A DNA stretch of 51,131 bases from contig CALYZE010000010.1 in the NCBI GenBank assembly GCA_945607605.1, positions 1 through 51,131 on the forward strand. The letters are read 5' to 3'. The notes beneath the pieces were generated by a model. It was not told the DNA's origin and made no database searches. It was given only the letters and a program-made list of their open reading frames with translations. The DNA is from an uncultured Bacteroides sp. GTDB lineage: Bacteria > Bacteroidota > Bacteroidia > Bacteroidales > Bacteroidaceae. The position numbers and the translations under genes are program-made. Shown here in pieces: positions 1 to 51,131 of this stretch (position 1 is the stretch's first letter; the number at the start of each line of letters is the position of its first letter).

Positions 1-96
1 GAAACGAATCGTTTGATTAATTGAAACTACGAAGTAGGATAGATAGACTTTGGATGGTCTATAAGTAACAGATAGATAACTATTAAAAAAAGAGTA

Positions 97-627
97 ATGA
101 GTACAATCAATTATGATTTAAAGAAGATAAAAGCACTCGTTTTTGACGTAGACGGTGTGCTGAGTGCCAATGTCATCCCGATGAGTCCTGAAGGTGAACC
201 TTTGCGTACGGTCAACATTAAAGATGGCTACTCGCTGCATATCGCTGCCAAACTCGGGGTTTTGTTAGGCATCATCACTGGCGGAAAGACGGAAGCTGTA
301 CGCAAACGTTTCTTGTCTCTGGGCATAGCTGAGGAAAACATATACATGGCTTCTTCGGTGAAAATACACGATTACTATGATTTTCGTGATCGTAATGGAT
401 TGACGGATGAAGAGATTCTTTATGTCGGTGATGATATTCCGGACATGGAAGTCATGCGTGCTTGCGGTCTGCCATGTTGTCCGAAAGATGCAGCTCCGGA
501 AGTCAAGGAGATTGCACGTTATATTTCTCATGCAGAGGGAGGTTATGGTTGTGGACGTGATATCGTAGAGCAGGTGTTGAAGGTTCAGGGGCTATGGCTG
601 GCCGATAAAGATGCTTTTGGGTGGTAA
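97..627 (+). CDS. kdsC: 3-deoxy-D-manno-octulosonate 8-phosphate phosphatase (KdsC)
   Basis: HAD-superfamily phosphatase that removes phosphate from KDO-8-phosphate, a cytoplasmic step in making the LPS inner-core sugar KDO. The sequence shows the HAD motif I FDVDGVL with the nucleophile and acid/base aspartates at D17 and D19, a motif-II region IITGG, and motif [11 protein letters not shown]. Length (176 residues) is that of stand-alone KdsC, which has no cap domain. The ATG at 97 follows an A-rich stretch (AAAAAAAGAGTA). The maf gene starts 22 bases after the stop, so the two are probably co-transcribed. The only real alternative is another C0-type HAD phosphatase such as the phosphatase half of a CMP-sugar enzyme; the length and motifs favour KdsC. 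Confidence 0.93.
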
Positions 628-649
628 TTGTTATTTCAAATCTAAGAAA

Positions 650-1234
650 ATGGTTTTAACTAATCTGAAGAAATACCAAGTGATTCTTGCCTCTAACTCT
701 CCTCGACGGAAGGAGTTACTGGCAGGATTGGGAGTGGAGTACGAAGTAAGGACTTTACCTGACATCGACGAATCTTATCCTGAGGCTTTGCAAGGGGCAG
801 ATATCCCCTTGTATATAGCCAAAGAGAAAGCGGATGCCTATCTTGCCATACTGAAGCCGGGTGAACTGATGATTACCGCCGATACCATTGTCTGGTTGGA
901 TGGAAAGGTCTTAGGAAAACCCCTAGACCGCGAAGAGGCTTTGCAGATGTTGCGTGACATGTCCGGTCGTACGCACGAAGTTTTCACAGGTGTTTGCCTC
1001 ACTACGACAGAATGGCAGCGTAGCTTTACTGCCCAAACAGAAGTGCGCTTCTCTAAATTGAGTGAAGAGGAAATTGCCTACTATGTAGATCAGTTTCACC
1101 CGATGGATAAAGCCGGAGCATACGGTGTGCAAGAATGGATCGGCTTTATCGGGGTAGAAAACATATCAGGCAGCTACTACAACGTGATGGGGCTGCCGGT
1201 GCAACGGCTTTATAAAGAATTGAGTAAAGTGTAA
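650..1234 (+). CDS. maf: Maf-like nucleoside triphosphate pyrophosphatase
   Basis: Maf/Ham1-type nucleotide pyrophosphatase, thought to hydrolyse non-canonical or methylated nucleoside triphosphates (dTTP/UTP or m7GTP subfamilies) in the cytoplasm. The N-terminal signature ILASNSPRRKELL and the internal ADTIVWLDGKVLGKP are diagnostic. I chose the ATG at 650 (194 residues) rather than the ATG at 611: the longer form adds 13 residues that overlap the end of kdsC and precede the conserved start of the fold. It ends 3 bases before the stop codon of the convergent TPR gene, with no terminator hairpin visible between them. Substrate subfamily cannot be assigned from sequence reading alone. Confidence 0.92.
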   Translation: MVLTNLKKYQVILASNSPRRKELLAGLGVEYEVRTLPDIDESYPEALQGADIPLYIAKEKADAYLAILKPGELMITADTIVWLDGKVLGKPLDREEALQMLRDMSGRTHEVFTGVCLTTTEWQRSFTAQTEVRFSKLSEEEIAYYVDQFHPMDKAGAYGVQEWIGFIGVENISGSYYNVMGLPVQRLYKELSKV

Positions 1235-1237
1235 GCC

Positions 1238-3436
1238 TTAAGGAATTAAATCCAACATCAACGGGATCTCTTTTTCTTCAATTCCTTGTTTAATCAGCGT
1301 CTCTTTATCCTTGCTGAACATTTCCAAGAAGGTTTCCCGGTTGCTACTTTCCGAGGCTGCTTGGCTGTAAAGCTCTACTGCTTTTTCAAGGTTACCCAAT
1401 CCCCAAGCAACATGTCCCGCATTCAGGTAATCGGTGGCAAGGGGCTTAGATTCAAGTATCTTTTCGTAATACTTCATGGCTTGTTCGTATTTGCCGCTGA
1501 CATAGGAACACCAACCTATGGCACGCCATGTTTTGATGCTGTTAGCATCCATGAAGTCTAGTTTGAAGAAATATTGCAGGGCCTCTTCGTACCTTTCCAG
1601 TTCTGCCAGGCAACTACCTGCGTAAAAGAGGATTGTTCGGTTTTGAGGTTGAATGGCTTCTACCTTCTTATAATATTCCAAAGCGGACGTGAAATCTCTC
1701 ATCTGCCTGTAACAAGTAGCCAGATGACGGATGGTCCATACATGGTCGGGCTTTAATAAATCCGACTTGCAATAGGCATCGATTGCTTCCTTGTAGCGCT
1801 TCTCCTTTTGTAGGCAGTAACCTGCCTTTTGGAAGAGGTCTGCATCTGCCTGATTCAAGTCTATCAGTATCTGGTAAATTTCCAGTGATTGAGCATAGTG
1901 CTGCTTGCGGAAATGGAAATCGGCAACGGCTAAAAGAAGTTCGGGTTTCCACAAGATTTCTTTTAAAGCGGAAATGCGATGCAAGACAATTTCTTCTTTA
2001 AAGATATCGCGGAACTCCGATCGGCGTTGGCTTAATTTAAAGAAACGATATAAATCATGGATATATTGGTTGCTTTGTACTTCCGGACGTTGGGCGTATT
2101 GCTGAAGGTTGGAAGCTTTACTTTGTTCCAACAGTTCATCTAAATCTTGAGAAGTCATCTGACTGATCATGATGTCACGTTGTGCTTGCGGAATGTGTGC
2201 CAAAGTGAAATAGAGAGAATACTTGTCACTGTTGCAGAAAAATCCCGATTGTACCATCAAAGAAAGAATGGCATGGTCGCCTGTCGGCTTCAAACCGTAT
2301 TCTTTGATGAGGCTGGAGTGCTGCATGTCAAACGGATATAACCAGTTATGTGGCTCCCTGAAGAACGGATAGCTTTTGAGTTGAGTAAAAGTACTCATGT
2401 AAACGTCTGCACCTTCCAGTTGCCATTCGTTCATTTCCCGTATTTTATCTTCTAATCCGGATGCATCGAAACTCTTCTCCCAATCAGGATTCAGGTCGTT
2501 TTCATCCACAGCGTTATCTTCAAATCCAAATTTCATGTTGCGCATGATGTTGACGTTCTTCATCATCTCCGGAATGATCTCCTCACGCATCTTTTTGTCT
2601 ATCTTTTCAGTTTCCTGACTACGAAGCAACTGAATATAGATACGGTTCAGTTGTTTGCCAAAGCTACCGTCTTCGTCGAGCAGCGTCAGTCGGGCCATTA
2701 ACTCCGAATAATAGGGCAGGCGGGCGGAATGAATGTACAGCAGAATAGCCACACCCACCAAAGCGCGTTGATTAACATCCGTATTTGCGTGCGTTATTGC
2801 ATCCAGCAGCCACGCCAATTTGCGCATATCGAAACATTCCATTACGCTCAGCGTAACGGCACTGGTAAACAGACATAAGTCGCTGACGGGCAGTAATTCC
2901 GATTCCAATAATCCTTGGGCTTGCTGTTCGTCTTTTACCGACCAGGCACTGTTGCTCCACGTAGTCAGGAAAAGTACCTTATGTGTCTCTTCATGGCGCT
3001 TTAATGCTGCATCTAAACTTTGATTGTCTGGCATGAGTTGACATACGGCCATATCGTCCGGAAAAGATTCCAATACTTTCTGGAGCGTAGCTATATCATA
3101 CTCCTTGGGGAGTCTATCCCGATTTTTACGCAAAGAATGATAGTAGTGATTAGATACTCCGTCAAGCATATTGAGGCGAGTTTGATCGGCAATCTCCCAT
3201 GTTTCAACAAGTAGTTGACGATATAACTTCTGACGTTCGGGGTCGTTGACTCCCTGCCGCATGTACTGTAGCATATACTGGTAGGAGGTTTGTACTTGTT
3301 CCAAACGGCTACGTAAGGCCCAGTCATTGCTGTTGAACAGGAATGCTTCTGTTTGGGATTGTGCTTCTTTCAATCGCTTCTGCTCAAGCAGGGTGATGAT
3401 ATGTTGATGTTGCTCTTGTATGGCTTGCTCATTCAT
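1238..3436 (-). CDS. Large cytoplasmic tetratricopeptide-repeat protein, function unknown
   Basis: A 732-residue protein with no signal peptide or membrane segment. The C-terminal third contains several consecutive TPR units (for example AGYCLQKEKRYKEAIDAYCK, then HLATCYRQMRDFTSALEYYKK and AGSCLAELERYEEALQYF), each with the usual small/large residue spacing. The N-terminal two thirds are helical and charged and I do not recognise a catalytic domain in them. TPR arrays usually bind protein partners, so a scaffold or adaptor role is likely, but the partner is unknown. It lies 63 bases downstream of glsA on the same strand and may share its transcript. The start ATG at 3436 is the only sensible one before the helical N-terminus MNEQAIQEQHQHII. 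Confidence 0.75.
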   Translation of the reverse strand: MNEQAIQEQHQHIITLLEQKRLKEAQSQTEAFLFNSNDWALRSRLEQVQTSYQYMLQYMRQGVNDPERQKLYRQLLVETWEIADQTRLNMLDGVSNHYYHSLRKNRDRLPKEYDIATLQKVLESFPDDMAVCQLMPDNQSLDAALKRHEETHKVLFLTTWSNSAWSVKDEQQAQGLLESELLPVSDLCLFTSAVTLSVMECFDMRKLAWLLDAITHANTDVNQRALVGVAILLYIHSARLPYYSELMARLTLLDEDGSFGKQLNRIYIQLLRSQETEKIDKKMREEIIPEMMKNVNIMRNMKFGFEDNAVDENDLNPDWEKSFDASGLEDKIREMNEWQLEGADVYMSTFTQLKSYPFFREPHNWLYPFDMQHSSLIKEYGLKPTGDHAILSLMVQSGFFCNSDKYSLYFTLAHIPQAQRDIMISQMTSQDLDELLEQSKASNLQQYAQRPEVQSNQYIHDLYRFFKLSQRRSEFRDIFKEEIVLHRISALKEILWKPELLLAVADFHFRKQHYAQSLEIYQILIDLNQADADLFQKAGYCLQKEKRYKEAIDAYCKSDLLKPDHVWTIRHLATCYRQMRDFTSALEYYKKVEAIQPQNRTILFYAGSCLAELERYEEALQYFFKLDFMDANSIKTWRAIGWCSYVSGKYEQAMKYYEKILESKPLATDYLNAGHVAWGLGNLEKAVELYSQAASESSNRETFLEMFSKDKETLIKQGIEEKEIPLMLDLIP

Positions 3437-3499
3437 AAGTTTGTATCTTTAAAGGATATACTGACTAAACAGCAAAAAGAATGCCAAAGGTAGGTGATT

Positions 3500-4414
3500 T
3501 TAGAAAATACTGATGGCTGTTTTGGTCGTCAGTAATTCCAAGGCTTTCATTCCCATGACGGAATTTCCTTTCGCATTGAGTCGAGGACTCCATACGGCCA
3601 CTGCATATTTGCGTGGGCAGACGGCCGCAATACCTCCTCCAACGCCACTCTTGCCGGGGAGCCCTACTAAATAGGAGAACTCTCCTGCTTCATCGTAAAA
3701 TCCACAAGTCTGCATGATGGCATTGATGCGTTTGACTTGCGAAGTGGTGAGGGTAGTGCCGCCGAAACTAAAGGGATGTGTGTGATCGGCAAAAGGGAGA
3801 AAGGCACGAGACAATTCCCGGCAATTCATTCCTATCGAACATTGAAGGAAATAGAAACGTAGTACTTCTTCTACGTCATTTTTGATGTTACCGTGATATT
3901 TCAGCATGTTGACAATGGCTGCATTCAGAAAACCGGTTTCGCGTTCGGAGGTTGCCATATGCTCATTGTATTGAATATCATCGCAACCGCAGAGTTCGCG
4001 CACAAACGTAAGATACTCTTCTTCGGGATGGGAGAGGGTAGAGATCAATATGTCTGTCATCACTAATGCGCCGGCATTGATCAATGGATTCCGGGGAATC
4101 CCTTTTTCCATTTCCAACTGAAAGATAGAGTTAAAGGCGTTTCCGGAAGGCTCTACCCCAATGCGTTTCCAAAGTTGGTTGCCCAAGCGGCTGAATCCCA
4201 TTGCAAGGACAAGTACTTTGGAAATACTCTGAATGGAGAAACGCTCGTCACAATCTCCCATGGCGTATTCTTTTCCTTTGAGTGTATGGAGGCAGATGCC
4301 ATAATGATCGGGGTTGACTTTTTGTAACTCCGGAATGTAAGATGCAGGCGCGCCCATCGAGGCGTAAGGCTGTATCTCTTCGTAGATTTCTTGTAAGATC
4401 TGATTGTAATCCAT
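3500..4414 (-). CDS. glsA: Glutaminase (GlsA family)
   Basis: Hydrolyses L-glutamine to glutamate and ammonia in the cytoplasm. The serine-beta-lactamase-like fold is marked by the SxxK motif in FSIQSISKV (S63, K66); NPLINAGALV and the C-terminal GLPGKSGVGGGI are conserved family blocks. Length 304 residues is standard. The start MDYNQILQEIYEEIQP matches family N-termini. A porin-like gene ends 41 bases upstream on the same strand, so porin, glutaminase and the TPR protein may be one transcript. In other bacteria GlsA can support acid resistance by releasing ammonia, but no glutamate decarboxylase is visible in this window. Confidence 0.95.
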   Translation of the reverse strand: MDYNQILQEIYEEIQPYASMGAPASYIPELQKVNPDHYGICLHTLKGKEYAMGDCDERFSIQSISKVLVLAMGFSRLGNQLWKRIGVEPSGNAFNSIFQLEMEKGIPRNPLINAGALVMTDILISTLSHPEEEYLTFVRELCGCDDIQYNEHMATSERETGFLNAAIVNMLKYHGNIKNDVEEVLRFYFLQCSIGMNCRELSRAFLPFADHTHPFSFGGTTLTTSQVKRINAIMQTCGFYDEAGEFSYLVGLPGKSGVGGGIAAVCPRKYAVAVWSPRLNAKGNSVMGMKALELLTTKTAISIF

Positions 4415-4455
4415 GGTGTTAGAATAAGGTGGTTGTTTTTAATCGGGTCTTTGCT

Positions 4456-5481
4456 TTAGAATCGTACTTGCAACTGTGCTTGTAGCAGATTGGAGTTCTC
4501 TCCTTGGTGGCGGTTGCAATAAGTATATTGTGCTTGTATGCGACATTTAGGGTAGAACCAATATTGTACACCGGCAACGTAATTCGTCTGTTTGTCGCCC
4601 ACTGCTTTATTCTTATTGAAATAGTCGTAAGAAGCAATGAGGTCAAACTTTGGAAAGAGATGGGCAGATACGGTGGCATAATAACCGTTGCTTTTGATTT
4701 GTCCGTCTTTCCCTCCGAGGTATTCAGTGCGGATATCAATCGGTTTGGTTTTGATAGTAGCTCCTGCTGCCCAGCGATTGCGGGTGTAATTATCACCAAC
4801 AGCAATCTCCGGGTTGATGGAAGAGAGAGCTACTGCGCATCCTTTCCCTTTAATAAAGGAACCGCCTACCGATAGCCAATTCAAAGGGTTAACCATCAAA
4901 CTACCTACCACATCTTTCTGATTGTTTCTATCTTTCACATTGATGCCTTGCCCATTCATCAGGGCCAGATTGTAATTCAATAGCTTGCCGAAGAGGTCGC
5001 CATAGATCAGTATTCCCAGGTCACGGCCACCGCTGGAAGTATGCAATGGGTCGCTTCCGTTGCTGCCGGCCAGATAGCTGACTGCTTGAGAATAGCAGTT
5101 GATCAATTCAACAAAACAAGGTGACATCGGATTCTCGATAGAGTACATGGTTTTGAATTGTCCAACACGGGCAGTGAGCTGCGGAAGAAACTGATACTCC
5201 GTATAGGCCTCCAGAATCTTTCCGGTATTGGCAAAACTATACATAAAATAGCATGACCATTTGTCGGTAATTTGACCGCGTGCCATGAAAATGACTCTTT
5301 TGATATCAAAAGTGTTGCTGTTTTTGTCACCCTCATCGTCAAAAGTATATCCCAGTTGGGCATAACCGGAGAGGGAGATGCGGTCTTTCAGCGTATTGAC
5401 CACTTCATTTAAACGAGCGTCTTGCGCTTTTAGGGAATAAACTGCCAATAATAGAATGCAGGATAGTAGAATTCGTCTCAT
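4456..5481 (-). CDS. Outer-membrane porin, phosphate-selective porin O/P-like
   Basis: Predicted 341-residue outer-membrane beta-barrel. The start at 5481 gives a clear signal peptide (MRRILLSCILLLAVYSLKAQ). The mature part is rich in alternating aromatic/polar strands and ends in the typical outer-membrane terminal strand (QAQLQVRF, C-terminal Phe). Segments such as LSGYAQLGYTFDDEGDKNSN and FMARGQITDKWSCYFMYSFA resemble the porin O/P family seen in Bacteroidota. The reading frame is open upstream to 5673, but that part overlaps the end of pgk and precedes the signal peptide, so it was not used. Substrate is unknown; the family name does not prove phosphate specificity. Confidence 0.8.
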   Translation of the reverse strand: MRRILLSCILLLAVYSLKAQDARLNEVVNTLKDRISLSGYAQLGYTFDDEGDKNSNTFDIKRVIFMARGQITDKWSCYFMYSFANTGKILEAYTEYQFLPQLTARVGQFKTMYSIENPMSPCFVELINCYSQAVSYLAGSNGSDPLHTSSGGRDLGILIYGDLFGKLLNYNLALMNGQGINVKDRNNQKDVVGSLMVNPLNWLSVGGSFIKGKGCAVALSSINPEIAVGDNYTRNRWAAGATIKTKPIDIRTEYLGGKDGQIKSNGYYATVSAHLFPKFDLIASYDYFNKNKAVGDKQTNYVAGVQYWFYPKCRIQAQYTYCNRHQGENSNLLQAQLQVRF

Positions 5482-5503
5482 GTGTAAGGAACTAAAAAAA
5501 AGT

Positions 5504-5539
5504 AAAAAGGCAACTCTTCTTTCAAAGAGCTGCCTTTTT
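5504..5539 (-). terminator. Terminator hairpin downstream of pgk
   Basis: Arms AAAAAGGCA and TGCCTTTTT enclose a second pairing block (CTCTT with AAGAG) around a short loop, with A/T-rich flanks on both sides, so it can work in either direction. It sits between the pgk stop and the porin start on the minus strand, only about 22 bases before the porin ATG. Confidence 0.85.
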
Positions 5540-5557
5540 ATATCATTGGGATTATAC

Positions 5558-6814
5558 TTATTCGTTGATTGCAGCGATACCCGGGAGGACTTTACCTTCA
5601 ATCGCTTCGAGTAATGCACCCCCTCCTGTAGATACGTATGATACACCGCTTGCCAGGCCAAACTTGTTGACACAAGCTACAGAGTCACCACCCCCTACAA
5701 GTGAGAAAGCACCATTCTTGGTAGCTTCTACGATGGCTTCACCTACAGTGCGTGAACCATGGGTAAAGTTCTCGAATTCGAATACACCAGTCGGGCCGTT
5801 CCAAAGAATAGTCTTCGAGTTCTTGATAACGTCTGCAAAGAGTTCTTCTGTCTTAGGGCCGATATCCAGACCTTCCCATCCGTCAGGAATTTCGTTAACC
5901 GGACAGAATTTAGTGTTAGCGTCGTTAGAGAAAGCGTCAGCAATCTTAGCGTCAACAGCTAATACAAGGTTTACACCTTTTTCTTTGGCTTTCTTTACCA
6001 AGTCGAGAGCCAAATCTAATTTGTCGTCTTCGCAGATAGAGATACCGATCTTACCGCCCATAGCCTTGGTGAAAGTATAAGTCATACCTCCGGCAATAAT
6101 CAGGTTATCTACTTTGCTCAATAAGTTTTCGATGATTTCAATCTTAGAAGAAACCTTAGAACCACCCATGATGGCAGTGAAAGGACGTTGAATGTCATTC
6201 AATATTTTATCAACAGCCTTTACTTCTTTTTCCATCAAGTAGCCGAACATTTTACTGTTCTTGTCGAAATGTTTAGCAATCAATGCTGTAGAAGCATGTG
6301 CACGGTGAGCTGTACCGAAAGCGTCGTTTACGTAGCAGTCAGCATAAGAAGCCAATTTCTTGGTGAATTCTTTCTGGCTTTCTTTAACGGCAGCTTTGGC
6401 TACTTTCTTTTCTTCGTCTGTAGCATCTTCGGCCAAACCACGGGGTTTGCCTTCTTCTTCAGCGTAGAAGCGAAGGTTTTCGAGCAACAGTACTTCACCT
6501 GCTTGCAAAGCAGAAGCCTTCACTGCAGCTTCTTCACCCATGCAGTCGTTAGCAAACTGTACCTCAACACCCAATAAATCTTCAAGGTGCTTCAGAATAT
6601 GCTTCAAAGAGAATTTATCAGCCGGGCCTTTCGGACGACCGAGGTGAGAACCGATAATTAGACTACCTCCGTTGGCTAAAATCTTCTTCAAAGTAGGAAG
6701 AGCGGCACGCATACGAGTGTCGTCTGTAATGTTGAAGTTTTCGTCTAGAGGCACATTGAAGTCCACACGAATAAATGCCTTTTTTCCGGCAAAGTTAAAT
6801 TGATCAATTGTCAT
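5558..6814 (-). CDS. pgk: Phosphoglycerate kinase
   Basis: Glycolytic enzyme transferring phosphate from 1,3-bisphosphoglycerate to ADP in the cytoplasm. Conserved substrate segments RVDFNVPL and [10 protein letters not shown] are near the N-terminus; the nucleotide-binding domain carries [13 protein letters not shown] and the C-terminal [13 protein letters not shown]. At 418 residues it is of normal length for Bacteroidota. A -7-like element (TAACTTTG on the minus strand) lies about 50 bases upstream of the ATG and a hairpin terminator follows the stop, so it is probably mainly monocistronic, separated from nth by 90 bases. Confidence 0.98.
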
Positions 6815-6861
6815 AATACTCTATTTTATTTAAATATGTAACTTATTTTTTTTTGTGACTG

Positions 6862-6869
6862 CAAAGTTA
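6862..6869 (-). promoter_or_regulatory. Candidate -7 element of pgk
   Basis: Reads TAACTTTG on the minus strand, matching the Bacteroides -7 consensus TAnnTTTG, 47 bases before the pgk start codon. No good -33 TTTG is visible 19-21 bases upstream. Confidence 0.5.
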
Positions 6870-6904
6870 GCATTTATTTCTTTTTTTAGCTATGAAATAG
6901 TCAT

Positions 6905-7579
6905 TTATTCTTTCTCCTGACCACTCTCTTTGCTTACTTTATACTTCTGGCAATAATATTTGCACATCAACTGCAAACCGCATTTATCACATTGAGGAGT
7001 ACGTGCTTGGCATATATAGCGCCCATGTAGGATGAGCCAATGGTGAGCAATGGGGATGTCGGCCTCCGGAATGTTTTTCACCAGTTCTTTTTCTACGCTG
7101 AAGGGAGTGGTACATTTCTCTGAAACCAGTCCCAGACGGTGACTAACCCGGAATACATGTGTGTCTACAGCCATAGCAGCCTTCTTAAAAACGACCGATT
7201 GAATCACATTGGCTGTTTTGCGACCCACGCCGGGAAGTTTGACCAGTTTCTCCAGGGTATCGGGTATCTCACTGTTGAAATCTTTCACTAACATTTTAGC
7301 CATACCTACCAGGTGCTTGGCTTTGTTGTTAGGGTAAGAAATGCTACGGATATACTCAAAAACGACTTCGGGAGTTGTGGCAGCCAATGCTTCGGGAGTA
7401 GGGAAGTCGCGGTAGATGGCGGGGGTAATCAGGTTTACCCGTTTGTCTGTACACTGGGCAGAAAGAATGACTGCTATCAACAGTTCGAACGGGTTGCCAT
7501 ACTGCAATTCTGTCTCGGCTACAGGACGATTCTCCTTGAACCAAGCAATTACTTTTTCATAACGCTCTTTCTTTCTCAT
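6905..7579 (-). CDS. nth: Endonuclease III (base-excision DNA glycosylase/AP lyase)
   Basis: Removes oxidised pyrimidines from DNA and cleaves the abasic site. The helix-hairpin-helix LPGVGRKTANVI carries the catalytic lysine, followed by the catalytic aspartate in MAVDTHVFR. The C-terminal iron-sulfur loop is intact with the spacing C-x6-C-x2-C-x5-C (CQARTPQCDKCGLQLMC). Length 224 residues is typical. Its ATG overlaps the TGA of the upstream MFS gene by four bases (ATGA), showing translational coupling in an MFS-nth transcript, although no functional link between the two is obvious. Confidence 0.97.
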   Translation of the reverse strand: MRKKERYEKVIAWFKENRPVAETELQYGNPFELLIAVILSAQCTDKRVNLITPAIYRDFPTPEALAATTPEVVFEYIRSISYPNNKAKHLVGMAKMLVKDFNSEIPDTLEKLVKLPGVGRKTANVIQSVVFKKAAMAVDTHVFRVSHRLGLVSEKCTTPFSVEKELVKNIPEADIPIAHHWLILHGRYICQARTPQCDKCGLQLMCKYYCQKYKVSKESGQEKE

Positions 7580-8781
7580 CTTAATTTGTTTTTATGATAA
7601 TGTGGAGCTACTTTTCTCTTAAAATAAAGCGCAGAAAGGATAGTAAGGCAGGCACCGAACAGATAGGCTTTGTCAAAGGTACTTATATCTGCAATATATC
7701 CCCCTGTCAGCATGCCTATACCTATACCTACATCCCAGGAAGTGAGATAGCTGGAAGTAGCCGTACCTCGTTGATTATTAGGTGCAAGGTTTACAAACAA
7801 GGTGTTGTATGCCGGAAACATAATGCCGAACCCTATACCAAGCAACAAAGCAATGGCAAAAAAGAGGATGCTGCAAGCGAATGTATTCCACTGGATGATG
7901 TATACGCAAGCTGAAAGCAGGAAGAAACTGACTACTACAATATGGAGCCCTGCTGAAATGACTTGTGTCACTTTTCCTTTATCTACCAGCTTTCCCGACA
8001 AGATACGGGATATCGCCATACCCACTGCCATGAAAGTAAAAAAGAAACCGGTTGAGACGTTCATACCTATTTCTTTGGCATACATAGCCACGTAATTGGT
8101 AGTTATGCCGTAAGGGATGGATAACAGCAATAAGCTGATGCCTGCGGGAATTCCTTTCAATAGAATAAAACGGTCGAGAGACAGGGGTTCTCTTTTTATC
8201 TGAGGTCTAAAAGGAGTTTTTACGAATGCAGCACAGATGAATCCGGCGAGACAGGAGCAGAGCGAGCAACTGAAAATAGTAGTGAAGCTCATGCCGGCAT
8301 CGTGCAAAAAGAGTCCCGACATAGGCCCTACTGCCATGGCTATGTTGTTGGAAAGTCCATAATAACCCAAGCCTTCTCCGCGTCTGGATGCCGGCATAAT
8401 GTCGATAACCAGTGTATTGCCGGCTACTGTCACCATACCAAATGAAACTCCGTGAATGATTCGGAAGGCAATGAATAGGGCAAGAACTCCTGCAATGATG
8501 TAGCCTGCAAAGATGGTCATAAAGATAAAGTATGCCAATAAATATAAAGGCTTACGAGCAAAACTATCCAGAAAATAGCCCGAGAAAGGGCGGATGCACA
8601 AAGCTGCAACGGTGTAGCAGGAAAGTATAATGCCTATTGTAGAGTTTCCGGCATTGAAGATCTCCGACAAATAAAAGGGTAGGACTGGAATCAATAACCA
8701 AAAGCCAAAATACAACAGAAAGTTGGCTGCAAGCATAAAGCAATAGCTGGGAGTAATGAGCCGATCTTTCATAACAAGCAT
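7576..8781 (-). CDS. Major facilitator superfamily transporter
   Basis: About 401 residues with some twelve hydrophobic helices and no signal peptide, as in MFS exporters and sugar/drug transporters. The loop after helix 2 (GYFLDSFARKPLYLLAYF) resembles motif A, and FNAGNSTIGIILSCYTVAAL resembles helix-2 sequences of drug/sugar efflux members. Substrate unknown. Two in-frame ATGs (8781 and 8772) are possible; the first is preceded by an A/T-rich TTTAAATAAA and I kept it. The gene is coupled to nth by an ATGA overlap and preceded by a strong hairpin in its leader. Confidence 0.88.
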   Translation of the reverse strand: MLVMKDRLITPSYCFMLAANFLLYFGFWLLIPVLPFYLSEIFNAGNSTIGIILSCYTVAALCIRPFSGYFLDSFARKPLYLLAYFIFMTIFAGYIIAGVLALFIAFRIIHGVSFGMVTVAGNTLVIDIMPASRRGEGLGYYGLSNNIAMAVGPMSGLFLHDAGMSFTTIFSCSLCSCLAGFICAAFVKTPFRPQIKREPLSLDRFILLKGIPAGISLLLLSIPYGITTNYVAMYAKEIGMNVSTGFFFTFMAVGMAISRILSGKLVDKGKVTQVISAGLHIVVVSFFLLSACVYIIQWNTFACSILFFAIALLLGIGFGIMFPAYNTLFVNLAPNNQRGTATSSYLTSWDVGIGIGMLTGGYIADISTFDKAYLFGACLTILSALYFKRKVAPHYHKNKLR

Positions 8782-8797
8782 TTTATTTAAAGAGTAA

Positions 8798-8856
8798 CTG
8801 CCATTAGCTTTGCCCTAATCCTATCTTCCAAAAGAAGGGGGCGAAACTAATGACAG
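8798..8856 (-). other. Long stem-loop in the pheS-MFS intergenic region
   Basis: Plus-strand arms CTGCCATTAGCTTTGCCC (8798-8815) and GGGCGAAACTAATGACAG (8839-8856) can pair over 18 positions, counting G-U pairs and one mismatch. The loop holds a small nested CTTC/GAAG hairpin. It ends 17 bases before the MFS start codon and begins about 30 bases after the pheS stop. No clean U-tract follows it, so it may be an mRNA-processing or leader element rather than a terminator. Confidence 0.6.
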
Positions 8857-8886
8857 ATAGTCATGGGGTATTCTAAAAATAACGTT

Positions 8887-9921
8887 TTAGTAAGCAGCCT
8901 CGAATTCTTTCAAGAAGCGTGTATCGTTTTCAGAGAAGAGTCGGAGGTCATTCACTCGGTATTTCAGGTTAGTGATACGTTCGATACCCATACCGAGAGC
9001 GTAACCACTATATGTTTTACTGTCAATTCCGTTCAGTTCCAGAACATTCGGGTCAACCATTCCACATCCTAAGATTTCAACCCAGCCTGTGCCTTTACAG
9101 AAAGGGCATCCTTTACCGCCACAAATGTTGCAGCTGATGTCCATTTCGGCACTGGGCTCTGTGAAGGGGAAATAAGAAGGACGCAAACGAATTTTTGTGT
9201 CGTTGCCAAACATCTCTTGTGCAAAGAGTAACAAGGCTTGTTTCAAGTCGGTGAAAGAAACGTTTCGATCTATATACAATGCCTCAACCTGATGGAAAAA
9301 GGCGTGTGCACGATAACTGATGGCTTCATTGCGGTAAACACGTCCCGGACAAAGAACACGGATAGGCGGCTGTGAAGTCTCCATGATACGGCTTTGTACG
9401 CTTGAAGTATGTGTACGCAGAACGATGTTATGGGATACGTTGGCGCTGTTGTTCTCAATAAAGAAGGTATCTTGCATGTCGCGAGCCGGATGGTCTTCAG
9501 CAAAGTTCATAGAAGAAAAAACATGCCAGTCGTCTTCAATTTCCGGTCCATCGGCAATGTTGAATCCCATACGAGCAAAGATATCTATGATTTCGTTCTT
9601 TACAATGGTAAGCGGATGGCGTGTACCCAATTTTACCGGATAAGCTGAGCGGGTGAGGTCGAGATCTTCGCAACCACTGTCCTGACTTTCGAACAATTCT
9701 TTCAATGCGTTGATCTTTTCTTGCGCTGTATTTTTAAGTTCATTCAGTCGCATTCCCACCTCTTTCTTTTGTTCGGCAGACACATGGCGGAAATCCGCCA
9801 TTAGCTCGTTGATGGCTCCTTTTTTGCTAAGGTATTTGATGCGGAGCGCTTCCAGTTCCTCGGCATTGGCGGCTTTCAGTGCTTCCACTTCTTGCAGAAG
9901 CTGGTTGATTTTAGCTATCAT
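8887..9921 (-). CDS. pheS: Phenylalanine-tRNA ligase alpha subunit
   Basis: Class II aminoacyl-tRNA synthetase subunit charging tRNA-Phe; acts as an alpha2-beta2 enzyme with PheT, which is not in this window. An N-terminal coiled coil (about residues 1-90) precedes the catalytic core with motif 2 (CPGRVYRNEAISYRAH) and motif 3 (SGYALGMGIERI). A cysteine cluster CNICGGKGCPFCKGTGW lies between motifs 2 and 3, a pattern also seen in other bacterial PheS. The 344-residue length is normal. A minus-strand TATCTTTG (+ strand 9962-9969) is a likely -7 element about 41 bases upstream. Confidence 0.97.
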   Translation of the reverse strand: MIAKINQLLQEVEALKAANAEELEALRIKYLSKKGAINELMADFRHVSAEQKKEVGMRLNELKNTAQEKINALKELFESQDSGCEDLDLTRSAYPVKLGTRHPLTIVKNEIIDIFARMGFNIADGPEIEDDWHVFSSMNFAEDHPARDMQDTFFIENNSANVSHNIVLRTHTSSVQSRIMETSQPPIRVLCPGRVYRNEAISYRAHAFFHQVEALYIDRNVSFTDLKQALLLFAQEMFGNDTKIRLRPSYFPFTEPSAEMDISCNICGGKGCPFCKGTGWVEILGCGMVDPNVLELNGIDSKTYSGYALGMGIERITNLKYRVNDLRLFSENDTRFLKEFEAAY

Positions 9922-9961
9922 ATCGTTGTTATCTTATTTATTTACTAAGTTAAAAACGATG

Positions 9962-9969
9962 CAAAGATA
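9962..9969 (-). promoter_or_regulatory. Candidate -7 element of pheS
   Basis: TATCTTTG on the minus strand fits TAnnTTTG and lies 41 bases before the pheS start. A recognisable -33 box is not visible. Confidence 0.5.
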
Positions 9970-10056
9970 CAATTTTCTTAGGATATCACTTCTTAAGATC
10001 CTGTTTAAATTTTCAGCTTTTATATTTTGATACTTTCTTCTGGAGTATTTGACTAT

Positions 10057-10096
10057 AAAAAAAAGTTCCTAATTGGATCGTACCAATCAAGAACTT
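10057..10096 (-). terminator. Terminator of the tRNA-Ala transcript
   Basis: On the minus strand, AAGTTC pairs with GAACTT and GATTGG with CCAATT/C around a six-base loop, followed by a run of eight U residues (A-run at 10057-10064 on the plus strand). It starts 6 bases after the tRNA 3' end: a classic intrinsic terminator. Confidence 0.85.
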
Positions 10097-10101
10097 CTAC
10101 G

Positions 10102-10175
10102 TGGAGCGTATCGGACTCGAACCGATCACCTCGACACTGCCAGTGTCGCGCTCTAGCCAGATGAGCTAACACCCC
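10102..10175 (-). tRNA. tRNA-Ala (anticodon GGC)
   Basis: 74-base cloverleaf on the minus strand. The acceptor stem GGGGTGT/ACGCTCC contains the G3-U70 wobble that is the identity element for alanine. The D-arm is GCTC-loop-GAGC, the anticodon stem CGACA/TGTCG holds loop CTGGCAG with anticodon GGC (reads GCC/GCU), and the T-arm is ATCGG-TTCGAGT-CCGAT. CCA is not encoded, as is common in Bacteroidota. A minus-strand TATCTTTG at 10215-10222 is the likely promoter element, and an intrinsic terminator follows. Confidence 0.97.
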
Positions 10176-10214
10176 ATTGCTAACGTTTGCAGAACTATCT
10201 GCATTTTGATGGCG

Positions 10215-10253
10215 CAAAGATAATGCATTATTCTGAAATAATTGCTATGTTTG
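10215..10253. promoter_or_regulatory. Back-to-back -7 elements for tRNA-Ala (-) and the DUF4286 gene (+)
   Basis: On the minus strand TATCTTTG at 10215-10222 points toward the tRNA. On the plus strand TATGTTTG at 10246-10253 points toward the gene starting at 10279. Both match TAnnTTTG; neither has a clear -33 TTTG at the preferred distance. Confidence 0.5.
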
Positions 10254-10278
10254 CCAAACAAAATTTAAAAAAGACGTT

Positions 10279-10584
10279 ATGCTGATATACAATACGACCT
10301 ATCATATTGAGGGAAGGGAAGATAAGAACTTTTTAATTTGGTTGCAGGAGCACTATCTTCCCGAAGTCGAGAAGAATGGAATCTTGCATACTCCTCGAAT
10401 ATCCCGCATACTGAGCCATATTGAGGAGGGTAGCATCTGCCTCTCGGTTCAGTTTGAAGTGGAGGATTCTGCCAAGCTGCATCGCTGGCATCAGGAGCAA
10501 GGTGTCAAACTTAATGAAGAGTTGCTGGATGTTTTTAAAAATAAAGTAATTGGGTTTCCTACATTGATGGAGGTAATAGAGTGA
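10279..10584 (+). CDS. DUF4286 family protein
   Basis: Small soluble protein (101 residues) beginning [19 protein letters not shown], as in the DUF4286 family common in Bacteroidota. It has no catalytic motif I can name; the compact alternating alpha/beta pattern ([27 protein letters not shown]) resembles a ferredoxin-like fold. The ruvC GTG start overlaps its TGA (GTGA), so the two are translationally coupled, which hints at a role near recombination but proves nothing. A plus-strand TATGTTTG lies 25 bases upstream. Confidence 0.8.
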
Positions 10585-11150
10585 TACAACCTGTCAAAGA
10601 AAAGATCATCTTGGGTATTGACCCCGGTACTACGATTATGGGGTATGGCTTGTTGCGCATTACGGGTGTAAAACCCGAAATGATAGCTATGGGTATCATT
10701 GACCTCCGTAAGCTTGGTGATCATTATTTGAAGTTACGTCACATCCATGAGCGGGTACTCAGTATCATCGAAAGTTATTTGCCTGATGAACTAGCGATTG
10801 AAGCGCCTTTCTTTGGGAAAAATGTGCAGTCTATGCTTAAATTAGGACGCGCACAAGGGGTGGCCATGGCAGCTGCTTTGAGCAGAGACATTCCCATTAC
10901 CGAATACGCTCCTCTGAAGATAAAAATGGCAATTACCGGTAACGGACAGGCATCCAAGGAACAAGTAGCGGATATGTTGCAGCGCATGTTGCATTTTTCT
11001 AAAGAAGATATGCCGACTTTTATGGATGCAACAGATGGACTTGCCGCTGCTTATTGTCACTTTTTACAAATGGGACGTCCTACTGTAGAGAAAGGATATA
11101 GCGGATGGAAAGATTTTATTGCCAAAAATCCGGATAAGGTGAAGAAGTAA
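10581..11150 (+). CDS. ruvC: Holliday junction resolvase RuvC
   Basis: Endonuclease that resolves Holliday junctions with RuvAB. The four RNase-H-fold carboxylates are present: D14 (GIDPGTT), E74 (LAIEAPFF), D149 and D152 ([13 protein letters not shown]). The start is GTG at 10581, overlapping the preceding stop by four bases and preceded by GGAGGTAATAGA. Length 189 residues is normal for Bacteroidota. ruvA and ruvB are not in the window. Confidence 0.96.
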
Positions 11151-11182
11151 TTTATAAATGCCTAATACTTAAAGATAATATC

Positions 11183-13180
11183 ATGAAATTAAATGAACTT
11201 GCTATGATTGGAATGGCTGCAACGACGATAATCAGTTGCGCCCCCGCGAAGAACGAATATGCTTCGTATGAACTTTACCCAGTCCGTTCCGCTAATCTGA
11301 CAGAAATGGAGTATACCCCTGCAGCCACACAATTTACATTATGGTCGCCCACTGCAGATGAAGTTCGGCTGATGTTGTTTGAGGCCGGAGAGGGAGGACA
11401 TGCCTACGAGACTGTTTCCATGAAGCCATCTAAGGAAGGCACTTGGACTGCTGCCGTTGAAAAAGATCTGAAAGATAAATTCTACACGTTTAATGTAAAA
11501 ATCAATGATAAGTGGTTAGGAGATACACCGGGCATTAATGCGAAAGCTGTGGGTGTAAACGGTAAGCGTGCGGCAATTATTGATATGAAGAGCACTGATC
11601 CTGAAGGTTGGGCCGAAGATAGACGCCCGGCATTGGCTTCTCCGGCTGATGTCATTATCTATGAGGTGCACCATCGTGATTTCTCTGTTGACCCGTCGTC
11701 AGGTATGGAACATAAAGGAAAGTACTTGGCACTTACAGAACTTGGCACGGTGAGTCCCGACAAACTGGCAACCGGTATTGATCATCTCAAAGAGTTGGGG
11801 ATCACCCATGTGCATATTCTGCCTTCTTATGACTATGCCTCGGTGGATGAAACCAAACTAAATGAAAACAAATACAATTGGGGATATGATCCTCAGAACT
11901 ATAATGTGCCTGATGGCTCTTATTCTACCGATCCTTATACACCAGCTGTTCGTATCCGCGAATTCAAGCAAATGGTGCAGGCTTTACATAAGGCAGGTAT
12001 ACGTGTGGTGCTGGATGTAGTATATAACCATACTTTCAATATTTCCGATAGCAACTTTGAACGTACCGTTCCCGGTTACTTCTATCGCCAGAAACCTGAT
12101 GGTACATACGCTGATGCTTCTGCCTGTGGCAATGAAACAGCCAGCGAGCGTCCGATGATGCGTAAGTATATGATAGAATCTGTTTTGCATTGGATGAATG
12201 AATATCATATTGATGGTTTCCGTTTTGATTTGATGGGAATTCATGATATTGAAACCATGAACGAAATACGTAAGGCTGCAACGGCTGTTGATCCTACTAT
12301 CTTTATCTATGGTGAAGGGTGGGCAGCTCAGGCTCCACAACTGCCGGAGGATTCTTTGGCTATGAAGGCTAATACTTACAAAATGCCGGGTATTGCGGCT
12401 TTCTCTGACGAGATGCGTGATGCTTTGCGCGGTCCATTCAATGATAATCATCAGGGTGCTTTCCTTGCGGGACTTCCCGGAGGAGAAGAGAGCATCAAAT
12501 TTGGTATAGTAGGGGCTATCAAGCATCCGCAGGTCTATAATGATTCTGTCAACTATAGCAAAGCTCCTTGGGCAGAGCAACCAACGCAGATGATTAGTTA
12601 TGTGTCCTGCCATGATGATATGTGTTTGGTTGACCGCTTAAAATCCAGCATCCCGGGCATCACTCCCGAAGAATTGTCTAAACTTGACAAACTGGCTCAG
12701 ACAGCCGTGTTTACTTCGCAAGGAGTTCCCTTCATTTATGCAGGAGAAGAAGTGATGCGTGACAAGAAGGGAGTGCATAATAGCTATGAAAGTCCCGATT
12801 CAATCAATGTCATCGATTGGACACGCAAGCTGCAACATGCGGATGTCTTTGCTTATTATAAAGGATTAATCCAACTTCGTAAGAATCATCCGGCTTTCCG
12901 TATGGGCAATGCCGACTTGGTGCGCAAGCATTTGGCATTTCTCCCTGTGGATGGAAGTAATCTTCTTGCTTATCAATTAAAGGATCATGCAAACGACGAT
13001 GCTTGGAAAGAGATCATTGTGGTCTTGAATGCTCGCAAGCAAGCTGCCAAACTGACCATTCCCGAAGGTAAATACACCGTAGTCTGCAAAGATGGCCTCA
13101 TCAATGAAAAAGGACTGGGCACGGTTTATGGAGCAGAAGTTCTGGTTCCTGCGCAGTCGGCAATGATTCTTTATCAATGA
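11183..13180 (+). CDS. pulA: Type I pullulanase, lipoprotein (GH13)
   Basis: Debranching enzyme that cleaves alpha-1,6 links in pullulan and related alpha-glucans. The N-terminus is a lipoprotein signal with lipobox IISC, so the enzyme is exported and lipid-anchored. An N-terminal CBM48-like beta domain (about 45-150, FTLWSPTADEVRL) precedes the GH13 barrel. The type I hallmark YNWGYDP begins at residue 231, and the GH13 triad is nucleophile D349 (GFRFDL), acid/base E378 (GEGW) and D478 (SCHDD). Length 665 residues. No SusC/SusD pair or other glycan-utilisation gene flanks it, so it lies outside a typical polysaccharide-utilisation locus here. Confidence 0.95.
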   Translation: MKLNELAMIGMAATTIISCAPAKNEYASYELYPVRSANLTEMEYTPAATQFTLWSPTADEVRLMLFEAGEGGHAYETVSMKPSKEGTWTAAVEKDLKDKFYTFNVKINDKWLGDTPGINAKAVGVNGKRAAIIDMKSTDPEGWAEDRRPALASPADVIIYEVHHRDFSVDPSSGMEHKGKYLALTELGTVSPDKLATGIDHLKELGITHVHILPSYDYASVDETKLNENKYNWGYDPQNYNVPDGSYSTDPYTPAVRIREFKQMVQALHKAGIRVVLDVVYNHTFNISDSNFERTVPGYFYRQKPDGTYADASACGNETASERPMMRKYMIESVLHWMNEYHIDGFRFDLMGIHDIETMNEIRKAATAVDPTIFIYGEGWAAQAPQLPEDSLAMKANTYKMPGIAAFSDEMRDALRGPFNDNHQGAFLAGLPGGEESIKFGIVGAIKHPQVYNDSVNYSKAPWAEQPTQMISYVSCHDDMCLVDRLKSSIPGITPEELSKLDKLAQTAVFTSQGVPFIYAGEEVMRDKKGVHNSYESPDSINVIDWTRKLQHADVFAYYKGLIQLRKNHPAFRMGNADLVRKHLAFLPVDGSNLLAYQLKDHANDDAWKEIIVVLNARKQAAKLTIPEGKYTVVCKDGLINEKGLGTVYGAEVLVPAQSAMILYQ

Positions 13181-13204
13181 TGAATCATGAATAATTAATA
13201 ATCT

Positions 13205-13212
13205 TATCTTTG
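13205..13212 (+). promoter_or_regulatory. Candidate -7 element of the tandem ABC ATPase gene
   Basis: TATCTTTG fits TAnnTTTG and lies 23 bases before the ATG at 13236, within the short gap after pulA. Confidence 0.45.
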
Positions 13213-13235
13213 CGCCATCTAACATAGAAAGAACG

Positions 13236-14708
13236 ATGGAAATGGTGCAACAACATACAATACATATAGCGGGGGGCGTAGTACGCAACCCGCTTGTGCG
13301 TTTAGAACAACCTGTAACTCTTGATTTCCTGGCAGGAGAACATGTGGCCATTGTAGGTCCCAATGGAGCGGGGAAAAGCCTTTTAGTAGATATGCTCACA
13401 GGTAAATATCCCCTCAAGGAAGGTGAGTTGACTTATGATTTTTCTCCATCTTCCACCAATACAATCTACGATAATATAAAATACATAGCCTTTCGTGATA
13501 CCTATGGTTCTGCCGATGCCCATTACTACTACCAGCAGCGATGGAATGCGCACGACCAGGAAGATACTCCTGAAGTACGTGAAATGTTAGGTGAGATAGT
13601 AGAGGGTGCTTTGCAACAGCAGCTATTCGAACTTTTTCGTATGGAACCGATGCTTGACAAGAAGATGATTCTTCTCAGTAGCGGTGAATTGCGTAAGTTT
13701 CAGTTGACAAAGACTTTACTCGCTGCTCCTCGTGTTCTTATGATGGATAATCCGTTTATCGGGTTGGATGCTTCCACTCGTGAACTTCTTTTCAACTTAT
13801 TAGAAAAACTGACTCAGGTGGGCTCCTTGCAAATCATTCTCATTCTTTCCATGCTGGATGATATTCCTTCTTTTATCACTCACGTCGTACCTGTAGATAA
13901 AAGAGTAGTGGGTGAAAAGATAGAACGTGAAGCCTATATGCACGCTTTCTGCAAAAAGGATGTTACGATGCCTATGGGTGAACTGCAACAGCGCATCCTT
14001 GATTTGCCTTATGAAAGTTCCAATTATACTTCGAAAGAGGTTATACAGTTAAATAAGGTCAGCATCCGCTATGACGATCGTACTATCTTGCACGAATTGG
14101 ACTGGACTGTCATGCGTGGAGAGAAATGGGCGCTGAGCGGAGAAAATGGAGCAGGTAAATCTACATTACTTAGTTTGGTGTGCGCCGATAATCCACAATC
14201 CTATGCCTGTGATATTAGTCTGTTTGGCAGAAAGCGCGGCACGGGCGAGAGTATTTGGGAAATTAAGAAACACATCGGCTATGTTAGTCCGGAGATGCAT
14301 CGTGCCTATCTGAAAAACTTGCCTGTCCTTGAAATAGTGGCATCCGGGCTGCACGACAGTATAGGTTTGTACAAACGCCCTAAAGAAGACCAGATGGCTG
14401 TATGTGAATGGTGGATGGATATCTTCGGAATAGCTGCACTCAAAGAAAAACCTTTTCTGCAGCTTTCCAGTGGAGAACAACGTTTGGCTTTGTTGGCGCG
14501 TGCTTTCGTTAAAGATCCGGAATTGCTGATTTTGGATGAACCGCTTCATGGACTGGATACTTATAACCGTCGTCGAGTGAAAAAGATCATTGAAGCCTTC
14601 TGTCATCGAAAAGATAAAACGATGATTATGGTGACTCATTATGAGAGTGAGCTACCCGACACCATTACGAATCGTTTGTGTTTGAAACGCGTTTGGGAAA
14701 ATAAATAA
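13236..14708 (+). CDS. Tandem ABC ATPase, ModF/PhrA-like
   Basis: 490-residue cytoplasmic protein with two ABC ATPase domains and no membrane domain. Walker A motifs are GPNGAGKS (N-terminal half) and GENGAGKS (C-terminal half); the signature sequences are LSSGELRKFQ and LSSGEQRLAL; Walker B regions are VLMMDNPF and LLILDEPLHG. The length and order match the ModF/PhrA subfamily, named for its position near molybdate genes in enterobacteria, but no mod gene is present here. The N-terminal Walker B ends in DN rather than DE, so the first site may hydrolyse ATP poorly. Role unknown. Confidence 0.85.
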   Translation: MEMVQQHTIHIAGGVVRNPLVRLEQPVTLDFLAGEHVAIVGPNGAGKSLLVDMLTGKYPLKEGELTYDFSPSSTNTIYDNIKYIAFRDTYGSADAHYYYQQRWNAHDQEDTPEVREMLGEIVEGALQQQLFELFRMEPMLDKKMILLSSGELRKFQLTKTLLAAPRVLMMDNPFIGLDASTRELLFNLLEKLTQVGSLQIILILSMLDDIPSFITHVVPVDKRVVGEKIEREAYMHAFCKKDVTMPMGELQQRILDLPYESSNYTSKEVIQLNKVSIRYDDRTILHELDWTVMRGEKWALSGENGAGKSTLLSLVCADNPQSYACDISLFGRKRGTGESIWEIKKHIGYVSPEMHRAYLKNLPVLEIVASGLHDSIGLYKRPKEDQMAVCEWWMDIFGIAALKEKPFLQLSSGEQRLALLARAFVKDPELLILDEPLHGLDTYNRRRVKKIIEAFCHRKDKTMIMVTHYESELPDTITNRLCLKRVWENK

Positions 14709-14741
14709 AGAGGTGAGCAACTTATCTATAGTTTAAATCGT

Positions 14742-14749
14742 TATATTTG
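14742..14749 (+). promoter_or_regulatory. Candidate -7 element of the FSA/transaldolase gene
   Basis: TATATTTG matches TAnnTTTG, 28 bases before the ATG at 14778. No clear -33 TTTG was found. Confidence 0.5.
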
Positions 14750-14777
14750 TAATTCAACCATTTAATCTATTTATACC

Positions 14778-15434
14778 ATGAAGTTTTTTATTGATACAGC
14801 CAATTTAGATCAGATTCGGGAAGCCTATGAGTTAGGTGTGCTCGACGGGGTGACCACGAATCCTTCGCTTATGGCAAAAGAAGGCATTAAAGGGGTAGAG
14901 AACCAGCGTAAACATTATGTGGACATCTGTCATATTGTGCAGGGAGATGTAAGTGCCGAAGTCATTGCCACAGACTATGAAGGCATGATTCGAGAAGGTG
15001 AAGAACTGGCCGCACTGAATCCGCATATTGTAGTAAAAGTGCCTTGTATTGCCGATGGCATCAAAGCGATTAAGTATTTTTCCGGAAAGGGAATCCGTAC
15101 CAACTGTACGTTGGTGTTTTCTGCCGGACAGGCACTGCTTGCTGCTAAAGCAGGAGCTCATTATGTGTCTCCTTTTGTGGGGCGTCTCGATGATATTTGC
15201 GAAGATGGCATTGCCTTGGTGGGAAAGATTGTGGAAATGTATCGTTACTATGGATATACCACTCAGGTTCTTGCTGCTTCCATACGTCACACAGCCCATA
15301 TTATGCAGTGCATTGAAGTGGGGGCTGATGTAGCTACTTGTCCACTATCTGCTATCAAAGGTTTACTCAATCATCCATTGACCGACTCTGGTTTGACGAA
15401 GTTTCTGGAAGACTATAAACGGGTAAACGGATAA
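14778..15434 (+). CDS. fsa: Small transaldolase / fructose-6-phosphate aldolase family
   Basis: 218-residue single-domain class I aldolase of the MipB/TalC/FSA group, acting in the cytosol on pentose-phosphate or fructose-6-phosphate intermediates. The start MKFFIDTANLDQIREAYELG and GVTTNPSLMAKEG are characteristic, and the Schiff-base lysine lies in HIVVKVPC. Members of this group can be either true transaldolases or FSAs; sequence reading cannot separate them with certainty, so the symbol is tentative. The gene has its own TATATTTG upstream and probably stands alone. Confidence 0.9.
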   Translation: MKFFIDTANLDQIREAYELGVLDGVTTNPSLMAKEGIKGVENQRKHYVDICHIVQGDVSAEVIATDYEGMIREGEELAALNPHIVVKVPCIADGIKAIKYFSGKGIRTNCTLVFSAGQALLAAKAGAHYVSPFVGRLDDICEDGIALVGKIVEMYRYYGYTTQVLAASIRHTAHIMQCIEVGADVATCPLSAIKGLLNHPLTDSGLTKFLEDYKRVNG

Positions 15435-15506
15435 TTCAAAAGTACTATAAGCCTTTCTTACACTGCATTTATTGACCAATCATGGCGGAATTAGAATAAA
15501 AAGATT

Positions 15507-15527
15507 TATTTTTGTGCCATATATTTG
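15507..15527 (+). promoter_or_regulatory. Two candidate -7 elements of the membrane sulfatase gene
   Basis: TATTTTTG (15507-15514) and TATATTTG (15520-15527) both fit TAnnTTTG and lie 31 and 18 bases before the ATG at 15546. Confidence 0.4.
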
Positions 15528-15545
15528 GTCTAAGATAAAACACTG

Positions 15546-17447
15546 ATGAAAGAAAGGCTTATCGAATTTCTCAAAACATACTGTTTGTTTATCTGCATTT
15601 TTGTATTGCAGAAACCTTTGTTTATGTTGTATTACCATTCGCTTTATGAAGAGATTTCATGTGCAGACTGGTTGAATGTTATTTGGAATGGATTACCGTT
15701 GGATTTATCGATTGCGGGATATCTGACTATTATTCCCGGCTTCCTTTTTATCACTTCTGTATGGGCGTTGTCCGAAGGCCTTCATCGCATTTGTTGTGGT
15801 TATTTTCTTTTGATTTCTATCCTCATTTCTGTTATCTTTACTGTGGATATGGGTTTGTATGAATATTGGGGGTTCCGGTTGGATGCCACTCCTCTATTCT
15901 ATTTCTTTTCTTCGCCTAAAGATGCTGTAGCCAGTGTTAGTATTTGGATGGTGATAGGAGGTATTATAGCGATGGCTGTGTATGCAGTGCTGCTTTATGG
16001 TCTCTTTTATGGCACTTTATTGCGCAAAAAACAATTTCTAAGGATGAAGTTGCCTTACCGTCGCCTACGTGTGTCGGGCTGGTTGCTTTTGATGACAGCT
16101 ATCTTGTTTATCCCCATTCGAGGAGGATTTACGGTATCGACCATGAATGTGGGTAAAGTGTACTTCAGTGCTAATCAGCGATTGAATCATGCTGCTATTA
16201 ACCCTGCTTTTAGTTTGATGGAATCTTTGTCGAAACAGAAAGACTTTGGTAACCAATATCGCTTTATGGAAGCTGCAGAGGCAGATTCTATTTTTAAGAA
16301 CTTGATCGACCCGGCTGTTTCCGGAGAAAAAGCAGAAGTGACAGATTCTTCGCAACAATCTACAGATTCACTGCGCGCTTTGTTTACCACGCAGCGCCCC
16401 GATGTCCTATTTGTGATTCTTGAAAGTTTTTCTTCCAGATTAATGACGAGTCTGGGAGGAGAATCAGACATAGCCGTTCATTTGGATAGCTTGAGTAAAG
16501 AGGGCGTTCTTTTTACGAATTTTTACGCCAATAGTTTTCGTACCGACCGTGGTTTGGTTGCTATTTTGAGTGGCTATCCGGCACAGCCTACCACCAGTAT
16601 TATGAAATATCCCCGCAAGACGCAATCTATTCCGGCTATTGCGGGTAGCTTGAAGAAGGCAGGCTATCAGACTCATTACTATTATGGAGGAGATGCCGAT
16701 TTTACCAATATGCGTTCTTATTTGATATCTTCAGGCTTTGAAACGATTGTTTCCGATCAGGATTTCCCCGTTTCAGACCGTTTGAGTAAATGGGGAGCAC
16801 ACGATCATTTGGTGTTCAACCGTTTGTTGAGTGACTTGAAGACTGAAAGTCCGGAGGCGACCTCGGAGAAGTCTGCTCATCCGCACTTCCGTGTGTTGCA
16901 AACTTCCAGTAGTCACGAACCGTTTGAAGTACCTTATCGTCGTTTGAAGAATGATCGCTTGAATGCTTTTGCTTATACAGACAGCTGTATAGGTGCTTTT
17001 GTGAAGCAGTATCGTGAACTACCCCAGTGGAAAAATACGGTAATCGTATTCGTTCCCGATCATTTGGGAGCGTATCCTGAAAACCTCAACAATTTGCAAG
17101 TAGAGCGTTATCAGATACCTCTGCTCATGGTTGGTGGCGCGATTCGTGAACCTAAACGCATCGACGTATATGGTTCTCAACAGGATATTGCAGCCACTCT
17201 GCTGGCACAGTTGGCATTGCCTCACAATGAGTTTACATTCAGTAAGGATATGCTCAATCCTGCTTCTCCCCATTTCGCTTTCTTTACAGTGCCCGATGCT
17301 TTTGGTATGGTGACCTCAGACAATCAGGTGATATTCAATTGCGAGGCTGATGCCGTAGCAGTGGATGAAGGTGCTGCGAAAGGGAAAAATATTCCGTTGG
17401 GGAAAGCCTATTTGCAGAAGCTATATGATGATATAGCGAAAAGATGA
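15546..17447 (+). CDS. LtaS-type membrane sulfatase / phosphoglycerol or phosphoethanolamine transferase family
   Basis: 633 residues: about five N-terminal membrane helices (to roughly residue 200) and a large extracytoplasmic alkaline-phosphatase/sulfatase domain. The metal and catalytic residues of the LTA-synthase family can be matched: E293 in VILESFSS, the nucleophile threonine T333 in FRTDRGL, a histidine in SSSHEPFEVP and D505-H506 in FVPDHLG. Gram-negative cells lack lipoteichoic acid, so the product is probably a phosphoglycerol or phosphoethanolamine group placed on lipid A, a sphingolipid or a glycan in the periplasm. A PAP2 phosphatase follows 93 bases downstream. Substrate is not determinable here. 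Confidence 0.85.
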   Translation: MKERLIEFLKTYCLFICIFVLQKPLFMLYYHSLYEEISCADWLNVIWNGLPLDLSIAGYLTIIPGFLFITSVWALSEGLHRICCGYFLLISILISVIFTVDMGLYEYWGFRLDATPLFYFFSSPKDAVASVSIWMVIGGIIAMAVYAVLLYGLFYGTLLRKKQFLRMKLPYRRLRVSGWLLLMTAILFIPIRGGFTVSTMNVGKVYFSANQRLNHAAINPAFSLMESLSKQKDFGNQYRFMEAAEADSIFKNLIDPAVSGEKAEVTDSSQQSTDSLRALFTTQRPDVLFVILESFSSRLMTSLGGESDIAVHLDSLSKEGVLFTNFYANSFRTDRGLVAILSGYPAQPTTSIMKYPRKTQSIPAIAGSLKKAGYQTHYYYGGDADFTNMRSYLISSGFETIVSDQDFPVSDRLSKWGAHDHLVFNRLLSDLKTESPEATSEKSAHPHFRVLQTSSSHEPFEVPYRRLKNDRLNAFAYTDSCIGAFVKQYRELPQWKNTVIVFVPDHLGAYPENLNNLQVERYQIPLLMVGGAIREPKRIDVYGSQQDIAATLLAQLALPHNEFTFSKDMLNPASPHFAFFTVPDAFGMVTSDNQVIFNCEADAVAVDEGAAKGKNIPLGKAYLQKLYDDIAKR

Positions 17448-17540
17448 TATCGCAAGACGAGGAAGAGAAGAGGATGAGAGATAAAAGAGGAGATGAAAAA
17501 ATGAAAAGGAATAAAGGCTAAACTATAAGAGGAGGAGATT

Positions 17541-18215
17541 ATGATAATGTTAATAGACGCCTTGCAAGGGGCGATGGATGTGGATACTCATATTTTCCTT
17601 TCCATCAATGGAGCGCACAACTCATTTTTTGATTATTTCATGAGCGCATATAGCGGCAAACTCATATGGGCTCCGATGTATGCCGCTATCTTGTATGTAA
17701 TGGCGCTTAATTTTTCATGGAAAACCATGCTGTTCTGTATGATAGCTGTGGCTTTGACGATTACCTTTGCCGACCAAGTTTGCGCAACTCTGATACGTCC
17801 TTATGTTGAACGTATGCGACCTTCCAACCTGAATAACCCGATTTCGGAGATGGTGCACATTGTGGATAATCATCGGGGAGGACGCTATGGCTTTCCTTCT
17901 TGCCATGCTTCCAATACTTTTGGTTTGGCATTCTTCCTGTTCTTCTTGTTCCGTAAGCGGTGGCTTACCACCTTTATGATGGCGTGGGCTATACTTACTT
18001 GCTATTCGCGCGCATACTTGGGGGTGCATTATCCGGGCGACCTTCTTGCCGGTACCATCGTGGGACTGATAGGTGCATACTTAATGTACCTTCTATTTAT
18101 GAAGGTGAGCGGATATAAACGCAAAAAGTATGTCTTGAATGTAAATGCTCCTATTCTGGTAGGGTTGCTGACGATAGTGGGTATTTTAATTTATGCATTG
18201 ATCAAGATTGTCTAA
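17541..18215 (+). CDS. PAP2-family membrane phosphatase
   Basis: 224-residue membrane protein of the type 2 phosphatidic acid phosphatase family. Its three motifs are visible: a K/R-x6-RP-like block in IRPYVERMRPSN, FPSCHASNTFG (canonical PSGH with Cys in place of Gly) and SRAYLGVHYPGDLLAG (SR-x5-H-x3-D). About five or six helices. Likely substrates are undecaprenyl pyrophosphate, lipid A phosphate or phospholipids on the periplasmic side. The start at 17541 follows GAGGAGGAG, an unusually strong Shine-Dalgarno-like run for this genome; the 93-base spacer from the sulfatase gene is almost entirely purine on the sense strand. Confidence 0.88.
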   Translation: MIMLIDALQGAMDVDTHIFLSINGAHNSFFDYFMSAYSGKLIWAPMYAAILYVMALNFSWKTMLFCMIAVALTITFADQVCATLIRPYVERMRPSNLNNPISEMVHIVDNHRGGRYGFPSCHASNTFGLAFFLFFLFRKRWLTTFMMAWAILTCYSRAYLGVHYPGDLLAGTIVGLIGAYLMYLLFMKVSGYKRKKYVLNVNAPILVGLLTIVGILIYALIKIV

Positions 18216-18510
18216 GGGGTATTCCATAGTGCTCATTCACTATGAGTTTCCGTGATTGTTCTGTTTTTATGACAAATGTGTTCCAAAAAGTTTACTGATT
18301 CTTATTGACTGAAAATGTACTTAGAAAGTTCTCTAGGATAGGTTTATCTGTTTTACTAAATTTCTCCCAACGATTTACTAAATCTTTGGAGACGATTTAG
18401 TAAATCATCGGTTGACTTTTAGTAAAACCCGAAAAGGCTTTTTTAAAACCTATAAATTAGAAAGAATAAATCATGACAATGCGGGTAATAATGCAAGACA
18501 ATTAAAAGCA
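18216..18510. other. Gene-free stretch with nested inverted repeat
   Basis: This 295-base gap between two genes facing each other (PAP2 + and EEP -) holds no plausible reading frame. Its main content is the four-arm palindrome at 18350-18428, listed separately. Confidence 0.7.
18350..18428. repeat. Nested inverted repeat of TTTACTAAA / TTTAGTAAA arms
   Basis: Outer arms GTTTTACTAAA (18350-18360) and TTTAGTAAAAC (18418-18428) are perfect reverse complements. Inside them GATTTACTAAATC (18372-18384) and GATTTAGTAAATC (18394-18406) are also perfect reverse complements, with a 9-base loop. All four arms share the core TTTACTAAA or its complement. The whole can fold as two concentric stems. It sits between the convergent PAP2 and EEP genes and may act as a bidirectional transcription end or belong to a dispersed repeat family. 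Confidence 0.85.
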
Positions 18511-19557
18511 TTAATAAATGATACGAAAATCTGCCCATACTGGTAGATGATCACTGTATCCAGCTTGGTATTTCATTCCGTAATAGGTGCGGAAAGGTTG
18601 ATTGTCACCGTATTTGGCATCTTTTGTCAACAGGAAGGGGTGGTTGAAGATAGCAGCGCTCTTCTCGTCGGTAGATAGAGGAGAGTCAGTTTGAAGTAAG
18701 TTGCCTGATACGATGATATGATCCAACAGTCCCCATTCTCCCTGGTATTTGTAGCTACCGAACGCTTTTCGAGAAGCTGTTTTCCCAGCTAAGAGGTGGT
18801 AAAGCCTGTGAGGATTTAAAGAATCAGGAACCAATGACGGAGCCTTGGCTTTCAAGATCTGCTGTATGGACTTGTTGGTAGGATAGTCATTAAAATCTCC
18901 CATAATCAGTATTTGCGCACGACGACGTACTCTATAAAGACTATCAACAGCGTCTTCCAGCCTTTGTGCCGCCAACAGCCGGTAGGGCTCTGATTCTTTG
19001 GCGCCACCTGACCTTGAAGGGAAATGTACGACAAAAACATCCAGACTGTCATGGTTTAATAATTGTCCGCAAACGTGCAGTATGTCTCGTGTGGCACGGC
19101 TGTCTTTACGTGGCTTTTTCACGGATAGACTTTGAGAAGAAAGTAACTTGAAGCAATCGCGTTGATACATCAGTGCCACGTCAATTCCTCTTTCATCGGA
19201 GGATTGTGTCATTACGTAGCGATAATCAGCTTTTCGCAAAGCAGAATAACGGGTTAAATCACGCATCACACTGTCGTTTTCCACTTCGCATAGAGCTACG
19301 AGTGCCGGTGGAGTCCATCCTCCCACAGCAGTGATGACACGGGCTATGTGATCCAACTTTTTCTTATATTTCGTATAATTCCAATGCCGGACGGCATCGG
19401 GCAGAAATTCATAATCGTTCTTTAAACTGTCATGGCGGCAATCGAAGAGATTTTCTACATTGTAGCTCATGATGCGAAAGAGGAGTGTGTCCTTGGTTTC
19501 TTGTGCATGCAAGGAGGCTGTAAAGAGGAAGAGAGAAAGCAGGTGAAATAGTCTCAT
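18511..19557 (-). CDS. Exported endonuclease/exonuclease/phosphatase-family protein
   Basis: 348 residues with a signal peptide (MRLFHLLSLFLFTASLHAQ). The EEP fold motifs are present in order: MSYNVENLFD, ALCEVEND with the metal-binding glutamate, MGDFNDYP with the catalytic Asp-Asn pair, and SDHLPVWADF with the terminal Asp-His. Relatives include periplasmic nucleases and phospholipase-like phosphodiesterases; substrate cannot be told. It is the second gene after pepD on the minus strand, separated by 91 bases that contain a hairpin. Confidence 0.88.
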   Translation of the reverse strand: MRLFHLLSLFLFTASLHAQETKDTLLFRIMSYNVENLFDCRHDSLKNDYEFLPDAVRHWNYTKYKKKLDHIARVITAVGGWTPPALVALCEVENDSVMRDLTRYSALRKADYRYVMTQSSDERGIDVALMYQRDCFKLLSSQSLSVKKPRKDSRATRDILHVCGQLLNHDSLDVFVVHFPSRSGGAKESEPYRLLAAQRLEDAVDSLYRVRRRAQILIMGDFNDYPTNKSIQQILKAKAPSLVPDSLNPHRLYHLLAGKTASRKAFGSYKYQGEWGLLDHIIVSGNLLQTDSPLSTDEKSAAIFNHPFLLTKDAKYGDNQPFRTYYGMKYQAGYSDHLPVWADFRIIY

Positions 19558-19579
19558 AGCGATAGGAGATAACTAAAAA

Positions 19580-19615
19580 GTACTTAGTAATAGTTGGAGA
19601 ACTACTACTAAGTAC
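19580..19615. other. Perfect stem-loop between pepD and the EEP gene
   Basis: Arms GTACTTAGTA (19580-19589) and TACTAAGTAC (19606-19615) are exact reverse complements with a 16-base loop. No long U-run follows on either strand, so it is either a weak terminator after pepD or an mRNA-stability element. Confidence 0.6.
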
Positions 19616-19648
19616 AGAGTAAACTACTATTCAGTCGTTTATGAATGA

Positions 19649-21109
19649 CTACTGCTTCACCGGAGTGTGCTTCAAGATATCCAGCAGATGTTTCCAGAAT
19701 TTGTCAACAGTAGGAATCAGCATCCGCTCATCCGGAGAGTGTACACCCTGCATGGTAGGACCGAAGGAGATCATATCGAGCGAAGGATACTTGTCAAGGA
19801 ACAGACCGCACTCCAAGCCTGCATGTATAGCCTTTACCTTAGGATCTACACCGAACAACCGTTTGTAAGATTCGGTGGCTATTTCCAGAATCTCTGAATG
19901 TGGATTCGGCTTCCAACCGGGGTATCCGTCACCGAAGGTTACTACGGCTCCCGCCATCTCAAATACAGTACGCACCATGTTGGCAATGTCTTGTTTTGAA
20001 GAGGCGATAGAACTGCGTTGGCTGGTTTCCACACGAATGATATGATTCGGTTTCATTTTAATGGAAGCCAGATTGGTTGAAGTCTCTACCAAACCTGGGA
20101 TATCTTGGCTCATCGCATATACTCCGTGAGGAACTGCGTATAAGGCTTGTAACAAACGCTTGGTTGTGTCCTTGTCAATGGCCTTTTGACATGCAGATTC
20201 CGACTCCAGTGTGAATGTTAAATCGGGCTCAACTACTGTGAACTCAGCTTCCACCTCTGCGGCAAAAATGTTGAGGTCAGTACGCAAGGCATGTTTATCG
20301 GCATCTGGAACAGCAATGACTGCGTGTGCTTCGCGAGCAATGGCGTTACGTAGGTTACCACCGGCTATTTCACAAAGATATAGGTCGTATTTCTTGAAAG
20401 TTTGACTCAAGAAGCGATTCAATATTTTATTAGCATTGCCCAGTCCTAAGTGTATGTCACCACCGGAGTGGCCACCTTTCAGTCCTTTCACCTGCACTTT
20501 GCAGAAGAAGTAACCGGCAGGCACTTCCACCTCTTTATAACTGAATTCAGCTACGGAGTCTACACCGCCTGCACAACCGATGAAAAGCTCTCCTTCGTCT
20601 TCTGAATCAAGATTCAACAAGATGTCTCCGTTCATGAAACCTTCTTTCAATGCAAAAGCACCGGTAAGTCCGGTCTCTTCATCGATGGTGAACAGACATT
20701 CTATCGGGCCATGCTCAATGCTATTGTCAGCCAGAAGGGCTAATTCGGTGGCAACGCCTATACCATTGTCAGCACCCAAGGTCGTTCCTTTGGCTTTCAA
20801 CCATTCGCCGTCTATCACAGTCACGATGGGATCAGTGAGGAAGTCATGTTGCACATCGTTGTTCTTTTCACATACCATGTCTACATGCGATTGGAGAATA
20901 ACCGTTTTACGGTTTTCCATGCCCGGAGTAGCGGGTTTCTTTATCAACAGATTTCCAACTTCGTCGGACACTGTTTCCAACTGATGTTTTTCACTGAACG
21001 CTTTTAAATAAGCGATAATTTTTTCTTCCTTTTTGGAAGGACGCGGCACCTGACATATTTCTTCAAAATAGTGAAATACGCCAGCCGGCTTCAAATCTTT
21101 CTTTTCCAT
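19649..21109 (-). CDS. pepD: Aminoacyl-histidine dipeptidase (PepD, M20 family)
   Basis: Zinc dipeptidase that cleaves unspecific Xaa-His and other dipeptides in the cytosol. Metal ligands and catalytic residues typical of M20C are seen in ILQSHVDMVCEKN, LGADNGIGVA, FTIDEETGLTGAFAL and NLDSEDEGE; HAGLECGLF lies near the C-terminus. I chose the ATG at 21109 (486 residues, beginning MEKKDLKPAGVFHYFEEICQ), which matches the length of the E. coli enzyme; an upstream in-frame ATG at 21142 would add 11 poorly conserved residues. Next downstream is the exported EEP protein. Confidence 0.95.
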   Translation of the reverse strand: MEKKDLKPAGVFHYFEEICQVPRPSKKEEKIIAYLKAFSEKHQLETVSDEVGNLLIKKPATPGMENRKTVILQSHVDMVCEKNNDVQHDFLTDPIVTVIDGEWLKAKGTTLGADNGIGVATELALLADNSIEHGPIECLFTIDEETGLTGAFALKEGFMNGDILLNLDSEDEGELFIGCAGGVDSVAEFSYKEVEVPAGYFFCKVQVKGLKGGHSGGDIHLGLGNANKILNRFLSQTFKKYDLYLCEIAGGNLRNAIAREAHAVIAVPDADKHALRTDLNIFAAEVEAEFTVVEPDLTFTLESESACQKAIDKDTTKRLLQALYAVPHGVYAMSQDIPGLVETSTNLASIKMKPNHIIRVETSQRSSIASSKQDIANMVRTVFEMAGAVVTFGDGYPGWKPNPHSEILEIATESYKRLFGVDPKVKAIHAGLECGLFLDKYPSLDMISFGPTMQGVHSPDERMLIPTVDKFWKHLLDILKHTPVKQ

Positions 21110-21268
21110 TGATTTTATAAACAATTTAGGTATCCTTTTCATTAAGGAACATTTTCAATTCTCTATTTATTAATGTTTTACTGCTAAATATAGTTAAATT
21201 GGTTCAGTATTTTATTCCCCTTTCTCTTTTTTTAGAGTAAAAAAGGTGGCTTAGTCCAACCAAAGCCC

Positions 21269-21351
21269 TATATTTGCATCCACAAAAATAGTGCAATTTG
21301 AATGCAAATGAAAATTTATTTTCACTTTTGCTGAGATACCACTTATTTTTG
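21269..21351 (+). promoter_or_regulatory. Two candidate -7 elements upstream of the small membrane protein gene
   Basis: TATATTTG (21269-21276) and TATTTTTG (21344-21351) both fit TAnnTTTG. The second would leave a leader of only about ten bases before the ATG at 21365. Neither has a good -33 box at 19-21 bases. Confidence 0.4.
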
Positions 21352-21364
21352 CATCATAAAATAA

Positions 21365-21604
21365 ATGGAAATGCTCAATACAGTATTGATAACTTTGTTA
21401 ATAGTTGCTATTTGCATTGTGTTATTAGGCTTTAAAATCTTTTTTGTGAAGGGCGGCAAGTTCCCCAATGGGCACGTCAGTGGTAGTAAGGCAATGCGTG
21501 ATAGAGGTGTCGGATGTGTGCAGTCACAAGACCGAGAAGCCCAACGTAAATCCCGATTTTCTATTGATGAACTGGAAAAGACCTTAAACAATAGTATGAA
21601 CTAA
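21365..21604 (+). CDS. Small single-pass membrane protein, function unknown
   Basis: 79 residues: one N-terminal membrane helix (about residues 5-27, NTVLITLLIVAICIVLLGF), then a positively charged segment GGKFPNGHVSG and a Cys-containing GVGCVQSQDREAQ before an acidic helix. The arrangement (one helix plus a conserved-looking G-x-C-x-x-SQD patch) suggests a genuine gene; I have seen similar small proteins in Bacteroidota but cannot name the family or role. Start could also be the ATG two codons later. It lies 29 bases before the OmpH-like gene on the same strand and is probably co-transcribed. Confidence 0.7.
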   Translation: MEMLNTVLITLLIVAICIVLLGFKIFFVKGGKFPNGHVSGSKAMRDRGVGCVQSQDREAQRKSRFSIDELEKTLNNSMN

Positions 21605-21633
21605 TTATATTAAAAACAATATTTTATCAAATT

Positions 21634-22236
21634 ATGAAGAGATTAAACTACCTTATGAACGGTTTGGCAGCTCTTGCTATTATTGTTCTATTTTCTCAAT
21701 GTGCCGGTAATACAGATAAACAGACAACAAGCACCCCCACACAAACCGGTGGATTATCTGAAATGAAGATTGCTTTTGTTGAGATAGATACCCTTTTGGC
21801 AAAATACAATTTCTGCGTTGATTTGAATGAAGCTATGGTAAAGAAGAGCGAAAATGTTCGTTTGACCTTGAACCAGAAAGCAAATGAATTGGATAAGCAG
21901 AAACGTGAATTTCAAACCAAAGTGCAAAACAATGCCTATCTTACACAAGAAAGAGCCCAGCAAGAATACAATCGCATTGCTAAGCTAGAGCAAGACCTGC
22001 AAGAATTGAGCAACAAGCTACAGTCTGAATTGATGAGTGAAAACGAAAAGAATAGCTTGCAATTGCGTGACTCTATCAATGCTTTCTTGAAAGAGTATAA
22101 CAAGACTAAAGGTTATAGCATGATTATTAGCAATACAGGTTTTGATAACTTGCTGTATGCTGATAGCATTTATAATATTACCGGTGAAATACTAGGAGGT
22201 TTGAATGCGAGATATTCTACTCCGGCAAAAAAATAA
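21634..22236 (+). CDS. OmpH/Skp-like periplasmic lipoprotein
   Basis: 200 residues. The signal sequence ends in a lipobox (LFSQC), predicting a lipid-anchored periplasmic protein. The mature part has the OmpH/Skp layout: a short strand (KIAFVEIDTLLAKYNF), a long coiled coil (about residues 75-150, with QKANELDKQKREFQTK), and a terminal strand (YSMIISNTGFDNLLYADSIYNIT). Skp relatives chaperone unfolded outer-membrane proteins. Unlike soluble Skp this one is lipidated. A terminator hairpin follows. Confidence 0.88.
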   Translation: MKRLNYLMNGLAALAIIVLFSQCAGNTDKQTTSTPTQTGGLSEMKIAFVEIDTLLAKYNFCVDLNEAMVKKSENVRLTLNQKANELDKQKREFQTKVQNNAYLTQERAQQEYNRIAKLEQDLQELSNKLQSELMSENEKNSLQLRDSINAFLKEYNKTKGYSMIISNTGFDNLLYADSIYNITGEILGGLNARYSTPAKK

Positions 22237-22261
22237 GGGAAGACATTGAAATTTTGACAAG

Positions 22262-22297
22262 AACTCTCCGATAAGTTATTATTGGGGAGTTTTTTGT
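22262..22297 (+). terminator. Terminator after the OmpH-like gene
   Basis: AACTCTCC (22262-22269) pairs with GGGGAGTT (one G-U) and is followed by TTTTTTG; it lies about 25 bases after the stop codon. Confidence 0.8.
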
Positions 22298-22362
22298 TGC
22301 ATTTCATAAAAAACACTTTCTAAATGACGAACACTTTGTTAGAAAACGTAACAATATAGGCT

Positions 22363-23202
22363 ATGAAACTAAAAGCAATTTTACTCTGCAGTTTATTCTG
22401 TCTGTTTGCTATGACAGCACAGTCTGCACGTGTAGACACGGTAATGGTAAAGAGTCCTTCAATGAATAAGGACGTCAAAGTTGTGTATGTTTTACCGGAT
22501 AAAGCGCTGGATAAGAAGGTGTGCCCGGTGGTTTATTTATTACACGGTTATAGCGGGAATGCGCAGAGTTGGGTGGCTTTGAAACCGGAACTGCTACAAA
22601 TTGCCGATGAAAAGGGGCTCATTTTTGTATGCCCTGACGGAAAGAATAGTTGGTATTGGGATAGTCCGAAAGATTCCTCATACCGATATGAGACTTTTAT
22701 CTCTTCTGAACTTGTGGAATACACAGATCAGCATTATGCTACAATTGCTGACAGAAAAGCACGTGCTATCAGCGGCTTGAGTATGGGAGGGCATGGAGCG
22801 TTATGGAATGCGATCCGCCATAAGGATGTATTTGGTGCAGTAGGAAGCATGAGTGGAGGCGTAGACATCCGTCCATTCCCTAAAAACTGGGAAATGAGCC
22901 GACAATTAGGTGAGCTTGCAACCCATCCGGAAGTTTGGGAATCACATACGGTAGTCAACCAGCTTGATAAAATAGAGAATGGTGATTTAGCTATCATCGT
23001 TGATTGCGGTGAAGCTGACTTTTTTTTAGAAGTAAACAAGGATCTGCACGAACGGTTATTGAAAAGAAAGATTGATCATGATTTTATCAGTCGCCCAGGC
23101 GGGCATACCGGATCGTATTGGAATAACTCAATAGATTATCACATCCTCTTTTTTGATAAGTTTTTTCAGAAGAGTTTATTTACAAAACTGATTATTCGAT
23201 GA
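22363..23202 (+). CDS. Exported alpha/beta-hydrolase esterase (esterase D / feruloyl-esterase-like)
   Basis: 279 residues with a signal peptide (MKLKAILLCSLFCLFAMTAQ). The alpha/beta-hydrolase nucleophile elbow GLSMGGHGAL carries the catalytic serine, the oxyanion region is VVYLLHGYSGNAQSW, and the catalytic histidine probably lies in RPGGHTGSYWNN. The family (PF00756-like) includes S-formylglutathione hydrolases, mycolyltransferases and carbohydrate esterases; the signal peptide argues for a periplasmic or surface ester substrate. Its last 11 bases overlap the end of the convergent lipoprotein gene. Confidence 0.88.
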   Translation: MKLKAILLCSLFCLFAMTAQSARVDTVMVKSPSMNKDVKVVYVLPDKALDKKVCPVVYLLHGYSGNAQSWVALKPELLQIADEKGLIFVCPDGKNSWYWDSPKDSSYRYETFISSELVEYTDQHYATIADRKARAISGLSMGGHGALWNAIRHKDVFGAVGSMSGGVDIRPFPKNWEMSRQLGELATHPEVWESHTVVNQLDKIENGDLAIIVDCGEADFFLEVNKDLHERLLKRKIDHDFISRPGGHTGSYWNNSIDYHILFFDKFFQKSLFTKLIIR

Positions 23203-24052
23203 TATAGTTTACGGTGCGGACATAGTTTGCACCGTAACTGTTTATTACTTCTCTGCATGAAGTGACGATGCCGGTTTGGTTGGTACTGTAGGTATAATTG
23301 ATGGTTTCTTTACTCTCGGTATTTCCGTCCGGAATAATTTGAGTGATGAAGGTTTCAAAGGGTTCTCCCAAGAGCTTGCCATAGAGAGCGGCCGGGTGCA
23401 AAACCATCGGATAGAGTTCTTCAAAAAACAAGCATGGAATCTCTGAAATATTCTTTATTTCATGACCTGTTTGGGTTGTAGCTGTATAAGCTTGCTGGCT
23501 GTCACCAATCTTCTGTGTGATGCGTAATGCTCTATAAGTGCTATAATCAAGATCGATGGAGGAAAAGACTTCTCCATCTTCCCGCGTCTCGGTTATATTT
23601 TGCAGAAAGTGTTTCCCTTCAGAGTTGATGAGGTATGAAAAAGTGTAGGTACGGAGGCTTCCTCCCATTTCTTTGCGAGTGGAACTGATGGCATAGCCTT
23701 TATCATTCAGCACATAAGTAGATATAGTGCCGGAATCATCCGTAATCATGGCTTGGTGATCTCCATAAGTTACGTTGGTGACACTTTTCATCTCTACCGG
23801 TTCTACGGCAACGTATTTTTGCAGACTGGTATAGCTCGATAACCTCCCCGATTGATAGGCGTATGTTTGAATGGCTGTCACGGTTTGCGCATCGCTTGGT
23901 TGGATGGTCTGAGTCAGTTCGATCTTCGAAAAAGGAGTGGTAGGATATCCTTTAGGCGTTTCTTTCTCATCGTTGTTGTCACTACAAGATACTGCTCCAC
24001 CTGCCATGAACAGGAGAAGCAATATCTTTGCACTGTGTTTTTTTAACTCCAT
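23192..24052 (-). CDS. Lipoprotein of unknown function
   Basis: 286 residues with a lipobox (GGAVSC) followed by an acidic linker SDNNDEKETP, the kind of signal that can send Bacteroides lipoproteins to the cell surface. The mature part is all-beta in character, with repeated stretches like ISTYVLNDKGYAISSTR and LRTYTFSYLINSEGKHF that resemble DUF4595/YD-like extracellular repeats. No catalytic motif is recognised. It starts 6 bases after the stop of the S41 protease gene on the same strand, so the two are almost certainly co-expressed. Confidence 0.72.
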   Translation of the reverse strand: MELKKHSAKILLLLFMAGGAVSCSDNNDEKETPKGYPTTPFSKIELTQTIQPSDAQTVTAIQTYAYQSGRLSSYTSLQKYVAVEPVEMKSVTNVTYGDHQAMITDDSGTISTYVLNDKGYAISSTRKEMGGSLRTYTFSYLINSEGKHFLQNITETREDGEVFSSIDLDYSTYRALRITQKIGDSQQAYTATTQTGHEIKNISEIPCLFFEELYPMVLHPAALYGKLLGEPFETFITQIIPDGNTESKETINYTYSTNQTGIVTSCREVINSYGANYVRTVNYIIE

Positions 24053-24058
24053 TCTCTT

Positions 24059-25435
24059 CTAATCAATTTTTACCGACTGACTGCCACGGCGTTCAATGGA
24101 GTGGGTGATAACAGAAGTTTGCAAAGTGGAAGGTTTCTTTTCCGGTATGACAATGCTTCCATCTATTACTCCCAATGCCGTATAGAGCATCAACTCGTTA
24201 GGATCACCGAAAGGTAGGAATCGGGGTAAGTTACTGTTTTCGTTGACTGCCAAGTCGGGTATCAAACCCTTTTCGTAGTTTGATTCACCTTTTGAATTGT
24301 ATATTTTGCAGACGATGGGACTCATGGCTATCATTAACTCCTGATTGACAAAGGTTCTGGAACCCACGTTTTTCCCTTCGGTGGTGGTACCTAAGACAAC
24401 CACTTTTTCCATAAGAGGTTTTAAACAATTGATCAGCATTTCAGAAGCTGAAGCTGTTTGAGAACTGGTCAGTACATAAAGAGTGCTCAGATTCAGATTG
24501 ACTCCACTTTGTATCAGGTTGGCATCTAACGTAAATGGAACTTGTCGGGGAGTAAAGCGTCTGTTGAACTCCAGAAAACCAAGTTCTTGTCCCAGTTGAT
24601 GAGCAGGAGCCAGTAAGGCACACAACAATTCGGCGGAAGAGAGTAAACCACCGTTGTTGTACCGCAAGTCTAGAATGAGTTCATTCACCTGCTGACCTGC
24701 AAAGTATTGCGAGGCATTGCGCAAATCATTGTTGTATTCATTACTGCTATGAGTGGCTCCGGAACTGAAATGATTGTAAACCAGATAGCCGATACGCTTG
24801 TTCCCTCTTGCATATACGTTTTTATAATGAACAGGATTGTCATTGATGGTACGCGCGGAAGCTATATTTTTGGATTCCTTGTAAGCAATGATCGTGTCTT
24901 TGGAGACATCATAAAAGCCAACGGTAAGCTCCATAGCATTATCTCCATATAGCTTTGTATAGTTTTTGCTGGTAATGGGCTCACCATTCATTTTCATAAT
25001 CCAGTCACCACGTTCCAATTGGATGGCAGAAGCAGGACTTTCGGGAGCTACATACAGTACATGAGCATAAAGAGCGGTATCATTATTCTCCACTCGATTG
25101 GTGGTAAATTGGAAACCGTAGCTATAATCGGTATAAGGTATGCTTCGAGTTGTACTCACCAGGCTGTCAATGGTTGAATAGTGGAAACGTCCATTACCGT
25201 CATTGGGCGAAAGGAGTGATGCATAAAAGGTGAAGGGCTCTTTGAAATAGTTCAATTTCTGGGTATTGGGAATGTCTTGATTCCAATAATACCATACGCG
25301 CATCGTATCATCAATCCAGCGGTCGGTCTGAGTTTGATCGGCATAAGCTGCCCAACGATCTTCTCCGCAGGAGGTTAAATAGATAGGAGCAAGCAGTGCT
25401 CCCCATATGAATATCAATATGTTTCTTGCTTTCAT
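24059..25435 (-). CDS. S41-family (C-terminal processing) protease, lipoprotein
   Basis: 458 residues from the chosen ATG at 25435, which yields a lipoprotein signal (ending LTSC); an upstream ATG at 25471 would put 12 extra residues before the signal and was not used. A PDZ-like region (SPASAIQLERGDWIMKMNGE, about residues 120-145) precedes the S41 core: LILDLRYNNGGLLSSAELL, the catalytic serine in SSQTASASEMLI, and the catalytic lysine in TTTEGKNVGSR. Likely a periplasmic or surface peptidase that cuts C-terminal regions. A minus-strand TATTTTTG begins only 6 bases upstream of this ATG. Confidence 0.88.
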   Translation of the reverse strand: MKARNILIFIWGALLAPIYLTSCGEDRWAAYADQTQTDRWIDDTMRVWYYWNQDIPNTQKLNYFKEPFTFYASLLSPNDGNGRFHYSTIDSLVSTTRSIPYTDYSYGFQFTTNRVENNDTALYAHVLYVAPESPASAIQLERGDWIMKMNGEPITSKNYTKLYGDNAMELTVGFYDVSKDTIIAYKESKNIASARTINDNPVHYKNVYARGNKRIGYLVYNHFSSGATHSSNEYNNDLRNASQYFAGQQVNELILDLRYNNGGLLSSAELLCALLAPAHQLGQELGFLEFNRRFTPRQVPFTLDANLIQSGVNLNLSTLYVLTSSQTASASEMLINCLKPLMEKVVVLGTTTEGKNVGSRTFVNQELMIAMSPIVCKIYNSKGESNYEKGLIPDLAVNENSNLPRFLPFGDPNELMLYTALGVIDGSIVIPEKKPSTLQTSVITHSIERRGSQSVKID

Positions 25436-25440
25436 AACTG

Positions 25441-25448
25441 CAAAAATA
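25441..25448 (-). promoter_or_regulatory. Candidate -7 element next to the S41 protease start
   Basis: TATTTTTG on the minus strand, with a TTTG 22 bases upstream (25471-25474, read on the minus strand). Transcription would start almost at the ATG, giving a nearly leaderless mRNA. Confidence 0.4.
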
Positions 25449-25526
25449 GGAAATAGTTTTTTATCTACCACAAATATGGTATAAATTTGCCTATCCTATG
25501 TCATAGATTCCTTCCGTATTTCCCTT

Positions 25527-25534
25527 TATCTTTG
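25527..25534 (+). promoter_or_regulatory. Candidate -7 element of metY
   Basis: TATCTTTG fits TAnnTTTG, 46 bases before the ATG at 25581. A second match, TAAATTTG, is at 25482-25489. No SAM riboswitch-like structure was recognised in the leader. Confidence 0.45.
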
Positions 25535-25580
25535 CAACATCCCAATGAAGGAATTTATTCACTAAAAAATACAAACAACA

Positions 25581-26867
25581 ATGGAAACAAAGAAATTGCA
25601 TTTTGAGACTTTACAGCTTCATGTAGGACAAGAGCAGCCTGACTCGGCTACAGACGCGCGTGCCGTTCCTATTTATCAGACTACTTCGTATGTATTTCGT
25701 GACTCAGCCCATGCTGCTGCTCGTTTCGGTTTGCAAGATCCGGGGAATATCTACGGTCGTTTGACCAATTCTACGCAAGATGTATTCGAGAAGCGTGTTG
25801 CTGCGCTGGAAGGGGGTGTTGCCGGATTGGCTGTTGCATCGGGTGCAGCTGCCATTACTTATGCCATTGAAAATATTACTCGTGCCGGCGATCACATTGT
25901 AGCTGCCAAAACCATTTATGGAGGCACGTATAATTTGTTAGCTCACACATTACCTGCCTATGGCATTGATACAACTTTTGTGGATCCGAGCCATTTGAGC
26001 AATTTCGAGAAAGCCATTCAACCGAATACCAAAGCTGTATTTCTTGAGACCTTAGGAAATCCGAACTGCAATGTTATTGATATCGAAGCTGTTGCTAAAA
26101 TAGCACATCAACATAAGATTCCTTTGATTGTGGACAACACTTTCGGTACCCCCTATTTGGTTCGTCCTATTGAACACGGTGCAGACATCGTTGTTCATTC
26201 AGCAACGAAGTTCATCGGGGGGCATGGAACCTCTTTGGGAGGAGTTATCGTGGATAGCGGCCAATTTGATTGGGTAGCTTCCGGCAAATTTCCTCAACTG
26301 ACAGAACCGGATCCGAGCTATCACGGAGTACGTTTTGTAGAGGCTGCCGGTCCTGCGGCTTATGCCATTCGTATTCGTGCCATATTGTTGCGTGATACAG
26401 GTGCTGCCATCAGCCCTTTCAATGCTTTCCTTCTGTTGCAAGGTCTTGAAACATTGTCTCTTCGTGTGGAGCGTCATGTAGAAAATACGTTGAAGGTGGT
26501 GGAGTTCTTGAAGAAGCACGCTAAGGTGGCGGCTGTCAATCATCCTTCGTTGCCGGAACATCCGGATCATGCGCTTTATAATAAGTATTTCCCGAATGAC
26601 GGTGGTTCGATCTTTACGTTTGAAGTGAAAGGAGGAACGAAGGAGGCGCAGGCGTTTATAGACAACCTACAAATTTTCTCACTATTGGCAAATGTGGCTG
26701 ATGTGAAGTCTTTGGTTATTCATCCTGCAACGACCACGCATTCTCAACTGAGTGCACAGGAGTTGGAAGAGCAAGGTATCAAGGCCGGAACTGTGCGTCT
26801 TTCCATTGGAACAGAGCATATTGATGATTTGTTGGACGATCTTTCTCAAGCTTTTGACAAAATTTGA
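25581..26867 (+). CDS. metY: O-acetylhomoserine aminocarboxypropyltransferase (sulfhydrylase)
   Basis: PLP enzyme that makes homocysteine from O-acetylhomoserine and sulfide (or methionine from methanethiol) in the cytosol. The N-terminus [20 protein letters not shown] and block [11 protein letters not shown] are typical; the PLP lysine lies in [18 protein letters not shown]. Length 428 residues matches MetY rather than the shorter cystathionine gamma-synthase/lyase enzymes (about 380-400). The gene is followed by mnmA after 48 bases, on the same strand; both deal with sulfur. Confidence 0.94.
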
Positions 26868-26915
26868 AAATGAAAGGATGAATGGAATTAGATTTATAAA
26901 GAGTTATCTATTAGA

Positions 26916-27980
26916 ATGAATATAGCTGTGTTATTGTCGGGAGGTGTTGACAGTTCTGTGGTAGTGCATCTTCTTTGTGAACAAGGTTACCGTCCTTCTC
27001 TATTTTATATAAAAATAGGGAAGGACGATGCTGATTATATGGATTGCTCTGCGGAAGAGGATTTGGAAATAGCCACTGCCGTTGCTCGTCGCTACGGACT
27101 TTCGTTAGAGGTGGTTGATTTGCATCAGGAGTATTGGGATAATGTAGCTGCTTATGCCATTGATAAAATACGTCGGGGATTGACGCCCAATCCGGATGTG
27201 ATGTGTAATAAGCTGATTAAATTTGGTTGTTTTGAAAAGCAGGTAGGGCAAGAGTTTGACTTTACCGCAACCGGACATTATGCCACCACGATTCTTTTGG
27301 ATGGTAAGACTTGGTTGGGTACTGCTGTTGATCCGATTAAAGATCAGACCGACTTTCTCGCCCAAATCAATTATCTGCAAGTTTCTAAGCTGATGTTTCC
27401 CTTAGGTGGGTTAATGAAGCATGAAGTGCGTGATATAGCCTTGCGTGCAGGGCTTCCCAGCGCTAAACGCCGTGACAGTCAAGGAATCTGTTTTCTGGGT
27501 AAGATTAATTATAATGATTTTGTCCGTCGCTTTCTTGGTGAACGGGAAGGAGATATTTTAGAGTTAGAGACAGGGAAGAGAATAGGAACACATCGTGGAT
27601 ATTGGTTTCATACCATTGGCCAGCGCAAAGGATTGGGGTTGAGTGGCGGACCTTGGTTTGTTGTTCGCAAGGATATAGAAGAAAATGTGATTTACGTTTC
27701 TCGTGGATATGACACGGAGCAACAGTTTGGCAATGAGTTTCGGATGCACGATTTTCATTTCATTACGGATGATCCGTGGAGGAATCTAAAGCATGAGATT
27801 GAAGTAACCTTCAAAATACGCCATACTCCCGAGTTTATGAAAGGACATTTGTTTCAGGAAGCGGAAGGGTATCGTATGGTTTCGGAGAAAAAATTACAAG
27901 GAATTGCACCTGGTCAGTTTGGAGTCATTTATGATGCTACTTCACAGCTTTGCATCGGAAGTGGTGAGATTTGTCTGTAG
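26916..27980 (+). CDS. mnmA: tRNA-specific 2-thiouridylase MnmA
   Basis: Adds sulfur to U34 of tRNA-Glu, -Gln and -Lys in the cytosol. The PP-loop [10 protein letters not shown] is at the N-terminus, the first catalytic cysteine in [16 protein letters not shown] and the second in [12 protein letters not shown], so both cysteines needed for the persulfide mechanism are present. The C-terminal beta-barrel contains [19 protein letters not shown]. Length 354 residues is normal. It ends 24 bases before the convergent response-regulator gene, without an obvious terminator. Confidence 0.95.
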
Positions 27981-28004
27981 CTTTTAAGTGGTATTTTCCC
28001 CTCT

Positions 28005-28664
28005 TTATATGTAATATTCCACCAAGTCTATAATGCCTGCTTTCATTGCATATTTGGTAGCTTCATGTGAGTTATTCACATTCAGTTTCCGGAAAATATT
28101 TTTCCGGTGACTGTTGATGGTGTGGAAGCTGAGATTCTTTTCGGTAGCTATTTCTTTAGTAGTCTTTCCTAAAGCTATTTCTTTCAGGATACTTCTTTCG
28201 GCAGGTGTCAGTAAATCGTCTTTGATGGCTGGGTGGGTAGGTGAAGCTCTGTTGCCCGAAAGCAATAAGTTGCTGACGTGGTTACAGATGAAACGTTCTT
28301 TCCTTGAAGAACACTGTAGTGCAGTTAGGATTTCTTCTTTGGAGTTGTCTTTCATGACTACGCCGAATGCCATACTACTGAACAGTATCTGTCGTAAGAA
28401 AGGTATGCTCAATTCATCGGAAAACAGTAGCCAATCTGCTTCTTTAAAGCGTTCGTGCAATACGATCAATTCTTCTGCTCCGGAAAAATCAAACAAGGTA
28501 TAATCCAAAATGACAACGGCTGTAGGGTGTAGGCGCAACTGTTGTATCAGCTCTGCCTTGTTGTCAGCTTCAAGTAATAGGGAGACTTCTTTCTGCTTGC
28601 TCAACAAAAACATCATACCTGCTTTGGTGATATCTTGATTATCTGCTATGATAAATTCTCTCAT
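28005..28664 (-). CDS. NarL/LuxR-type response regulator, orphan
   Basis: 219 residues from the ATG at 28664. The receiver domain spans about 1-120 with the phosphoacceptor D54 in VVILDYTLFDFSG and a lysine in GVVMKDNS; the acidic pair that holds Mg is reduced to one aspartate (IIADNQD). The C-terminal LuxR helix-turn-helix is LTPAERSILKEIALGKTTKE followed by HTINSHRKNIFRKLNV. No histidine kinase gene lies nearby. A longer start at 28697 would overlap the presumed promoter (TACATTTG on the minus strand, 28694-28701) and was rejected. Target genes unknown. Confidence 0.9.
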   Translation of the reverse strand: MREFIIADNQDITKAGMMFLLSKQKEVSLLLEADNKAELIQQLRLHPTAVVILDYTLFDFSGAEELIVLHERFKEADWLLFSDELSIPFLRQILFSSMAFGVVMKDNSKEEILTALQCSSRKERFICNHVSNLLLSGNRASPTHPAIKDDLLTPAERSILKEIALGKTTKEIATEKNLSFHTINSHRKNIFRKLNVNNSHEATKYAMKAGIIDLVEYYI

Positions 28665-28693
28665 AATAAGTATACCTTCTAAAAAACTCCGTT

Positions 28694-28701
28694 GCAAATG
28701 T
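28694..28701 (-). promoter_or_regulatory. Candidate -7 element of the response-regulator gene
   Basis: TACATTTG on the minus strand, 29 bases before the chosen ATG, with GTTG 18 bases further upstream as a partial -33 match. Confidence 0.5.
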
Positions 28702-28771
28702 ACATTTTTTCAGCGATTTTCAACAGCGTGTGTTCTATTAATTTGCGATGAACTTACGGCAAGAATACTAA

Positions 28772-30208
28772 TTAAGTAGGAATATTCGTCGGCTTCTTAA
28801 TTATTTTATATCCGATGGTCGCAATGAGGATGCTCATCAACGGACTCATTAGGTTGAAAAAACAGTAAGGTAGATAGGTCAGCGTGGGCACACTCAGAAT
28901 GGTGGCTTGTGTCATCCCGCATGTATTCCAGGGTATCAAGGGAGACGTTACCGTTACAGCATCTTCTGTGGTACGGCTCAACAGACGGCTTTCGTATCCT
29001 TTTCGCTCAAATATATTGCTGAACATATTTCCGGTGAGGATGATGCTGATGTATTGGTCGGCAGTTGCCAAATTAAGAAATAATCCCGAACAAACCGTTG
29101 AGGCTACCATGCTGGCCGTGTTTTTCATAAAGCGCACAAAGACTGAAGTAATACTGCCCAACATTCCACTGGCAGTCATGGCACCTCCAAAACACATGGC
29201 ACAAAGAATGAGCCAGATGGTATTCATCATGCCTGACATGCCTCGTGTCGCAATTAATTCTGTCAGCATCACACTGTTGGTTTGCAAGTTGGTGTTGCCA
29301 TAGAAGGTGGTCATGATGCCTTTGAATAGATTTTCATCCCCTGCAATCTCTACTAATAAATCGGGTTGAAAGATTAAAGCAAATACCCCTGCCAACATTG
29401 CAGAGAGAAACAGGGTAATAATGGATTGTATTCTGCTTGCAATAAGTATTCCAGTGGCAACGGGTACCAATAATAGCCAGGGGGTGATATTGAATTTCGC
29501 ATCTAAGACGGCAGTAAAATGAACCATCTGCTCTGTATCGCTTGTTTCGTGGGTAAGTCCCATCACTGTGAAGATAATAAGAGCGATGATCAGGGAGGGG
29601 ATAGTGGTAATCATCATATATCGGATATGACTGAATAGTGGGGTACCTGTAACGGAAGAGGCCAATACGGTAGTATCTGATAATGGAGAGATTTTATCAC
29701 CAAAGTAGGCTCCCGAAATGATGGCGCCTGCTATCCATCCTTCCTCAAATCCTTGTGCTTTGCCTATCCCCAATAGGGCAATTCCAATGGTGGCTATGGT
29801 AGTCCACGAACTACCTGTCATGACAGATACCAATGCACATATCACACAAGTGGAGGTTAGAAAGAAGTCGGGATGAATAACCTGTATTCCATAATAAATG
29901 AGGGTAGGTACCACTCCGCTGATCATCCATGCACCACTCAATGCTCCGATTATTAATAAGATAATGATAGCAGTGGTGACGCCAGCCACATTATTGGTAA
30001 TGGCCAACTCGTAGTCTTTCCATGGTATACGATAGAATATCATACCGATAAAAATGCAGATGGCAGTGGTAGTAAGTAAGGAAATCTGGCTCCCCCCACT
30101 AAGAGCATCACTTCCGAAGGTGTGGATGGTGGCAAACAACATTCCTACCAAAAAGGCGAGAGGAAGAAGAGAAACAAGAGGGGAGGGGATTTTATTTTTT
30201 GAACTCAT
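28772..30208 (-). CDS. nhaC: NhaC-type Na+/H+ antiporter
   Basis: 478-residue polytopic inner-membrane protein with about eleven or twelve helices. Family features include GAYFGDKISPLSDTTVLASS, the conserved polar segment of NhaC proteins, and MTGSSWTTIATIGIALLGIG. Expected to exchange sodium for protons; some family members instead swap malate/lactate or other organic ions, so the exact ions are uncertain. It starts at 30208, with TATCTTTG on the minus strand at 30234-30241 as likely -7 element. The response-regulator gene follows on the same strand after a 107-base gap. Confidence 0.9.
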   Translation of the reverse strand: MSSKNKIPSPLVSLLPLAFLVGMLFATIHTFGSDALSGGSQISLLTTTAICIFIGMIFYRIPWKDYELAITNNVAGVTTAIIILLIIGALSGAWMISGVVPTLIYYGIQVIHPDFFLTSTCVICALVSVMTGSSWTTIATIGIALLGIGKAQGFEEGWIAGAIISGAYFGDKISPLSDTTVLASSVTGTPLFSHIRYMMITTIPSLIIALIIFTVMGLTHETSDTEQMVHFTAVLDAKFNITPWLLLVPVATGILIASRIQSIITLFLSAMLAGVFALIFQPDLLVEIAGDENLFKGIMTTFYGNTNLQTNSVMLTELIATRGMSGMMNTIWLILCAMCFGGAMTASGMLGSITSVFVRFMKNTASMVASTVCSGLFLNLATADQYISIILTGNMFSNIFERKGYESRLLSRTTEDAVTVTSPLIPWNTCGMTQATILSVPTLTYLPYCFFNLMSPLMSILIATIGYKIIKKPTNIPT

Positions 30209-30233
30209 TATATTCTATCTCTTTTAGCGGATG

Positions 30234-30241
30234 CAAAGATA
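30234..30241 (-). promoter_or_regulatory. Candidate -7 element of nhaC
   Basis: TATCTTTG on the minus strand, 26 bases before the nhaC ATG; no clear -33 box. Confidence 0.5.
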
Positions 30242-30492
30242 CGACTAATTCTGTATAATTTTACCATTTATCTCTGAACGAACCTTTATTTTCCTCATAA
30301 AGCTAAAAAAAAGCGTTAATTATTCGATATAATGTATATTTATGCAATTAGGCTTGTGGCATCTAGTACTGTGTGAATACCTGATCTGCGGTTGGTGTTT
30401 TTCATCTGACTATTCTCATTTGTCCTAAATAATCCGTATTTTTGTGTGTTGTAAAGGTAAAAGAAAAGGTTCATCTAAAAATCAATGGATAA

Positions 30493-31566
30493 ATGGGAAA
30501 GAAAATACTGAGTACAAACAAGAAAGTGGTGACTTTCGGTGAAGTCATGTTGAGGTTGACCACTCCGGGATATCGCCGTTTTTCTCAAACACATGAATTT
30601 GTTGCGACCTATGGAGGAAGTGAAGCGAATGTTGCGGTATCGCTAGCGCATTTTGGTATACCTACTGAGTTTGTCACCCGCCTGCCCGATAATGCGATGG
30701 CACGTGCTTGTATTGCTTCTCTTCGCGCCAGTGGATTGGGTACGGAAGGAATTATATTTGGAGGGAAGCGTCTGGGACTTTATTACCTGGAAAGTGGGGC
30801 TGCTTTCCGTAATTCCAATGTAGTTTACGACCGCGAAGGCTCTTCTTTTGCCACTCTTCGTCCCGGAATGATCGATTGGGAAAAGATATTTTCCGATGCT
30901 GGCTGGTTTCACTGGTCAGGTATTGCTGCTGCTCTTTCACAAGAGGGAGCTGATACCTGTCGCGAAGCACTTGAAGTTGCAGATCGTATGGGGCTTACCA
31001 TATCTTGCGACCTTAACTTTCGAAAGAAACTTTGGAACTATGGTAGGAAGGCAGCAGAAGTAATGCAGCCTCTGGTACAATATAGTGATGTCATTTTTGG
31101 TGCGGAACCTGAATACCAAGAAATCCTAGGCATTCCTCCGGTAGGCTTTAAAGCCGTTACCGCCGCCGATACTTCTTTTGAATCTACTCTTCCGGCTTTT
31201 GAGACATTCGGACGAAAAGTATCAGCACTTATACCTCGTTGCCAAAAGATATTCCTAGAGTTGCGCAATTCCATTACTTCCAACCATAACCTTCTTGCGG
31301 CTATCCTTTATTCAGATGACTCTCTGAAGCATACTGGAATTTACGACATCGAATCTGAAGTAGATCGTGTGGGAGCGGGTGACGCATTTGTGAGCGGTTT
31401 AATTTATGGTTTGATTCATTACCCAGATGATGACTCCAAAGTATTAGAATATGCACTTGCTGCTTCGGCATTGAAAAATACAATTTATGGTGACTTTAAT
31501 CTGGTAACCGTAGAAGAGGTAGAAAGTTTAATGAACGGGAATACATCAGGACGAGTGTTAAGATAG
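30493..31566 (+). CDS. kdgK: PfkB-family sugar kinase, probably 2-keto-3-deoxygluconate kinase
   Basis: 357-residue ribokinase-fold enzyme. The N-terminal GEVMLRLTTPGYRRFSQ and GGSEANVAVSLAHFG are PfkB signature 1; the catalytic aspartate lies in DRVGAGDAFVSGLIYG (signature 2). The long N-terminal pattern MLRL...FSQTHEFVATYGG is usual in KDG kinases, which phosphorylate 2-keto-3-deoxygluconate in uronate and pectin breakdown. No KDPG aldolase or uronate gene adjoins it here, so the substrate rests on family resemblance alone. Confidence 0.8.
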   Translation: MGKKILSTNKKVVTFGEVMLRLTTPGYRRFSQTHEFVATYGGSEANVAVSLAHFGIPTEFVTRLPDNAMARACIASLRASGLGTEGIIFGGKRLGLYYLESGAAFRNSNVVYDREGSSFATLRPGMIDWEKIFSDAGWFHWSGIAAALSQEGADTCREALEVADRMGLTISCDLNFRKKLWNYGRKAAEVMQPLVQYSDVIFGAEPEYQEILGIPPVGFKAVTAADTSFESTLPAFETFGRKVSALIPRCQKIFLELRNSITSNHNLLAAILYSDDSLKHTGIYDIESEVDRVGAGDAFVSGLIYGLIHYPDDDSKVLEYALAASALKNTIYGDFNLVTVEEVESLMNGNTSGRVLR

Positions 31567-31703
31567 TCCCTTTATCATACTTTTACCTATGAAAAGGATG
31601 CTTTATGTCAATGAATCGGATAAAAGTGAGAGAAAGTCGACATGAAATAAAGAATGAATACATACCTTTGGCATGTAATAGAAATTAAAAATAAAAGAAT
31701 ATC

Positions 31704-32129
31704 ATGAAAAGTGATCCTAAAGAATGTCTGTATTGTCAGAATAATGAAACGTTGAATAGTCTTATGATTGAGATTGCTCAACTGAGTGTTTCACGCGCTT
31801 TTTTGTTTAAGGAGCAAACTTATAGAGGCCGCTGTTTGGTTGCCTATAAAGATCATGTGAATGATTTGAATGAATTAAGTGATGAAGAACGGAATGCTTT
31901 TATGGAAGATGTTGCTCGTGTAACACGTGCCATGCAGAAAGCATTCAATCCGGAAAAGATTAATTATGGTGCTTACTCCGATAAATTATCTCATCTTCAT
32001 TTCCATCTTGCTCCTAAATATGTAGATGGTCCCGACTATGGCGGTGTTTTTCAGATGAATCCGGGTAAGGTTTATCTGACTGATGCTGAATATCAAGTAT
32101 TGATTGAGGCTGTGAAGAAAGAGCTTTGA
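31704..32129 (+). CDS. HIT-family nucleotide hydrolase/transferase
   Basis: 141 residues. The histidine-triad motif HLHFHLAPK (H-x-H-x-H-xx) contains the catalytic histidine that attacks nucleotide phosphates. An N-terminal CLYC pair suggests a partial zinc site as in other HIT proteins. The middle part (GRCLVAYKDHVNDLNEL) is a standard HIT strand. HIT proteins hydrolyse adenosine phosphoramidates, dinucleoside polyphosphates or similar. It is preceded by TACCTTTG (31663-31670), a -7-like element, and faces the oxidoreductase gene tail to tail. Confidence 0.9.
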   Translation: MKSDPKECLYCQNNETLNSLMIEIAQLSVSRAFLFKEQTYRGRCLVAYKDHVNDLNELSDEERNAFMEDVARVTRAMQKAFNPEKINYGAYSDKLSHLHFHLAPKYVDGPDYGGVFQMNPGKVYLTDAEYQVLIEAVKKEL

Positions 32130-32138
32130 TCGTGAGGG

Positions 32139-32199
32139 GTGATGAGTGATGGGGCTATGACGCTTTTCGGGAAAGAATCATAGGACAATCACTCATTAC
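32139..32199. terminator. Possible bidirectional stem-loop between convergent genes
   Basis: GTGATGAGTGAT (32139-32150) pairs with ATCACTCATTAC (32188-32199) apart from one G-U. The loop is large (37 bases) and there is no long U-run, so the assignment is weak. Confidence 0.35.
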
Positions 32200-32201
32200 T
32201 G

Positions 32202-33188
32202 TTATATTTTACCGAGTATTTTATCCATCACCCAGTTTGTTAGTGTAGCGCTTTCGCCGTTGCAAGAACAAATCGATTTTTCGAGAAGATGGTCTACTAC
32301 AGCTTGAATGAGAGGCTGTTGGACGTAGGTTGGATTCTCAATTAAAATTTCTTTTCGCCCTTCTTCTGTGTGTAAGGCGATGGGATCGTAGGTGAAGACT
32401 GAAAAACAGATCATGCCTTTATCACCAATGATTTCGATGCGGTCTTCGCTGGCTGACTCATGGGCGACAAAACACCATGACCCACTTCCTACCAATCCAT
32501 TATCAAATTGGAAACTACCGCTAAGAGTATCTTCTACTGCATATAAACCGCCACGGTTACTCTTGTATCCACTAGCTTCAAGTATGCAGCCAAATATATC
32601 TTGTAATAAATCAATCTGATGAGGAGCCAGGTCATAGAAATATCCTCCGCCAGCAATATCTGGCTGTACACGCCAAGGTAAATTCGCTTTATTATAATCT
32701 AAATCTCGAGGAGGTTGGGCAAAACGTATCTGAATATTGATCACGTTACCAATGGTTCCATCATTAATCAATGATTTTACTTTTTGGAAATAGGGGAGGT
32801 AACGACGGTAATACGCGACAAAACAAGGAACGCCTGTTTCCTTGGAAATCCGGTTAATACGGCAACATTCTGCATACGTAACCGCCATTGGTTTTTCAAT
32901 GTAAACCGGTTTCCCTGCCTTCATAGACATGATGGCATAGGTGGCATGAGAAGAAGGAGGGGTAGCGATATATACAGCGTTTACTTCTTCATCGTCAATG
33001 AGTTCCTGAGCATCATCATACCATTTAGGTATGCCTCTTTCTTTAGCATAAGTTTTAGCTTTCTCGCCATTCCGACTCATGACTGCTACAACTTCGGAAT
33101 CTTCTATTTTTTGAAAGGCAGGTCCGCTCTTGTATTTGGTCACCTCTCCGCAACCGATGAATCCCCATTTAATCTTTTTCTTGCTCAT
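32202..33188 (-). CDS. Gfo/Idh/MocA-family NAD(P)-dependent oxidoreductase
   Basis: 328 residues. The Rossmann fold starts with KKIKWGFIGCGEVTKYKSGP and the family EKP motif, which helps bind the nicotinamide, is present in YIEKPMAVTYAECCRI. The C-terminal half has the usual sheet domain with a catalytic histidine candidate in YDLAPHQIDLLQDIFG. Such enzymes oxidise or reduce sugars, inositols or bile-like alcohols; the substrate is unknown. It is followed upstream on the minus strand by the S4 protein (11-base gap), so it is at the end of the rplY-pth-S4 gene run. Confidence 0.9.
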   Translation of the reverse strand: MSKKKIKWGFIGCGEVTKYKSGPAFQKIEDSEVVAVMSRNGEKAKTYAKERGIPKWYDDAQELIDDEEVNAVYIATPPSSHATYAIMSMKAGKPVYIEKPMAVTYAECCRINRISKETGVPCFVAYYRRYLPYFQKVKSLINDGTIGNVINIQIRFAQPPRDLDYNKANLPWRVQPDIAGGGYFYDLAPHQIDLLQDIFGCILEASGYKSNRGGLYAVEDTLSGSFQFDNGLVGSGSWCFVAHESASEDRIEIIGDKGMICFSVFTYDPIALHTEEGRKEILIENPTYVQQPLIQAVVDHLLEKSICSCNGESATLTNWVMDKILGKI

Positions 33189-33199
33189 AATAACCTTTT

Positions 33200-33619
33200 T
33201 TATTTTTCTTCGAAGTCAAATTCAAAATCAAAGTCGTCCATAAATTCCGGCGCAGTAAAATCCTCTAAGCTGCGGCGATCTTTTTTCGTGGGTCGTCCTG
33301 TTCCTTTGGCACGATTTATAAAACCGCTGGCACGACTCATTTCTAGTAGTTCGTATTGATCAGGAGTCGTAACATTTTCCATCACCTCAGATACGAGTTT
33401 TGCACCGACACGTTTTTCAATAGGCTGCAATACCTTGAAAGAATAGATGATAGGAGGTTTGCGAACTTGAATTACATCTCCTGGTTTTATCATGCGGGCA
33501 GCTTTGGCTAAGGCTCCGTTGATACTGATGCGTCCTTTCTTGCAAGCTTCAGCTGCAATGGTGCGTGTTTTGAAAATGCGTACAGCCCACATCCATTTGT
33601 CAATTCTAGCTTCGCTCAT
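33200..33619 (-). CDS. S4-domain RNA-binding protein (Hsp15/HslR-like)
   Basis: 139 residues. The S4 RNA-binding domain occupies the first 60 residues (RIDKWMWAVRIFKTRTIAAE, then GRISINGALAKAARMIKPGD), and the tail is basic then strongly acidic (DFDFEFDFEEK). Hsp15 relatives rescue stalled 50S subunits carrying nascent chains. It lies one base after the end of pth on the same strand, which agrees with a translation-rescue role next to peptidyl-tRNA hydrolase. Confidence 0.88.
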   Translation of the reverse strand: MSEARIDKWMWAVRIFKTRTIAAEACKKGRISINGALAKAARMIKPGDVIQVRKPPIIYSFKVLQPIEKRVGAKLVSEVMENVTTPDQYELLEMSRASGFINRAKGTGRPTKKDRRSLEDFTAPEFMDDFDFEFDFEEK

Positions 33620-33620
33620 A

Positions 33621-34184
33621 CTATTTTTTATTAAACTGATTCATGGTTATGTCGATTCCTGCCAGACAGAAACTTTTCACAATAGCTCCGGCATTCTCCA
33701 ATTTTTCATCCATTATCTTCCAATCTTCATCAGTGAAATGTCCCAATACAAAATCAATCTGACCGCCACGAGGAAATTCATTGCCGATGCCAAAACGTAG
33801 ACGTGCATAATTTTGCGTACCCAATGTAGTCGCTATATGTTTTAAGCCATTATGACCGGCATCGCTTCCTTTGCCTTTCAGACGTAGAGTTCCGAATGGA
33901 AGAGCGAGATCGTCTACTACTATCAATACGTTTTCCAGTGGAATGTTTTCTTTTTGCATCCAATAACGTACTGCATTACCGCTAAGATTCATATAGGTAG
34001 ATGGCTTTAACAATAACAACTGGCGACCTTTTACAGAGAAGGTGGTAGTAAAACCATAACGGCCGTCAGTAAAAGTGGCACCGGCTGCTTTGGCTAAAGC
34101 GTCGACTACCATAAATCCTATGTTATGGCGAGTATCGTGATATTCAGGACCGATATTACCTAATCCTACAATTAAGTATTTCAT
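33621..34184 (-). CDS. pth: Peptidyl-tRNA hydrolase
   Basis: Releases peptides from peptidyl-tRNA that drops off the ribosome. [20 protein letters not shown] is the family N-terminus, with the catalytic histidine in TRHNIGF; the conserved aspartate block is [11 protein letters not shown] and the tRNA-binding region is [15 protein letters not shown] took the ATG at 34184 (187 residues) instead of an upstream one at 34232, because the fold begins at MKYLIVGLG. Downstream are the S4 protein and oxidoreductase genes; rplY is upstream across a gap with an inverted repeat. Confidence 0.97.
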
Positions 34185-34252
34185 TGTCAATGATAAATGA
34201 TTAGTAGTGAATGCTTGGCTGATAGATACCAAACATTATAATAATATACAAA

Positions 34253-34321
34253 GGAACGCGGATTAACACAGTTGTCCGCGGATTGTTTTTTAATCTGCGT
34301 ATCTGCGTTAATCCGCGTTCC
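34253..34321. repeat. 19-base inverted repeat with CGCGGATTAA-type arms
   Basis: GGAACGCGGATTAACACAG (34253-34271) and CTGCGTTAATCCGCGTTCC (34303-34321) are reverse complements with one mismatch; the 31-base loop contains more copies of the same words (CCGCGGATT, AATCTGCG). It lies between rplY and pth on the minus strand. The arm composition looks like a dispersed repeat rather than local sequence and the stem could also end or process the rplY message. Confidence 0.8.
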
Positions 34322-34349
34322 GAAATATTTCTTTCTAAAGAAAGGCTGA

Positions 34350-34940
34350 TTAGTTGCCTGCGGCAGCAGCAGCACCTCTTGCAGCACGAGTCAATTTAAC
34401 TGCACATACAACGGCATCTTTAGAACTCAACAGTTCCAAATTTTCGTAGCTTAATTCACCAACTTTAACGGTCTTACCTAAACCAAGGTGAGCAACGTTC
34501 ACTACCAATTTTTCAGGTATCAAGTTGTACAAAGCTTTCACTTTCAGTTTACGCATCTGCAAAGTCAGTTTACCACCGGCTTTCACACCTTCTGCAAGAC
34601 CTTCCAACTGTACAGGAACTTCCATAACGATAGGTTTAGTTTCATCGATTTGGTAGAAGTCAACATGCAGGATCGTATCTTTTACCGGGTGGAATTGGAT
34701 ATCTTTCAAGATTGCATTGATCTTTTTGCCATCGATAAGCAGGTCAACTGCGTAGATGTGCGGAGTGTAAACCAAGTTGCGTAGGTTTTCTGCAGGTACA
34801 GTGAAAAGAATATTTTCACCACCCCCATAAAGTACACATGGTACACCATTGTTATTACGAATAGCTTTTAAAGCTCTAGCTTGTTCCGAAGAACGTTCTG
34901 CAACTGTTCTTGCAGTACCTTTTACTTCAATTGATTTCAT
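34350..34940 (-). CDS. rplY: 50S ribosomal protein L25 (general stress protein Ctc form)
   Basis: 196 residues: an N-terminal 5S rRNA-binding L25 domain (MKSIEVKGTARTVAERSSEQ to about 95) followed by the C-terminal TL5/Ctc beta domain (PVQLEGLAEGVKAGGKLTLQ), then an alanine-rich tail. The two-domain length separates it from the short enterobacterial L25. It has one of the best promoters in the window (TTTG-N19-TATTTTTG) and a leader of about 93 bases with direct and inverted repeats. It is the first gene of the rplY-pth-S4 run. Confidence 0.96.
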   Translation of the reverse strand: MKSIEVKGTARTVAERSSEQARALKAIRNNNGVPCVLYGGGENILFTVPAENLRNLVYTPHIYAVDLLIDGKKINAILKDIQFHPVKDTILHVDFYQIDETKPIVMEVPVQLEGLAEGVKAGGKLTLQMRKLKVKALYNLIPEKLVVNVAHLGLGKTVKVGELSYENLELLSSKDAVVCAVKLTRAARGAAAAAGN

Positions 34941-35037
34941 TTTCTAATTTTTTGTGTTACTCTAAATTAAGTATTTATTTTGCTTAATTCACCATCACAC
35001 GATGTGGCTTGCCACACGATGTTGCAAAAAAGCGGTG

Positions 35038-35068
35038 CAAAAATACAGTTTCTTTTTGAATTTTCAAA
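35038..35068 (-). promoter_or_regulatory. Promoter of rplY with matching -33 and -7 elements
   Basis: On the minus strand TTTG (35065-35068) is followed after 19 bases by TATTTTTG (35038-35045). This is the exact Bacteroides -33/-7 layout. Transcription should begin near 35033. Confidence 0.75.
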
Positions 35069-35078
35069 AGTTTATAAC

Positions 35079-35483
35079 TTAAAATTCAATGTCTATCTTG
35101 ATTTCTCCATCCAAAGGAGAGCTCTTATCTTCTTGTAACTCAGTTTGGGATGTTTCCATTTCAGTTGTTTCGGTAGCCTCCATGTATCTAGAATGAGAAC
35201 CTTGCTGCTCCTGAATGAATTGGACTGCTTCCTGTAGACCATTCATGAATTTCTCAAAATCTTCTTTGTATAAGAAGATCTTATGCTTCTCAAAGCTTAC
35301 TTGTGAGTTGTCTCCTTCACCCATCACTATTTTTTTACTTTCTGTAATAGCGAGAAACATTTCGTCTTTCCGGTTTTTTTTGACGTCTAAATAGTAGATG
35401 CGTTTTCCTGCTTTGATGGATTGGGAAAATACAATTTCTTTGTCGTTCACATCCGTTCCGGCTTTCTTCTTTAAGTCTTCCAT
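35079..35483 (-). CDS. PUR-family nucleic-acid-binding protein (DUF3276)
   Basis: 134 residues from the ATG at 35483. The body (EIVFSQSIKAGKRIYYLDVK, then EMFLAITESKKI, then KHKIFLYKEDFEKFMNGLQ) matches the PUR-alpha-like family found across Bacteroidota and spirochaetes, which binds single-stranded DNA or RNA. The C-terminus is an acidic, low-complexity tail. A longer frame to 35579 would add a segment that covers the upstream control region and is unlike the family, so it was not used. Role in the cell unknown. Confidence 0.85.
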   Translation of the reverse strand: MEDLKKKAGTDVNDKEIVFSQSIKAGKRIYYLDVKKNRKDEMFLAITESKKIVMGEGDNSQVSFEKHKIFLYKEDFEKFMNGLQEAVQFIQEQQGSHSRYMEATETTEMETSQTELQEDKSSPLDGEIKIDIEF

Positions 35484-35597
35484 ATTATAATAGGTCTCAA
35501 TTTTGATGTTATCGGGTTCAAAATTGACGATTTTTTTTAAACTGTCAAAAGAAAAAGCAGGGATAATCAATAACTGCATTAAAAAATGTGATTTATT

Positions 35598-35628
35598 TAT
35601 GTAAACTCACTAAAAATACCTACTTTTG
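35598..35628 (+). promoter_or_regulatory. Candidate promoter of the nusB operon
   Basis: TACTTTTG (35621-35628) fits TAnnTTTG and is preceded by TATG (35598-35601), a near -33 match, at a 19-base spacing. It lies 36 bases before the nusB ATG. Confidence 0.6.
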
Positions 35629-35663
35629 CAGCTCGTTAAAACAACAGTATTTACTTTTGAATT

Positions 35664-36590
35664 ATGATTAACAGAGTTCTTATTCGTCTTAAGATTATAC
35701 AGATTGTATATGCTTATTATCAGAACGGCAGTAAAAATTTAGACTCAGCGGAGAAAGAATTATTCTTTAGCCTCTCTAAGGCTTATGATCTCTACAACTA
35801 CTTGCTGATGCTGATGATAGCACTGACGAACTACGCACAAAAGCGCATTGATGCGGCAAAAGCCAAGTTAGCTCCTACAGCTGAGGAGTTGTATCCCAAC
35901 ATGAGATTTGTAGAAAACAAGTTTATTTCCCAATTGGAGGTGAATAAACAGTTGCTGGCATTCAGCACCAATCAAAAGCGTTCTTGGGCGAATGATGAAG
36001 ATTTCGTCAAAAGCTTATACGAAAAGATTGTGCTTTCTGATTTATATAAGGAATACATGGCTTCTTCGGAACATTCTTATGAGGGTGACCGTGAATTGTG
36101 GAGAAAGATCTATAAAATGTTTATTTTCAATAATGATGCCTTGGATACTTTGCTTGAAGATCAAAGCCTTTATTGGAATGATGACAAGGAAATTGTCGAT
36201 ACATTTGTATTGAAAACTATTAAGCGGTTTGAAGAGAAGAAAGGTGCTAATCAGGAATTGCTACCTGAATTTAAAGATGATGAAGATCAAGATTTCGCTC
36301 GTCGTCTATTCCGTCGTACCATCTTAAACTGTGATTACTACCGTCATCTTATTAGTGAAAATACGCGTAACTGGGATTTAGATCGTGTCGCTTTTATGGA
36401 TGTTGTGATTATGCAATCTGCCTTGGCTGAAATTTTGAGCTTTCCGAATATTCCGGTTAGTGTTTCGTTAAATGAATACGTGGATATTGCAAAAGTATAT
36501 AGTACAGCTAAAAGTGGCGGCTTCGTAAATGGTACTTTGGATGGAATAGTTAATCAATTGAAAAAAGAGGGTAAGTTAATGAAAAACTGA
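35664..36590 (+). CDS. nusB: Transcription antitermination factor NusB (long Bacteroidota form)
   Basis: 308 residues, about twice the length of E. coli NusB. The canonical NusB core is in the C-terminal half (NWDLDRVAFMDVVIMQSALA, SLNEYVDIAKVYSTAKSGGF, VNGTLDGIVNQL); the N-terminal half starts MINRVLIRLKIIQIVYAYYQ and holds an extra helical region. This extended layout is usual in Bacteroidota. NusB with NusE binds boxA RNA to support rRNA transcription. It heads the yajC-ybbR-coaE gene run (39 bases to yajC). Confidence 0.93.
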   Translation: MINRVLIRLKIIQIVYAYYQNGSKNLDSAEKELFFSLSKAYDLYNYLLMLMIALTNYAQKRIDAAKAKLAPTAEELYPNMRFVENKFISQLEVNKQLLAFSTNQKRSWANDEDFVKSLYEKIVLSDLYKEYMASSEHSYEGDRELWRKIYKMFIFNNDALDTLLEDQSLYWNDDKEIVDTFVLKTIKRFEEKKGANQELLPEFKDDEDQDFARRLFRRTILNCDYYRHLISENTRNWDLDRVAFMDVVIMQSALAEILSFPNIPVSVSLNEYVDIAKVYSTAKSGGFVNGTLDGIVNQLKKEGKLMKN

Positions 36591-36629
36591 TACCTTTGTT
36601 GAATATTAAAAACTTAAACTGAGTATTTT

Positions 36630-36965
36630 ATGAACTTAATGACTGTATTTTTCCTGCAAGCTCCCGCTGCAGGTCCTGCTGGAGGTGGTAGCTTAATGTG
36701 GATTATGTTGATAGCCATGTTTGTTATCATGTATTTCTTTATGATCCGTCCGCAGAATAAGAAACAGAAGGAGATTGCAAATTTCCGTAAATCATTGCAG
36801 GTAAACCAGAAAGTGATTACTGCCGGTGGTATTCATGGGGTTATCAAGGAAATCAATGACAATGATATTATTCTTGAAATTGCTTCTAACGTTAAGATTT
36901 GTATCGATAAGAATTCTGTTTTTGCTGCAGCTGCTGACGCTAACAGTAGTCAGGCTTCTAAATAA
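36630..36965 (+). CDS. yajC: Sec translocase accessory subunit YajC
   Basis: 111-residue inner-membrane protein associated with SecDF. A glycine-rich N-terminus leads into one membrane helix (LMWIMLIAMFVIMYFFMIRP) and then the hallmark RPQNKKQKE and the cytoplasmic beta part (VNQKVITAGGIHGVIKEIND). Start may be M1 or M4 (ATG at 36630 or 36639). The next gene, ybbR, begins 18 bases after the stop. Confidence 0.95.
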   Translation: MNLMTVFFLQAPAAGPAGGGSLMWIMLIAMFVIMYFFMIRPQNKKQKEIANFRKSLQVNQKVITAGGIHGVIKEINDNDIILEIASNVKICIDKNSVFAAAADANSSQASK

Positions 36966-36983
36966 TAATGGAACATTGAACCT

Positions 36984-38003
36984 ATGTTTGAACGTAGGAA
37001 CATACAAAGGATATATTTAAAAATTATCAAACAGATGAGGGACTTTCTGCTCAGTGATAAGAGCAGAGAGTTCTTCGTTTTTTTATTTTTCTTCTTTATA
37101 GCCAGCGGTTTCTGGTTGTTGCAGACTCTAAACAATGATTATGAAGCCGAATTTTCTATTCCTGTTAAATTGAAAGGAGTGCCTAATAATATAGTGATCA
37201 CTTCTGAACCTGCATCAGAACTCCGAATCAAAGTTAAAGATAAAGGAACCGTTCTTCTTAATTACATGTTGGGGAAAAGCTTTTATCCGGTTACGCTGGA
37301 TTACTCAGATAATAAGGGAACAAATAATCACCATGTAAGAGTTTTTGCTTCACAGTTTGAGAAAAAAATCTTAAGTCAGCTGAATGTCTCCACTCGACTG
37401 CTTTCGATGAATCCCGATACATTGGAATATTATTATTCTACGGGAGCGTCTAAACGAGTGCCTGTCAAACTTCAAGGTTCGGTAAGCGCTGGTCGGGAGT
37501 ATTATCTTTCTGATACGATCTTTAGTCCTGATTCAGTTCTGGTATATGCTTCGGCAAATGTATTAGATACGATAACTGCTGCATATACTCAGCGTGTTAA
37601 ATTAGAGGAAATCTCTGATACCTTGAAACAGCAAGTGCTCTTGACTAATCAAAAAGGAGTAAAGTTTGTTCCTGCTTCTATTGAAATGATGCTTCCGGTG
37701 GATATCTATACGGAGAAAACAGTAGAAGTGCCATTAAGAGGAGTGAATTTTCCGGCCGACAAGATCTTGCGTGCATTTCCTTCGAAGGTACAGGTCACTT
37801 TCCAAATTGGATTAAGCCGTTTTCGCCAAATTGATGCAGACGATTTCCACATCCTCGTTTCCTATGAGGAATTGTTACACTTAGGATCTGATAAATACAC
37901 TGTGAAACTGAAAAATATGCCGAAAGGCGTAAGTCATGTACGCTTCAATCCGGAACAAGTTGATTTCCTGATAGAGCAAGTTGCCTCAAACTATGGCCAT
38001 TAA
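36984..38003 (+). CDS. YbbR-like domain protein
   Basis: 339 residues with one N-terminal membrane helix ([20 protein letters not shown]) and an exported part of tandem YbbR-like beta domains (for example [20 protein letters not shown] and [18 protein letters not shown]). In Firmicutes YbbR/CdaR regulates the diadenylate cyclase CdaA, but no disA/cdaA gene is present in this window and the Bacteroidota version may have another role. The coaE start lies inside its last codons (11-base overlap from the ATG), so translation of the two is coupled. Confidence 0.85.
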
Positions 38004-38595
38004 ATTAGGTATAACCGGAGGAATTGGTAGTGGCAAAAGCCTTGTGTCCAGATTGTTGGAATCCATGGGAGTTCCAGTCTATATTTCGGATACGGAAACC
38101 AAAGAACTGATGGTTACGAATCTTTCAATTCGTGAAGAGTTGATTGCATTGCTTGGCGAAGGTGTTTATGTAGATGGTGTATTGAATAAATCGTTGTTAG
38201 CATCCTATATTTTTACAAATCCTGAACATGCCAAACAAGTGAACGATATTGTTCATCCACGTGTGAAAATAGATTTCATTCGCTGGGTACAATCTCATGT
38301 TGAAGTTCCGATAGTAGCGATTGAATCGGCAATACTAATTGAAGCGGGATTTGCCGGAGAGGTGGATGTTATTGTCATGATTTATGCACCGGAAGAGGTG
38401 AGAATTGAGCGTGCTGTCAAACGAGATTCTACTTCGCGGGAATGGATAGAAAGGCGTATCCGCAGCCAAATGAGTGATGAGGAAAAACGGAAACAAGCCG
38501 ATTTTGTTATTGTAAATGATGGTGAAACCCCGTTAATCCCACAAGTTTTAGAGTTAATCAATCTGCTGTCTTCAAAAGAGGCTACCTTTCTATAA
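37993..38595 (+). CDS. coaE: Dephospho-CoA kinase
   Basis: Last step of CoA synthesis: phosphorylates the 3'-OH of dephospho-CoA. The P-loop [11 protein letters not shown] is at the N-terminus, followed by [13 protein letters not shown] (substrate site) and the C-terminal R-rich lid ([20 protein letters not shown]). I chose ATG 37993 (200 residues) over a TTG four codons upstream. The start overlaps the end of ybbR. A palindrome followed by TTTT lies just after the stop. Confidence 0.95.
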
Positions 38596-38617
38596 AATAA
38601 GCATTGCCTTCTCAATA

Positions 38618-38637
38618 AAAATAAGCGGGCTTATTTT
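38618..38637 (+). terminator. Possible terminator after coaE
   Basis: AAAATAAGC and GCTTATTTT are perfect complements separated by GG. The right arm overlaps the -33 box of the next promoter. The short loop makes this a moderate call. Confidence 0.5.
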
Positions 38638-38665
38638 GTATTGTCTTTGGCTTGCACTATCTTTG
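38635..38665 (+). promoter_or_regulatory. Promoter of the DUF5606 gene, full consensus
   Basis: TTTG (38635-38638), 19 bases, TATCTTTG (38658-38665): an exact match to the Bacteroides -33/-7 pattern. It shows that the start at 38709, not an upstream alternative codon at 38652, is used. Confidence 0.8.
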
Positions 38666-38708
38666 CACACCGAAAAAACATCTACTAATAATCAAAACAG
38701 AATATACT

Positions 38709-39137
38709 ATGTTGAAGGCTATTTTATCTATTTCCGGTAAACCAGGATTATATAAACTCGTTTCTCAGGGAAAGAATATGTTGATTGTTGAGTCACTTGT
38801 TGACAAAAAACGTTTTCCTGCTTACGGTAATGAAAAAATTATTTCTTTAGGTGATATTGCCATGTACACAGATACGGAAGATATTCCTCTACAAACTGTG
38901 TTGCTCGCTATGAAGACAAAAGAAAATGGAGCTGTTGTTGCAATGGATCTGAAGAAAGCGACTACTGATGAACTCTATTCATACCTGGAAGCAGTGTTGC
39001 CTACTTTTGATCGTGACCGTGTGCACTTGTCTGATATTAAGAAACTGATTTCTTGGTATAATTTGCTTGTGAAGAATGACATGACTAATTTTGAAGAAGC
39101 TCCTGCTGAAGAATCAAAAGAAGAAAATGCAGAATAA
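38709..39137 (+). CDS. DUF5606 family protein
   Basis: 142 residues, beginning MLKAILSISGKPGLYKLVSQ, the signature start of the DUF5606 family restricted to Bacteroidota. The rest includes YTDTEDIPLQTVLLAMKTKE and a helical segment with DRDRVHLSDIKKLISWYNLL, ending in an acidic tail. I know no function for the family. It has its own strong promoter 44 bases upstream and a strong terminator downstream, so it is probably an independent, well-expressed gene. Confidence 0.85.
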   Translation: MLKAILSISGKPGLYKLVSQGKNMLIVESLVDKKRFPAYGNEKIISLGDIAMYTDTEDIPLQTVLLAMKTKENGAVVAMDLKKATTDELYSYLEAVLPTFDRDRVHLSDIKKLISWYNLLVKNDMTNFEEAPAEESKEENAE

Positions 39138-39198
39138 AATGACATCTGTCTTAGCCGGGTAAACTGTCTGGACCTATAGTCAGTGTTCTAAATATACG

Positions 39199-39238
39199 AA
39201 AGCCGCTTTGAAACAATGCGTATCAAAGCGGCTTTTTT
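39199..39238 (+). terminator. Strong terminator between DUF5606 gene and clpB
   Basis: Perfect 13-base arms AAAGCCGCTTTGA (39199-39211) and TCAAAGCGGCTTT (39223-39235), followed on the plus strand by more T residues. It lies between convergent genes and can serve both. Confidence 0.92.
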
Positions 39239-39250
39239 ATTGAATAAGGG

Positions 39251-41845
39251 TTAGTTCTTGAATGTCAATCCGTAATTGGAGCTGTTTGCATCCACAATGA
39301 TCGATTGGCTACGATCTATTTCTTGTGCTAACAACTTCTTGGACAAATCATTCAGTAAATAGTGTTGAATTGCACGTTTTACCGGACGAGCTCCAAACTC
39401 GGGTTCATAGCCTGTATTAGCAAGAAATTCGATAGCCGTATCGGTCAATAGAAGGTTCACACCATTGGCTGAAAGCATCTTTTGTAGGCTCTTAATTTGA
39501 AGAACTACAATCTGCTTGATTTCCTTTTCCGTCAGCGGTAAGAACATAATTGTTTCATCGATGCGATTTAGGAATTCCGGCCGAATATTCTTTTTCAGCA
39601 TATTCATCACTTCTTTTTTGGTTTCCGCTACTACGACGTCCTTATTAGAATGGCTCAGTTTTTCCATTTGGCTTTGGATATAGCCGCTACCCATATTGGA
39701 AGTCATGATGATGATGGTATTCTTGAAGTTTACCGTACGCCCTTTGTTATCTGTCAGACGCCCATCATCAAGTACCTGCAACAGAATGTTGAAAACATCC
39801 GGATGCGCTTTCTCTATTTCATCGAACAAGATGACAGAATAAGGTTTGCGTCGTACGGCCTCCGTCAACTGACCGCCTTCATCGTAGCCTACATATCCCG
39901 GAGGTGCTCCGACCAAACGAGAAACACTGTGCTTTTCTTGATATTCACTCATATCTATACGAGTCATCATGGTCTCATCATCAAAGAGGAATTCAGCCAA
40001 GGCCTTTGCCAATTCAGTTTTTCCTACACCGGTAGTTCCCAAAAAGAGGAATGAACCGATAGGACGCTTCGGGTCTTGCAATCCGGCACGGCTACGGCGT
40101 ACAGCATCACTGACTGCTTCAATAGCTTCATTCTGACCGATTACACGCAGGTGCAACTCATCCTCCAGATGTAGCAACTTGTCTTTTTCACTTTGAAGCA
40201 TTTTGCTGACCGGTATACCCGTCCAACGGGATACTACATCTGCAATATCTTCAGCATCGACTTCCTCTTTAATCATTGCCTTGTCGCCTTGCATCTCATG
40301 CAATCTTTGCTTTGTTTCTTCGATTTCGTCGTTTAAAGCTTGCAGTTTTCCGTAGCGAATTTCGGCAACTTTGCCGTAGTCTCCCTCACGTTCAGCTTTG
40401 TCAGCTTCAAACTTTAGGTTTTCGATTTCGACTTTATTTTGCTGAATTTTGTTGACCAAGGTTTTCTCACTTTGCCATTTAGCTTTGTAAGAACTTTCTT
40501 GTTCTTTTAGTTCGGCAAGTTCTTTACCGATTTGTTCCAGCTTGAATTGATCGTTTTCACGCTTGATGGCTTCGCGCTCGATCTCCAACTGTTTGATTTT
40601 GCGCGATATTTCATCCAACTCTTCTGGTACGGAATCAACTTCCATACGAAGTTTGGCAGCCGCTTCATCCATAAGATCGATAGCTTTATCCGGTAGAAAA
40701 CGTTCGGTGATGTAGCGGTTGCTAAGTTCTACGGCAGCAATGATAGCATCATCTTTAATCCGGACGTGATGATGGTTTTCGTAACGTTCCTTTAAACCAC
40801 GCAAGATAGAAATGGTACTCAGTGTATCCGGTTCATTTACCATAACGATTTGAAAACGACGTTCCAATGCTTTGTCCTTTTCGAAATATTTTTGATATTC
40901 ATCCAACGTAGTGGCCCCTATACTTCTTAGTTCGCCACGTGCCAAAGCTGGCTTTAAGATGTTGGCGGCATCCATGGCACCTTCCCCTTTACCGGCACCT
41001 ATCAGTGTGTGAATTTCATCGATAAATAAGATGAGGTCTCCCTCTGATTTCTTCACCTCGTTGATAACTGCTTTCAGACGCTCTTCGAACTCACCCTTAT
41101 ATTTGGCACCAGCAATCAGTGCCCCCATATCCAAAGAATAAACTTGTTTGTTTTTTAGGTTTTCGGGAACATCGCCACGGAGAATACGATGTGCCAGACC
41201 TTCTACGATAGCGGTCTTACCCGTACCCGGCTCACCTATTAATATCGGATTGTTTTTGGTGCGTCGACTCAAGATTTGTAGTACGCGTCTGATTTCTTCA
41301 TCACGACCAATTACTGGATCCAATTTTCCGCTTCGGGCTGCTTCGTTCAGATTGATAGCATATTTTTCCAATGCCTGATAGGTTTCCTCGCTGGATTGTG
41401 ACGTTACTTTTTCACCTTTTCGCAATTCTGTGATGGCGCTACGCAGTTCTTTGTCCGTCATTCCTGCATCTTTCAAGATGTTGGCAGCGGTACTTTTCAC
41501 ATTCAGTAGTCCCAACAATATCGGTTCCAGTGAAACAAATTCATCATTCATCTCTTTGGAGTACTGTGTTGCTTTCTGCAGTACCTCATTGGCTTCTCGG
41601 CTGAGATAAGCCTCTCCACCTGAAACTTTCGGCAAGGAATCAATTTGTTTATCAACGACGAGAGCAATTTGTTGTCTATTCAGTGACAACTTTTGAAAGA
41701 TAAAGTTGGTCACATTTTCGCCAACTTTCATTACGCTTTGAAGCAGATGTACCGGTTCAATAGCCTGTTGTCCTCGGTTTTGTACCAGGTTTACAGCCTC
41801 CTGCACTGCCTCTTGCGCTTTAATAGTAAAATTGTTAAAGTTCAT
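39251..41845 (-). CDS. clpB: ATP-dependent disaggregase ClpB
   Basis: Hsp104-type AAA+ chaperone that threads aggregated proteins through a hexameric ring, working with DnaK. The 864 residues contain an N-terminal Clp domain (to about 145), first AAA+ module with [13 protein letters not shown] near residue 205 and [13 protein letters not shown], the long coiled-coil middle domain (about 400-525) that defines ClpB, and a second AAA+ module with [13 protein letters not shown] and [25 protein letters not shown] precedes the ATG, a clear ribosome-binding site. Upstream is a sigma-54-like promoter instead of TAnnTTTG, listed separately. dnaK is also in this window. Confidence 0.98.
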
Positions 41846-41893
41846 ATGTTTTTCTCCTTTCTATTTTTATCAGTTTTATAACATTTGGCAAAA

Positions 41894-41910
41894 GGCAAAA
41901 GATTTGCCAA
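41894..41910 (-). promoter_or_regulatory. Candidate sigma-54 (-24/-12) promoter of clpB
   Basis: On the minus strand TTGGCAAATCTTTTGCC: the -24 GG (41908-41907) and the -12 GC (41896-41895) are exactly 12 bases apart, as sigma-54 requires. It matches TGGCAC-N5-TTGC with one change (A for the final C of the -24 box). Predicted start near 41883, giving a leader of about 38 bases. Confidence 0.55.
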
Positions 41911-41922
41911 GGGTCTATTTCG

Positions 41923-41965
41923 GACATTTTTGCAGTTTATATAAAATATATAATGTCAAAATGTC
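41923..41965 (-). promoter_or_regulatory. Candidate activator sites upstream of the clpB promoter
   Basis: Plus-strand GACATTTT (41923-41930) and AAAATGTC (41958-41965) are perfect inverted copies, with a related ATAATGTC at 41950-41957 directly before the second. They sit 13 to 55 bases upstream of the -24 element and share the word AAAnTGTC with the region upstream of dnaK. Confidence 0.4.
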
Positions 41966-42164
41966 TGATTATCTGCCAATTAAGGTGTTTTTCTTGATTG
42001 GGGAATTTGGAATCAAGGACAACTATCCAGTATGCCAGGAAGAGAAAAACTGTTGATCAGATGTTTCATGAATGATCTACATTAAAGAGGAGGAGCTTTA
42101 GAAGCAATAAAACTTTTCTTATCTTTACACCTTATTAATAAATTTGAGTAAACTTCTAAATAGA

Positions 42165-42764
42165 ATGGAAGAAAAAACGAAATTCTCGGAAAATGTAATT
42201 TTGATAGATGTGGCGTTTTTGAATGAGGTAGTCTGTGATGCTCAGAAATTTTTGGGTGCAAAATTGGGACGCCAACTGCCGAATATAGATTTGCCTGCAT
42301 GGCTCAGCTATTTATCTTTGGATGCTGGGTTGAGAGGGGATAAAAATGAGATACAAGTATTGCTGTTGCATGATGAAGGTGTTAACGAATTGAGATGTTG
42401 TGAACCTTCTGAGTTGACTAGTTTGAATGGTATGGCGTGTCGTACCTCTTTAGGAGAATTTGCATTCGCTTGTATAAATCCTGCTGGAATGACTTCTTGC
42501 GAGAATATGTATCTTGATTTGATGAATCTTGTGTTAGACTCTGTCGACGTGAAACATCTAATGTTGGTGCCTCTTCACTCGTTGTATGGAGATCGGGTAG
42601 AAGATGGCTTACGCGAATTCTTTAAAGATAAAAGCAAAGAAGAGTGTGACAAAGCGATGTACTTTGTCATGGAAAAACCATCATCAATGGTTCCTTCTCG
42701 TTGTGACTTCATTACTTATTCTTTATTGCAAGCTTTGGGTATTAAATCATACGAATTAAGATAA
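42165..42764 (+). CDS. Uncharacterised Bacteroidota protein next to a LysR regulator
   Basis: 199 residues from the ATG at 42165; a TTG seven codons upstream is less likely. No signal peptide, membrane helix or catalytic motif that I recognise. The sequence is acidic with segments such as ILIDVAFLNEVVCDAQKFLG and EIQVLLLHDEGVNELRCCEP, suggesting a compact alpha/beta protein with several cysteines (CCEP, SCEN, EECD). It may belong to a Bacteroidales-only DUF (I think DUF6621, uncertain). The LysR gene starts 4 bases after its stop, so the two are translationally linked. Confidence 0.7.
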   Translation: MEEKTKFSENVILIDVAFLNEVVCDAQKFLGAKLGRQLPNIDLPAWLSYLSLDAGLRGDKNEIQVLLLHDEGVNELRCCEPSELTSLNGMACRTSLGEFAFACINPAGMTSCENMYLDLMNLVLDSVDVKHLMLVPLHSLYGDRVEDGLREFFKDKSKEECDKAMYFVMEKPSSMVPSRCDFITYSLLQALGIKSYELR

Positions 42765-42768
42765 AACC

Positions 42769-43665
42769 ATGGGTGATTTCCGTCTAAAAGCGTTTCAATC
42801 AGTAGCGAATAATTTGAGTTTTACAAAAGCTTCGCAAGAATTATTTATCAGTCAACCAGCTATTACTAAGCATATACAAGAGCTGGAAACGGCCTATCAA
42901 ACACGTTTGTTTGATCGACAAGGAAGTAAAATTAGCTTAACAGAATCGGGAAAACTACTATTGGAACATTGTGAACGAATCTTAGAAGATTATAAGCGAT
43001 TGGAGTACGAAATGCATCTGTTGCACAATGAATATATAGGTGAACTGAAATTAGGTGCCAGTACAACTATTGCTCAATATGTGCTTCCTGCTATGTTGGG
43101 TAGCTTCATCGGAAAATTTCCCCAAGTCAATATGTCGTTGATGAATGGTAATTCCCGCGAGATTGAAGTGGCATTACAAGAACATCGCATAGACTTGGGA
43201 TTAGTGGAGGGCATATTTCGGCTGCCGAATCTTAAATACACTACTTTCCTGGCAGATGAACTGGTGGCTGTAATTCGTACCAATTCGAAGTTGGTGGTAG
43301 GGGAAGAAATCACCCCTGAAGAACTGTTGAATTTACCGTTGGTGCTTCGTGAAAGAGGTTCCGGAACCTTGGATGTTTTCGAGAGAGCTTTACAGCGGCA
43401 TAATATAAAGTTATCATCCCTGAAAGTTTTGATGTATCTGGGTAGTACGGAAAGCATCAAACTTTTTCTGGAGCATACTGATTGTCTGGGCATTGTTTCT
43501 GTACGCTCCATCAAGCGTGAGCTCTACTCCGGACAGCTACGTGTGATTGAAATAAAAGAGATGCCTATGCAACGTGAATTCAATTTTGCATTACCACAAG
43601 GGCAGGAGAGTGGTCTGGCGCAGGTCTTTATGCAATTTGCTATGCATTATAATCATACGTTATAG
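42769..43665 (+). CDS. LysR-type regulator, YeiE/CysL-like
   Basis: 298 residues. The winged helix-turn-helix is at the N-terminus (NNLSFTKASQELFISQPAIT, residues about 10-30), and the effector-binding domain follows (ELKLGASTTIAQYVLPAMLG). It most resembles the CysL/YeiE subgroup, whose members control sulfite/sulfur genes. It directly precedes a YeiH-like transporter gene, the same pairing as yeiE-yeiH in enterobacteria, although here the genes are in tandem rather than divergent. Confidence 0.9.
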   Translation: MGDFRLKAFQSVANNLSFTKASQELFISQPAITKHIQELETAYQTRLFDRQGSKISLTESGKLLLEHCERILEDYKRLEYEMHLLHNEYIGELKLGASTTIAQYVLPAMLGSFIGKFPQVNMSLMNGNSREIEVALQEHRIDLGLVEGIFRLPNLKYTTFLADELVAVIRTNSKLVVGEEITPEELLNLPLVLRERGSGTLDVFERALQRHNIKLSSLKVLMYLGSTESIKLFLEHTDCLGIVSVRSIKRELYSGQLRVIEIKEMPMQREFNFALPQGQESGLAQVFMQFAMHYNHTL

Positions 43666-43681
43666 CTTATAAGTAAAAACG

Positions 43682-43714
43682 ATTGGCGGGTTTGAAAAAA
43701 GAGGCTTAACTTTG
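43682..43714 (+). promoter_or_regulatory. Candidate promoter of the YeiH-like exporter gene
   Basis: ATTG (43682-43685), 21 bases, then TAACTTTG (43707-43714), close to the Bacteroides -33/-7 pattern. Confidence 0.55.
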
Positions 43715-43733
43715 TACCTGAAAAAGGAACAAA
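43711..43733. promoter_or_regulatory. Palindrome at the presumed start site of the exporter gene
   Basis: TTTGTACCT-GAAAA-AGGAACAAA is an inverted repeat with one mismatch in nine. It overlaps the -7 element and likely start site, a good position for an operator bound by the adjacent LysR protein or another regulator. Confidence 0.5.
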
Positions 43734-43761
43734 CTTAATAATACAGTAAAAAACAAAAAGT

Positions 43762-44784
43762 ATGGCTTCAAATCAAATATTGGCGAAAGTTCTGAATACA
43801 TCTTCCCTTCAGAATCATAGAAAGATGATTTATGTTTCCCTCCTCATTATCTTATCCTTCTTTTTATTTTTGGATTATGTTCCCGGTATGCACGCCTATT
43901 CTGCATGGGTTACTCCACCAATAGCCTTATTCTTAGGTCTGGTCTTTGCCTTACTGTGCGGACAAGCACATCCTAAATTCAACAAAAAGGTTTCCAAATA
44001 TCTGTTGCAATATTCAGTGGTCGGTTTAGGATTTGGAATGAATTTGCAAGCCTCTTTAGCATCTGGAAAGGAAGGTATGGAATTTACTATTATTTCTGTT
44101 GTAGGTACGCTACTGATTGGTTGGGTGATTGGCCGTAAATTTCTAAAGGTAGATCGCGATACATCTTATCTTATTAGCTCCGGTACAGCAATTTGCGGGG
44201 GTAGTGCCATTGCAGCCGTGGGGCCGGTGTTGAAGGCTAAAGATAGTGAGATGTCAGTGGCATTAGGTACCATTTTTATATTGAATGCCATTGCGCTATT
44301 TGTATTTCCACTGATTGGACACGCCTTGAATATGAGTCAGCACGAGTTTGGAACGTGGGCGGCTATTGCCATTCATGACACCAGTTCTGTGGTAGGTGCG
44401 GGTGCTGCATATGGAGAGGAAGCACTGAAAGTAGCTACTACCATTAAGCTAACTCGTGCATTGTGGATTATTCCTTTGGCATTTATCACTTCGTTTCTCT
44501 TCAAGAGCAAGGGACAGAAGATTAGTATTCCCTGGTTTATCTTCTTCTTTGTTTTGGCTATGATTTTAAATACGTATGTATTGGGGTCTACGGAAATTGG
44601 TACGCAGATTGGCGCAGGCATCAATGATTTCGCACGCAAGACACTGACTATTACCTTATTTTTCATTGGTGCCTCTTTGTCGCGTGACGTGTTGAAGGCC
44701 GTGGGTGTCAGGCCCTTGGTTCAAGGTGTATTGTTATGGATTATCATCAGTTTGAGTACATTGGTCTATATTTATGGCTTCTGA
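43762..44784 (+). CDS. YeiH/UPF0324-family putative sulfite/sulfate exporter
   Basis: 340 residues with about nine or ten membrane helices. Family blocks include KFNKKVSKYLLQYSVVGLGF, SGTAICGGSAIAAVGPVLKA and AIHDTSSVVGAGAAYGEEAL. YeiH proteins are linked to sulfite or sulfonate efflux and are often controlled by YeiE. Here the regulator gene lies 96 bases upstream, with a promoter and palindrome between. The transported ion has not been shown for Bacteroides as far as I know. Confidence 0.88.
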   Translation: MASNQILAKVLNTSSLQNHRKMIYVSLLIILSFFLFLDYVPGMHAYSAWVTPPIALFLGLVFALLCGQAHPKFNKKVSKYLLQYSVVGLGFGMNLQASLASGKEGMEFTIISVVGTLLIGWVIGRKFLKVDRDTSYLISSGTAICGGSAIAAVGPVLKAKDSEMSVALGTIFILNAIALFVFPLIGHALNMSQHEFGTWAAIAIHDTSSVVGAGAAYGEEALKVATTIKLTRALWIIPLAFITSFLFKSKGQKISIPWFIFFFVLAMILNTYVLGSTEIGTQIGAGINDFARKTLTITLFFIGASLSRDVLKAVGVRPLVQGVLLWIIISLSTLVYIYGF

Positions 44785-44797
44785 TGTTATAAAACTT

Positions 44798-44820
44798 GGA
44801 TAGTAGAACGGATACTATCC
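44798..44820. other. Small perfect hairpin after the exporter gene
   Basis: GGATAGTA and TACTATCC are perfect complements around a seven-base loop, just before the main terminator; possibly a 3'-end stabiliser. Confidence 0.5.
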
Positions 44821-44839
44821 ACCATTTTGTGAAAATATA

Positions 44840-44875
44840 AAAAGAGAGAAGCAACGGCCTCTCTCTTTTCCTTTT
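44840..44875. terminator. Bidirectional terminator between the exporter gene and recA
   Basis: AAAAGAGAGA (44840-44849) and TCTCTCTTTT (44860-44869) are exact complements with A-rich and T-rich flanks, serving both convergent genes. Confidence 0.88.
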
Positions 44876-44894
44876 TATAGACTTCGACTGTTTA

Positions 44895-45932
44895 TTAGTC
44901 TTTCTTGTTTAATGCTTCAAAAATTAGTCCTTCCAGTTCTTCCGCCAATTCCGGATTATCAAGAATTACTTGTTTGGCGGCATCACGACCTTGGGCTATT
45001 TTGGTATCGTTGTAGCTGAACCAAGAACCGCTTTTTTTGACGATTCCTAAGTCTGCGCCTAAATCAATGATTTCGCCAGCACGAGAGATGCCTTGACCAA
45101 ACATAATGTCAAATTCAGCTCTGCGGAAAGGAGGTGCCACTTTGTTCTTCACCACTTTTACTTTAGTCTGCTTGCCAATTACTTCATCACCATTCTTGAT
45201 AGCCTGACTTCCACGAATGTCAAGACGTACGGTAGCGTAGAACTTCAGTGCATTACCACCAGTCGTTGTTTCCGGATTGCCGAACATGACACCAATCTTT
45301 TCACGCAATTGGTTGATGAAGATGCAAGTAGTGCGAGTCTTGCTTACGGCAGATGTCAGTTTACGCAAAGCCTGTGACATAAGACGAGCCTGTAGCCCTA
45401 CCTTATTATCACCCATGTCGCCTTCAATTTCAGCTTTCGGTGTCAGAGCAGCTACAGAGTCCACTACGATGATGTCAATAGCAGAAGAACGAATCAACTG
45501 CTCTGCAATTTCCAAAGCCTGTTCACCATTGTCAGGTTGTGAAATCAATAGGTTGTCTACATCTACACCAAGTTTGGAAGCATAGAAACGGTCGAAAGCA
45601 TGCTCAGCATCGATGAATGCAGCAATACCACCTGCCTTTTGTGCTTCGGCAATGGCATGGATTGCCAAAGTAGTCTTACCGGAAGACTCTGGCCCATAGA
45701 TTTCGATAATACGACCGCGCGGATATCCACCTACACCCAATGCTACATTTAGTCCGATAGAACCGCTAGGGATTACGTCAATTTGCTCAACGCTCTCGTC
45801 ACCCATCTTCATGATAGAGCCCTTGCCAAAACTCTTTTCTATTTTATCCATGGCAGCTTGCAATGCTTTCAGTTTTTCACTGGATGCCATGTTCGTTCCA
45901 TTTTCAAAATTCAGTTCGTCTTTTTTTGCCAT
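44895..45932 (-). CDS. recA: Recombinase RecA
   Basis: 345-residue DNA-dependent ATPase for homologous strand exchange and SOS induction. Walker A is [13 protein letters not shown], Walker B region [17 protein letters not shown]; the MAW-type signature [20 protein letters not shown] is intact. The C-terminus is acidic and short, as usual. The 123-base gap to bcp upstream shows no TAnnTTTG and no LexA-like palindrome that I can see, so transcription from the bcp side or an unrecognised promoter is possible. Confidence 0.98.
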
Positions 45933-46055
45933 CTTTTTATTTACGATTTAAGTATTTCTTACTTTAGGATATTATCTATAATTTACTTTTTGAGATCTAA
46001 CAGTTTATAATAGAAAATAGCTTCAATCATAAATTATCAATCATTCTATTGTAAA

Positions 46056-46502
46056 TTAAAGAATTTGTGCAGCGTGATCTTTGGTTTTCACTTCCTTGGG
46101 TGCAATAATGCGCTCAATCACCCCTTCTTCATTGATAATAAAGGTGGTGCGGAAGGTTCCCATGTATTTACGTCCGTACATACTTTTTTCGCCCCACACG
46201 CCAAACTGCTCTACTAGTTTTTTGTCTGTATCTGCAATCAAGGGAAAGGGCAAATTATTTTTCTCGATAAATTTTTGGTGCGACTTTTCATCATCCACGC
46301 TTACACCGATTACTTCATATCCGGCTTTGCGCAATTCAGTATAGTTGTCGCGCAGATTGCACGCTTGTGTTGTACAACCAGAAGTCATATCTTTAGGATA
46401 GAAATACAACACTATTTTCTTTCCTTTATAGTTGTTCAGGCGTATTTCTTCACCTTTCTCATTGATACCCAATACTTCGGGTGCTTTGTCTCCAACAATC
46501 AT
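46056..46502 (-). CDS. bcp: Thiol peroxidase (Bcp/PrxQ family)
   Basis: 148-residue peroxiredoxin that reduces peroxides using thioredoxin. The peroxidatic cysteine lies in MTSGCTTQACNLRDNY, with the second cysteine five residues later, typical of the PrxQ/Bcp group. KGKKIVLYFYPKDMTSGC is the standard active-site strand. It starts 23 bases after the dehydrogenase gene upstream and is followed by recA, which suggests an oxidative-stress context for the run. Confidence 0.96.
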   Translation of the reverse strand: MIVGDKAPEVLGINEKGEEIRLNNYKGKKIVLYFYPKDMTSGCTTQACNLRDNYTELRKAGYEVIGVSVDDEKSHQKFIEKNNLPFPLIADTDKKLVEQFGVWGEKSMYGRKYMGTFRTTFIINEEGVIERIIAPKEVKTKDHAAQIL

Positions 46503-46525
46503 GATATTAATTGATTTAGTTTTGT

Positions 46526-47719
46526 TTATAACTCCAGATCTCCATCGAACTTTTCATGCCAAGGCAGACCTTGCTTGTTCAATTGCTCCATGAAAGGATC
46601 AGGATTAAACTCTTCTACATTCCATACACCCGGTTTCTTCCAGAGTCCTTTAAGGAACATCATGGCGCCAATCATGGCAGGAACACCGGTAGTATAACTT
46701 ACTCCCTGCATGCCAGTTTCTTTGTAGGCTTCCTGATGGCTACAGTTATTATATACATAGTAAGTACGCTCCTTTCCATCTTTTAATCCACGAATGCGGC
46801 AGCCAATCGACGTTTCTCCTTCGTAGTTTTCTCCAAGATCCTGCGGATTGGGAAGAACAGCTTTCAGGAACTGTAACGGTACAATTTTCATTCCGTTGTA
46901 GTCTACTTCATCAATGCGCGCCATTCCGATATTCTGAATGACACGTAGGTGAGTCAGATACTCCTGTCCAAATGTCATCCAAAAGCGTGCCCGTTTGATG
47001 GTGGGAAAGTTTTTCACCAAAGATTCCAGTTCTTCGTGATAAAGCAGGTAAGAATCACGTGGACCAATATTGGGATAGGTCAGGTCTTTATGAATTTCGA
47101 GCGGTTGGGTAGTAACCCATTGTCCGTTCTCGTAATAACGTCCGTTCTGAGTGATTTCGCGGATATTGATTTCAGGATTGAAATTTGTGGCAAATGCTTT
47201 GTGGTGATTACCAGCATTACAATCTACGATATCCAGATAGTGTATCTCATCAAAATAATGCTTGGCTGCGTAAGCAGTATAAATACCACTGACTCCCGGG
47301 TCGAAACCACAGCCTAAGATAGCCGTTAAGCCGGCATCCTCGAAACGCTTTTTGTAAGCCCATTGCCAGCTGTATTCAAAATGAGCAACATCTTTCGGCT
47401 CATAGTTAGCTGTATCTAGATAGTTCACACCCGATTTTAAACACGCCTCCATTATGGTGAGGTCTTGATAGGGCAGAGCTACGTTTATGACAATTTCAGG
47501 CTTGAAATCATTGAAAAGTGCCACCAGTTCATCCACACTGTCTGCATTTACTTGGGCAGTTTTAATGTTAGGGTTACCAATCGCTTTTACAACGGCGTCA
47601 CATTTAGATTTTGTGCGGCTGGCAATCATGATTTCAGTGAAAGTATCAGGATTTTGAGCCACTTTGTGCGCAACAACGGTACCTACACCGCCTGCACCGA
47701 TAATAAGAACTTTACCCAT
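46526..47719 (-). CDS. Saccharopine dehydrogenase-like, probable carboxynorspermidine/carboxyspermidine dehydrogenase
   Basis: 397 residues. The Rossmann start MGKVLIIGAGGVGTVVAHKV binds NAD(P); LGCGFDPGVSGIYTAYAAKH and the C-terminal GVPAMIGAMMFLKG fit the carboxynorspermidine dehydrogenase branch of the saccharopine dehydrogenase family. Such enzymes join a diamine to aspartate semialdehyde in spermidine/norspermidine synthesis; the partner decarboxylase is not in this window. A minus-strand TATATTTG (47767-47774) lies 47 bases before the start. bcp follows 23 bases after the stop. Confidence 0.88.
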   Translation of the reverse strand: MGKVLIIGAGGVGTVVAHKVAQNPDTFTEIMIASRTKSKCDAVVKAIGNPNIKTAQVNADSVDELVALFNDFKPEIVINVALPYQDLTIMEACLKSGVNYLDTANYEPKDVAHFEYSWQWAYKKRFEDAGLTAILGCGFDPGVSGIYTAYAAKHYFDEIHYLDIVDCNAGNHHKAFATNFNPEINIREITQNGRYYENGQWVTTQPLEIHKDLTYPNIGPRDSYLLYHEELESLVKNFPTIKRARFWMTFGQEYLTHLRVIQNIGMARIDEVDYNGMKIVPLQFLKAVLPNPQDLGENYEGETSIGCRIRGLKDGKERTYYVYNNCSHQEAYKETGMQGVSYTTGVPAMIGAMMFLKGLWKKPGVWNVEEFNPDPFMEQLNKQGLPWHEKFDGDLEL

Positions 47720-47766
47720 TTCTTCTATTTACGTTATTATATATAGGTTTATAAAAATACGAAGAG

Positions 47767-47774
47767 CAAATATA
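47767..47774 (-). promoter_or_regulatory. Candidate -7 element of the dehydrogenase-bcp gene run
   Basis: TATATTTG on the minus strand, matching TAnnTTTG; -33 is poor. Confidence 0.5.
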
Positions 47775-47848
47775 AGAGTTAATTCTTAGATAAACATTAA
47801 AATCCTGCTAAATACTTTGTAGAAAGTGTTTCTATTTTCAAACAAATT

Positions 47849-47879
47849 CTTGACATTTAGGTTCTTTTATTTATATTTG
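47849..47879 (+). promoter_or_regulatory. Promoter of the twin-META lipoprotein gene
   Basis: CTTG (47849-47852), 19 bases, TATATTTG (47872-47879): one mismatch to the -33/-7 pattern, 31 bases before the ATG at 47911. Confidence 0.65.
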
Positions 47880-47910
47880 TCCCGAAAAATAACTTAAACA
47901 ATAAAGAACA

Positions 47911-48702
47911 ATGAAAAAAATGTTTGTTTCTCTTTGTATGGCAAGTGCATTGATTGGCTTGTCATCTTGTGGTTCAACTAAGAGTGTTGCCACGCTTTCT
48001 TCTATTGGCGGTGAGTGGAATATTATTGAGATAAATGGAACGGCCGTGGTTCCTGCTCCGAACCAAAATTTTCCTTTTATCGGCTTTGATACGGAGAATG
48101 GTAGGGTTTATGGAAACAGTGGATGTAATCGCATGATGGGTTCATTTGATGTGAATGCAAAGCCGGGAACCATTAATCTTGGTACTATGGGCGGTACACG
48201 TATGGCATGTCCGGATATGACCGTAGAGCAAAATGTATTGTCAGCTTTGACCCAAGTGAAGAAATATAAAAAACTGGGAAAGGAGAATATGGCTTTGTGT
48301 AACTCTTCCAACCGTCCTATTCTCGTTCTGCAAAAGAAAGAAGCTACAACCAAATTAACCGACTTGGAAGGTAAGTGGATGATTAAAGAAGCTGCCGGAG
48401 AAGCGATTCCAGAAGGAATGGAAAAAGAGCCGTTCTTTGAATTTAGGGTTGCTGATAAAAAAATGCATGGTACAGCAGGCTGCAATATGATTAATGGCAC
48501 TTTCAATACAGAAGATGAAAATCCAATAGCCATTTCCTTCCCACAAATGATCAGTACGATGATGGCATGTCCTGATATGGAAGTAGAAGGACGTGTGTTG
48601 AAAGCTTTGAATTCAGTTCGGACTTTTGGAAAATTGGCAGATGGCGGCATCGGATTGTATGATGCAGATACAAATCTGGTAATAGTATTAGTGAAGAAAT
48701 AA
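47911..48702 (+). CDS. Lipoprotein with two META (DUF306) domains
   Basis: 263 residues. The signal ends in lipobox GLSSC. Two META domains follow in tandem: the first about residues 28-140 (GEWNIIEINGTAVVP, GNSGCNRMMGSFD, GGTRMACPDMTVEQ), the second about 150-263 (GKWMIKEAAGEAIPE, GTAGCNMINGTF, MMACPDMEVEG). The repeated GCN and MACPDM words in each copy show an internal duplication. META-domain proteins such as HslJ are tied to heat stress or motility in other bacteria; function here unknown. A terminator follows. Confidence 0.9.
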   Translation: MKKMFVSLCMASALIGLSSCGSTKSVATLSSIGGEWNIIEINGTAVVPAPNQNFPFIGFDTENGRVYGNSGCNRMMGSFDVNAKPGTINLGTMGGTRMACPDMTVEQNVLSALTQVKKYKKLGKENMALCNSSNRPILVLQKKEATTKLTDLEGKWMIKEAAGEAIPEGMEKEPFFEFRVADKKMHGTAGCNMINGTFNTEDENPIAISFPQMISTMMACPDMEVEGRVLKALNSVRTFGKLADGGIGLYDADTNLVIVLVKK

Positions 48703-48762
48703 TAACGATATGGCTCGTTCTAAATAAGCGTTACAGCTTATTCGACAAATAGAATCTTAATG

Positions 48763-48800
48763 AATCCAGTTGTAAAGCTAGCTTTGCAACTGGATTTTTT
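48763..48800 (+). terminator. Terminator after the META lipoprotein gene
   Basis: AATCCAGTTGTAAAGC pairs with GCTTTGCAACTGGATT over 16 positions (one G-U) around a short loop, followed by TTTT. Confidence 0.92.
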
Positions 48801-49096
48801 CTTTTATAGGCTTTTTTCTTGTTTACTCTGCATGGCAAAGCTGCCTGCTATACAAGCAAGGATTTAGAATATAACTTTATTTCTAAAAATGAAGGTTCTG
48901 TTTGTAAGAATCAAACCTTTGTTTTAAGAAATGATAGGGAGAAAGGAAATTATTCTTCGGTAGGGAAGTAGCTTTTATCCAGTAGACTTTGGGAAAAATG
49001 AAAGAACAGATAGGGGATGGCAGTCAGGAACGGATGAGTCTGTTAAGCGAAAAGCTTTTTGCCACATGTTTCTGATAACAATCATCTGTTTCTGCC

Positions 49097-49116
49097 AAAC
49101 TGTCAGCTAAACTGTC
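49097..49116 (+). promoter_or_regulatory. Direct repeat of AAACTGTC upstream of dnaK
   Basis: AAACTGTC occurs at 49097-49104 and 49109-49116, 12 bases apart and ending 32 bases before the -24 element. The same AAAnTGTC word lies upstream of the clpB promoter, so it is a candidate activator site. Confidence 0.4.
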
Positions 49117-49148
49117 ATTATTTGGGAACGATCACTGCTCTTTGCTAT

Positions 49149-49164
49149 TTGGCACAAGGTTTGT
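49149..49164 (+). promoter_or_regulatory. Candidate sigma-54 (-24/-12) promoter of dnaK
   Basis: TTGGCACAAGGTTTGT: a perfect YTGGCAC -24 box, five bases, and TTGT in place of TTGC at -12, with the required 12-base phasing and T-run after it. Predicted start near 49176, leader about 58 bases. No TAnnTTTG with a -33 box was seen nearby. Confidence 0.6.
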
Positions 49165-49233
49165 TTTTTTATTGGCGTCTGTCGGTGGGATGGACGATGA
49201 AATAGAATAATAACAAATAAAATAATAACAATC

Positions 49234-51131
49234 ATGGGAAAAATTATTGGTATTGACTTAGGAACTACAAACTCTTGCGTTTCCGTATTCGAAGGAAACG
49301 AACCTGTAGTAATTGCAAATAGTGAAGGTAAACGCACTACTCCTTCTGTAGTGGCATTTGTTGATGGCGGCGAACGTAAAGTAGGTGATCCTGCTAAACG
49401 TCAAGCTATTACAAATCCAGTAAGAACAGTATTTTCCATCAAACGTTTCATGGGTGAGAATTGGGAACAAGTGCAAAAAGAAACTGCTCGTGTACCTTAC
49501 AAGGTAGTAAAGGGTGACAACAATACTCCGCGTGTAGATATTGACGGACGTCTTTATACTCCACAGGAAATATCTGCAATGATTTTGCAGAAAATGAAAA
49601 AAACTGCCGAAGATTATTTGGGACAAGAGGTCACGGAAGCCGTGATCACTGTTCCGGCTTATTTCTCTGACTCTCAACGTCAGGCAACCAAAGAGGCTGG
49701 TCAGATTGCTGGTCTTGAAGTAAAACGTATTGTTAATGAGCCAACTGCTGCAGCTCTTGCGTATGGTATCGACAAGGCACATAAAGATATGAAAGTTGCT
49801 GTGTTCGACCTTGGTGGTGGTACTTTCGATATTTCTATTCTCGAATTTGGTGGCGGTGTGTTCGAAGTATTGTCAACCAACGGTGATACTCACTTGGGTG
49901 GTGATGACTTTGACCAAGTTATAATCGACTGGTTGGTTCAGGAGTTCAAGAGCGAAGAAGGTGCTGATTTGACTCAGGATCCAATGGCTGTTCAACGTCT
50001 GAAAGAGGCTGCTGAGAAAGCTAAAATCGAATTGTCTTCTTCTACCAGCACTGAAATCAACTTACCGTACATTATGCCGGTGGGTGGTGTACCCAAGCAC
50101 TTGGTTAAAACGTTGTCTCGTGCTAAGTTTGAGGCTTTATCTCACAGTTTGATTCAAGCTTGTCTTGAGCCTTGTAAGAAAGCGATGAGCGATGCTGGTT
50201 TAGGCAACTCTGATATTGATGAGGTGATTTTGGTAGGTGGTTCTTCTCGTATTCCCGCCATCCAGAAATTGGTAGAAGATTTCTTCGGTAAAGTACCTTC
50301 CAAGGGAGTTAATCCGGATGAGGTAGTAGCTGTAGGTGCTGCTGTTCAGGGTGCTGTTTTAACAGATGAGATCAAGGGTGTTGTGTTGCTGGATGTTACT
50401 CCGCTGTCTATGGGTATTGAAACGATGGGTGGTGTGATGACTAAGTTGATTGACTCCAACACTACGATTCCATGCAAGAAGAGTGAAACATTCTCTACTG
50501 CTGCTGACAATCAAACAGAAGTAACTATCCATGTGTTGCAGGGTGAACGCCCAATGGCCACTCAGAATAAATCAATCGGTCAGTTTAACTTGACAGGTAT
50601 TGCCCCGGCACGTCGTGGTGTTCCTCAGATTGAAGTAACCTTTGATATTGATGCTAACGGTATCTTGAAAGTATCTGCTAAGGATAAAGCTACCGGTAAG
50701 GAACAGGTTATTCGCATTGAAGCTTCCAGCGGTTTGAGCAAGGAAGAGATTGAAAAGATGAAAGCTGAAGCAGAATCTAATGCTGAATCAGATAAGAAGG
50801 AACGTGAGAAAGTAGACAAAATGAACCAAGCTGACTCAATGATTTTCACTACAGAGAATCAACTGACAGAATTAGGTGATAAGTTGCCTGCTGACAAGAA
50901 AGCTCCAATAGAAGCTGCTTTGCAGAAACTGAAAGATGCTCATAAGGCTGAGGATTTAACTGCTATTGACTCTGCTATGGCTGAGTTGAACACAGCTTTT
51001 CAAGCTGCTAGTGCTGAAATGTATGCTCAGAGCGGAGCACAAGCTGGTCCTGATATGAATGCTGGGCAGCAACAAGAGGATGCTCAAGGTGACAATAAGC
51101 ATGGAGATAATGTGCAGGATGCGGACTTTGA
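49234..51131 (+). CDS. dnaK: Chaperone DnaK (Hsp70), 3' end cut by the window
   Basis: Main cytosolic Hsp70. From ATG 49234 the frame stays open for 632 codons to the window edge. The ATPase domain starts [20 protein letters not shown] and contains [33 protein letters not shown] and [15 protein letters not shown]; the substrate domain has [20 protein letters not shown]. The tail is Gln/Asp-rich and ends in QDADFE, close to the usual end of the family, so only a few residues are missing. Its promoter region looks sigma-54 dependent (listed separately). grpE and dnaJ are not adjacent upstream. Confidence 0.98.

Follow-up and report, generated by a model that had tools for sequence, protein, structure and literature searches.

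The region upstream of clpB raises the question of whether the sigma-54-like element found there is a working promoter and, if it is, which genes share it and which activator opens it. The window (the whole stretch of DNA analysed, 51,131 nucleotides from an uncultured Bacteroides sp.) also carries dnaK, and a preliminary description had proposed that RpoN co-controls the two genes. A fixed -24/-12 geometry is the hallmark of sigma-54 promoters, and sigma-54 requires an AAA+ activator. The reading that we favour, with a probability of about 0.82, is that the clpB promoter is a sigma-54 promoter of a class-wide heat-shock regulon, driven by the activator (EBP) encoded between pdxA and lptE and acting at the palindrome GNCA-N3-TGNC. 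Throughout, 'class' refers to the class of the genome from which the window comes, presumably Bacteroidia in GTDB.

Promoter elements upstream of clpB and dnaK

The clpB product scores 1338.6 bits against the NCBIfam model TIGR03346 (chaperone_ClpB), above the cut-off, and is 92% identical to Bacteroides rodentium ClpB across residues 1-268. Upstream of the gene, the minus strand from 41910 to 41894 reads TTGGCAAATCTTTTGCC, in which GG and GC begin 12 bases apart (GG-N10-GC) and a TTGC box is present, as the preliminary description had stated; the -24 GG and the -12 G have the fixed GG-N10-G spacing of a sigma-54-dependent promoter. The element proper, TTGGCAAATCTTTTGC (41910-41895, minus strand), lies 50 bp 5' of the clpB ATG at 41845, and from the C at -12 transcription is predicted to begin near 41883, in agreement with the earlier estimate. 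The like site claimed for dnaK is also present, as TTGGCACAAGGTTTGT, although its -12 box is TTGT. The features discussed below are as follows.

39251..41845, minus strand: clpB, an open reading frame of 864 residues
41854..41860, minus strand: Shine-Dalgarno-like AAAGGAG, read in the sequence 5' of clpB
41882..41884, minus strand: predicted transcription start, about 41883, placed from the -12 position
41895..41910, minus strand: -24/-12 element TTGGCAAATCTTTTGC, with the same spacing conserved 5' of clpB across Bacteroidota
41923..41933, minus strand: proximal palindrome GCAAAAATGTC, degenerate (one mismatch to GNCA-N3-TGNC), beginning 24 bp 5' of the T of TGG
41955..41965, minus strand: distal palindrome GACATTTTGAC, motif GNCA-N3-TGNC, beginning 56 bp 5' of the T of TGG
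49094..49104, plus strand: dnaK palindrome GCCAAACTGTC, 56 bp 5' of TGG
49106..49116, plus strand: degenerate dnaK palindrome GCTAAACTGTC, 44 bp 5' of TGG
49149..49164, plus strand: dnaK element TTGGCACAAGGTTTGT, with its TGG 84 bp 5' of the dnaK ATG and a -12 box of TTGT, not TTGC
49234..51129, plus strand: dnaK, continuing past the end of the window

Bacteroidia are said to make little use of Shine-Dalgarno sequences. The AAAGGAG upstream of clpB nevertheless recurs before clpB in a number of related loci.

Judged from the sequence of the window alone, the clpB site would be only suggestive. Allowing one mismatch, TGGCA-N6-TTGC matches the window 22 times against a shuffle mean of 14.6, and 6 of 100 shuffles reach 22; the earlier opinion that such sites at both chaperone genes were unlikely to be due to chance is therefore poorly served by window statistics and draws its strength from conservation. 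The whole genome (2.65 Mb) contains 23 exact matches to TTGGCA-N6-TTGC, compared with three for the reversed pattern, and 19 of these fall inside open frames of at least 100 residues. The bare pattern thus mostly returns coding noise in this genome. The four matches that lie outside open frames and upstream of a gene precede clpB, grpE-dnaJ, a TolC-like gene and a TPR gene. The last of these is in the window, where an exact TTGGCATTCTTTTTGC (3472-3487, minus strand) stands 36 bp 5' of the gene for a 732-residue TPR protein; GNCA-N3-TGNC is absent from the 264 bp 5' of this gene, so the site could be a chance match or the target of another activator.

Conservation of the clpB element

A total of 80 clpB loci were found, of which 79 were used (L046, with less than 100 bp of upstream sequence, was left out). 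As the control set we used 425 upstream regions belonging to the remaining genes of these loci. TGGNA-N6-TTG is present 5' of clpB at 50 of the 79 Bacteroidota loci and in nine of the 425 controls, with a mean of 1.1 per 79 in dinucleotide shuffles. The shorter GGNA-N6-TTG is present at 66 of 79 loci and in 21 of 425 controls (shuffle mean 3.9 per 79), leaving 13 loci at which even this form is missing. The spacing is specific: with spacers of 4, 5, 7 and 8 bases the element was found at 1, 0, 1 and 0 of the 79 loci, respectively. This comparison of genomes places the conservation of the element far beyond chance, and it is conservation that decides the status of the site: the clpB switch is in all likelihood a genuine sigma-54 promoter. 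The TTGC that had been called perfect is present at the clpB of the window but is not the usual -12 form, which among the 50 promoters is TTGA in 29, TTGT in 11, TTGC in seven and TTGG in three.

One locus in the set (L069) is on a contig titled as a Thermoproteota archaeon. Its ClpB is 62% identical to the query, and the bin is probably mislabelled.

A phased palindrome upstream of the promoter

The palindrome GNCA-N3-TGNC, typically GACATTTTGTC, occurs in 54 of the 79 clpB upstream regions and in 17 of the 425 controls; it was not found within 200 bp at the other 25 loci. Changing the spacer to N1, N2, N4 or N5 leaves only 1, 3, 2 and 0 of the 79 loci, respectively. For 51 clpB promoters of the TGG form, the 135 bp upstream hold 48 palindromes in all and the 150 bp downstream hold none. 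The clpB of the window has two copies 32 bp apart, the proximal one degenerate, and the B. rodentium locus (L025) has an intact GACAATTTGTC at both places. The other genes of the same genome have palindromes at 45 bp from TGG with a poor copy at 23 bp (groES), at 56 bp (grpE) and at 24 bp (htpG).

When the distances from the first base of the palindrome to the T of TGG were pooled for clpB, dnaK, grpE and groES (n = 132), 24-25 bp was the commonest value (59 of 132), with further peaks at 34-35, 44-46, 55-56, 64-67, 76-78 and 86-88 bp. When the period was allowed to range from 5 to 20 bp, the fit was best at 10.45 bp with a vector length R of 0.87, a value reached by none of 500 uniform nulls; this fit took in every palindrome within 135 bp, one promoter often contributing several, and related species do not count as independent. 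The vector length is 0.84 for dnaK alone (n = 28) and 0.94 for groES alone (n = 17). Fitted on its own, grpE favours a period of 15.95 bp because nearly all of its sites are at 24-25 bp. At groES, 14 of the 30 loci have no palindrome within 135 bp of the promoter. The pattern was first spotted by eye in the clpB set, and dnaK, grpE, groES and the genome scan described below are therefore the more independent tests.

The dyad is conserved, phased and found upstream only, and it may be an enhancer or upstream activating site. Its commonest position would be about -50 to -40 relative to the predicted start, which is close for an enhancer, and the stepwise phasing would fit a protein that touches the polymerase directly or through a very short loop.

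Extent of the probable regulon in the class

The remaining 28 genomes of the class set encode orthologs of the DnaK of the window (70-76% identity), and the promoter element accompanies the gene: NGGNA-N6-TTG precedes dnaK in all 29 genomes, as TGGNA-N6-TTG in 27 and as CGGCA-N6-TTG in the other two. In the genome of the window itself the element also stands 5' of grpE, htpG and groES (the last with a weak -12 box), and rpoN is present, with three Sigma54 domains within one protein of 496 residues. The grpE element was found by script in 24 of the 29 genomes and with fixed windows in 27; the automatic choice of start was wrong at several grpE loci, and the remaining five, read by eye from the right start, have the element or a variant of it (weaker variants only in L193 and L201). 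For groES the -12 rule was loosened after the data had been seen: strict TTG gave 2 of 28 loci, whereas TGG[CT]A combined with a less stringent -12 box was found at 27 of 30, against a shuffle mean of 1.5 and a maximum of five, and wrong spacers of 4, 5, 7 and 8 gave 9, 0, 8 and 4 of 30. With the element at 50 of 79 clpB loci and at dnaK in 29 of 29 genomes, and with rpoN present, the comparison favours the idea of an RpoN regulon shared by ClpB and DnaK.

A combined search for palindrome and promoter in 60 class genomes gave 87 matches in 45 genomes, compared with four for the reversed pattern. In a follow-up sample of 30 of the 87 matches, one per genome, 28 were intergenic and two lay inside open frames. 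The downstream gene was grpE in eight cases, htpG in six, lon in three, dnaK and hsp20 in two each and clpB in one, so that classical chaperones or proteases account for 22 of the 30; the others include two thioredoxin genes, one gene with TerB and DnaJ domains and three matches for which no gene was found. Pfam bears out all 25 gene families; one of these genes (L169) matches Clp_N and AAA and was named ClpB by eye. The match sampled from the genome of the window is htpG. The concentration at chaperone genes anticipated in the preliminary description is thus seen at grpE, htpG and hsp20 genes when the palindrome is included, but not with the bare pattern, and the weaker -12 box of groES explains its absence from the sample.

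The two thioredoxin matches come from two genomes (L173 and L175, identified by Pfam). The gene with TerB and DnaJ domains (L163) may encode a further co-chaperone of the regulon.

Matches to rpoN were found in 388 of 396 class genomes. The eight genomes without a match were considered as a natural experiment and rejected as such: the EBP is retained in all eight, and in four (L278, L281, L283 and L284) dnaK still has a TGG-form site no more than 70 bp from its start. Among the other four, the only such site is at -172 in one (L282), one has the AGG form only (L287), one has its dnaK cut by a contig end (L286), and from one no DnaK ortholog was recovered. The missing rpoN genes are probably assembly gaps. 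At dnaK, one of the eight (G152) lacks a TGG-form site within 200 bp, and a genome in which rpoN is present (G142) lacks even NGGNA-N6-TTG.

A candidate activator

The genome of the window encodes four proteins with strong PF00158 matches, three of which carry a receiver domain (Response_reg). The fourth, without a receiver, is the candidate EBP, and its gene lies between pdxA and lptE (neighbours annotated by eye):

G000:C23:15428-16681, minus strand: candidate EBP gene, PF00158 protein without receiver

The protein belongs to the EBP family by its matches to PF00158 (Sigma54_activat, E = 1.4e-66) and HTH_8 (E = 1.2e-13). The AAA+ domain starts at residue 15, a Fis-type helix-turn-helix stands at the end, and there is no match to Response_reg. 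The sigma-54 contact loop reads GAFTGA; among 41 orthologs it is GSFTGA in 19, GAFTGA in 18, GSFTSA in two, GAYTGA in one and GAFTNA in one. One of the two GSFTSA loops belongs to the ortholog in the smallest genome discussed below (G139, L277).

An ortholog was found in all 29 class genomes (E = 1.8e-132 or better) and in all 12 genomes of a second set, one genome being repeated. In 20 of the 29, from seven of ten families, the gene is followed on its own strand by groES at a distance of 1.7-3.7 kb; this linkage is absent in nine, among them the genome of the window. The recognition helix IS[EQ]RTLYRK is present in 41 of 41 orthologs while whole-protein identity falls to about 50%, as would be expected if the operator were shared.

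In two genomes, G115 (2.0 Mb) and G139 (0.5 Mb, a single contig, 93% complete), the receiver-less protein is the only EBP match. The dnaK of G115 is preceded by CGGCACGGTGATTGA and its grpE by a weaker variant. G139 contains seven copies of TGGCA-N6-TTG (control, one), six of them within an open frame on either strand and the seventh 63 bp 5' of dnaK. The best palindrome-like site at this dnaK has one mismatch and is off phase (59 bp), which makes the elimination of other activators strong for the protein and not for the palindrome in that genome. Taken together, the genome comparison indicates that one receiver-less EBP is the likely regulator of the heat-shock set. Both the palindrome and this activator go beyond what the preliminary description saw.

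Proposed mechanism and alternatives

In the proposed mechanism, sigma-54 RNA polymerase would wait in a closed complex on TTGGCAAATCTTTTGC. The dedicated AAA+ EBP would bind one or two GNCA-N3-TGNC palindromes upstream, set on one fixed, polymerase-facing side of the helix and most often adjoining the -24 element, and its hydrolysis of ATP would open the complex. The same layout would drive dnaK, grpE-dnaJ, groES-groEL and htpG in the same genome. Protein-folding stress may free or activate the EBP, and titration of the EBP by chaperones is conceivable because it has no receiver domain. PspA binds PspF, and this model of control by a bound partner is a reasonable guess for the EBP. By analogy, the heat-shock response of the class might consist of an ATP-driven, receiver-less sigma-54 activator at phase-locked sites, restrained by the chaperones that it induces much as PspA restrains PspF, with no heat-shock sigma factor or repressor; we put this wider picture forward only tentatively.

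The sigma-54 promoters could be real and the palindrome bind some other protein, for example a heat-labile repressor, with one or more EBPs acting without it. Enhancers usually lie at -80 to -150, and the commonest palindrome, 24 bp 5' of that T of TGG, is closer than these textbook cases; dnaK of G139, moreover, keeps its -24/-12 element with a degenerate palindrome only. Steps of about one turn from 24 to nearly 100 bp would nevertheless suit an activator acting through a short loop better than a repressor, the copies 32 bp apart in L025 and in the clpB of the window resemble the sites of NtrC-type activators, and the EBP adjoins groES in 20 of 29 genomes, all of which makes binding by another protein unlikely. 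It is also rather improbable that a different EBP, or separate EBPs for the individual genes, drive the regulon. Such a division would fit the four EBPs of the genome and the suggestion, in the main text of PMC9723704, that distinct activators may lie behind the co-expression clusters. It fits less well with G115 and G139, which show only the receiver-less EBP, and with the other three EBPs of the genome being response regulators. A sigma-54 promoter near one of these receiver-type EBPs (L016) carries two copies of a different repeat, TGTCCGNAAATGAACA, and lacks GNCA-N3-TGNC over 200 bp.

A chance match, a hairpin, a housekeeping promoter or HrcA/CIRCE control of clpB seems very improbable. 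The site does overlap an inverted repeat, TTGGCAAA...TTTGCCAA, and the statistics of the single sequence are weak, but the element is conserved across genomes while the outer inverted repeat is not retained in L025 or L027. None of the regions upstream of 78 clpB genes contains the housekeeping pattern TTG-N17-23-TAnnTTTG (mean in shuffles, 1.0). CIRCE (TTAGCACTC-N9-GAGTGCTAA), allowing up to four mismatches, was found at none of 166 loci (78 clpB, 29 dnaK, 30 groES and 29 grpE) compared with one in one shuffle round, and membership of an HrcA/CIRCE regulon was rejected on this count.

In L016 (positions 1349-1548) and L105 (contig C27 of the genome of the window) TTGGCACGGTCTTTGC precedes a TolC-like gene, slightly upstream of a receiver-type EBP. 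With its two TGTCCGNAAATGAACA copies in place of the heat-shock palindrome, this is perhaps a self-regulated envelope operon.

Relation to known systems

The core idea, sigma-54 at chaperone genes, is already published for relatives. In Flavobacterium psychrophilum, mapped starts with a sigma-54 (SM4) motif are given in the main text of PMC9723704 for GroESL, Lon, DnaK, GrpE-DnaJ, HtpG, Skp and ClpB. The same text places ClpB in co-expression cluster B415 and DnaK, GrpE, GroES and HtpG in B254, a separation that counts against one shared regulon, and it leaves the activators open, noting three PF00158 proteins. It treats one species, and the terms 'palindrom' and 'upstream activating' have no occurrence in it. 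Across Bacteroidota, predicted sigma-54 promoters are described as enriched at GroEL, IbpA, GroES, GrpE, DnaJ and DnaK in the main text of PMC12316311, which, citing a 2009 PNAS paper, describes the grpE and groES genes of named species as dependent on sigma-54. No assignment of an activator was found in that text; the terms 'UAS' and 'upstream activator' and the name clpB do not occur in it, and COG0542 (the Clp group) is listed. The term Bacteroidetes has no occurrence in PMC3162934, a comparative paper of earlier date. In the main texts of the open-access literature searched, no mention was found of the palindrome, its phasing or the EBP as a heat-shock activator.

Bacteroidia are abundant gut and environmental bacteria whose chaperone induction is little covered in the open-access papers searched, and the comparison made here yields one candidate regulator gene, one operator sequence and one spacing rule. 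Sigma-54, usually a sigma factor for special tasks, would here run core protein quality control, and it is retained in a genome as small as 0.5 Mb.

The same kinds of chaperone genes are coordinated elsewhere by RpoH (sigma-32) and by HrcA/CIRCE. These differ from the candidate system in the sigma family or in using a repressor, and have no ATP-driven activator. PspF is closer in domain plan: like the EBP, it joins an AAA+ domain to a Fis-type helix-turn-helix and has no N-terminal regulatory domain, and its solved chain matches EBP residues 14-241 (E = 5.7e-58), although FleQ and NtrC chains match better. The likeness goes no further than the domain plan, as the EBP scores 269.0 bits against TIGR02974, for which the cut-off is 443.55. 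The EBP would also differ in regulating chaperones and not psp genes, and it has about 107 residues between the AAA+ lid and the helix-turn-helix. In L107 this segment spans residues ~268-374, is partly conserved (er..lyk.lfd...d...lK) and is a candidate signal-input region.
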